In this document: piece after piece, positions 1 through 64,000 of the stretch
Layout of the letters: every line of letters begins with the position of its first letter
Position numbering within the stretch: the first letter of the stretch is position 1
Assembly: GCF_002078875.1 (NCBI RefSeq)
Contig: NC_034412.1
Span: 8,299,568-8,363,567, forward strand
Length of the DNA stretch: 64,000 nt
Reading direction: 5' to 3'
Source of the DNA: Numida meleagris
Taxonomy: Eukaryota; Chordata; Aves; Galliformes; Numididae
The notes under the pieces: generated by a model
Database searches by the model: none
What the model saw: only the letters and a program-made list of their open reading frames with translations
Told to the model about the DNA's origin: nothing
Translations under genes and position numbers: made by a program

Positions 1-225
1 CCAACCCAAATTTAATAAGTTTATATATATATATCTCTCTATATTTCAGCAAGGAGGGGGGGGGAGGAGGAAGAGGAGGGGGGAGAGGAGGGGACACATC
101 ATCCCCATCTCATCCCCCCTCCCCATGACATAAGCCTGGGGGGCTCAGCCCCCGCTCCCGGTGACACAGGGTGCTGTGCTGGGAGTGGGGACAGAAGGGG
201 CCTGGAGCAGACCCACAGCGACAGC
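1..225. other. flank downstream of EIF4G1; TA-rich and G-rich simple sequence
   Basis: No gene is recognisable here. A short (TA)n/(CT)n tract lies at about 21-46 and a G/A-rich run at about 52-93. This is beyond the likely EIF4G1 cleavage site. Confidence 0.5.
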
Positions 226-243
226 CGCCTCCATCAGCATCCA

Positions 244-249
244 TTTATT
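244..249 (-). terminator. EIF4G1: EIF4G1 poly(A) signal
   Basis: TTTATT on the plus strand reads AATAAA on the minus strand, 239 bases after the EIF4G1 stop codon. This gives a compact 3' UTR of roughly 260 bases. Confidence 0.7.
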
Positions 250-438
250 ATCATCGTGACAAACCAGTACAGGCCTGGCCAACAGAACCGGGGCAGGGGA
301 GGAGGGAGAGGAGAAATAAAAAGAGAGGGGGGTGCTGCTGGGGGCACAGCAGGTCCCTTGGCCCCGGCATGAGCAAGTCCAGGGGGCCAAGGCTGGGAGG
401 GGATGGAGTCGCACCCCAGGGTGTCCCATGCTCTCCCC

Positions 439-479
439 CCTTCCTCCTCCTCCTCCTCCTCCTCCTCCTCCTCCTCCTC
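439..479. repeat. (CCT)n trinucleotide repeat in the EIF4G1 3' UTR
   Basis: About 13 uninterrupted CCT units on the plus strand, which are AGG/GGA on the mRNA strand. The tract ends less than 10 bases from the EIF4G1 stop codon. It produces spurious poly-Glu and poly-Arg reading frames. Confidence 0.9.
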
Positions 480-487
480 ACAGCTGC

Positions 488-3400
488 TCAGTTGTTGTCT
501 GACTCGTCCTCTGCTTCCCGGAGCCAGGTGAAAAATGCTGTCACTGATTTCAGGGCCACTCCTTTGCCCTGCTGCTCGGCCGGGTCCTTGCTGGACTCCC
601 ACTTGTAGAAGGCCTCCTCCTTGATGACGTCCTCATCATAGAGGGCATCGAAGAACATCCGCAGCAGGTCTGCGTGGGACAGAACAAAAACCCTGCTATT
701 CCCCAGCCACCAGCCACCCTCTGATGGCAGAGACACACCTGCCACCCCCCTCCTCCCCACGTCATCCATCCCCTGAGCATGACACTCACTTGGAGGCTGG
801 TCCAACTTCACCACCAAAGCCTGCAAGGCGTAGAGTGCCTGAAGCTCCTTCTGCTCATCCCGCATGTACTTCTGCAGCAGCTTGGCCCGGTTGCGGATGA
901 CCGAGGCATCCACACGGTACGGGTTCTCAACTGCAGGAGAGGAGGTGTGAGGGGGGCTGCAAGGGCACACCAGGCCCCCACCTCCCCCCAGTACTCACAG
1001 ATGATGGCTGAATGGCACACGGATGTCATCAGGGCCCTGATAAATGTGTTGGATGAGACCTGCTGCTCACTTAGGTTGGCCTGAAGGAAGGAGAGAGGGG
1101 CTGTGAGATATGGACTGAGCCAGGAGGATGTCCTGCAGGCATTCTGCCCTCGCCCTCACCTCAATCCAGTCATATATTCTTTGGTTGTTCGAGTTCTCCT
1201 TTAGCAGTTTGTCCATTTGCTTGCACAGCTCCTCTGAGGTCAGCTCCTTGCCGCTTGGCGTGTCTGAGCTGTCCCCCATCGTGTACTCCAATTTCTGGGG
1301 GACGCAAAGAGACGAGCTGTTAGGTGCCATGCAGGGGAAGGCCACTCCCAGCAGCAGGGTCTGGGGGCCACAGTCCATCTCTCACCTGCTCTGTGACAAA
1401 TTTGTTGACGTCCTGGTCCTCGGGCAGGAACTCCTTCCAGCTCAGTCCCCCATCCCGCCACAGCTTGCCTGCGGTTTTCTGGCTCTGTGAGAAAACCTCA
1501 AGTCAGCCCTCAGTGCCACTGCTCCCCATCCCGCAGCCAGCTGCCCCAGCTCCCAGACACTGCAAGGAGCACTGCCCACCATCATCCTCTCCATGCGCAT
1601 AAGGGTTCAACCCCCTCCGTGTGCCAGCCATGCACTTACCATGCCCTTGCACAATAAGCCCAGCACCTCGACCAGCAGCGTGGTGGCCTTCCCAAGGGGC
1701 ACCAGGGGCTTTGTTATCTCCCTGCAGGGCACAAGCAACATGGTTGTTACGTGTGCCCCCACCAGGATCCCACAGTGGCCCTGCAAATGGGCACAGCTCC
1801 CACCTGAACAGCTCCTCCATGGGGATGCCTTCCTCTTGCAGGATAGGTGTTATGAGCTCGGCAAGATACAGCCAGATGTGTGGGATATCGATCTCCATGT
1901 CTTCCGCAATCTCCAGGATCTCCCGCAGCCTGGATGACGGAGAGGGGAGGGCATTGGGATCCAGTAACCCCTGTGCCCCCAACAGGGAGGGACTTTGGGA
2001 GGGTTGAACTCAAAGCCAGGCCAAATACTGCTTTGGGGACAAGCTGCCTCGGTCCCTCACCCTTTATAGTACTGCTCCTTGGAGAGCGTGCCAGCCTTCA
2101 GCAGGTGGCACAGCAGGACTCCCATGTGCTCACGTGAGATCGTGCTCCTCTCCAGCGTGGACTCAATGCCATTCCGCACGAAGACGTAGAGCAAGGAGGG
2201 GCTGCCCAGCTCCTGAACACACTGCAGGGCCTCCTGTGGGGACAGAGGGGTCAGTGCTGCCCCCACAGCCAGCCCCTGCTCCCCACCCCTCATCCTGGCA
2301 CTGCCAGCAACCTGTCCAACAGCAGTGCTGCCCGGGGAAGTGGAAGACATCCTGTGGGTGCCTGGCTACCTCTTCCTCTCACCTTCATGTCATTGATGTG
2401 CAGATACTCCTCTATGATCACCTTGGATTTCTTCTCCAGCTCCTCCTCTGACAGCATAGGTTTGGGTGATGCTGCAGGAGGTGCTGGCTCTTGTTTAACT
2501 GAGGAGAGCAAAAGGATCAGGTACTGCTTGGGACCAGCAGAGCTTCAGCCCACAGCCAGACTCCAAGGACACCTCTCCTCCCCAACTCACTCGTCTCTCG
2601 GCTCCGGTCCCGTTCCTCTGACATGCTAGCAGTCTTGCGCACAGCCTCAGGGCCACTCTGCTTCTCCCGTTCTCTGCTCCTGTCCTCGGTCTCTTTGCTG
2701 AAGCTCCTCTTGGTGACAGCAGACCTGTTCCTCTCTCCCCGATCGGGACGCTCCAGACGGTCGCTGCTCTTCTCCAAACGTGACTCCCGGTCCCCTCTGT
2801 CCCCAGCCTTTTCTGACCTGTCACGGCTGGAGCTGCTCCTGGGTGGGAGAAGGAAGGATAGTGTGAAGAAGCCTACTGCCACACTCCTCTGACCCCAGAT
2901 TTAGCAGAGCTATGCAAGGCAACACTGTCCCACTCCAATTCCCGGCCATCTCAAGTCCCCCTCTACTACTTGAAAACCCTCATAGAAAAAGACTCCCTGT
3001 TCCAATGCAGGCCTATTGCCATCCTTTGCTCTGTCCCTCAGCAATGCTGAGGGCAGTCTGACTCCATCCTCCCCATACCTTCCCTGCTGCAGCAGGCTTT
3101 TCTTTCTCTTGACTGAACAAATCCAAGTCTCTGGGATCTTGCACTTCAGCTCCAACTACTCCCAGTGGTCTTTGTAAGACTCTCTCCAGCCCATCACTGG
3201 ATGTCTACGCCCAGTAGTCTTAGGCTGCATCCAGTACCCAGATGTGATCCTCCAAGTGCCAAGCCACAGTAGGAAGCTCTGCCTTTCCAATTCTGGTGGC
3301 AACTAGGCTTGTGCAGTCTGGGATGAGGTCTGCCTTTCCCGCAAGAATGTGGTGACCCCATACCAAGCCCATGCCCACAGCCCCATCCTGCCACAGAGGA

Positions 3401-6400
3401 TGATCCCAGCCCAGACATCAGATTCTGTTTACCCACATACCAACTGACCACTGCCCAATCTGCGGGATTTTCCCCAGCCCACCAGGGCAGCACACTCACC
3501 TCTGCACCACATGACGGGACTCCGGGCTCTCGGCAGGGGTGGACTGCTGGAGTGCTGAGAAGCGGTTCAAGGTGCTCGTGGCCGGTCGCCCTGAATCAGA
3601 TGCTGGGCGTGAAAAGAGGGGAGCCTCAGAGTTGGGCATATCCCCAGTACAGGAACCGCTGGGAGAAAGGGTTCCCATTCCCACTCAATGGCACCGAGCT
3701 GGCCCCATCCTGCCTACCTGAATCTGCAGGCTTTGCGCCAGATCCTCCGCTACTGCCTTTGCCCCAGCTCAGCCGCCCGCCTGGCGCAAAGAGCTGGTTG
3801 TTGGAGTCAATCAATCCAGGCTGAAGGCGGAGAACAGAGTCAGCTCCAAGCCCCGCATCGAGACTGAGGGGCCAGGCAGCCCAACAATGCTCCCCCCAGC
3901 CTCACCTTGGTGATCTTCGTTAGCCGGCTGGTGTCAATAGGCCGGTTGCCCTTGCTGATGGGCACAGTGTTCCAGCCGTCATCCACAACCAGGCTGCTGC
4001 GTCCACCTGGGCACAAGGGGACAGAAGTCGGGCACAGCCCTACCTCAAGCAGCATCTCGAAGGAACAACCTGACGCCGGTGGCCCTAAGTCACTCACCAC
4101 TGATGGAAGGCCCAGGAGGTCCTCTCCTTTTGTCTTTTGACATGAGCTGCTGCACTTTGATGTGTTCCCGATGCTCCTCCATCTCTGCCTCTTTGTGGAT
4201 CTGGTCGATGGTTTTGGGGCCCTGATCTCCTCGCCGCGGCACCCAGCTATTCTGCAGAGGGCAGAGGAGCGGAGCAGGGGGCACTCAGCTGGAGTATGGA
4301 GGCAGAGACATTCCCCCTTCCTAACTGTCCAGTCCCCAAAGCCCACCCACCTCAGCCACCACAGCTCCCTGCATGCTGTGGCAGCTTTTGGCACAAAAGG
4401 GCTCCGTTTGGGGAGCTCCCTGCATTAAACAGCCGCCAGTTACTGTGTGCCCACTACTGCTGCCATGCTAACCAAGGGCTAGGAGCTAGCATGGTGTCTC
4501 TGGGGCTGGCCACATCTTACATACCCATGACTCCGCTCCCAAGGACACATGGACTGCTGGCACTCAAAGGATAGGCCAGCAGCTCCATGGAACAAAGCAG
4601 GGGACAGCAGGCCACAGGCCTTACCCGCCTGAGATCAATCACATCCTGCAGCATAAAACGTATTCGGGATGATGTCTTCTTCTCCTTGATGATTTTCTCC
4701 ATCTGGTTGAAGTACTGGTCCATTCTAGGCTGTAGGGGCACAGACTCATGGTCACACTCCTTCTAAAGACAGGGCAGGGCAAGACGGGGCAGGGCAAGGC
4801 GTACCTTGGCCTTCTCAAAGTCCAAGTCCTTGCCAATGGTGGTAAGCAGGCGGCAAAGGCACTCAAGAGACTCCTCATCATGGTTTTTGAGCAGCTTCAC
4901 CACGCAGTCATGCATGATGGCCTCTGTCAGCATCTTCAGTTTGAAGAGCTCTCCAATGAACTTGATGTTACCCAGGGACCGCCGGCGGGCCTTGTCTCGT
5001 GCCTCCTCCAGCTCATCCTTCATGCGTGCCTTCTCCTCGGGCTGCAAGGGTCGCACCAGGGCAGGTCAGAGCCCTGAGCCACCTGAGGACATGTTGCCAG
5101 CCCCCAGCTGCAGCTTCCACCCCAACTCACAGCACTGGCATCGTCCATTTCTTTCTGCCGCTTCTCAAAGATCTCGTCATCGTCCTTGTCTTTCTCAAAC
5201 TCCTTCTGGCAACGGTTGAGCAGCAGCTTGCGGAAGTTCACAGTCACCGTGGGCTTGTCTGTCGTGGGCACTTTGAGCTGCAGGGAGAGGTACAGCCCAG
5301 CAGAGCGTGAGTTGTGCCTCCCCCCAGAAGCCCCAACCCCTGGTTACTGCTTAAAGCAGAGAAAAACCATCTTACCTCTTTGTGACGCTGTGCTACAATT
5401 CTGTGCTCACACCCCATTTTTCCTCACATTAGAAGTAAATTGCCCCCCCCATGCAGAGGAACTGGCACCCTGCAGATCTCACCAAAGGTCCCGAACAAAC
5501 CCCAGCCCCCCAGCCCCTGCTCACCCCCATAAGGCAACGGCACATGTTAGCGTAGGCAACAGAGAAGTTTGGCTCCGAGATGGCTTTCTCGAAGACAAGG
5601 TCAATGACACCCTTGAGTCTCTCCTCCGTGTCGATGGACAACTCCATCACCTGCTTCATCAGTTGCTGGAACATCTGGGGTGTCAGCTTGTTGAGGATGC
5701 TGCGGACACGGCGAAGCAGTTCCTGTAAGGACAACGAGGTCAGCAAGAGTCAGGTACGTCTCCCTGCCCTCCCCAGTGGGAACCAGGTGCATCACCCGCC
5801 TGCCCCCGACGCCTACCTGCGTCTTGATGTTCTCAGGATCCTCCTCCTCAGAGGCACGCTTGCTGCTGGGTTTCCAGGCCTTCTCAGCCTTGTTCAGCTT
5901 CACATCCTCATTGAGGGACACAGTGGCAATGATTTTGCGAGGCTCCTTCCTCTGAGTTTGCTGCGAGCGGCGAGGACCCAACCCTGAGGGCTGACACAGG
6001 GAGAAAGGAACTCAGCTCTTTGCTCCAGCCCTTCTGGGGGACAGGCCAGATCAGCCATCTCCTGCAACATCCCCATCCGCCTGCTCAGATCCTCAGTTCC
6101 ATCACTGACGTCAGTGGCCCAGACACAGTGGCTCAAAGGCTTGATCATCACAGAGAGGCAGAGGGGTTCAGCACGGCAAAAGAAGGAGGAGCAGGCAGAT
6201 ACTCACCAGGCCCCGATTGCCCATGACAGGTCGCCCAAGGTTGGCAAAGGAGGGGGTGAAGTCAGGGCTGCAGTTCATGCCGCTGAGGCGGATGGGGTCG
6301 AGCGGCCGCAATGGGGTCTTATTGGCCTGCGAAGGTACACAGGGCTGAGGATGCCCGGGGGGGCAGAGGAGGGATGGATCCATCCCCCAGCCTCAGCGCC

Positions 6401-9400
6401 GGGACAACGAACTAGAAAAATGGCCCCAGAGAGCTCCCCGTGCCTCTCCCCATGCTTTGCTCACATTGCAAGTGCTGCAGCAGGACCCAAAGCACAGCAG
6501 ATGGGTCCCTGCCCAGCCCTGCCATGGCACAAAGCAGAGGTGCCCAACCCCCAACCCCAATTTCCAGGACCGCACCAACCTTGTCCAGCACCACGTCCGT
6601 GATCTGGGGTAGCCCCTCAGGTTTCTGCATGCTGGCAAAAATGAATTGGAAGCCCAGCAGGAACTCCCGGTCGTACCGCTTCTTCTCCTCAGGATTCAAT
6701 GGCTTCCACTGCTCTGCAGTAGCAGAGAAGAAAGGGATTGTAATGCTGGGGAGCAGCAAGATGGAGCTGAGACATCCACAGAGCTGCCCTGGCCTGGCAC
6801 ACCACAAACACAACCCTGCTCGCTTAGAGAGCCTGATGCCACCGGCTTCCTGCTCAAGACACTGGCACCAGAGCTTCTGTCCCCAGCACAGTGCGAAGTT
6901 GAAGGACAAGACAGGAGGAGCACATGACGCTTAGGACAACTGGCCCACGCCACCCAGAGCCTCCCTATCTCTGGACCCAGAGGTGCTATTTCCCAGCAGA
7001 GGCCTCACAGGAGGCCTCACAGGTGCAGGCAGGGCTCACCTTCCTTGTAGCGGTACTTCTGGTCCCCAGCCTTGCCCTTCTCCGGGGCCAGCTTGTCCTC
7101 CTTCTCCTCCCACGTCTCCTCCGACTCCTCCTGGGGACGGGCGGGGGCTGCGTCCTCTGTTTCACGGGCAGGGGCGGAAGGGGGAGGCTTGTTTTCCACC
7201 TCTGAGGCACTGTCGCTGATCTGAGACTGCACCAGGGGAGGGATGGGGACAACAGTCACGCTGCGAGTCCAGTCCTGCCCCTCTGCCCCACAACAGGTGC
7301 CCTGCCCCCTCAGATCCTCATTACCATCACAGATTATCAGTGGCCCAGACACGATGGCACAAAGTAGAGTTCATCACAAGAGGGGATGATACACAGAGTG
7401 ATCCTCAGGTGCTTTGGGACACTCACCTCTTTAAAGGCATCCAGCAAATCGCCTACTGCCTCCTTCTTGTTCAGCTCCTTCATCCTTCGCTTTTTCTTTG
7501 GCACCGACACAGCAACTAGCAGAAGAGGCAGAGATGTGAGGGCCAGGGACCCACATGCCCCAGTGCCAGCTCTGGCGTCACCAGTGAGGCCCCAGGAGCA
7601 CTGAGCAACTTGAGGATAGGGTCCCATCACTTCCCCGCACAGGTTCCGTCCCCCCTGTCCCCACCAACCACGATACCTATGCACTGATTGCTAACACATA
7701 TAGCACCATGCAGGGACCTTTCCCTGTCTGCATCCCTGTTCACCTTGTGCTATAATGCAGCACCACATTCACACCCTTCCCTAGCCTCAGGGCCCCCAAC
7801 CATGCAGCACTCCTGCCCCCGTGCAGGGATGTGCACGAGGATATCCCATCTCCCTTCCAGAGACACCGCCATGCATACCTCTCCTCCCATATATATTGCC
7901 CCCAGGATGCATGATCCCCTCCCAGGCCGCCCTACGTACTACGCCATACAGACTTGCTCCCCAGAAACACACCTGCCCCACTCCTTCCTAAGGAAACCTG
8001 TACTTCTGCACAGGGTGCTCTATGAATATGCCCCATCTCCCCCACCCAACCCCAGGGTACACAATCCTCCTTTAGCCCTCCCATTTAATATCCACACATC
8101 TGCATGGGGTGCCTCAAAAAACAAGAATATGGAGCATCTTCCCCCACCACAACCCCAAGGCACCCCACTTTCCTCCCACAGATGCACACACCTCCTCCCC
8201 ATGCCCCCAGAGTCTCAGGACAGCCTCAAATACAGCCCCAGTACATCCTCCTCACACCAGTGCTTAAGGCACCCCACACACATCCATGTCTTCTCCCACA
8301 GTGTCCCACAGCCCCGTGAGCCAGGACACTCCCACACATCTCCCCAGATCAAGCCATTCGCAGGTACCCCATACCCACATCATGTCTCAGGGCGACATGC
8401 CTTATCCCCTTGTTCTACACACTCCCCACATCTCTGTACCAAGCACCCCATCCGAATAACCCCTCCCAGCACCCCAAACCTTGCACAGTCGCCTCCAAGG
8501 TCTGCGATGGGGCAGGGGCTGGACTTGAGCTCCGTTCTTGGGCCTCAGGAGGGCCTTCGCTCTCTTCCTCCTCCTCTTCAGCTGGGGGGGAGGTGGGGGT
8601 GCCCGGCTGGGCTGGCTCCTCGGGCTCCGAGATGGGGCTGACATCTGACTCAGGCTGCTCCTCACTCGGCTCCACTTTGCTGGAGCCCTCCACCCCATTG
8701 GGCAAGGGCAGCTCTTCAGGCTGCACAATAGGGGAGTCCAGGGTGGGCGCTGGAGCGGGCACCGGGGCAGGCTCCGTTACGGGCACCGGCTGGCACACAG
8801 GTGCCTCGGGGAGCAGCTCGGGCACCTCCTCTAAGACCCCATTGGCCTCAGCAGCAGGCTCGGCGACGGGCTCAGGGCAGGGCTCTTCCTGGGGCGGTGG
8901 GGGGCTGGGAGAGGCAGGTTTGGCGGGCGCTTCGGGGACCGACGGGACAACGAGTGGCGGCGATGGCGCAGCTGGCACCGGGGGCACGGCTGGCATGAGG
9001 GGGGCGGCAGGCACCGATGGCACCTCGGGAGGGGCGGGCACCTGCAAGGTGGGCTCCAGGAGAGGAATGGCAACCTCCTCCTCCTCCGCCACCTCCTCCT
9101 CCACCACAGCCGCCGTGTCCATGTCAGGCGGGGGCACGAGGGGCAGCTCCCCTGCCCCTGGCACTGTAGTGATAGCGCTAAACGTCTGGTGCAGGTCGGG
9201 CGGCGCCTCGCCCAGCTCCACTTTAGTGTCCGCTTCCACAGGGGGCTCCATTGGCACCAGCGTCACGGTTGAGATCACCACGGGCTCCACCTCGGGAATG
9301 AGGGGAGGGGGAGGCGACGGGGATGCTGACTTGCTGGGCTCCAGGGAGATGGGCTTGCTCACCACCAGCGCGGGCTTCGGGCGGTCATCTGCAAGGAAGG

Positions 9401-12400
9401 AGGTGTTAGTCAGGGGGCTCTGACCCCTGCTGAGCCCTGATCCCCCTAAATCCCAGATCTCCATCAGCAGGAGGGGAAGGGACAGATGGGCCAACCCACA
9501 TGAAGCGGACAAACGGGGAACAGGGATGATGGGGGTCCTCCAGTGCCCAGGGTACAGCCAGGCCAAGCAAAGACAGTCCCCATAAACTCTCCTGGAACCA
9601 ACAGTGGAAACACTGGTCCCCAGATACACAGGGAACGTGTCCATCCCCACAAGCCCCAAGTGATCTGTGGGGCTGGCATGGGGCCTGGCACCAGTTGTGC
9701 CAGGGAGCTCTGTGGCACAGCCAGCCCCCAATGTGTGCACGTACCTGGCCGGACAATAACTGCTACATGAGGGGTTTCTCCATTGGCCTGGGGTTCCAAA
9801 CCGCTTCCAGCCTAAGGGGACAAAGAGGGAGTTAAGCAGTACACTGTGCATCTCCCAGCACCCCAGATGGGAAAATGGGCGCCACCGACCTGGGGAGGGG
9901 TGGGGGTAGATGAGGTCCTTGCTCCAGACATGATTTCTTCAGTGATGTCTTTGCCACCTTGGTTGGGGTCTCGTATCCGGATCTGTCCGTGGGCCAGAGC
10001 AGAGAGAGGGGGACTGTCAGTGGGGTGGGGAACACAGTACTCAAGGGCTACCCACCTCCCCTGGGCCCAACATCCCCAGAACACCTCTTATCCAGGCAGA
10101 GAGACAAGAGGTTCATTCCATGCTCTGCTTGACCTGGCAACACACAGCTCAGGGACTGGCCAGTGGCACATCCCCTCCCTACAGGGTACAGAGCCTCACA
10201 GAGAGGGTGCTATCCCACTGCCTGGCTGGAAGGAATGATGCAGGGCAGGGTGCGTCTCAGATGCCACCACACAACTGGAGCCAGCAGGGTGCTCCCAGCC
10301 ATTCCAGGGCGTCACTATACTCAGACCAGTGCTTGCCTCCAGGGCTTGGTGGATCACAGGCAGTACAACATCGGTACAGTGGCTGTGGGCACCCCCACAT
10401 TCCTACAGTCAGCATGGGCGCAGCATGAGCTGCAGCGCACCCCGGTGGGATGTGTGGGTCCAGTACAGAGAGGAGGCACGGTTCTTGCTCGCTTCTCTGC
10501 AAACACAACCAGCTGCCAGGTACCAGCAAGAGCACAGCCTAAGCAGCACCAATGCTTCTCCATCAGCACTCCTGGAGAAACCCCCAGCCCAGCAGCACCC
10601 CCTGTCCCCCAGCTTGCGGTGCAGTGCGGGGCCAGCAGCTGCTCGGCTCTCCGCTATAAATAGGCCCCACACAAGGCCTCTGAGCGCTGGCATCTCCGGG
10701 AGCAGACAGCAGTTGGCAGCCGCGGCACACCCGCCCCCCTGGAGCCATGACTCAGCACAACGCTGCCCGCTGGGACGGCCAAGGTCGTCGGCACCCACCG
10801 AGCCCCCCGACCCAGGTGCACAGCCCCATACCACCCTCAGGTAGTGTGCTGCACACCGAGCACAGCAGGCAGCCAGGAAAGAGCCGGCACAGGCAGCGTG
10901 CCCTATGCTAGGCATGGCACCATCCCCGTCTCCAGCACGCATCTCCCCCACGCCAGAGGTGCACGGCTCCTTACCGTCTTGCGCTCTCGTTTTGGGGGGA
11001 TCGGTGGCTGCTGGCTCACAATGACCTGGGCAGTGGGGACCCCCGCCGGGAACTGCTGCACCCCCTGGGCCGGGTAATAAGCACCCGCTATAGGAGAGGA
11101 GAGAGCGTGAGAGGCAGCAGGTGTCCAGTGTGCATCCACCGAGTCCAGTCCTCCCACTCCCACAAATGCAGGGGGACTGCCAGGAGCCAGGGGAGCCCAC
11201 GCCGCACTCCAGAGAACCCCAGTCGCATCTGGCCCGCATCACCCCAACCCACCCGACAGGCCTGACCGAATTCCTTCCCTGTGACACGCGGCGTCCCTGC
11301 GCCGCCCCCACACCCAGCCGTGCCCACCGGCTCCAGGACACCGCCAGTCCCTCCGGGACGCTGAGCCATGCTTGGGTGCAGGAGCCCCGGCTCCATGGGT
11401 GCAGCCTTCCTGCCAGCTCCCTTATCTCCCCGGGGCCAGCAGCAGCCTAAGGGCGGCTCCACGCAGCCCCATCCACACCCTCCATTCATTCACACCCTTG
11501 GGCTCCCTGCTCAGACCCCTGTGAGCTGAGCGCATAGCACTGAGCGATGCTGAGGGCTGGAGGCAGCACCAGGCCCCGATCCAGCCCCCAAAAAGGTGTT
11601 GCGCTCCTCCCAAGCCATCCACGAGATGAGCATCTTAGGGAGGACTAGCATCAAGGCTGAATCGTGCCCCGGGCAGGGAGTGACTCCAACACCAGCACAG
11701 GGAGGGACACGGGCAGCTGCACCCTAGCCTCCTCCCAGCTCTAGCATTTCCTAGCCACACTGAGCACAGAACTTGCTCAGCGACACACTGACAGCCACCT
11801 TGTCCCCATTCTGGGGACCCATGCAAGACACAGAGCCAGCCTGGCTGCCCAGGGAAGCAGCACATGGTTGAGGCCAAACACTGAAGAAGCAATGAAGCCA
11901 CAAAAGAGGATGCCAGCGCTGGGCTGGGGGAGCACCAGAAGGGCCTCAGACCCCACTGGCAGCTAGGTGGATGGGGAAGGAGGAGACCCTAAGGCTGCAG
12001 GCCAGGGGACAAAAACACCCAGCAATGCAGGGCTCCAGGTGCTATGGAGCAGTAAGGCGCTGGGCTGAGCGCTGGGACCAGGCCCAGCTGGCCACTGCCT
12101 GGGGCCACCTCCTCCCTCCAAGGGGCTGATGGGACAAAAGGGAGGGAGGACAAACACGTACCTGGCTCAGGAGAAGCCCCTCTCCGCCCCGGTTTGCTTT
12201 GCTGCCATACCGGGACGGGACGGAGGCCTCGGCTCACATTTCTGTGTCTGCCAGGCCTCCCGGGACGGATCAAGCCTAAATATAGTCACAGCCCGGGTGG
12301 CCGCATACAAGCGGGGGGAAGAAGGGGGGGCTGCTTATACCACCACTCCCCAGCTCCGGGAGAGGGCAGGCGCGGAGCAGCCGCTGCCCAGACCCTGCTT

Positions 12401-15400
12401 ACTCAGGACATGCAGCTGGCTTAGGGAGGAGAGGCACCACCAAACAACTGCTCACTGCCGGCACCGCGAACTGAGGGGGAGAGGGGATAAAGTCTGCCCT
12501 GTCCTTCTGCCTGGGCAGTTAAACATTAATCTGTCTCGATTTGGAAAAGGAGGAGGTGGGTGGACAGATGGGACACAATGCAAGGCCTTCAGGGCTGCAC
12601 TGGGAGACACAGAGCACCCCCAGAATACCAAAACAGTATGTAATGGTGTAAGCAGTCACAGAAGGCACCTCACCAAACCCAGAGACAGGGATTTGTGCTC
12701 AGCCCATGAATTTTTGGGGTTGCAGGGAGCCCAGAGTCAGGGGAACAAAAGGGACAAAGTGTTGTGGACGAAAGAGCAACAGCGAGCAGAGTAATCCCCC
12801 AGTCTGTACCGTAAGTCCCGAACTCTGTGGGGCTGGCTCCAGGGTAAAAACTAGGGGCACCGGGCTGGACCGGGTACTGCTGTGTCGGGACAACGTACGT
12901 GGAACGACCCTGAAACGGGGGAGAAGAAAGTTGGTTATATCCCCAGCAGGGCACAGGCACATCCCAAACATGTGCGCACCCCAAACCTGTGTGCCATTAG
13001 GGCAGGGCACAGGACACAAGCCAAGCATCACGTATCCACGGTCTGCACACAGAACCCCATGGGTGCTGCCCCTCTGCAGAGCCAGACAACACCCTGATGG
13101 AGTCAGGGACAGCTCAGAGAACCAAGGTAACCCCCTCCACCCCCAGAACAAACTTGGGCTCCAACCCTGGGCCCACCCCAGCCCCCTCCCGCAGAGCCCG
13201 GGGCACAGCCCTCACCTGTCCGGGAATGTAATAGGCTCCTTGGGAAGGTGTGTAGGATATCTGAGAGGGTATCATCATCACCTGGGAAGCAGCTGGATAC
13301 ACATGGGCAGGAGGGCCAGGCCGGGCCGTCGTGTTGCTCTGCACGCGGGACGCGCTGGCGGGAGGCTGGGCCCTGTTCTGGTAGAAATGCTTTGGGAGAG
13401 ACAGGGATGCAGTGAGGCCAGAGTACCAGTACCCCCCTGCCACAGTGCCGATGCAACCAAGCCAGGCCCCCTCCCTACCCCAGAATTTGGGGGGCGGCAA
13501 GTTTACAGCATCCATCACCCCAAAACTCATCCTAGGCACAGAGAACACCCCCGGGTGGAGATTTAAAGAGAGAAGCCCCCCCACTGGGATGCAGTTCCCC
13601 TACCCCCACTTCCAGGCACCCCACATTGGCCCCACGCACCTGCGGGGGGGCCACCTGGCTCCATCCGACCCAGCTCATGCCCAGCACAGCCCACTCCCAG
13701 CCCAACAGGGCCGGCAGCGCCAGCGCCCGGAGCCGGCCACGGCTGCACGCAGCTCAGGGGCAGGTCCCAGCGTGCCTTGCAACGGGGCCGGCACTCGCAC
13801 TGAATGCTGGGACCTGTAGTCCCACTGTGCCATGCCACGCTGTGCCGGACAGCCGGGACACGGAGCCGGCAGCTCCCTCCAGCCCCTGCCTCCCTGCCCA
13901 CTGCTTTGCCAGGTGGCAGCACCCCAGGGTTGGGGAACAGAGGCAGCAGGCAAGGAGGTGGTCGCACACCCGGTGCGCAGGGCAAGGCTGGAGCAAGGAG
14001 AAAGCGTTACCTGGAGAGACCTGAATCCTCCCTGATAGCAAGTGCACGCATACAGAGGGAGATGGGAAAGAGAGAGACAGGAGTTACCGCTGCCGCGCTG
14101 GGATGGATGTGGGTATGGGTGGCAGGAGGGGGACAGGAGGGGTAGTGCAAGCTTGGGGTTGTGGGATGGAGGAGCGGCAGCCGAGCTCCCAGCATGATGC
14201 CCACATCCCAAATCCACCCATGCTGGGGGACGCGGGGAGCTGCCTGCCCCTCTGGAGGTCCCTACGGAGCCAGGGGGACCTGGCACATCGAGGACATTGC
14301 TAGGTTTGTCCCCAGCTGTCCCACTGAGCTGACGGGAGCACAGAGCCTTTGCTCACACTCCCAGGGACCATGTAAGGCAGGAGGGACAGCCACTGTGTCA
14401 CAGGCAGGATGCAGGGGGACACATCCAGCTTGCAGGGCACCGAGGCCGTGTCACCTCCTGGGGCTGCAGCCTCCCACAGCCTAAGGGAAATGATGGGTGC
14501 ACTGCAGAAAGTCACTATCACTCCCAGGGCACTGTGTTAGCCAGGGACAGGCCAGCAGCACGGCACAGCTGCTGCCTCAGAAGACTCCACCCCAGAGAGA
14601 GAAGGAGAAAGATGAGGAGGAGGGCACAGGCAGAAGCAGCAGCCTGGGCCAGGGCTAGCACAGGCAGAGCCACATGCACCAGACTTCATGCAAGAGCAGC
14701 CAAGGAACTTGGGGACACTGCAGCGAAACCCCTCCAGCTGATCCCTCTGAGCAGGTGTCCCTCTTTCCTCTGGCCTGCTCCCCCCCAGGGCTTGGTGCAG
14801 CTCCCCACGTGCTCCCCAAGTGTTTCTGTGGAGTCCCAGTGCTGGGGCTGCCTCGGGTGCTCAGCATGCAGGGTAGGGACTGGTTAGTACCTGCTGGTGA
14901 ATAGCACGAGGCCCTGCTGGAAACTGAGAGAGGAGAGAGCAAGGTTTGGAAAGGGGAGGAAGGAGAGAAGAGTTGTCACTTGGTGGGTGCCCCGGAGAAG
15001 CTATCTGCCCTCACCCCAGAGCTGGGGAGAAGGAACATCACGATGGAGATTTGGGGTAGGCGCACACCAGCCCCATAGGGCAGGATCAGGCTCCTCGCGC
15101 CCCCAGCACTGCTGTGGCCAACCAGCAAGAGCATGGGCTGCTCAGTCAGGAGGCTGCAGCCCCTGACCAGCTCCCCTGAAACCTCTTCTTCCCTTAGCAA
15201 ACCCCTTACCTGTCGCGGCTGAGAAGGCGTATTCATTTGTGAGGTCGGTGTCGGGTTAAAAATCACAGGTGCCGTCTGACCAGGTGGGAACGCTGACTGC
15301 ATGGAGGGAACCAGTGGGCACCACAGCCTCTAGCGGCCTCGTCCCAAATCAGAGAGGCAGAGTTGGGTACCTCCCACCCCAAAAGCCATCGGAGGGGCTT

Positions 15401-15483
15401 TTTGTTACCTGTGGAAGTCCAGGAGAAGGGGCAGGGTGCGGGGCTGTCGGGGCTCCTCCTGTGGGCTGTGGAGCTTTGTTCAT
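488..15483 (-). CDS. EIF4G1: eukaryotic translation initiation factor 4 gamma 1 (eIF4G1)
   Basis: Scaffold of the cytoplasmic eIF4F cap-binding complex, linking PABP, eIF4E, eIF4A, eIF3 and MNK. Thirty-one coding exons: 15483-15409, 15296-15210, 13389-13216, 12909-12810, 11087-10975, 9982-9890, 9811-9745, 9388-8480, 7515-7427, 7226-7040, 6713-6580, 6326-6207, 5990-5817, 5722-5525, 5277-5131, 5041-4805, 4729-4625, 4251-4098, 4006-3906, 3820-3718, 3602-3500, 2838-2591, 2498-2383, 2233-2061, 1929-1804, 1721-1640, 1484-1386, 1294-1160, 1080-999, 930-790, 669-488. They total 4854 bases, 1617 aa (human about 1600). The start MNKAPQ matches the human N-terminus. The eIF4E-binding core YDREFLL is near residue 645, MIF4G about 775-1000, MA3 about 1250-1380 and the W2/MNK domain at the C-terminus, which ends ESDNN. 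The 909-base exon encodes a low-complexity Pro/Glu/Val-rich linker. Acceptors at 5990 and 1484 were chosen by alignment to human over nearby AGs. Two further in-frame cassette exons are listed separately. Confidence 0.97.
6081..6156 (-). ncRNA. SNORD66: box C/D snoRNA, SNORD66 (copy 1) in an EIF4G1 intron
   Basis: Read on the minus strand: box C GTGATGA (6151-6145), a guide GTGTCTGGGCCA directly before D' box CTGA, a C'-like GTGATGG, and terminal D box CTGA (6088-6085). Human SNORD66 lies in an EIF4G1 intron and shares the GTGTCTGGGCCACTGA core and the 3' portion. The guide pairs with 18S rRNA GGCCCGGACAC with one G-U wobble. The D'+5 rule points to a C residue, consistent with the known C1272 target. 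Confidence 0.92.
7306..7384 (-). ncRNA. box C/D snoRNA, second SNORD66-like copy in another EIF4G1 intron
   Basis: On the minus strand: box C GTGATGA (7377-7371), the same guide and D' segment GTGTCTGGGCCACTGA as copy 1, a C'-like GTGATGG, and D box CTGA (7313-7310). A CCCTC/GAGGG terminal stem is visible. The 5' half and the D'-C' spacer differ from copy 1 while guide and boxes are kept, which suggests a functional paralogue rather than a decayed duplicate. Confidence 0.88.
7516..8479. other. C/A-rich low-complexity intron of EIF4G1
   Basis: Intron dense in CCCCA and CACACC stretches with degenerate internal repetition. It opens a 317-codon plus-strand frame with no recognisable protein features. 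No RNA gene or element was seen. Confidence 0.5.
13798..13822 (-). promoter_or_regulatory. ZNF143/Staf-type motif inside an EIF4G1 intron
   Basis: The minus strand reads ACTACAGGTCCCAGCATTC, close to the ZNF143 SBS consensus ACTACAnnTCCCAGnATGC. It lies between coding exons 2 and 3, upstream of exon 3 in the direction of transcription, where an internal promoter could sit. Confidence 0.45.
14011..14031 (-). CDS. EIF4G1: 21-nt in-frame microexon of EIF4G1
   Basis: A CTATCAG acceptor and a GTAACG donor flank exactly 21 bases encoding GGFRSLQ. Coding exons 2 and 3 both break between codons, so inclusion keeps frame. A neuronal microexon at this kind of position is known for mammalian eIF4G1 and eIF4G3. 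Inclusion level cannot be read from DNA. Confidence 0.8.
14891..14923 (-). CDS. EIF4G1: 33-nt in-frame cassette exon of EIF4G1
   Basis: A CTCTCTCAG acceptor and a GTACTA donor flank 33 bases encoding [11 protein letters not shown], again in phase 0. With the 21-nt microexon it would insert 18 residues between the PSQPRQ and HFYQNR segments of the N-terminal region. The segment resembles residues I recall from eIF4G-family isoforms. Confidence 0.7.
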
Positions 15484-16458
15484 TTCATGTGGTTGTGCAT
15501 AAGGATCCCCTTGCTATCTGCAGGCACAGGCACAAGCTGGATGGCATCGTATTCACAGTGCTGCAGCCTCTAGTATTCTCCTGCCCTAAAATGGGGCAAT
15601 GCAGCCCCTCTGAGGAGCTTTGGGAGCTCGGGTGGAGTTGGACAGAGGCTGACGCCGGGGTGCCCTGGCTCCACCCCGGCTGACCTACTAAGTGCTTCCC
15701 CTGGCCGGCCAAACCTGTTCCTGCCGGTGGTGCCGGGAGCCCAGCTCATGCCGCAAACGCCTACCGGGGAAGGCAGGGAGCAGCTCCCACGTCCCCCCCC
15801 CCAGCCACCACGCCACTGCTGCTCCCGCCTTTGGGGAGGCAGCTGGGTCCCAGGAGGAACTTGGCACCTGGTGCCATGCTCCCTGCCCCAGCACAAAGGG
15901 CACCCAGGCAGGAGAGAGGAGGTGCCCCCTGAGTTGCACCCCAAGAGGGGTCCCCGTGTCCCACAGCACCATTAGAGCGGGGAAGGGGGGGGGGGGGGCC
16001 ACTCACTGCCAGCCAGGCCGCCCCATGAGCAGTGCCTGTAACCTGACGCCTGGCTGCGTCAGCACTCGTGGCCCTGCCGGCACCCCAGCCCCTTTGCCGG
16101 CCCCCCAGCCCCATAGTGAGCCAGGCACAGGCTATCCCCCTCACTTTCCTGTCACCCCCCAGGTGTGGGGGTAGCAACCTTTGGAGGGACACCCAACAAT
16201 GAGTACAGCCATCAGCCCTGATACCATCTGGGTGCTTGGATGGGGCCCGTACCCATACTCACTCAGGGCACTGACAGCCCCCGTTAACAGGGGGGCAAAA
16301 GGATTTAAGGCACAGCAGGGACAGGAGCTCCTGGGGACAGCCACGCCACCAGGCCCATAAAGCCGCACTGGGCTCCCCGTCACCGCCACATGCCTGGCCC
16401 CAGAGGGAGGGACACCACAACCCGGCCACCCAGTGCCTGCACAGCACCCCATACTCAC

Positions 16459-17245
16459 CCCCCCGCGGGAAAAACCTGGGCCGACTGAGCGGGCCTGCAG
16501 AGACCTTTCATCCGACTGACTGAGACAGCGGGAGGGGAGAGAGGGGAGGAGAGACACAGTCAGCCCGAGGCCCTGCGAGAGGCCGCCGGGAGCATGAGGC
16601 CGCGTCAGGCCACGGGGCCTGCTGCTAGGCCCCCAAACACACTCAGGCCCAGCGCTGCCCCGCTGCCACCCCCTAGCGCGGGGCTGAGGGGAGGGGGCTA
16701 CTCGGTGCCCCACAGTCACGGGCCCAGGCCGCACTGCAGGCGGCAGAGGCCCAGCCCTATAGGCCCGAAGCGCCGCCCGAAGGGATTTGGGGCCCGCACC
16801 CCACAGGGGCGGCAGAAGCCCCGCAAAGCCCCTCCTGCTGCTGCCTACCGGGCCCGGCCACTTCCACCCGGTCCACCCCGCGTCCGTGCGGCCGCCCGCG
16901 TCCCGCCGTGCCCTCCTCCCCCGCCGCGGGGCGATGACGGGGCCGTTCCCCCAGGCCGGGTCGGGCCGTCGCGGCGTCTGCCGGGCCCCAGCACCGCCGC
17001 CTGACGCGGCCCCGGACCGGCCCGACCGGCTGCGGGCGGGGGGGCAGAGCAACAGTGCGGGGCGGCGGTGACTCACCCCGGGGCGGGGGGAAGGCCAGAG
17101 GGGCCGGCACCATCTTGGCGGCCCCGGGAGGAGGAAGGAGCGGAGCGGGGCACGGCGCAGGGCCCAGGGCGGCACCCGGCGCTCCGCTCCCCCCCGCGGC
17201 GGCGCGGCCTCTGCCAAGGACACGTGTCACTGCCGCCCGCCGCCA
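16459..17245 (-). promoter_or_regulatory. EIF4G1: EIF4G1 5' UTR exons and GC-rich promoter
   Basis: A CpG-rich block. A likely first exon ends at 17077 (donor GGGGTGAGT). A possible small 5' UTR exon is 16494-16459 (CTGCAG acceptor, GTGAGT donor). A YY1-type CCAAGATGG (17118-17110) lies in or near exon 1 and contains an upstream ATG. The sequence then runs into the assembly gap, so the transcription start may be missing. Confidence 0.55.
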
Positions 17246-17882
17246 NNNNNNNNNNNNNNNNNNNNNNNNNNNNNNNNNNNNNNNNNNNNNNNNNNNNNNN
17301 NNNNNNNNNNNNNNNNNNNNNNNNNNNNNNNNNNNNNNNNNNNNNNNNNNNNNNNNNNNNNNNNNNNNNNNNNNNNNNNNNNNNNNNNNNNNNNNNNNNN
17401 NNNNNNNNNNNNNNNNNNNNNNNNNNNNNNNNNNNNNNNNNNNNNNNNNNNNNNNNNNNNNNNNNNNNNNNNNNNNNNNNNNNNNNNNNNNNNNNNNNNN
17501 NNNNNNNNNNNNNNNNNNNNNNNNNNNNNNNNNNNNNNNNNNNNNNNNNNNNNNNNNNNNNNNNNNNNNNNNNNNNNNNNNNNNNNNNNNNNNNNNNNNN
17601 NNNNNNNNNNNNNNNNNNNNNNNNNNNNNNNNNNNNNNNNNNNNNNNNNNNNNNNNNNNNNNNNNNNNNNNNNNNNNNNNNNNNNNNNNNNNNNNNNNNN
17701 NNNNNNNNNNNNNNNNNNNNNNNNNNNNNNNNNNNNNNNNNNNNNNNNNNNNNNNNNNNNNNNNNNNNNNNNNNNNNNNNNNNNNNNNNNNNNNNNNNNN
17801 NNNNNNNNNNCTGAAGCCGCCCCGGGGACCGCCCGTGGCACGTGACGCTGAGGGAGCACCGCCCTTTGGCCTGTGTCACGTG
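17221..17882. promoter_or_regulatory. three CACGTG E-boxes around the EIF4G1 promoter gap
   Basis: Palindromic CACGTG at 17221-17226, 17839-17844 and 17877-17882 flank the 565-base gap. These are MYC/MAX, USF or TFE3-type sites. EIF4G1 is a known MYC target. Occupancy is inference. Confidence 0.5.
17246..17810. other. assembly gap (565 N)
   Basis: Unresolved bases in the CpG-rich region upstream of EIF4G1. All long reading frames through it are meaningless. Confidence 1.
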
Positions 17883-18500
17883 GTGGGGTGGAGAAAAGGG
17901 GCGGGTCTCGCTGGGAACGCCCGCTCGGCGTGGGAGTCCCGCCACCCCCGGGAGCACGCGGCCCCGGCGCCCGCCCGCGCAGCCGCCGGGATCCTCGGAA
18001 CCCTCCCCGGGACCGGCACGCCCCTCCCGGTGCCACCCCCCAGCCTGGCACGGAGTCTCCCGCGCCCCAACCAACCCCTCCGTGTCCTCGCATGGCCCCG
18101 CGGCACCCCAGGCCCTGGCAGGGTGCCCGGCTGGCAGCAGGCACCGGGGGACACAGGGACAGCGAGGGCTGGGACGCCGCCAGAGCCCGCGGGGATAGCC
18201 AGCAGAGCCCTGCCATCCTCGCGAGCCCCAGGTACCCGCCCCACCCTGGCATTCCCAGGCCAGGGTAGCTCTCCAGAACTAGGGACCCACTCAGGGCACC
18301 GACCCTGCTGGTTTGGAAGCAGGACAGGCTTCTCCTCTTCCCCAGAATCTTCCCCCGGTGCCCCCCTCCCTCTCCCAGAGCAATTCCATTGCAGCACCCG
18401 AGCATCTGTGAAGCTATCAAACCCCGTATGGCACTTTCAAGGCGTTAAGAGCGCACAGGGGCTGCACGAGGAAGAGAGGCTCAGAATTCAAGGATAACAG
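17811..18500. other. intergenic DNA between PSMD2 3' end and EIF4G1 promoter
   Basis: GC-rich sequence grading from CpG-rich (17811-18100) to ordinary. No coding or RNA feature is supported apart from the E-boxes listed separately. The two genes run in the same direction with about 1.4 kb between PSMD2 cleavage and EIF4G1 exon 1, including the gap. Confidence 0.5.
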
Positions 18501-18522
18501 AGCAGCACCAGTATATGTATAC

Positions 18523-18528
18523 TTTATT
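18523..18528 (-). terminator. PSMD2: PSMD2 poly(A) signal
   Basis: AATAAA on the minus strand about 100 bases after the PSMD2 stop codon, giving a very short 3' UTR. Confidence 0.8.
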
Positions 18529-18625
18529 TCCTCATCTCCCAGTAGCAAATTAAAAAAAAAGACACAACCATTCTCCCCCCCCACCCCGCTGCCTATCCCC
18601 ACCCCCCAGTCCCAGCGCCCCCAGC

Positions 18626-24117
<5,492 letters not shown>

Positions 24118-24179
24118 GACCGCTCCGCCGCACACCGGCCCCGCTCTGCGCCTGCGCCCGGCCCGCGCCCGCAACCAAT

Positions 24180-25045
24180 CGCAGCCCGTGGTCGTCGTGA
24201 CGCCATCACCACGCGCCCGACGGGCGTTGCTGTGGGCTGGGAGTGGGCTGGGAGTGGGCGGGGGTAAGAGGGCACCGCCCCCGTGGCGGAGCGCCGAGCG
24301 CTGTCACTCGTGGAAGTGGGGCGCGGCAGTGGCGGGGATAGGGCGGCTTGGGGACTTGGGGACATGGGGACTGGGAACCTAGCGGGGGATCACTGCCCGA
24401 GGAGCAGTGACACGCGTGGAACCGCTGCCGGACACGCATGACACACACATACGCAGGCGTGCAGCACTGTGCCCGCCGGTACCGCCACCCGCCCGCTGGA
24501 ACCCGGGGGTGGCAGCGCCGGGACGCGCCGCTTACTCCCCCCGCACGGCGCTGCCGAGCCACCACTGCCGTGGGCGGCTGTGGCTGTGCGTGACACCGTG
24601 CGTGACATCGCGTGGGCGGCCGTGCCGTGAGGCACGGGAGCGGTGCGGCTGTGTGTGTCCCCGGTGATGTACCCCGTGCCAGTCCCGCTGTGCGCATCAC
24701 TGTGACCGTGACCGCGCCCGGTGCGGTGCCGGTGCCGCGGCTCCGCCCGTGCGCACGGCGGGCGCGGCCCCTCGCGGTCACCTCGGCGGCGGGGCCGGGC
24801 GGAGAGGCTCGCGGTGCCCCCGCTCCAGCCACCCCTGGGGGGCACCGATCCCAACCGTCCCCACCCCCCGGTGCCAACGAGCCGCGCCCCGCTGGTACCC
24901 AAACCCCGGCCCCTTCCCTCTGCGGCGGCTCCATCCATCCCAGCCGGGTGTCGCTCCCGCTCCCGGTCCTATTCCCGGTGCCGGTGCCGGGCCATGGCGG
25001 AGGCAGGCGGCGCTGCGGCGGCGGCGGGGGCCCGGCGCGGGCCGG
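24180..25045. promoter_or_regulatory. divergent CpG-rich promoter region between PSMD2 and ECE2
   Basis: Head-to-head spacing of about 1 kb between the two start codons, very rich in CpG. An upstream ATG at 24994 opens an Ala/Gly-rich frame that enters the gap before ECE2, so it may be an extended ECE2 N-terminus or 5' UTR. Confidence 0.5.
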
Positions 25046-25097
25046 NNNNNNNNNNNNNNNNNNNNNNNNNNNNNNNNNNNNNNNNNNNNNNNNNNNN
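25046..25097. other. assembly gap (52 N)
   Basis: Gap immediately upstream of the ECE2 start codon. Whether a longer N-terminal reading frame crosses it cannot be decided. Confidence 1.
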
Positions 25098-25104
25098 GGC
25101 CAGG

Positions 25105-28100
25105 ATGAACGTGGCCCTGCAGGAGCTCGGACACGCCGTGAGTGTCGGCAGGGAGGGACGCAGGGGACAGGAGGTGGGGGCGCGGGGACAGCCCGCGTCT
25201 TTGGGCTGGAGAGCTGCGGGAGATGGGGAGGGCTGCAGGGGGATGCGGGGGGAAGGAGCCGGGAGGAGAAAGGGGATTGAGAGCCCGTGGGATGAGGGGG
25301 CTGGAGGGGCTCCCCACGGCAGCAGGGGGAGAGGGGGAAAGGGACCTCCCTGCTGGGGGAAATGGGGCAGCTCGGGATGAACCCAGAGCCCCTCGCTGTG
25401 CCAGAGCGGGGAGCACACCTGGAGCTTGTGGATGCCGCCCGTAGGGTGCCCCATAGCAAGCCCCGGGGCTGGGGGGCCCATTCTCCCCATGGATGGGGCA
25501 GCTGGAGCCCAGGGTCCAGGTCCTGCCCCAGCCTCAGGAGAGGTGCAGCTGGAGGTGACACGGGGCACCATGGCAGACTGGGGTGCCCAGCTGGCCCCGA
25601 TCCCAGGCTGCCTGCTGCCACCATTCCACAGAGATGCTTCCCAGGACCCCCCTGCCAAGCCCCCTCCCTGGGTCCCAGTGATGGGCAGGGGAGCTGGGAG
25701 CGGGGAGCAGAGCACTTATTCTTCCCCCCCCACTCTCTCCCCCCCGGCAACTTCATGCCCCTGAGCACTGCAGAGATGCGCAGATGGAGGCTGAGCCACA
25801 GCCCACCCAGGCATTAACTGTGAAGCCTAAGGATGGCGCACACCCAGAAACACTATAGCAAAGCACCCAGCTCCTTCATCCAGTTCAATCCCCCCCATCC
25901 CTACCTCCTAGCTGAGCCCTTTGCAGCCTCCATGGCCGTGGGGTGCAAGCAGAAGGGCTGCCTCCACACCCTGGTGCAAAAGGGTCCCTGGCCCACCAGT
26001 GTCACTGGTCCTTTACAACCAGCTGATGCCCCCTGGTACCCCTGTCCCCCTGGATCCCCGCACCCTGCCCTGCACAAGACAGGGGGGAAGGGGAGAGGGC
26101 TTCCAGATGTTTCAGACCGGTGCACATCTGCATGGAAAGTTCCAGGTGGGGGGGAGGGGAGAGGCAGCAGCACTAAGCAACGGTTGCCAGGAGATAGGGA
26201 GTGCATCTCCGCGGCGATGTGGCACCTGTCAGCGGGGTGATGCCGCCGTTGCCATGGTGATGCGCAGGGATGCTCAGGCCCCTGAGGCCCCCACCAGCAT
26301 CCCACATTGCGCTCCCCAGGGTGAACTGGGGATGGGGCCAGCTTCTGGGGGAGGCCCCGTCCTCCCACTGCACCTGCTGTAAGAGGCAGAGGGGGCAGTG
26401 GGGTGCAGCCCCCCCAGCCCGCTTTCCCCTCTCAGATGCCTGACTACAAGCATGCCACGCTGCAGGAGGACGAGGGCCCGGAGGCAGCAGGGGATGGCAG
26501 CGCTTCCCCTGACAGCGTAGAGGTGAGCTATGCTCCAGTCCCCCTGCTTTGCTTGGGACCCCTTTCCTGCAGCCCCAGCCTGCCCGCAGCGGGAGTGGGG
26601 CCGGGAGCCCAGCCAGCCCTGGCTGTCCCCAGACAATGTGCTGGGAGGCAGCCAAAATGCAGCAGAGTGTTCCCCTTCCCTGCAGCTGGGTGGGGGTGCA
26701 CCAGTATCCACAAATGGCTTGTCCGTAAGGGATGCACCACCTTCAGGGTGACTGCTTCCAAGCTTGGTCCCCATCTGGTCCCCATGCCCCACAGCCAAGC
26801 CGGGGCTCCTGGGAGCAGTTAGGGGGGGATGTGATGCCAGCCCCTGCCTCCTGCCCAGGTGGGGTTTCGGAAGGGGACAGGGCCACTGCTGAGCCGCCTG
26901 GCCTCGCGGTCCCAACTGGAGCTGGTGCTCTGTACTGTCGCCGTCACACTGGCCCTGCTGCTCAGCGTCACTGTCGTGGCTCTGGCCATCCAGTACAGCA
27001 GAGGTAGGAGACGCCTGTGCTGGGGTAGAGATGGCATCCCCCGTCGTGGGGACAGCAGGTCGCTGTGTGCTGTACTCACCCTGGGGAGCAGTCCCACTCC
27101 GTGCCTCAGTTTCCCCCCAGGCATGCCTTCCCCTGCAGATCCCTCCCACACCATGTGCCTGACGGATGCCTGCATCCGGGTGGCCAGCAAGATCCTGGAG
27201 GCCCTGGACACGGACACCGACCCGTGCCAGGACTTCTACCAGTACTCATGCGGGGGCTGGATCAAGAGGAACCCACTGCCCAATGGGCGCTCCAAGTGGA
27301 GCACCTTCAACAGCATCTGGGACCAGAACCAGGCCATCATGAAGCACCTCCTTGGTGGGCATGGGGGGAGGGGGGGCTGTCAGAGGGGGCCAGCAGAAGG
27401 AGTTTGGGCTGAGCTGTAGTATCCTGCAGAGAACTCCAGCTTCAACTCCAGCAGCGAGGCGGAGAGGAAGACGCAGCGCTACTACCTGTCCTGCCTCAAG
27501 GAGCAGAGAATCGAGGAGCTAGGCTCCCAGCCCCTCATGGAGCTCATCGACAAGGTGAGGGCTCAGTCAGCCCTGGGGACAGCCCTGGAGCCTTCCCCAC
27601 TGCACTGGGTGACAAACACGCCCTGGTACCATTTGGTGGCAGATCGGCGGATGGAACGTCACCGGCTCCTGGAACCAGAGCAGCTTCATGGAGGTGCTGA
27701 AGATGGTGTCAGGCACCTACCGAGCAACCCCGTTCTTCACCGTGTATGTGGGTGCGGACTCCAAGAGCTCCAACAGCAATGTCATCCAGGTGGGCACCAG
27801 GGGCAGCAGGCAGTGGGGGCACTGGGACGTATGGGATGCCCATGCTGCTGCCCCTCTGTCTTCCAGGTGGACCAGTCGGGCCTTTTCCTCCCATCCCGGG
27901 ATTACTACCTGAACAAGACTGCCAATGAGAAGGTGAGTCCAGGAGCACTGCATGGAGCTGGGGGCTTGGGGACAGCGGGTCCAGGGGGGCAGCAGGTCTG
28001 AGCCCCCCGGAGGTGGCATGGGGTGGCCAAACTGGGAACCCAGGGGCAGAGGAGAACTGCAGATGTGTCTTTGGGTCTCGCCAGGTCCTGACTGCGTACC

Positions 28101-31100
28101 TGGACTACATGGTGGAGCTGGGCACACTGCTGGGGGGGACCAAGGAGCCCACCCGCCTGCAGATGCAGCAGGTGCTGGACTTCGAGACGCTGCTGGCCAA
28201 CATCACCGTGCCGCAGGCTGAGCGGCGGGATGATGAGAAGATCTACCACAAGATGAGCATCGCTGAGCTGCAGGTGGACATGCTCCTCCTGGGTCTGGAA
28301 CACAAGAGGAGGTTGTTCAGGGCAGGGCCATGCTCAGCATACCCTGGGCAGCCCAGCACGTGGACATGCTGCAGTGCGGTGCTCACCCCACCATCACTGG
28401 GATTTGGGGAACTCTGTGGGCATCCCTTGTCCTGCTGCTGTGGTAGAAACAGGGAGCAGTGGTTTGGGGCAGAAAACAGATTTGGAGTGGTGGGGGACCT
28501 GGGGACACCCAGGAAGGGTGGTGCTGAACCATTTTCCCCATGCCCCTGCAGGTCCTTGCCCCCGCCATCGACTGGCTGGATTACCTGTCCTATGCACTGG
28601 CCCCGCTGGAGCTGGCCGAGACGGAGCCAGTGGTGGTGTATGGGGACACCTACCTCCAGCAGGTCTCTGAGCTCATCAACAGCACCGACAGGAGGTGAGC
28701 ACCCCCAGGCCCCTATTTGGGCATAGGACATCCCCCATGCACTGGTCTTGTGGCCACGTGCAGCATCCTTCTGCCCTACAGCATCCTGAACAACTACCTG
28801 ATCTGGAACCTGGTGCAGAAAACAGCCTCCAGCCTGGACCAGCGCTTTGAGACAGCCCAGGAGAGGCTGCTGGAGACACTCTATGGCACCAGGAAGGTAA
28901 TAGGGGGTTAGGGCCACCCTTCTCTATTCACAGCAGTGCAGAGGTAGATGGGATTGCTTCTGCCCTTGGGGACCCCTTGGGATGCTAAGCCCCAGATGCT
29001 GCAGAAGGATTTGGGGAACAACTTTTGGGATGCAGGGTTTCACTGTGGAGCATCTCCCCACAGCCAGGGGGAGGCAGTGGGCAGGGAGGGAGCGGGGATC
29101 GGGGTCTGTGGCTGCCTGGCATCTCAGGGGCTCCGGTCTCACTCCCACAGTCCTGCACGCCCCGCTGGCAGACCTGCATCTCAAACACAGATGACACGCT
29201 GGGCTTCGCCCTGGGCTCCCTCTTTGTCAAAGCCACCTTCGACCGGGACAGCAAGGCCATCGTGAGGACACATTCCCTCCCCATCCATGGGAACTCCTGT
29301 TTTCTCCCAGATCCTGGGGAGCGGTGAAATGGGACCCCCAGTATTGGGGATGGGATGGGGGGGCTCACCCATGGTTACCTCCTGCCCAACTCATCCCTGT
29401 GTGGGGGCACAGGGGAACACAGAATCCCCTCCTGTCCCCAGGCGGAGGAGATGATCAGTGAGATCCGGACGGCCTTTGAGGTGTCCCTGGACCAGCTGGA
29501 CTGGATGGATGAGAAGACCAGGCAGGCAGCCAAGGAGAAGGTGAGAGACCCTCAGGAGACCCCTCCAGTATCCCCCAGGCCCATCTCACCACCAGGGCTT
29601 CTCCCCATGCAGGCAGATGCCATCTATGACATGATCGGCTTCCCAGAATTCATCCTGGACAACAAAGAGCTGGACGATGTCTATGATGGGGTAGGGGCTC
29701 ATGGAGAGGGGTCCAACACATTCACACAACCCATGGCGGGACAATGCAGCAAGAGACAGTCCTTCCTCACCCATCCTCTTCCTCACCAGTACGAGGTCTC
29801 GGAGGACTCCTTCTTCCAGAACATGCTCAACTTCTACAACTTCTCTGCCAAAGTGATGGCTGACCAGCTGCGGAAACCTCCCAATCGTGACCAGTAAGCG
29901 GGATGGAGGGCTATAGGGGTAGAGGAAGTGAGCAGAGGCTGGCACCATCACGGTGTCATGGTGGCAGCAAGCCACCTGAGGGTGGCATAGAGGTCCTGGG
30001 TCATTTAGGCATCCCTGCCCCACAGGTGACCACCAGGGTGGGAACAAGGGTTAGAGCATATCAAGAAATGGGGTGGCACAGAAAATCGTGGGGACTCTGT
30101 CTTATCCCCAGTATGGATGCAGGGTCCTTTGACAGGGGGTGGGTGCCAGCCCCATGCAGGGGGGACCCAAGGAGGGAGATGGCACAGGAGGGCCCTGGAG
30201 GGGCCAGACAGAGGGGACACATCCCTGTCTCCTATCCCCCAGGTGGAGCATGACCCCACAGACCGTCAATGCCTACTACCTGCCCACCAAGAACGGCATC
30301 GTGTTCCCCGCCGGCATCCTGCAGGCACCCTTCTATGCCCGCAACCACCCCAAGTGAGCCTGATATGGGGCTGGGGGCAGCTCACGGCTGGGGGGCACTC
30401 ATGAGCTGGAGGGGCTGCATTCACCCACCTCTTTCCTGCGGTCCCATAGAGCCCTCAATTTCGGTGGCATCGGTGTAGTGATGGGGCATGAACTGACCCA
30501 CGCCTTTGATGACCAAGGTGAGAGCAACAAGAGCCCCCATCGCCTTCCCATCCCCTTCCCAGACTTATCTCCTGGGTGTGGGGAGAGGGTGTCGCTTTGC
30601 CATCCATTGCATCATGCGTGCTCGTGGCCCTGGCCACCCCCCCAACCTGGCTGGCTGGCTTCCCCTTCTATGTCCTGTTTCCCCAGGTGGCACCTGCCGA
30701 TACCTCCCCCTGGCTTCTCTGTGCAGCTTTCGCTCCATCCGCTTGGTGAGGACACGGTGTCTGCAGCTCGGGCCGGCCCGTGGCTCCCCAGCCTCCTCCT
30801 CATCCTCCTTTTGGGATGGGTCCCTCTCACATCTGCTCTGCTTTGCACCTTCACCGGAGCCAATGGGGATGAGCAGGGGCCAAGGGGGAATTTGGGGTCA
30901 CAGGGGATAGCAGGGGACTCTGTAGGGGGATAAATACACTGCAGGGGCTGGGGGACACTGTGCCCCCGGGGTGCATGAACCCAAGGCTCCAGGTCCCCTG
31001 AAGGCCCCCATGGTGCTCGGTTTGGGGAACCCTGCAGCAGGTTTGGAGTCGCTGCCCCATGGTTTGGTCCCACAGGCCGCGAGTATGACAAGGAGGGCAA

Positions 31101-31709
31101 CCTGCGGCCCTGGTGGCAGAACTCCTCGCTGGAGGCCTTCAAGAACCGCACAGCCTGCATGACGGAGCAGTACGGCCGCTACACCGTGCACCGCGAGAAC
31201 GTCAACGGCCGCCAGACACTGGGAGAGAACATTGCCGACAACGGCGGGCTCAAGGCAGCCTACAATGTGAGTGGGACTGCTTGGATGGGAGGCACAGCCC
31301 TTAACCCCCTCCCATGGTTTCATGGCGTCCATCCCACAGGCATACAAATCCTGGCTGCAGAAGAATGGAGAAGAGAAGCAGCTCCCGGCACTGGGGCTTA
31401 CCAACCACCAGCTCTTCTTTGTGGGTTTTGCGCAAGTATGGCTTCACGCCCTTCACAGCCCCACGGTGCCACTTCCGTGCCCCAAAGTGGGGGTCTTGTT
31501 TCCCCATCCCTACAGCCATTCCCTTCCCCCAGGTGTGGTGCTCGGTCCGGACACCCGAGAGCTCCCACGAAGGGCTGGTGACCGACCCGCACAGCCCCGA
31601 CAAGTACCGCGTCATCGGCACCCTCAGTAACTCGCGGGACTTCGTGCAACACTTTGGCTGCCCGCTGGGCTCGCCCATGAACCCCGGCAAGCACTGTGAG
31701 GTGTGGTAG
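25105..31709 (+). CDS. ECE2: endothelin-converting enzyme 2 (M13 zinc metallopeptidase)
   Basis: Type II membrane peptidase of the neprilysin family, acting in secretory compartments on big endothelin and neuropeptides. Nineteen exons: 25105-25137, 26436-26522, 26859-27003, 27139-27354, 27430-27554, 27643-27789, 27867-27932, 28085-28273, 28552-28694, 28782-28896, 29151-29261, 29442-29540, 29613-29690, 29790-29893, 30243-30353, 30450-30517, 31076-31266, 31340-31435, 31533-31709. They total 2301 bases, 766 aa. The start MNVALQELG matches human ECE2. Exon 2 ([13 protein letters not shown]) resembles the ECE1 exon STYKRATLDEE and may also serve as an alternative start. One membrane span is in exon 3. 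The substrate motif NAYYLP is in exon 15, zinc motif HELTH in exon 16, third ligand in GENIADNGG in exon 17, and the chain ends in CEVW (the CxxW motif). It is transcribed divergently from PSMD2, unlike in mammals. Confidence 0.97.
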
Positions 31710-31934
31710 GGACGGGGACCCCCCCCTCAGGGGGTGCCCCAGCTCTGCCTCCCACCCCGCTCATGCCAGGGGAGCGTCCCCAGGCTGTGCGGACGGAGGC
31801 TGGGTGCTGCCCGGCCCCGCTGTCCCCGCGCTCCCTCCTGCCCCGGCTTGGATCCCCCATCCCCGCCCGCCGGGCCCGGCCGCGGGCACTGGTGCCTTCC
31901 GCTGCGGGTGGCTCTCGCTGACTTTATTTGAACG

Positions 31935-31940
31935 ATTAAA
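31935..31940 (+). terminator. ECE2: ECE2 poly(A) signal (ATTAAA)
   Basis: ATTAAA 226 bases after the ECE2 stop codon. The next gene's promoter begins within about 150 bases. Confidence 0.6.
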
Positions 31941-32104
31941 TGCAGTTTCCACCTATGCCAACATCTCCGGGTCCTTCGTCGGGGAGTGGGACCGGAGGTA
32001 TCCGAGGGACTGGGTCGCTACGGGGATGCACGCACCCCAGCGGCAGCAACGGGAGGGAAAATGGCGGCAGTGGCACTGAGTACTAGCAGGGCGGCACCGC
32101 GCCG

Positions 32105-32280
32105 CGCAATGCCCGCCGGGACTTGTAGGCACTTGCAGGCCTCGCGGCGAGCAGCGCGGCTTGGCGCAGGGCACGACGGGAGCTGTAGTTTCGACGCGAA
32201 GGATGATGGGAAACGTAGTTCCGGCCCCCGCAGGCCCCGCCGCCGCACTGCGGGGTCTGCACTACATCTCCCAGCAGGCA
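32105..32280. promoter_or_regulatory. cluster of four ZNF143/Staf-type motifs in the MUL1-like promoter
   Basis: Matches to ACTACAnnTCCCAGnATGC. On the minus strand: CTACAAGTCCCGGCGGGCA (about 32127-32109), ACTACAGCTCCCGTCGTGC (32189-32171) and ACTACGTTTCCCATCATCC (32219-32201). On the plus strand: ACTACATCTCCCAGCAGGC (32261-32279). The block is CpG-rich, has no obvious TATA box, and sits 370-540 bases before the MUL1-like start codon. Confidence 0.7.
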
Positions 32281-32644
32281 GCGCGGCCGGGCCTGGGTCC
32301 GGGCCTAGGCGCCTTGGGGGGCGGCGGGGCCGGGCCGGGCCGGGGTGAGCGGCGGCAGCGGGGCCGGACCGGGGGGCTGGGGCCGGACTAGGGGGCTGTG
32401 CTCGGGCTGGGAGTTCCGGGCCTGCTGGGGAGCGCCAGGCCTCGGTGAGGCCCTGGGTGCAGGGCCCGGGCCGGGTGCTGGGTGCAGGATGAGGAGGGAG
32501 TGCAGGCCGCAGGCTGGGTGCGGGGTGCAGGCCCCAGCATTGCGGGTGCCGAGCTGACCCCCGCGGGGTCACAGGTAGTGGGACGTCCCCAGCGCCTCCC
32601 CAGCCACGAGCTCACCTTGCAGAGCCGCTGCCCCAGCCCGTGCC

Positions 32645-34111
32645 ATGGATGCGCTGCCCATCACGCCCGTGGAGTTGCTGTGCCTGGGCTCCAGCCTCGC
32701 CTTCTCCAGCCTCTTCTACTACCTGTACAGGAAGAAAGCCCGAGTTGTGGCACGCATACAGGTAGCCTGTCTCACTGTGCCCTCTCCCACCCGCTGTCCC
32801 TACCCCATTGTCCGGTCCAGAGGCGGTGCACCCTGCTGATGTCTACATCCTCCATCAGTGTCATTATACCTAGCACCAGCAGGTCATATCCTGCCGAATG
32901 CCATGCACAAATCTGCTGCTGCCAGCCCATCTGACTGTGCCTGTGTTCATGCTGAGCCCTACTCTTCTAGGAGGCCCCAAAACTCCAGGTTGACGACAGT
33001 TTACCAGCACTGGTGTCTGCAGCTGATGGGAGGTGCCTGCCTTATGTTGCCCTGGAAGGTAAGGCATACCCATGGCCACATGCTGGGAACAGGCTCTCCT
33101 CCTTTGGCTGCAATACATCCGTTTGTCCTCAGGCATAGTGCTGCCAGCCAAGGCTGCGCTGTCCAGCCATTACCACGGGGGGATGCAGGGCGTGATCCAG
33201 AAGCTGCTTCTGAAAGAGCATCGGCTCATCTGGAACAGCTTGGCACGGAGCTGGTGAGCAACAGAGGGGACATCAGGGACTGGCAGGTCCAGACCCCAGC
33301 CTCTGGGGACACATGAGAGGCAGAAAGCAGCTTGCTTAGAGACTGCAGTCCTTACCCCACAGTTCAGCCCTAGCAGCTCAGGTTTCCTTCACATTCTCCA
33401 CATATCAGTGCTGTACTCTCTGCTTGCAGGACTGAGAGCGAGCGGGTGCTCTCAGAGCAGGTCTACACCGTCCCCTTCTTGCTGGCTTCCCCGGATGCTG
33501 AGGCAGTGACACAGGTGAGCGTGGAGAGCCCGCTGAAAGCTGTCTGCCTGCCCCTGGAAATGGTGTATGAGCGCTTCCAGCAGCCAGCTCACGGCTTCCG
33601 CGACCTGCTGGGCCACTACCTGAGTGGAGAGAAACCCAAAGGCATCCTTGAGACAGAGGAGATGCTGCGAGTTGGGGCTGGGCTGACAGGCATGGGGGAG
33701 CTGGCCCTGCACCCTGACGGCTCCCTGCACCTCCAGCCACCAGCACGGGAGGGCGAGTATTTCTTGTGCCTGGGGGACTGGCAGACAGTGCTGGCTGAGC
33801 TGGAGTCATCCAGAGGGTTTTGGAAGGGGGCAGCTATGTTGTGTGCCATGGTGGGGTTGGCAGTCCTCCTGCACACCCTGTGCCGTGCCATCCGCCACAA
33901 GCACCAGGACAAGGAGCTGGAGGTGGAGGAGAATGATGATGAGGGGCTGGAGGATTCCTGTGTGGTTTGCCTTACCCGGCCCCGTGAGTGTGTCCTCCTG
34001 GGCTGTGGCCACATCTGCTGCTGCTTCCGCTGCTTCCAGGCCTTGCCCACTCGTCTCTGCCCCATCTGCCGGGGGCCCATTGACCGTGTAGTGCCCCTGT
34101 ACCAGGCCTGA
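32645..34111 (+). CDS. MUL1-like mitochondrial RING E3 ubiquitin ligase
   Basis: Four exons (32645-32761, 32971-33058, 33133-33253, 33430-34111), 335 aa against 352 for human MUL1. An N-terminal membrane segment (about residues 10-28) is followed by YRKKARV, as in MUL1 YRQKARV. The BAM/GIDE-type intermembrane domain keeps VIQKL and HYLSGEKPKGILETEEML. A second membrane span lies at about 241-261, and a C-terminal C3HC4 RING at about 286-322 (CVVC, CGHIC, CPIC), ending VVPLYQA (human VIPLYNS). By family, it would span the outer mitochondrial membrane with the RING in the cytosol and ubiquitylate or SUMOylate mitochondrial substrates. It is distinct from MUL1 itself, which maps elsewhere in vertebrates, so it is a second family member. 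No canonical poly(A) signal was found; GATAAA at 34870 is a candidate. Confidence 0.92.
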
Positions 34112-39614
<5,503 letters not shown>

Positions 39615-40129
39615 ACCCGGAGAACCACCACCAGGACCCACGGAGGGGGGGGGGGCATGCCCACGCCCCCCCCCACACCCCGGGGAGGGGGTACCGCACG
39701 CCGGGGGCCCCCGCTCCATCCCCGCCTTCGGGGCAGCCCCCTCGGGCCATGCACTTTACCCCCCCCTTCCCCTGGGCAGAGGGACCCCCCCCAAAAAAAT
39801 ATATACCTTTAAGGTGTGGGGGGGTCGGAGCGGACTCGGAGCGCTGCTGCTGCCCGGAGATATTCTTTGCTCCATCGTTTTTTGCATGAGCTTTGGTGGC
39901 CCGAGCGCCGTGTCCTGGTGTCGAGGGTCAGCCCCACTCCGGCACGCTTCTTTTTAACAGGAAAAATCCTCATATTTGTATTTTTATATCTATCGATCCG
40001 AATCTTTGTTAAAAACGATCGATCCGCCGACGTCGGTCCGCTGTTGGAGTCTGCAGTGTAAAGGGGTCATATTTTTTTCCATAAGAAAACAACAAAAAGA
40101 GAGAAAAAAATATATATATATAAAAGGGG

Positions 40130-40950
40130 GGGAGATGGAGAGAGAAAGGGAGAGAAAAGGAGAAAAAGGGAGAAAGGGGGGAAATGGAGAAAAGAGTCAA
40201 AAGGGGGGAAAGAAGAGTGAAAGGGGGAAAACAAAAAAGAGTGAAAAGGGGGAAATAAAAAGAGTGAAAAGGGGAAAATAAAGAGTGAAAGGGGGAAAAA
40301 AAGAGTGAAAAGGGGGAAATAAAAAGAGTGAAAGGGGGAAAACAAAAAAGAGTGAAAGGGGGGAAATAAAAAGAGTGAAAGGGGGAAAATAAAAAAGAGT
40401 GAAAGGGGGGAAATAAAAAGAGTGAAAGGGGGAAAATAAAAAGAGTGAAAGGGGGAAANAAATAAAAAGAGTGAAAGGGGGAAAATAAAAAGAGTGAAAG
40501 GGGGAAAATAAAAAGTGAAAAGGGTGAAATAAGAGTGAAAAGGGGGAAATAAAAAGAGTGAAAAGGGGGAAATAAAAAGAGTGAAAACGGGGAAATAAAG
40601 AGTGAAAGGGGGAAAATAAAAAGAGTGAAAAGGGGGAAATAAAGAGTGAAAGGGGGAAAATAAAAAGAGTGAAAAGGGGAAAATAAAAAGAGTGAAAAGG
40701 GGAAAAAAGAGTGAAAAGAGAGAAAGGGGGAAATGGAAAAAAGGGAGAATATGAAGAAAGGGGGAAAAAAAGAAAAGAGAAAGGGGAAAAAGCAGAAAAA
40801 GAGAAAAGGGGACAAAAAGGGGGGGAAGGAAAAATGAGACAAAGAAAAGACAGAAAATGGAAAAAAGAGAGAAGGGGGGGGAAAGAGAGAAAAGGGGGGG
40901 AGGGAAGGAAAAAAAGAGAGAGTGAAAGGGAAAAAAGAGAGAAAAACACA
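40130..40950 (+). repeat. polypurine minisatellite, unit about GAGTGAAAGGGGGAAAATAAAAA
   Basis: An almost pure A/G strand of about 0.8 kb. Between about 40210 and 40700 it is a tandem array of 18-25-base units of GAGTGAAA, G4-6, A3-4, then TAAAAA or CAAAAA. I count about 17 AATAAA hexamers in the sense direction. The flanks are less regular GA-rich sequence. One N (40459) shows an assembly problem. Confidence 0.93.
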
Positions 40951-41213
40951 GCCTGGGGGGGGGGAACTGCACCGCCATCATCCATCGCCCCGCGGCCGCC
41001 TCTGTCCGGAGGGATGCGGGATTCGGGGGGGGCTGTGGGGGGGGGTTATAGGGGAACAGGGGTCCGCTCCTGAGCTGTCGTTTTTAATTTTGTACTTTAA
41101 TTTAATTTTGTTTTGTAAGAAGCTTCTCGGGGAGGGTCGGGGCGGGGGGTGGGGGGTGCATGAGAAAAGCCGTCATTCTTTTTTCGGTCGCCTCCGAGCG
41201 GCGTTTACGGGGA

Positions 41214-41292
41214 CAAAAAAATGCAAAAAAAAAAAAAAAAAAAAATGAAAAAAAAAAAGGAAAAAAAAATCCAGGAAAAAAAAAAAAAGACA
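41214..41292 (+). repeat. A-rich tract
   Basis: Several poly(A) runs broken by single T, G or C bases, followed by a (CA)n stretch to about 41314. It lies in the CAMK2N2 3' UTR. No target-site duplication or retroelement body was recognised, so it is called simple sequence rather than an insertion. Confidence 0.75.
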
Positions 41293-41415
41293 ACCATACA
41301 CACACACACACAAAACAAGGAGGAAGAGGAGCGATCCGCGCGCCATCGTGTTCCACCAACGGCCCATTGTAACGTCCAGCGCCATTTGTCACTGTACGGT
41401 GAACAAAACGCGATG

Positions 41416-41421
41416 AATAAA
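41416..41421 (+). terminator. CAMK2N2: CAMK2N2 distal poly(A) signal
   Basis: AATAAA in unique sequence at the end of the long 3' UTR, followed by T-rich and GT-containing bases. Confidence 0.65.
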
Positions 41422-41948
41422 ATACATCCATGTTCCGCCGCCGCCTGCTCGTTCCTCAACTCCCCCGCCTCGGCACCCCCTGGCTCCGGGGGGGCCCTGC
41501 TGACCCATTTACATGATGGTAGAGCCCTGTGCCCGGGAACGGGGCTGCTGTCCCCCCCACCCTGTCCCCTGCACCTCCCCCCGGGCCTGGGACACCCTGC
41601 TCAGTCAGTGCGTCACCTGCCTGCCGTGTGTGTCACCTCCCCTGGCACAGGGGTGTCCCCAGACCGCAGGGGACAGCACATCAGGGTCACATCCCGCCCC
41701 CCCCCCTCAAGGCCTGGCACTGGGTCACAGCAGCGCTGGGGGCCGGGGGGGGCTGGAATTAAACCCGCTGCAGTCTGATTCTCGGCCGCGCAGCCCAGCG
41801 CCCTGGCTGCAATCCGATAGGATGGGGGGGGGCACAAAGCAATGGGCAGCGCACGGCCCCGCTGCCCCCCCCCCAGCCCTGAACAGCTGGGATGGGGAGC
41901 TGGATTCCCCCACCCCAAAACGAAAGGCACAGAGGTGACACTGCGGGG

Positions 41949-45281
<3,333 letters not shown>

Positions 45282-45459
45282 GGCGACGGCGGCGAACACG
45301 TGCAGCTTCCGGTGTGCATCTGCTAAGAGCTTCCGGCTGGGAGCGTTGTGCTGCATGCAGATTTCCGGTCCCACCGCTGGGGACTTCCGGTCCTCCTGCT
45401 GAGGGCTTCCGGATGGAAACGCGTCCTCACCCGTAAAGAGTTCCGTCTGGGGAGGAGGC
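45282..45459. promoter_or_regulatory. bidirectional EEF1AKMT4/ALG3 promoter with an ETS-site array
   Basis: Only 178 bases separate the two start codons. Five same-orientation (C/T)TTCCGG sites (45306-45312, 45330-45336, 45362-45368, 45384-45390, 45406-45412) plus a TTCCGT at 45441 recur every 22-32 bases, consistent with GABPA/ELK1-type sites. No TATA box is seen. Confidence 0.8.
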
Positions 45460-47602
45460 ATGGCGGTGGGGTTGCGCCGGGTCTGTCGGGAGGTGCTGCT
45501 GGAGCCCCGCTACACGCCGCTGGTGGCCGCCTGCCTGTGCCTGGCGGAGGGCGGCGTCAACCTGTGGGTGATCCGCAGGGTCCCCTGTGAGTAACGGGCG
45601 GTGCGGGGCGGGGTGCGGGGAGCCCCGAGCCGCCCTCCTCAGCCGCCCGCCCACCCCGCAGACACCGAGATCGACTGGCAGGCGTACATGCAGGAGGTGG
45701 AGGGCTTCGCCAACGGCACCCGCGACTACACGCAGCTGCGGGGCGGCACCGGGCCGCTGGTGTGAGTATAGGGCCTATGGGGAGGGCGGTGTGGGGCGGG
45801 ATGGGGGGCAACGCGGCCCGCCCGGTCTGTGCCCGCAGCTACCCCGCCGGCTTTGTGTACCTCTTCCTGGGGCTGTACTATGCCACGGGCCGCGGGGCCG
45901 ACATCCGCCTGGCGCAGCACATCTTCGCCGGGCTCTACCTGCTCAACCTGCTGCTCGTCTTCCGCATCTACTGCCGCACCTGCAAGGTAGGGGGTACCAC
46001 CCCGAGCGGCCCTGTGTGCCACCCACCGGGCCCCGCCACTGAGCCCCTGTCCTGCTAGGTCCCCCCGTATGTGTTCTTCTTCATGTGCTGCGCCTCCTAC
46101 CGCATCCACTCCATCTTCGTCTTGCGGCTCTTCAACGACCCCGTGGCCATGGCCATCCTCTTTCTCGCTGTCAACTTCTTCCTGGAGGACTGCTGGTCCT
46201 GGGGCTGCCTGCTGTTCAGGTGTGGGGTCAGCGGGGCTGGCCTCAGCATGAGGCTCTCCCCTCGTAGGCTGTGCTGTAACCCCACTTCCCACCTAGCCTG
46301 GCTGTGTCAGTGAAGATGAACATCCTCCTCTTCGCACCCGGGTTGCTCTTTCTCCTCCTACAGCGTTTCGGCCTTTTGGGCTGCATCCCCAAGCTCTGCA
46401 TCTGTGCTGTACTCCAGGTTGGTCCCTGCCCCTCGCCATTGCCTGCTGTCACCAGAGTGTCCTGTAGACCCCTGGGTGGGTGTGCTGCAGCTCCAGCACC
46501 TGTGTTGGCCCCATACAACTAACAGCAGACCCCCAGGGCTCCCAGCTTTGGCTGTCCTGCATACACACCTCAGCACACAGTGGGGGTGACAGAGCCCCAG
46601 CTGTTGGCTGCTGTATCTTGCAGGTGGCCCTAGGGCTGCCCTTCCTGCTGGAGAATCCCGTGGGGTACCTGACACGCTCCTTCGACCTGGGCCGTCAGTT
46701 CCAGTTCAAGTGGACAGTGAATTGGCGCTTCCTCCCAGAGGAGGTGTTCCACCACCGGGCTTTCCATGCTGGGCTGCTCCTGGCCCACCTGGCTGGCTTG
46801 GTGCTCTTTGCAATGCACCGATGGCACAGGTGAGACCTGAGTGTCCCCATGGGTACTAAACCCTTGTCAACCATACCCTCCCAGTCCCCATAGTTGTGGC
46901 TCATGGTGGGAAACTGGGGTGGGAAAGACTTTGAGCAGCTGAGACTGATGTTTGTGCTTCCCAGCAGGTCCAAAGAAAGCATCCTATCTCTGCTGAAGGA
47001 TCCAGCTGAGAGGAAGCACCCATCCCCTCCCTTGAGTGTCAACAATATCCTTTGGCAGAGTGCGGGGCGAGGAGAGGGGGAAGGGCAGGGCAAGCACTGG
47101 AAGGCTGCTCGTGGGGAGCCATGGAGGGGGGGTTGCACATCTAGCTTCTTGGGTTTGTCACCTCAATGGTCGCTCACAGATCATCTTCATCCTCTTCTCC
47201 TCCAACTTTCTGGGCGTCTGCTGCAGCCGCTCCCTGCACTACCAGTTCTACGTCTGGTACTTCCACACGCTGCCCTACCTGCTGTGGTGCACCCCGACCT
47301 CCAAGCTTGCCCACATGCCCAAGTATGTGCTGGCAGGGCTCGGTGTCCTGTGGCTGCTGGGGTTTTGAGGGGGCTGTTGTGCCCCCCTACTGACCCCTGG
47401 CTCCCCCCACAGGGTGCTGCTGCTGGGCGTGATCGAGCTCTGCTGGAACACCTACCCCTCCACTGTCTGCAGCTCCCTGTCCCTGCACATCTGTCACGGA
47501 CTGGTCTTGCTCCAGCTGTGGTACGGCACAGCCCTGCCACCAGCCCCACAGCCCCCCCAGCCCAGCAAGAAGTCTGCTCCCCTCTCCAGGAAGGCACAGT
47601 GA
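45460..47602 (+). CDS. ALG3: dolichyl-P-Man:Man5GlcNAc2-PP-dolichol alpha-1,3-mannosyltransferase
   Basis: ER-membrane GT58 enzyme that adds the first mannose from Dol-P-Man on the luminal side during N-glycan precursor assembly. Nine exons: 45460-45586, 45662-45761, 45839-45986, 46059-46219, 46297-46417, 46624-46829, 46968-47044, 47178-47322, 47413-47602. They total 1275 bases, 424 aa (human 438). Conserved landmarks are [50 protein letters not shown] and [19 protein letters not shown]. Multiple hydrophobic spans are present. The intron between exons 7 and 8 is AT-AC, and only those boundaries keep the frame. The ATG was chosen as the first in-frame start after the shared promoter; MAVGLRR begins the N-terminal cytosolic tail. 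Confidence 0.97.
47045..47177 (+). other. ALG3: U12-type AT-AC intron of ALG3
   Basis: The 5' splice site ATATCCTTT matches the U12 consensus at all nine positions. The 133-base intron ends CTCAC, with a branch-like CACCTCAAT about 11 bases before the end. No GT-AG pair restores the frame. The joined codons give N-K-I-I-F, where human has N-Q-I-V. Confidence 0.88.
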
Positions 47603-47768
47603 GAGCACGGCTGGCTGGACGATGGGAAGGGACTCCGGGTCAGCTCCTTCTGCTTGCTCTTCTGCCCACCTTGCTTCCAGGTTGCCCCTGGCCACCCAAG
47701 GAGGGCCACGAGCCCTGGAACTGTGTGAAGGAGGCAGTGTGGGAGCCTGTGCTGGGCAGGACTTCTCC

Positions 47769-47774
47769 AATAAA
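47769..47774 (+). terminator. ALG3: ALG3 poly(A) signal
   Basis: AATAAA 166 bases after the ALG3 stop codon. VWA5B2 ends on the opposite strand less than 300 bases away. Confidence 0.85.
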
Positions 47775-48064
47775 GGGGCTCTGGGGGCCCTTCCCTGGCT
47801 GCAGTGTCCTCGTGCTGTGGCAATGCCTGGACTGCACTTCCTTCTCAGCCTTTGGAGAGTGGTGCCTGGGGCCAGCGTGTGGAACAAGGTTAAGTCAGAG
47901 CATCTGCAGAACTCTCTGCTGCAAGGCATGAGTGGCTTTGATACCCCTCCTGCAGCCTGGCCGTTCCCTAACCTCCTGTCTGCTCCCTCCCCCAGGGGAA
48001 GGGCTGATGCTTTCCAGGGCTCTGGGCTGAACGGAGACTCACAGGCAGCACAGAGCCAGGCGCC

Positions 48065-48070
48065 TTTATT
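48065..48070 (-). terminator. VWA5B2: VWA5B2 poly(A) signal
   Basis: Minus-strand AATAAA only 17 bases after the VWA5B2 stop codon, predicting an exceptionally short 3' UTR. Confidence 0.75.
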
Positions 48071-48087
48071 GATGGCCCCTGAGGCCA

Positions 48088-51000
48088 TCACATGTTGTTG
48101 GGGTTGTAGCACAGCATGTTCAGCGTGATGTTCTCGTCCCAGTGCCGCAGGAGCAGGAACAAGTGCCGGGCTGCCCCTTTGAGGCAGCTCACGTCCAGGC
48201 CCTCGGGCAGCTGCTGCGCTTGCAGCCATGCGTCCGCCTTGGCTGCCACCAGCTCCCATTCGTCAAAGAAGCCGGCGCAGCGGTGCTCCAGCCATGCCAG
48301 GGCCACTGCCGTGGCCCAGCTGGCACTCTCCAAGTCCTCCAGCCCCATGTCCTGCCAGCCTGCTTCTGATGGGGCGGCTGAGTGGGGAGCGGTGTCAGAC
48401 TCGGATCCGTGCCCGCTGTCTGCCTGCGCCCACACGGCTGCACTGGGCACCTCGGAGCAAGTGCTGTGGGACTGGGGTGAGCCAGGCTCTGGAGCTGCAA
48501 CTGGCTCCTCGCCCTCTGTGCACTGCCCTGCCCCGGGGCTGCTCTTGGCCACAGGGGACGTAGGGCTGAGGCTGGCACGGTGGGAGGCATAGGGTGAGGC
48601 ACGGCGCAGGCGGTCCAGGGGGATCTGCACCACTTCAGAGAAGCTCTCAGTGAGCTGGAATGGCCCCCGTGCTTGCTGTAGCTGCACCTGCAAGGGGGTT
48701 AGGAGACTTAGGGGAGCAAGCAGGGACCCAGACCGACTGCAGTCCCAATACTCAGTATTGCAAGAAGGGCCCTGGGCTGCAGGGGCTGCCCCATGCTGTG
48801 GATGCAGCAGTGCTCCTCAGAGCCACGGGAGTTGCATTCTCTGTAGCTGCAGCTGGTGATACCGAGCATGGCCTGCACGGGTCCTTACCAGCGGGAGGTA
48901 GTCGTGGCTGGCGGCTGTGCTGGAGCACTCACTCTCAGGGCTGAGGCACTGTGGTCGCAGTGTCAGGCTGGGCCCCCTGCGCCGGCTCAGGCTGAACCTG
49001 CAAATGGTGAATGAACAGGGCGGGGTGTCACCTGTCCCTTAATGACGGGCAGCGGGACTCCCGCACACTGCTGCAAGGAAGGGGCTGGACCACTATTCTC
49101 CCAACCCACCCACACCTGCAGCACTCAAGAGGTGACGCTGCCCAACTCCTCCCATTGAGGTGCTGCGTCCCCCCACCCCAGAACCCATGCAGGGCAGCCC
49201 CACCTGGAGCCAGCAATGCTCTCTCTGGATTTCTGGGAGGCCATAGAGGAGCTGGAAGGGCTGGTTGGAGGCCCTGCAATGGGAGAATTGGGCAGTGCAG
49301 AAGGGCCATGGTGCACAGGGATGGGTTCATCCCCAGGGCTGTGTCCGTACCGTGAGAGCCGTTCTGCTTTTCCCAGCCAGAGGTGGCAGAGGAGGCACTG
49401 ACTGGAGACCCAGGGACCTCATCCCTCTCTGCAAAACAGCGAAGTACTGCAGTCACCAAGGCCTGGGGACCTGCATAGCCCAGTCCTTGTGGCTGCTCAG
49501 CATGGAGCTGAGATCAATTCCTCCTGCAGCCCATAAGCACTGACTTGGGCTGGGCACCCGCAGTTCAGGGGACGCCTCGCTATGCCCAGGGTCACTGAGG
49601 TCCCTGAGGGCTTGGGGTGGGGTGTAAGGGGTTGGGTCCATACCTGCACCAATGAGAGCCTCTTGCTCCTCCTCATCCTGCTGCCGGCGACGCCGGCTCC
49701 CCGCCATGCCTGTGCTGCGTGCAGCTGCAAGGCACCAATGCCGGCTCAGCGCGTGCCGTGCTCGATTCCCCATCCCCGTGCTGTCCCCACAGCCCTACCT
49801 GTGCTCCACACCTGCGGGGCTGCGGGCAGCACCACCCGCGTGGCCCCATCCACAGGCACCACACACGTGTAGAGGGAAGGCACGTTGCAGGCTTTGCTGG
49901 TTTGCATGGCTTTCAGGCGGAAGCGGCGAGCAAAACCTGCACAGAGCGGGGTGTCAGCAAGCGGTGATGGTGACGGTGACAAGGACAGGGACCAGCACCC
50001 ACCCTGCTCCAGCTCGGCTTCGCGCTGTGCCGCTTTCTCGCTGTCCTGGATGACGGAGCGTGCTGCCAAGCCATGCAATGGTTTCTCCCCTGCTGTGGCC
50101 GCCTGCCGTGGGGGATCCTCACTGCCTGCCCCCTCCTGCGGCTGCAGCAGGGCCTCCAGCGAGGCCGTCACCTCCCAGGACACAGGCTGGCCGGCACGCA
50201 GCCCGTGGATCACCACGTGGCAGCGCAGGGGCAGGCAGGGATCGCCTTGGCCGGGCTCCTTTGCCTCGGGCACCGCTGCGCTGAAGAGGTAAGAGGGCTC
50301 CACCAGCATGTCCCAGTCCAGGTGGGTCGGCGACAGGAGGTTATCTGCGTGGCCCAGGACATGGGATCAGCATGGTGACCCCATGTGACACCAGGGTGAC
50401 CTTTATTCCCAGGGCTGGCACTCACTTGATTCTCCAATGCTGCGCTGCAGCCGTGGTGTCCTGGGGGCCAGCTGGTCCAGCCGCCCCTCCACAGACTGGT
50501 TCCTCTTCTGGGACACCTTCTCCAGGGCACGGCAGAGCCGGCGTGCATCCAGCTCCCCGTGTGGCGAGGAGAAGCTACGGCCAGCCAGGGCGGCTCGTGC
50601 CAGCGCCTTCTGCCGCCGTGCCAGCTCCTCACTGCTCAGCGATACTGGCACCTGCGGGAGCTCACGGCGAGCCCGGGGCTCAGTGGCACAGAGTGCAGAT
50701 GGGGCTGTGCTGATGCTCAACAGGCACCCACAGCCCTACCTGGTGTCCTGACCTGCTGCTCTGTGAGCTGCCACCCCAAATCCATCACCTCCCTGCACAG
50801 CAGGCCGTGCTCATAAGGTGCTTAATGCACGTGGGAAAGGAATGACAGCACCGAGATGTGAGTTTGCAAACATCTGTCTAGGGCTGACGTGGAGATAGGA
50901 GGGATGCCCCATCCCTGGAGATGCCCCAGGTCAGGGGGATGGGGCTCCAGGCTCCTGATGGAGCTGTAGGCGTCCCTGTTCAGTGCAGGGAGTTGGACCA

Positions 51001-54000
51001 GATGGTCTATAAGCACTTCTTCCAACTCAAACGGTTCTATGATTCTATGTGGTTTTGGTGATGTTTGCACATGTGGGGACTGAGCTCAGCTGCTCCACGC
51101 AGGAAGGTGCTCAAAACCCCACACTGGGGTATGGCTGCAGCACCCACACCCAGCAGCAGGAGCGCAGGGATGGTTTACATTGTGGGGAAATCACTTATGC
51201 TTGACATTTCAGCTGCAAAGGCCACCAGCTGTGTGTGCTATTGTGCAGCAGGTTACCTAACACGCCGGGAGGGAGCAACAGGCGGTGCTGGGCTGGCTGA
51301 CAGCTGGCCTCACCTGGCCTTGGGGACATGGCACTGTGCTTAGCAGGGAGCAGCCTCCCCCGGCACAGCGACCAGGCTGGATCCAAACCCAGACATCAAG
51401 CAGCAGGGACGAGCCCATCACTAAAGGAGCATCCTGCGGCTTTGGCAGAGGGCTGCGGCAGCCAGGCAGGAGCCAGACTACCCCCTCCCTGCCTTGGCAG
51501 GTTCACTGCCTGATGGCCACATGGTTGTTTCCATTTCATTTCTGCAGCATCAGTGAGGACGTGAGCTGGCCGAGGCTTTCCTTAGCAACACCGTTGCCCA
51601 CTGGCCTGGGGGTACTGGCACCTGGGGCGGGACTGGCTCCTTGGTGCTCAGCTCTCTGGTTCCAGCGGGACAAACACACCTGAGGAGCCTGCTGGCAGCA
51701 CCCAGAGCTTACCCTGGCTAAATGCAGGCTATGTCCCTCCAGTTTCTGCCCCAGCATCCCCATATCCAGGCACATTGGGTCAGCAAGGCAAGGCCCCAGC
51801 CAGGTGGGGAACAGCCCTGGCACGTGCCTTACCTTGATGGCAGCAGGGGCCGAGGGCAGCGGGGCAGATTTGGTGGAAGACTCACAGAGGGACAGGCTCT
51901 TCTGGCCCTGCTGGGAGGTGGTGTCGGGGGCTGCGGAGCCGCTGTCGGGGGCCACGTCGCGGGAGCCGGTGGACTCGCTGCTGGTGGAGCTGCGCGACAG
52001 CAGCCCCTGGCTGCGCTCCGTGCTGACCGAGCAGTGTGTCAGGACGTACTGCTCCTGGATGTAGGAGGGCTGGTAAATACGCTTCCAGATGTCTCCCCCC
52101 GAAGTGAGGTCAGCACCTGCAGGGCGAGCACACAGCCGTCAGCTCACAGTCCCCGCGCCACCTCTCAGCCCCTCTCCATGCCCATCCCACTCACTGCGCT
52201 CCGACTCCTCTGTGCCAATGGCCGAGATTTCCACGGAGGTCTCTCTGGAGCTTCGGGACAGCCGTGTGCCCCCCGGGGTGGGCACCTCCTCCTGTGAGGG
52301 GATGACCGAGCCCCGGCAAGCTCCATCCCGGCCCTGGCGGAGAGAGTGTCAGCTCCAGTGGCAGCACCGGAGGGGGCCACAAAGGTGGTCAGGAGGATCC
52401 ACAAAAAGGCAGTATCTCCCTAGCCTCACCACCGGGTGCTGATCCCGGAAACGAGCGATGCTGTACAGGGTGCAGTAGCTGACCAGCCGGTCCCCGGGGT
52501 AGAGCGCTGCGATCTCGGTGGGTGAGAGCAGGGCCTCAGTGCTGTCGGGCACGTACCAGTCGATGGTGATGTCGCTGACGGCCGGTTCCATGGCCTTCTT
52601 CAGGGCCTTGATGAGCTGGGGCAGGGACAGAAGCTGGTGTCTGGCCCCACCATAACCCACGTGCCCCCCCACCCCATTACCTTGGGCTGCAGCCTCTCGG
52701 CCAGGCCCAGGAACTCGGCGCGGCCGCGGCTCAGCTTGGCTATGGCTGTCAGCAGCCGCCGGCAGGCCCGTGGGCCCATCCCAAAGCTAAAGCACCTGCG
52801 GGAGGGACCCATGCACTAAAACACCTCCAATTTCAGCGACAACCCTCCAGATTCTATGCCCGACGCCATACCTGACGGTGCTGGCCTGCCTGCGCACCAG
52901 CTGCAGGATGCGGCCCACGTCACCCACTGCCGCTGCCGCGGTGAAGAGGAAGAGCTGCCGGGGGTACCCGTGGTGCAGAGGCTGCGCCAGTGCCCAGCTC
53001 AGTGCTGCCAGGAGGTTGGGGCTGCCCATGGCCACCCGCAGCTCACCCAGGTGGCGGCAGGCTCGCTGCAGAGTCTCCTGCCCGCCAGGACAACCGGCTC
53101 GTGGGGATGGCACCGGGCAGCCATCTGCAGTAGGGTCGGGTGGGGAGGATGGAGGGGGATGGAGGGGGACAGGGGGTCCCCCACAGCACTCACGTTGCTG
53201 CAGAGGCGGCTGGAGGGGAAGAGCGGCTGCAGGTCAGCGCCGAAGGTTGCCATGTTGAGAAGGGTTCCTGGGGGGAGGCTCTTCAGGGCCACCAACAGCG
53301 CTTCCTGGGCATGGGGACAGCCATCAGGACTCACAGCTCGGTGCGGGGTCCCCAGGCTCACCGCCCCGCCTCACCTTGATCCTGTCGATATCGGGGCCGC
53401 TCACGGTTCCACTGCGATCCACGAGGAAGAGGACCTCACGGGTGACGCTCTGCAGGTCCCCTGGGGCAGCCTCCGCCTCCGGGCAGAAGTTGAGCATCAG
53501 CACGGGGTTGTGGAAGATGTCCTTGTGGAAACGCTTCTGCACAAAAGCCACCTGCAAGGGGTGGGGGGCCTTTCTCACATCTCTTGGCCCCACGGTGCAA
53601 ACCCACACCGGGGCCTTCCTCACCACCGCCACCGCCATCACCACCGCTGCCCTCTTCTTCCTCCCAGCCATGGCCGTGCCCGGTCACCTGTCTCTCCCCG
53701 CTGCCGTCCCTCCTGGCTATCCGCATGTAGTCCCTGCGGCTCCGGATGTGCGCCTCGTACTCGGGGTACGTCAGGGTGCCTTCCTCCATCACCAGGTGGG
53801 GCTGGTGGGGCTCTGTGGGCGCTCACATTTGCCCCACGCTTTGAGGCCATGCCCATCCACCCCTGGACCCACCGCACCCGCAGCCCTTACCGCAGGGGTA
53901 GAGGATGATCTCCACGTCCCTGTCGTAGCGGTGACGCTCGGCCAGTGTGACGCAGGTGGTGGTGGCAGAGCTGGCCCAGGGGTCAGCATCGGCACGCAGT

Positions 54001-55403
54001 GCGTGGGTCGGGCTCTCCAGGCCTGGAGGGGGCACAGACCCGCTTGGACCCGGGCCCAAGTAAGCCACCAGCCAGCGCTGATGGGATTCATGCTGATGGC
54101 AGCCAGCTGCCTGACGTGCCCCTGCAGCCTCCATCCATCACACCCCCGCCGAGGACGCAGGATGCTGACTCAGAGCCCAGTGGTGCTGCTCAAAGGGTGG
54201 TAATGCCACATGCAGAGCAATTTTTGGGGCCTCCAACCCCCAGCCCTACCTGCCAGCAGGCAGGGGCCCTTCACCAGCAGCTCAAAACCAAACTCGTAAG
54301 GAAAGGGGTTGCAGGGCTGTCCCCTGAAGACATCTGTGCTCTCCGCAGGTGCTGTGGGTGCGGGCTGGCTCCGTGCACCAGGTCCCCCGAAACAGCTGGT
54401 GGGGCTGCAAGGGGCATGGGGTGAGGGCAGCTCCCACACTTCCCCTGCACACCCAGCATCCCCCCCCCACCCCAGCCCTAGGACGGCAGAGACTCAGAAA
54501 GCCGTGAAAATCACCATAGGGCCAACCTGTCGTCACACAAGCTTCCCGGCTCGCTCTCACACTCGGGGGTGGCAGCGACGCGTGGCACAAGGACGGGGGG
54601 CAGGACGAGGCGCAGGGCCCCCCCCGGCAGCGTGGGCAGCTCCCGCGCTGTGCTTAGGGTCACGGCCAGGCTCTCCGCCGGCCCCAATGCGCCTGTGATG
54701 ATGACGAAGGTGGAACGCTCGGTGTCCTCATCCAGGACGAGGTGACCTGGGTGAGGGGAGGGACCACGCAGGCATCGGTAATTGAACTAATTGCTCACCA
54801 AGGGGACGACAGAGGGGAGCGCAAAGGGACGGGAAAAATGGACAGAGAGGAAGAGGATGGAGCTGAAACGGCAGAAAGCTGGGGACTCATTAGGGAAAGC
54901 AGAAATAAGAGGAGCATCCCTCCAGCTCTCCTGGAGCAGCAGTGGGATCTCATCAGCCCCTCGTACCCCTGTGCTTTGCCCCACGCACTCACCCCGGGCG
55001 CAGCGGCGCGGCCGCCCTGGGCTAGTGCCGCACTCCAGGCAGCACTCCTGTGCCCGGTGCCGGCTCTGCACCTGGAAGGTGACCCGCCGGCTGCCCGCTG
55101 CCGCCTCAAAGCTGGCCACTATCTCCGACTCCTCCAGCGGGTAAATGAAGACACCTGCAGGTGGGAGAGAGCCCAGAGGCAGAGCCCAGATTGGCAGTGA
55201 GGTTGGAATGGGGAACTCCAGCACGGTGTCTATAGGGTCCCTGCACCCCAACAATCATCCTTACCTTCCACGGGCTCCTCGCGTGGGTTCGTGTACAGGA
55301 GCTGGGCGGTGATGCTCAGCACGTACCCATTGGCACATGCCTTCACCCTGGAGCTCTTCAGGGGCAGAGCCTCCCAGGAGGAGAGCACGTACAGACCTGG
55401 CAT
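48088..55403 (-). CDS. VWA5B2: von Willebrand factor A domain-containing protein 5B2
   Basis: Function is poorly known; by family, an intracellular VIT plus VWA protein. Twenty-one coding exons: 55403-55265, 55154-54993, 54746-54527, 54404-54250, 54022-53891, 53812-53688, 53551-53375, 53304-53194, 53077-52872, 52795-52681, 52615-52430, 52333-52195, 52116-51833, 50651-50426, 50344-50003, 49936-49799, 49724-49644, 49428-49351, 49273-49204, 48997-48889, 48687-48088. They total 3795 bases, 1264 aa (human about 1242). The start MPGLYVLSSW matches human MPGLYCPSSW. A VIT domain occupies the N-terminal 140 residues. The VWA domain begins EVLFLVDRSGT (D at residue 356), where the metal-site motif reads DxSxT instead of DxSxS. 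A Ser/Pro-rich disordered region follows, then a conserved C-terminal domain with TAVALAWLEHRCA and LLLRHWDEN. The acceptor of exon 9 is at 53077, not 53124, because only this keeps the frame. Confidence 0.96.
50905..51049 (+). mobile_element. CR1 LINE 3' fragment
   Basis: A 5'-truncated copy containing CATCCCTGGAGATG, GGAGTTGGACCAGATGG and the tail TTCCAACTCAAACGGTTCT followed by ATGATTCTATG, the hallmark of avian CR1 3' ends. It lies in the 1.2 kb VWA5B2 intron between exons 14 and 13, antisense to the gene. It has no coding capacity. Confidence 0.92.
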
Positions 55404-55881
55404 GGTCCCTTGGTCCCTCGGAGCAGCTGCAAGATGAGGCGCTGGGAGGGGGTCTGCAGGGAAGGGGCTCACGAACACTCCCAGAGGGACACGCACATGG
55501 ACCTGAACCCAAATCTCTGCTTCTGGAGCCAAACCTCAGCCCTGCAGAGCCACAGGAGCCCACATGGCCAGCAGCAGACAGCCACACATCCCTGTCTCCT
55601 GGCCACCCAAAGCAGCTCAGCAGCCCCAGGGCCTCTGCAGCCCATCCCCTCTGCTGGTGGGGAGAGAAGCATCTGCTGCTCCCATCTCCATCCACCCACA
55701 GAGGTTACCAGGGTAATTTGCTTGGGGAAAAAAAAAAAAAGATGCACAAGAAGCCCACGGCGTAACTAGGGCACAACAGAGTGCGGTGTTTGCTGGGGAT
55801 TTAATAATTAACAACAAGGTCAGTGCTGCACTGATGAGTGGCACAGAGGGGAGGGGGCAGCGCAGGGATTCACACGTGTGG

Positions 55882-56046
55882 CTAATCCTAACCCTATAAC
55901 TGACCCTAACCCTACCCTAACCCTAAGACTAATCCTAACTCTAACTTTAAACCTGACCATATCCAAACACTAAACCTATCCCTAACCCCAACGCAAACCC
56001 TTACCGTAACCCTAACCCTAACAACAACCCCATTTTAACCCCAACA
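55882..56046 (+). repeat. degenerate interstitial telomeric repeat (CCCTAA)n
   Basis: About 160 bases built from CCCTAA and near variants (CCTAACCCTAA at 55901-55925, CCGTAACCCTAACCCTAACA near 56004-56023) with substitutions and small indels. The C-rich strand is plus. It lies in the 5' UTR intron of VWA5B2. Confidence 0.93.
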
Positions 56047-57004
56047 TGGGAAGAGGGGTGCACGCACTGTGGGACAGCAGCGGGAGCAGCACCCAGACAG
56101 GGACAGCCCCAGCCCCGCTGCCTGGAGCCATCAGGGATGGGGTCACCCCAAAGCCCTCTCATTAGTTCCCAAGGCGCCCGGCTCAGCGCTCAGCAACGCG
56201 CCCGCTATTTGCCGTGCCACGCTGCCTTGTTTACCGGGGCTGCCAGCAGAAGCTGTTCCAGCTGCTTTTTATCACTTCTCTTTGCATTTACACTCGCAGG
56301 GTAAACAGGGCCCATCTGGCCCCGTGTGCTGCTCTAAGCCCCGAGGTGATGAATAAAAGCAGAGCTGCTCCTCGCCCCAACCTCAGCCCCTGCAGCAGCA
56401 AATGGTCCCCAGTGCAGAATCACCAGCAGGACCCCATCCTCTCCCCACCTCCAGCATTTTGTGGCCTCCTCCTCATCCTCCCTGCCGTGAACAGCTGTAA
56501 AGTTGCCAGAGCTGCATCTGGGAGAGCTCAGCCTGGGCATGGGCAATCGCAGCCCCACAGAGGTGATGCCCCATCACAGCCCCAAAACCAGCACAGCACG
56601 GGGTCCCCACTGGAGCTGGCTCAGGGCTCCCTCCTGTCTCCCCCCAGCTCTGCCCCACACTCCCTCCCACTAAACCCCTGAAAAACCACAGCCCCATGCC
56701 AGGAAACTTCCCCTCAATGCGGCCCAACACAGGCACCCCCAAAAATAAGCGCATCCCATCCCCATGGATCCCCCAGCACGGGCACAACCCTAGCAAGCAG
56801 CCCTGACAAAGGGTCCCACTGATGGCCAGGGGGCATTAATGGCACAGCCCAAGGACCCGCCACTGACGCCCCGGGGCAGTTCCCAGCGGCGCGGATCCCA
56901 GTGGGGCGGTGATCTCAGCACTTCCATGCCCCCCACTGCCTCACCTCACAGCAATCATGCAAACCTGGGGCACCCCAAACCCCCCATCGTGCCCTGGGCC
57001 TTAC

Positions 57005-57555
57005 CTGGAGGATGATGACACAGGGCTTGGGGGCTCGGCACCCCCAGGAGATGCACCAGGCTTCTGCCCGGAGCGATTCTCTCTCCTCTTGGTTGGGGTC
57101 TGTGCGCACGAACGCCACCGCCCCTCCCGCTGCAGGCTGCTGCTCTGGCACCGGCTCCTCACCGCCGCTCCATCCCTGTGCCAGCAGCAGCACAAGCTCC
57201 AAGCCCTGCCTCGTTAAAGGGACACGGCCCCCGCTACGGCAGCCCCAGGGTGGGGGTCACGTTGCGGCGCGGCCGAGCACCCGCCCCAAACCCACCCACC
57301 GCGGGCACCCACTGCAGCCCAGCGCACGGGGACAGCCCCGAAGAAGGGCAGGAAAACGCAGGGGAGGTTTGGGGGGGGCTCAGCCTTCGGGCGAAGCGCG
57401 TGGTTGGGGAGGGGGCCGGCGGCCGGGGCACGGCGGCACAGCCGGGACAGCTCTGCCGGGAGGGAGATCCCGGCCAGCCCAGCCTGGGAATCCCTCGTCC
57501 CGAGCAGGGCCGGGCAAAAACCCAGCAAATGTAATCCAGGCAGCTCCCTCCCTGC
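57005..57555 (-). other. VWA5B2: probable VWA5B2 5' non-coding exon
   Basis: A consensus donor (CCTCCAG/GTAAGG) ends at 57005 on the minus strand, 1.6 kb upstream of the first coding exon, whose acceptor at 55426 precedes the start codon by 23 bases. The upstream limit is inferred from the TATA box. It contains upstream ATGs. Confidence 0.5.
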
Positions 57556-57584
57556 GCTATAGATAGGACCGCGCTGCCGCTGCA

Positions 57585-57593
57585 CTTTTTATA
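57585..57593 (-). promoter_or_regulatory. VWA5B2: TATA box for VWA5B2
   Basis: TATAAAAAG on the minus strand in an otherwise CpG-rich region, predicting initiation near 57555. A (CCAT)n microsatellite lies just upstream in the gene sense (57621-57642). Confidence 0.55.
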
Positions 57594-57599
57594 GAGCGT

Positions 57600-58193
57600 G
57601 CACGGGGGAGGCACCGCCACCATCCATCCATCCATCCATCCAGACAGCCAGCCATCCTGCCGCGCTCCGCCAAACCCGCACCGAACGCGGAGCGGAGCCG
57701 AGCGGCGCAAGGCAGGGCGAGCGGCCCGCACAGACTGCGGGGCGGGACCCAGATCCCAGCCCGGAGCCAGGGGCTGCCTGCACGCCCCGGAGAATACGCG
57801 GCGGGCGCGGGGCTGCGGGTGCCGCAGCGCCTCCCGATCGGGCAGCGCCATCCGCTCGCCGTTCTGCGCAGTCACCGCTTCCCCCCAGCAGCTGTGCCGC
57901 AAGGCTGCGAGCGGAGCCGCCCGAACGCAGCGCGCGGCTCCAGGCGCAGAGCAGCGCGGCGCGGCACCGCGGGGCACGGCCGGCAGCGGAGCGCGGCGGT
58001 GCGGTGGCGCCCCCTAGCGGTCAGCCCGGCGGGACGGGGGCGGGGGGGGCCGGGGGCGGGCGCGGCCAGGAAGTGCCGGCCCCATCCGCCGCGCGGGGCG
58101 AGACGAGCCCGGGCTTGTGGCGGCGCGGGGCGGGAGACGCGGAAGCGAGCTCGTGGGGATCGCGCTTCTTGTTCTCCTCGCGCGGCCAGGGCC
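57600..58193 (+). promoter_or_regulatory. CpG-rich promoter and leader of the YqaJ-domain gene, divergent from VWA5B2
   Basis: Extremely CpG-rich DNA with no TATA box in the plus orientation. The frame open from 57819 continues into the gene but has no convincing ATG context before 58194, so this stretch is treated as promoter and 5' UTR. Confidence 0.5.
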
Positions 58194-59330
58194 ATGGGGA
58201 GGCCCAGGAAGGAGCCGGCCGGGCCCTCGTCCCCTCGGCCCGCGGCTTCCAAAGTGCCGCCCGCCGCGCCGCCGCCGTCCGCCACGGGCAGCCGGGCTGC
58301 GGAATGCCGGCCCCGGAGCGCTCCGACCGCGGGGCGGGGCCGTGGGGCGAAGGGCGGCGGGGACGCGCAGCCGCGACCCGCGGCACAGCCCCGACCCGCG
58401 GCGTCGTCCCGCGGCGCCCAGCAGCACGCGGCCGCCTCCGGGAGCCAGAAGAAGGCGGCGGGCACCAAAGCAGCGCCCAGCCCAGCCAAGGCCAACGCCG
58501 GCCCGCACCTGCCTGAAGGCAGCAAAGGAGCTCCATCCCGGGACCACGCCAACAACGCCAAGGCCAACCCGCCCGGGGCCTCGCCACGCTTCCCGCCCAC
58601 CCTGCAGAGCCAAGACATCCCCCGGGTGGAGGAGCAGACGCGCGGCCAGCGCACCAACCCGCAGTGGTACGCGTGGCGGCAGAACCGCATCACGGCCTCG
58701 CTGGCCCCGCGCATCGCCAACAGCAAGTTCGCCAACGGCAAGACGGACAAGGTGCCCCAGTCTTACCTGAAGGCGGTGCTGAGCGCCGGACCCTCCGTGC
58801 AAACGCCGGCCATGTCGTGGGGTATCCGCAACGAGAAGGAGGCGGTGCGGGCCTACGAGCGGCTCAAGTCGCAGGAGATGGGCCAGCCGGTGCAGGTGGA
58901 CGACTGTGGGCTCTTCATCCATAAGGAGAAGACGTGGATCGCCGCCAGCCCCGACGGCATCGTCACTGAGGCCGGCACGGGGAAGCGGTTGGGGCTGCTG
59001 GAGGTGAAGTGTCCCTACAAGCACCGCAACAAGACGGTGCAGGAGGCCTGCAAGGACAAGGACTTCTGCCTGCAGCGGGACGGGGACTCCTACACACTGA
59101 AGCGCGATCACCACTACTTCACCCAGGTGCAGTACCAGCTAGCGGCCACCGGCTTGCAGCACGCCGACTTCGTGGTGCACACCAACAAGGAGACGGCCAT
59201 GGCCCCTGTGGAGTTCGATGCCGAGTTCTGGGGGAAGACGGTGCCCAAGCTGGAGAAGTTCTACACCGAGGCGGTCCTTCCCCACCTGGAGCAGCAGGCC
59301 AGCGGCTCGGCCTGGGCCAAGGAGGAGTAG
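58194..59330 (+). CDS. YqaJ-like (lambda exonuclease fold) nuclease domain protein, intronless
   Basis: A single-exon gene of 378 aa, starting at ATG 58194 in GGGCCATGG context. Residues 1-148 are a basic, Ala/Pro/Lys-rich disordered region beginning with an AT-hook-like GRPRK. Residues 150-370 match the YqaJ/lambda-exonuclease family, which has the PD-(D/E)XK fold: RQNRITAS (162-169), WGIRNEKEA (G210, E214 and A217 of the GxxxExxA motif), AASPDG with D254, LLEVKCP with E270 and K272, and QVQYQ (311-315). All expected catalytic acidic and lysine positions are present, so activity is plausible. Phage members are 5'-3' recombination exonucleases; the role here is unknown. Codon use and GC match the neighbours, so it is long resident, not recent contamination. 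It has its own poly(A) signal. Confidence 0.88.
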   Translation: MGRPRKEPAGPSSPRPAASKVPPAAPPPSATGSRAAECRPRSAPTAGRGRGAKGGGDAQPRPAAQPRPAASSRGAQQHAAASGSQKKAAGTKAAPSPAKANAGPHLPEGSKGAPSRDHANNAKANPPGASPRFPPTLQSQDIPRVEEQTRGQRTNPQWYAWRQNRITASLAPRIANSKFANGKTDKVPQSYLKAVLSAGPSVQTPAMSWGIRNEKEAVRAYERLKSQEMGQPVQVDDCGLFIHKEKTWIAASPDGIVTEAGTGKRLGLLEVKCPYKHRNKTVQEACKDKDFCLQRDGDSYTLKRDHHYFTQVQYQLAATGLQHADFVVHTNKETAMAPVEFDAEFWGKTVPKLEKFYTEAVLPHLEQQASGSAWAKEE

Positions 59331-59994
59331 AACCCGCTCGTGGCTCTCCTGGATGATCGCTTGGCTTTGGGTTGGCCACGCAAACCCTGCTAGCAAACCC
59401 CTAGCGTAGAAGCTACACCTGAATTTTCTGCTGTTCCTGTTCTGTTCGCTGCTTCTGCCCCAGTGGTACCGCAACAGGATGGAAGAAGTCACACCAGCAG
59501 GGCCCTGCGAGGAATGATGTTGTTCCGCCTGGTGATGGAGAAATGTCCTAGAGCCAGCCCAGCACTCAGCCCCATTGCTACCCCGTGCTCCTTGCTGCCT
59601 TCCGGTTCGAGCCCTTGGCGCTGTCTGATGAAAGCCAGCAGCACATCACATCCATCAGCACTGGAACTCTGTGGGGAAAACTGGATCCTTCAGCACCTAA
59701 ACACTTGGCAGGACTAAACCTTAATTCCACCCCGGAGTGGAAACCGATCAGGACAGATTTGTCTGAGCCCGAGAGCAAAACACAACCTTTGATTTAAATC
59801 ACGATGTGCCTTAGCAGCCTCAGCAGGGTGCAGGGGCAGCCCTCCTCCTGAGCCAACCCACATCACTCAGGAACGGGACCAGGGCAGGGCGGATGGTGCC
59901 TGCCCAGGAGGTGAGGCTGCAGGTTCCTGCAACACTCCGTGCAGCGCAGCAGGGAGGTAGGCATCATCACTTTGCTGTGTGACTCACTCTGTCA

Positions 59995-60000
59995 AATAAA
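59995..60000 (+). terminator. poly(A) signal of the YqaJ-domain gene
   Basis: AATAAA 664 bases after the stop codon, followed by a TTGTGTGTGTGG downstream GU-rich element. This shows the gene has a normal polymerase II 3' end. Confidence 0.85.
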
Positions 60001-60179
60001 ACATTTGTAGAACTGTTCCTTGGCTGTTGTGTGTGTGGCTTGGGGGGGTACCTGGATGGGGGGAGCTGGGCTGGGGGGGAGGGGGGGTTGCACCCAGAGA
60101 TGTTCAGCAGCTCGGCTGGCTCCCGCCTGGAAGGAAAGGGAGAAACAGGCCAAAGCCATCACCATTATGGCAAAAGTAC

Positions 60180-60185
60180 TTTATT
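60180..60185 (-). terminator. poly(A) signal of the PHF13-like gene
   Basis: Minus-strand AATAAA about 1.65 kb after the stop codon and only 180 bases from the convergent YqaJ-gene signal. Confidence 0.7.
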
Positions 60186-61831
60186 ATATACATACGACTC
60201 CAGCCACACTCCACAGGGCAAGGACCAGAATTTGCTATTTTACATATCAATACAAAGTAACTATAAAAAACATAAAGCACTTTTGGGGCCCAGGCTTTCC
60301 ACAGGAGGAGAGGCACAGGGATGAGCCTGGGGATCGCTGGGTGGTGGGGGGCTGCCCCCCACTGTCCCCCAGCTGTGGTCCCATAGTAACCAGATGTGCA
60401 AGTAGGAGAGAACCCAGCTAAGAGAACTAAATATGGGACGGGCGGGTTGGGGCTGTCCCACGTCCCGCTCCAGCAGCAGCGTGCCAGGGCCGGGCCAGGT
60501 GGCACTGGGACAGCAATGGAGTCTGTGTCCCCCGCCCAGAAAGTGCAGAAGGCACTGGGCCAGGCTCTTTGGAGGGGCTGCGAAGTGGGATTTGGACAGT
60601 CAGTGCACATGGGGCCCCAGAGCACACACACCGCTCACAACCAAGGGCGATGGGGAAAAGCCTTCCACTTGGGACTGAAAGGTAAGTCCTGTACCTCCGG
60701 AGCAGCAGTTGCATAGCAGAAGGGGCTTAGGGCCCGTTCCTGACATCAAACTTCACTCTACATGTCCAGAAAAAAGAAGAAGGAAAAAAAAAAAAAGACC
60801 AACGAAACAACAAAACAATTTCTCTGCAGGAGGGCTCGCTGAGAAGCAAAGCCCTCCCAGCACCCAGCTCTGTCCTGAGCTCAGGTCTCAGCATCTCGCA
60901 GATGCTCCACCTGCAGGCAGGAGATGGCCGCAGGGTTCAAGGTTCAATTGTTTGAAACTAGAAACACGGAAAACCAAACAGAATGCTTCCCCCTCCCTGT
61001 CCCATGCCCTACTTGCTCTGAGGGTAGCTGGGTTCCCTACCACCAACCTCACATCTTCTTCAGACAAGAGACTTTAGTGCAACCAGAGAGTCTGAACCAA
61101 GAGGACTCAAAGAACAACTTTTCTAACAATCTACTACAGAATGCCCTTCCTGCACACTGTCCTTCAGCCAACGGAACTACCCTGAGGTCTCAGGCACAGC
61201 AGCTGAAACCAGGAGCACCACAGGACAGGGGCAGGATCTCCCCTGTGCAGCCTAAGGGGCTGATGAGCCAAAAATGGACACCTGATGCCCAACACAGAGC
61301 AGCCTGGTCTGCTCCAGGGGTGGGCAGGGCCAATATTCATTCCTTCCTCTCATCCTACATGGAGGAAGCTTGCCTGGGCTGTGTCTACATCCTGGAGGAG
61401 AACTTGGGTCACTTGGGCTTTGCCGTCGCAGCCCACCTGAAGGTCTCAGGCAAGGACAACAGTGAGGATAAAGGAGGATGGGAGTCACATCTTGAGATAA
61501 GTGTAAGCTTCCACCACACCGCACGGGAACTATTTGGACTAGGTTCTCCTCGGCTGGCCTGGGGGAAGGCACTGAGCCAGGTCTGTGCAAGGACAGAGAT
61601 GTTTCTGAGCAACCTAGCACACGGCTCTTCTCCCCCAGCACCTCTGGGGTAACCAAACTTTGTGGTCAACGCAACACCCAGGGAGGACGCGTGACATCCT
61701 CCAGGAGGCAAGGAGCAAGGGGGACAGCCCAGCCCTGCAGCCCAGCCCTTCCCCTGCCGTTACTGCATTGATTGTCTAGCCAGACTGGGCTACAGCCTGA
61801 GGTGTAAAGAGGGCCCCCCCAGCCTCCCTGC
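60186..61831 (-). other. long 3' UTR of the PHF13-like gene
   Basis: Non-coding sequence between the PHD-finger gene stop codon and its AATAAA, with A-rich runs near 60770-60795. No splice-flanked reading frame or RNA gene was seen. Confidence 0.6.
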
Positions 61832-63813
61832 TCAGTCACAGAAGCGCTTGCGGGGCACTGTCCGTGCTCTGTTGGAGCGGCGAATCTCCTGCTTGGCGTC
61901 ACGACATCGCTGGCAGATGAAGATCTCAGGCACGTTGGATTTGCGGATCTTGGCACAAGAGAGATGGATCCAGGTAGCGCACTCGTTACATTCAATCATG
62001 GGCCTCCCTGCGAAGGGCTTCAGGCAGAAGCAGGTGATCAGATCCCAGGCATCGTCATCTGGTCAAGGGGAGACAGACACCGGTCAGAAACCACCCCACA
62101 GCTGTGGCCTGACCCTGCCATGGGGCACAGCACCACCTCTGAAGACACAGCCAGTCCCACTGGGAGAGCCCCCCCACTCACCTTCTGCTTTGGTGTTGGG
62201 AGCTGCTGCAAATTCATCCGCTGCAAAAGGGGAAAAAAAAAAAAAAGAGAAAAAAGTAAAGACCACATCAGCAAGGCACCTTTACAGCCTCCTCCCTAAC
62301 AGGTTTCCAGCCTGCACTGTGCTCCCTACAGAAGAAAGTCTCTAAAGAGCGGGTCAGCTCCTGGGCCTCCGCTCTGCACTTCTCCCAGGCCCCTACGGTG
62401 CTCCCCAGAGCCCCCCATGAGGAGAAGCCAGGACCATCTGCAAGCACAGGTGGCCCTGGCAAAGGGAAGGTGTTTGGCACCAACCACAGCATGGCTCCGT
62501 TCCTTCAGGCACTCACCACTGAGCTGAGAGCTCCCTCTGCTTGCATCTTCCGCTTCGCTTTGGTCCAAGGTACTACAAGAACTGGGGCTTTTCCTTCCCC
62601 CAGAGCACTGCTCCTGCTCCTTTAGCTGCGGATCGTCTCCTGTTGGCTTTCCTGCTCCCTGTGCTCCATGCACCCAGTCCTTCTCCTCCTTCGTCAGCTC
62701 CTCCAGGAGGGCATGGGGCTGTGGGTCCCCAGCCACGCTGAGGGGAGGCTCTGAGAGCTCTTCTTTCCCAGGCGGCACCCGCCCCTCCAGCGCAGCCAGC
62801 TCTGTCCCTCGCTCCTGCTCTAGCCCAGAGCTTTTCCCAGCGCTCAGCTTCTCCACCTCCTGCTCCAAGATGAGTTTTTTCACCGGTGGCTTCTTCCGCT
62901 TGATCTGCTGGGGCCGAACATCATAGAAGCCAGCGGGGAAGGCAGGGCAGCCCAGGAGCAGGCTGCTGTCCGCAGCCCCTCTGGCCACGCTGCGACTACT
63001 CCTGTCATCTGCCAGGAGGTGGATATCAGAGGAGTGGGAGGAGGCCCAGCTATCGCTGTCCTGTGTGCTCCCCGTGCTGTTCTGGGGGCTCATGCTGCCG
63101 CCGTGGCTCCAGGGCTCGTTCTGCAAGAGGGGAAAACGCGGCAAAGGCGTGAGACCGCAGCAGGGATGTTGGGGAGATGGCAGGAACAGCACAAGACCGC
63201 AGCACCAACACCGCGAGTACCAAGAGGGGACGTGCCCAGAGGAGCCCTGTTGGGGGTGAGGGACAGGGCGGGGGGGCTTACCTCATCGGGGTAGGGGATG
63301 TATCCGGCGTAGGCCAACACGAAGGTGCAGAACTGGTTGAAATCCTCCACGGTTCTCTGTCGCTTCTGTAACGGCTGCAACGAAGGGGACCTATGGGTTA
63401 GACCCTACCCACGCACCGAGTTCCAGCACCGGCAGACGGACGGGGGTCCCGAGCGCCCGCCCCACCCCTCACCCCACCGTGTAACACACACAGCTCGGTC
63501 TCTTCACCCCCCCCCCCCCACCGCGGGGCACGCCCCGCAACGCAGGAACCGTGAGTCAGTGCCGGGGGAGCCCCGGGATCCCGGGGGCGGGCAGGGGCCC
63601 AGGGGACAAAGTCTGGGGGACGGCGCTCCGTGAGAAGACCCCCCCAAGGCACGGGGCGGCACCGCTGTACCGGGAGCGGCGCGGGGGAACGGGAGCGGGG
63701 ACGGCACCCACCGCCCCCCCCTCCCGCACCGCCCCGGCCCGGCCGGTCCCCGCCGACACCTGATCGCTCCCAAGATGGCGCCCGCGCTCCCGGGCTGCCC
63801 CCGGCCCCCCCAT
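61832..63813 (-). CDS. PHF13/PHF23-family PHD finger protein
   Basis: Five exons (63813-63760, 63374-63282, 63120-62517, 62220-62182, 62058-61832) total 1017 bases, 338 aa (human PHF13 300). The family signature [20 protein letters not shown] is in exon 2. Exon 3 is a longer, divergent linker with a basic [10 protein letters not shown]. The C-terminal PHD finger [19 protein letters not shown] through CQRCRD holds the Cys4-His-Cys3 ligands and the aromatic-cage Trp residues expected of an H3K4me2/3 reader. The tail [16 protein letters not shown] follows PHF13 (RRSNRSRTGSRKLFLD) rather than PHF23. Exon 1 (ATG at 63813, [11 protein letters not shown]) is the weakest part: it was chosen because it has a donor in phase 0 and supplies the only plausible ATG. 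It may be PHF13 itself or a third paralogue. Confidence 0.87.
63771..63782 (+). promoter_or_regulatory. YY1 motif at the PHF13-like gene 5' end
   Basis: CAAGATGGCGCC matches the strong YY1 site found close to many CpG-island transcription starts. It overlaps the proposed first coding exon, which is a reason to keep that exon tentative. Confidence 0.6.
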
Positions 63814-64000
63814 CCCTCCTCCCCCCCGCGGGGCTCCGCTCCCCCCGCACCGGGAAGCGCACACACAGCTCCGAGACGCGGACACGCGGGAGGGGGAGGG
63901 GGGACTCTTCCCACCCCCGGGGGTACCACGGCCAACAGCCCCATCCCAACGCGGCACCGCCGCACAACCGAACCCACTCCCCCAGCACAGAGCCCTCCCA
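63814..64000. other. CpG-rich upstream flank
   Basis: GC-rich sequence upstream of the PHF13-like gene, continuing to the window edge. No coding feature is supported. Confidence 0.4.

Follow-up and report, generated by a model that had tools for sequence, protein, structure and literature searches.

Enzymes of the lambda-exonuclease type occur in phages, in large DNA viruses and in transposons. In lambda exonuclease itself, the pocket for the 5'-phosphate is formed by Trp24 and Arg28 (available text of PMC7496540). Among animal elements, ISL2EU transposons of the PHIS superfamily encode a DDE transposase and in most cases have a further ORF for a YqaJ exonuclease (excerpts of PMC4482050 and PMC9179366). 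The same excerpts report that mammals, birds, sharks and coelacanths lack PHIS elements (PMC4482050), and that ISL2EU occurs in teleosts while the non-teleosts examined (gar, coelacanth and elephant shark) do not have it, with a statement that it is absent from tetrapods (PMC9179366). A cellular version in vertebrates would be an unstudied DNA nuclease. The initial annotation of the locus presented here knew of no function described for a vertebrate copy, which agrees with the literature searched (titles and abstract openings, mostly of open-access papers), where we found no description of this gene; in the part of a roach study that was accessible, 'YQAJ' is merely a dropped qPCR target. The jawed-vertebrate YqaJ family seems to be unstudied.

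The gene lies in Numida meleagris (assembly GCF_002078875.1) on contig NC_034412.1, within a window (the whole stretch of DNA analysed) of 64,000 nt at 8,299,568-8,363,567; all positions given here are window positions. Translation, Pfam and the assembly match identify 58194-59330 (plus strand) as an intronless coding sequence for a YqaJ/lambda-exonuclease-type nuclease, and it reads without interruption into 378 residues and a stop, as initially annotated. From stop to stop the frame holding the gene covers 587 codons (57567-59327), and the antisense strand is also open over the gene for 374 codons (58017-59138). Since GC-rich DNA often contains long open frames of this kind, we dropped open length as evidence, and the gene call rests on homology. 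Over codons 130-378, GC content is 0.936 at third positions versus 0.43 at second positions, which is a coding pattern. The CpG-rich 5' end and the polyadenylation signal of the earlier reading are both present: a CpG island covers the 5' end of the gene on the side facing its VWA5B-like neighbour (57501-59000, observed/expected 0.999 in 57501-58000, 1.011 in 58001-58500 and 0.884 in 58501-59000), and AATAAA occurs at 59995-60000 on the plus strand. A promoter/terminator scan, whose models are bacterial while the host is a bird, found nothing. By eye, a TATA-like box can be seen on the minus strand near 57586-57593, and the sequence GGTGGCGCCCCCTAGCGGTCAGC (58003-58025), between the two head-to-head genes, resembles a CTCF site.

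The protein has the fold of the YqaJ-like/lambda-exonuclease family. Pfam YqaJ (PF09588) matches residues 157-321 with 70.7 bits against a cut-off of 22 (E = 2.1e-19), in line with the family named at the outset; the PHROG for RecE-like recombination exonuclease gives 7.7e-19, and the Viral_alk_exo profile 2.6e-7 over profile positions 98-230 of 461. The score for the NCBIfam subfamily TIGR03033 (phage_rel_nuc) stays below its cut-off (58.2 versus 68.05 bits). A fold search against viral models (BFVD) placed a baculovirus ALK-EXO on top (23%), and the fold is common to baculovirus and herpesvirus alkaline exonucleases. Identity to lambda exonuclease and LHK-Exo, the phage and bacterial YqaJ-type alkaline exonucleases, is about 20-26%. 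In contrast to these enzymes, the vertebrate protein is cellular, starts with a basic extension of about 130 residues and carries an insert ahead of the QxQxQ helix. Lambda exonuclease forms a toroidal trimer; the model of the Numida protein is that of a single chain.

The nuclease domain (codons 149-360, 58638-59273, plus strand) has a mean identity of 75% to 116 full-length relatives. All members of the PD-(D/E)XK set listed in the initial annotation are present in the translation (G210, E214, D254, E270-x-K272 and Q311-V-Q313-Y-Q315), and both profile alignment and conservation pair E214, D254, E270 and K272 with lambda Glu85, Asp119, Glu129 and Lys131. The metal-binding and catalytic core comprises S252-P-D254 and E270-V-K272-C273 (58947-59012, plus strand). 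Upstream of it, M207...G210...E214 (58812-58835, plus strand) includes a counterpart of the lambda wedge residue Leu78 in M207, and in W158...R162...S169 (58665-58700, plus strand) the profile alignment pairs W158 and R162 with lambda Trp24 and Arg28. Conservation was assessed over 171 sequences, nameless rows included (P0001, the Numida protein, to P0166, plus five from the search with a profile of non-vertebrate relatives). In this alignment E214, D254 and E270 are invariant wherever present, K272 has a single exception (N in P0121), and W158 and R162 are each found in 163/164, with P0076 as their common exception. The mean conservation rank of these six residues is 18 of 212, compared with 127 when residues of matching types are drawn at random (0/20000 draws as low, with residue pools of 4 to 18). 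The lambda channel residues of the Arg45 region are not clearly conserved (K178 ranks 144 and K183 ranks 122, of 212). Four cysteines of the domain, C238, C273, C286 and C292, are nearly invariant and might bind a metal or an Fe-S cluster, but their spacing differs from that of Cas4-type clusters. A godwit gene model (P0167), kept outside the 171, lacks the stretch bearing the catalytic lysine and looks mis-spliced judging from its sequence.

Both ends of the protein belong to the gene, since MGRPRK (codons 1-6, 58194-58211, plus strand) starts 92/117 full-length proteins, and 117/117 end in EE, 80/117 of them in WAKEE (the last five codons, 59313-59327, plus strand), the Numida protein counted in each case. 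MGRPRK resembles half of an AT-hook motif. Codons 7-129 (58212-58580, plus strand) form a fast-changing basic linker (mean identity 30% to the 116 relatives) that is predicted to be disordered (block pLDDT 44-56), residues 1-130 being mostly unordered in the predicted model. With 21 K/R versus 5 D/E in the first 129 residues, the N-terminus is indeed basic, as had been proposed.

The Numida assembly (1,043,257,979 bases in 2461 contigs) contains one match to the protein, in one block over residues 1-378. Relatives elsewhere were sought with three protein searches, the best 120 matches of each being examined: residues 130-378 as query (639 of 2093 candidates at E <= 0.001), a 200-residue piece (159 proteins) and a profile of non-vertebrate relatives (6170 of 7981 scored candidates). 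Named among the matches listed are, for the first, birds (ostrich and kiwi to songbirds), alligator, turtles, geckos, anoles, snakes, salamanders, caecilians and frogs; for the second, teleosts and catshark; and for the third, lungfish, saw shark and smooth-hound. No mammal is named among these best 120 of each search, in which many rows are nameless. This lack fits, short of proof, the expectation of the initial annotation that humans have no gene at the corresponding position; a mammalian copy that is diverged or ranks below the matches listed may exist. Some species have more than one copy: among the matches listed there are two entries each for four turtles (Carettochelys, Malaclemys, Emydura and Pelusios) and several per species for two newts (Pleurodeles and Lissotriton), while P0144, from a snake, has a long branch in the tree and is maybe a diverged extra copy. 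In the databases the orthologues are called 'uncharacterized protein' or 'YqaJ viral recombinase domain-containing protein'. Some bear odd names ('protein capicua homolog', EZH inhibitory protein, NOLC1, 'flocculation protein FLO11-like'), which are probably mistaken and derived from the low-complexity N-terminus.

Phylogenetic analyses group the vertebrate proteins together with strong support. In a first tree of 76 rows (33 vertebrate and 17 viral), the 33 vertebrate rows and P0164, which falls among the teleosts, form a clade of 34 (support 100/99), in which catshark branches first, followed by a split between teleosts and tetrapods. Frogs branch before a salamander-caecilian group joins the amniotes, against the species tree (99/99). 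A second tree combined 20 vertebrate rows with 77 others, drawn from the 113/136 candidates that show the domain motif across 170 residues or more and thinned at 62% identity; three proteins were left out beforehand, namely P0314 (frog) and two presumed vertebrates, P0288 (rightly so, with 76% identity to lungfish) and P0310 (wrongly, as it is nearest to non-vertebrate rows). Here the 20 vertebrates are a single clade (100/100), recovered in every one of 200 bootstrap trees. A quick tree leaves the basal split among sharks, teleosts and lungfish-plus-tetrapods without resolution, and here too frogs come off before the other amphibians. Two fish YqaJ proteins, P0293 (Neoarius) and P0318 (Sinocyclocheilus), fall outside the vertebrate clade; P0174, with 152 residues too short for the trees (48% identity over 63% of the query), is nearest to non-vertebrate proteins. 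Over residues 149-360, identity to Numida declines from goose (85%), kiwi (80%), alligator (76%), turtle and gecko (72% each) through salamander (68%), frog (67%) and lungfish (62%) to two teleosts (56-57%) and two sharks (56-58%). To judge from these comparisons, the gene belongs to one orthologous family that extends from sharks to birds in broadly species-tree order, frogs excepted, and vertical inheritance of a single gene since the jawed-vertebrate ancestor is the simplest reading. With named relatives in birds, reptiles, amphibians, bony fishes and sharks, the gene is not restricted to birds. We conclude that the ORF is a genuine gene of long standing in vertebrates, of the lambda-exonuclease kind and with one copy in the Numida assembly.

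Neighbouring genes were read from frames of the window, with stops kept as residues, and scanned with Pfam. A VWA5B-like gene on the minus strand (52871-55400, with VIT_2 at 55060-55400 and VWA_3 at 52871-53316) is transcribed away from the YqaJ gene, the two being arranged head to head. Further off are a CaM-kinase-II inhibitor (38.0-39.6 kb, plus strand), a methyltransferase (43.7-43.9 kb, minus strand) and ALG3 (best stretches at 46.1-47.3 kb, plus strand). This order fits that of human 3q27 (CAMK2N2, EEF1AKMT4, ALG3, VWA5B2), which makes the initial identification of the neighbour as VWA5B2 credible, as do its two domains. On the other side, a PHD-finger exon (61904-62002, minus strand; PHF13/PHF23-like by eye) belongs to a gene convergent to the YqaJ gene; a search of its frame against solved chains gave nothing at E 0.001. 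In human 3q27 no PHD-finger gene is known to lie beside VWA5B2, so the PHD-finger and YqaJ genes may have been lost jointly in mammals. Pfam matched none of ten further long frames lying between 7.7 and 47.9 kb, the few from before 38 kb included.

The initial annotation had proposed an old cellular gene captured from a virus or mobile element; its age and cellular nature are borne out by the orthologues from sharks to birds, while the capture itself is inferred. The YqaJ domain is shared with ISL2EU elements (PMC4482050 and PMC9179366, in the parts available), but these have several copies and terminal repeats, whereas the Numida gene has one copy and no framing terminal inverted repeats among the 25 longest of 47 pairs in 55500-61500. 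No transposase profile matched on the minus strand of 48001-58000 or on either strand of 38001-48000 and 59331-64000. As the gene occurs in birds and sharks, any capture predates, or is independent of, the teleost ISL2EU elements. Among 113 other eukaryotic YqaJ proteins, the highest domain identities are 40% to Numida (a tick protein) and 41% to saw shark, the latter reached by P0313, in which a Mutator-like transposase domain is fused to YqaJ; this suggests another transposon group using a YqaJ nuclease. Ten YqaJ proteins scanned for further domains included P0284 with SAP and P0242 with OTU, as well as a SAP match slightly below cut-off in P0277 and a C-terminal PHD-like match just under cut-off in P0293 (25.2 versus 27 bits). 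Such partners suggest mobile elements as their carriers, at the level of domain composition. By eye, P0293 and P0318 also have SWIM-like cysteines. For viruses, a single-protein query of IMG/VR gave no confirmed relative among 9 matched stretches, and a profile search gave 331 relatives, of which the 80 kept have at most 32% identity to the Numida protein; all 17 viral rows that entered the first tree group in a separate clade (100/100). This distance and separation speak against direct descent from known viruses, though the donor may still have been an old virus. We infer that a transposon is the likelier donor, because eukaryotic DNA transposons bearing a YqaJ ORF have been described and the viral relatives kept from IMG/VR are more distant than the other eukaryotic YqaJ proteins.

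We consider it probable, with moderate confidence, that this is a cellular lambda-exonuclease-type nuclease of jawed vertebrates, derived from a mobile element and processing DNA ends in the nucleus. The gene would most likely have been captured from a eukaryotic YqaJ-bearing mobile element before the split of sharks and bony vertebrates. The 5'-phosphate of a DNA end would most likely be seated in the W158/R162 pocket. The enzyme would then cleave nucleotides in the 5'-to-3' direction, with D254 and E270 binding two Mg ions and K272 serving for activation, so that a 3' single strand is left. The N-terminus (MGRPRK...), basic and disordered, probably keeps the enzyme on nuclear DNA; a nuclease of mitochondria or another organelle, similar to MGME1, is distinctly improbable in our estimate. 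Its job would most likely be recombinational repair or the clearing of unwanted linear DNA. The fold match, the conserved residues, the orthology and the copy number in the Numida assembly are direct results; activity, polarity, location, job and donor are proposals. Against this nuclear end-processing enzyme count the 56-58% domain identity in the fishes and sharks compared, which is quick evolution for a core repair enzyme, as well as the channel residues that are not clearly kept, the extra entries in turtles and newts, the long snake branch, the missed TIGR03033 cut-off and the frogs out of order. A defence nuclease, i.e. a 5'-to-3' exonuclease kept to destroy linear viral or mobile-element DNA and thus a weapon of such elements redirected at their own kind, is a possible though doubtful alternative, the Numida genome showing no expansion of the gene. 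Many captured transposase-type proteins retain DNA binding only, and this one could likewise have lost its nuclease activity and been kept for structure; this is very unlikely, since the catalytic residues rank with the best-conserved positions of the domain. An insertion of transposon or viral origin that is recent or still mobile would suit a domain family typical of viruses and ISL2EU transposons, yet it is extremely unlikely given conserved protein ends, the missing framing repeats among the pairs inspected, and orthologues in broadly species-tree order; one match in a 1.04 Gb assembly and the 100/100 clade led us to reject recent insertion.

The biochemistry of the enzyme is predictable. 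A bolder and unlikely extension is that non-mammalian jawed vertebrates have, as a gene of their own, a counterpart of the phage Red or herpes alkaline-exonuclease step, with dedicated 5'-phosphate-driven resection feeding single-strand annealing recombination, and that it was lost in the mammalian line. Gene targeting is highly efficient in the chicken DT40 line; such a step, if real, could help explain this, and mammals would be the exception. If mammals are without the gene, the nuclease would have been invisible to human and mouse research. Knockouts could be made in bird cells, frogs and fishes, and the gene lends itself to a clear-cut test of whether a recombination nuclease of viral or transposon type has been domesticated in vertebrates.
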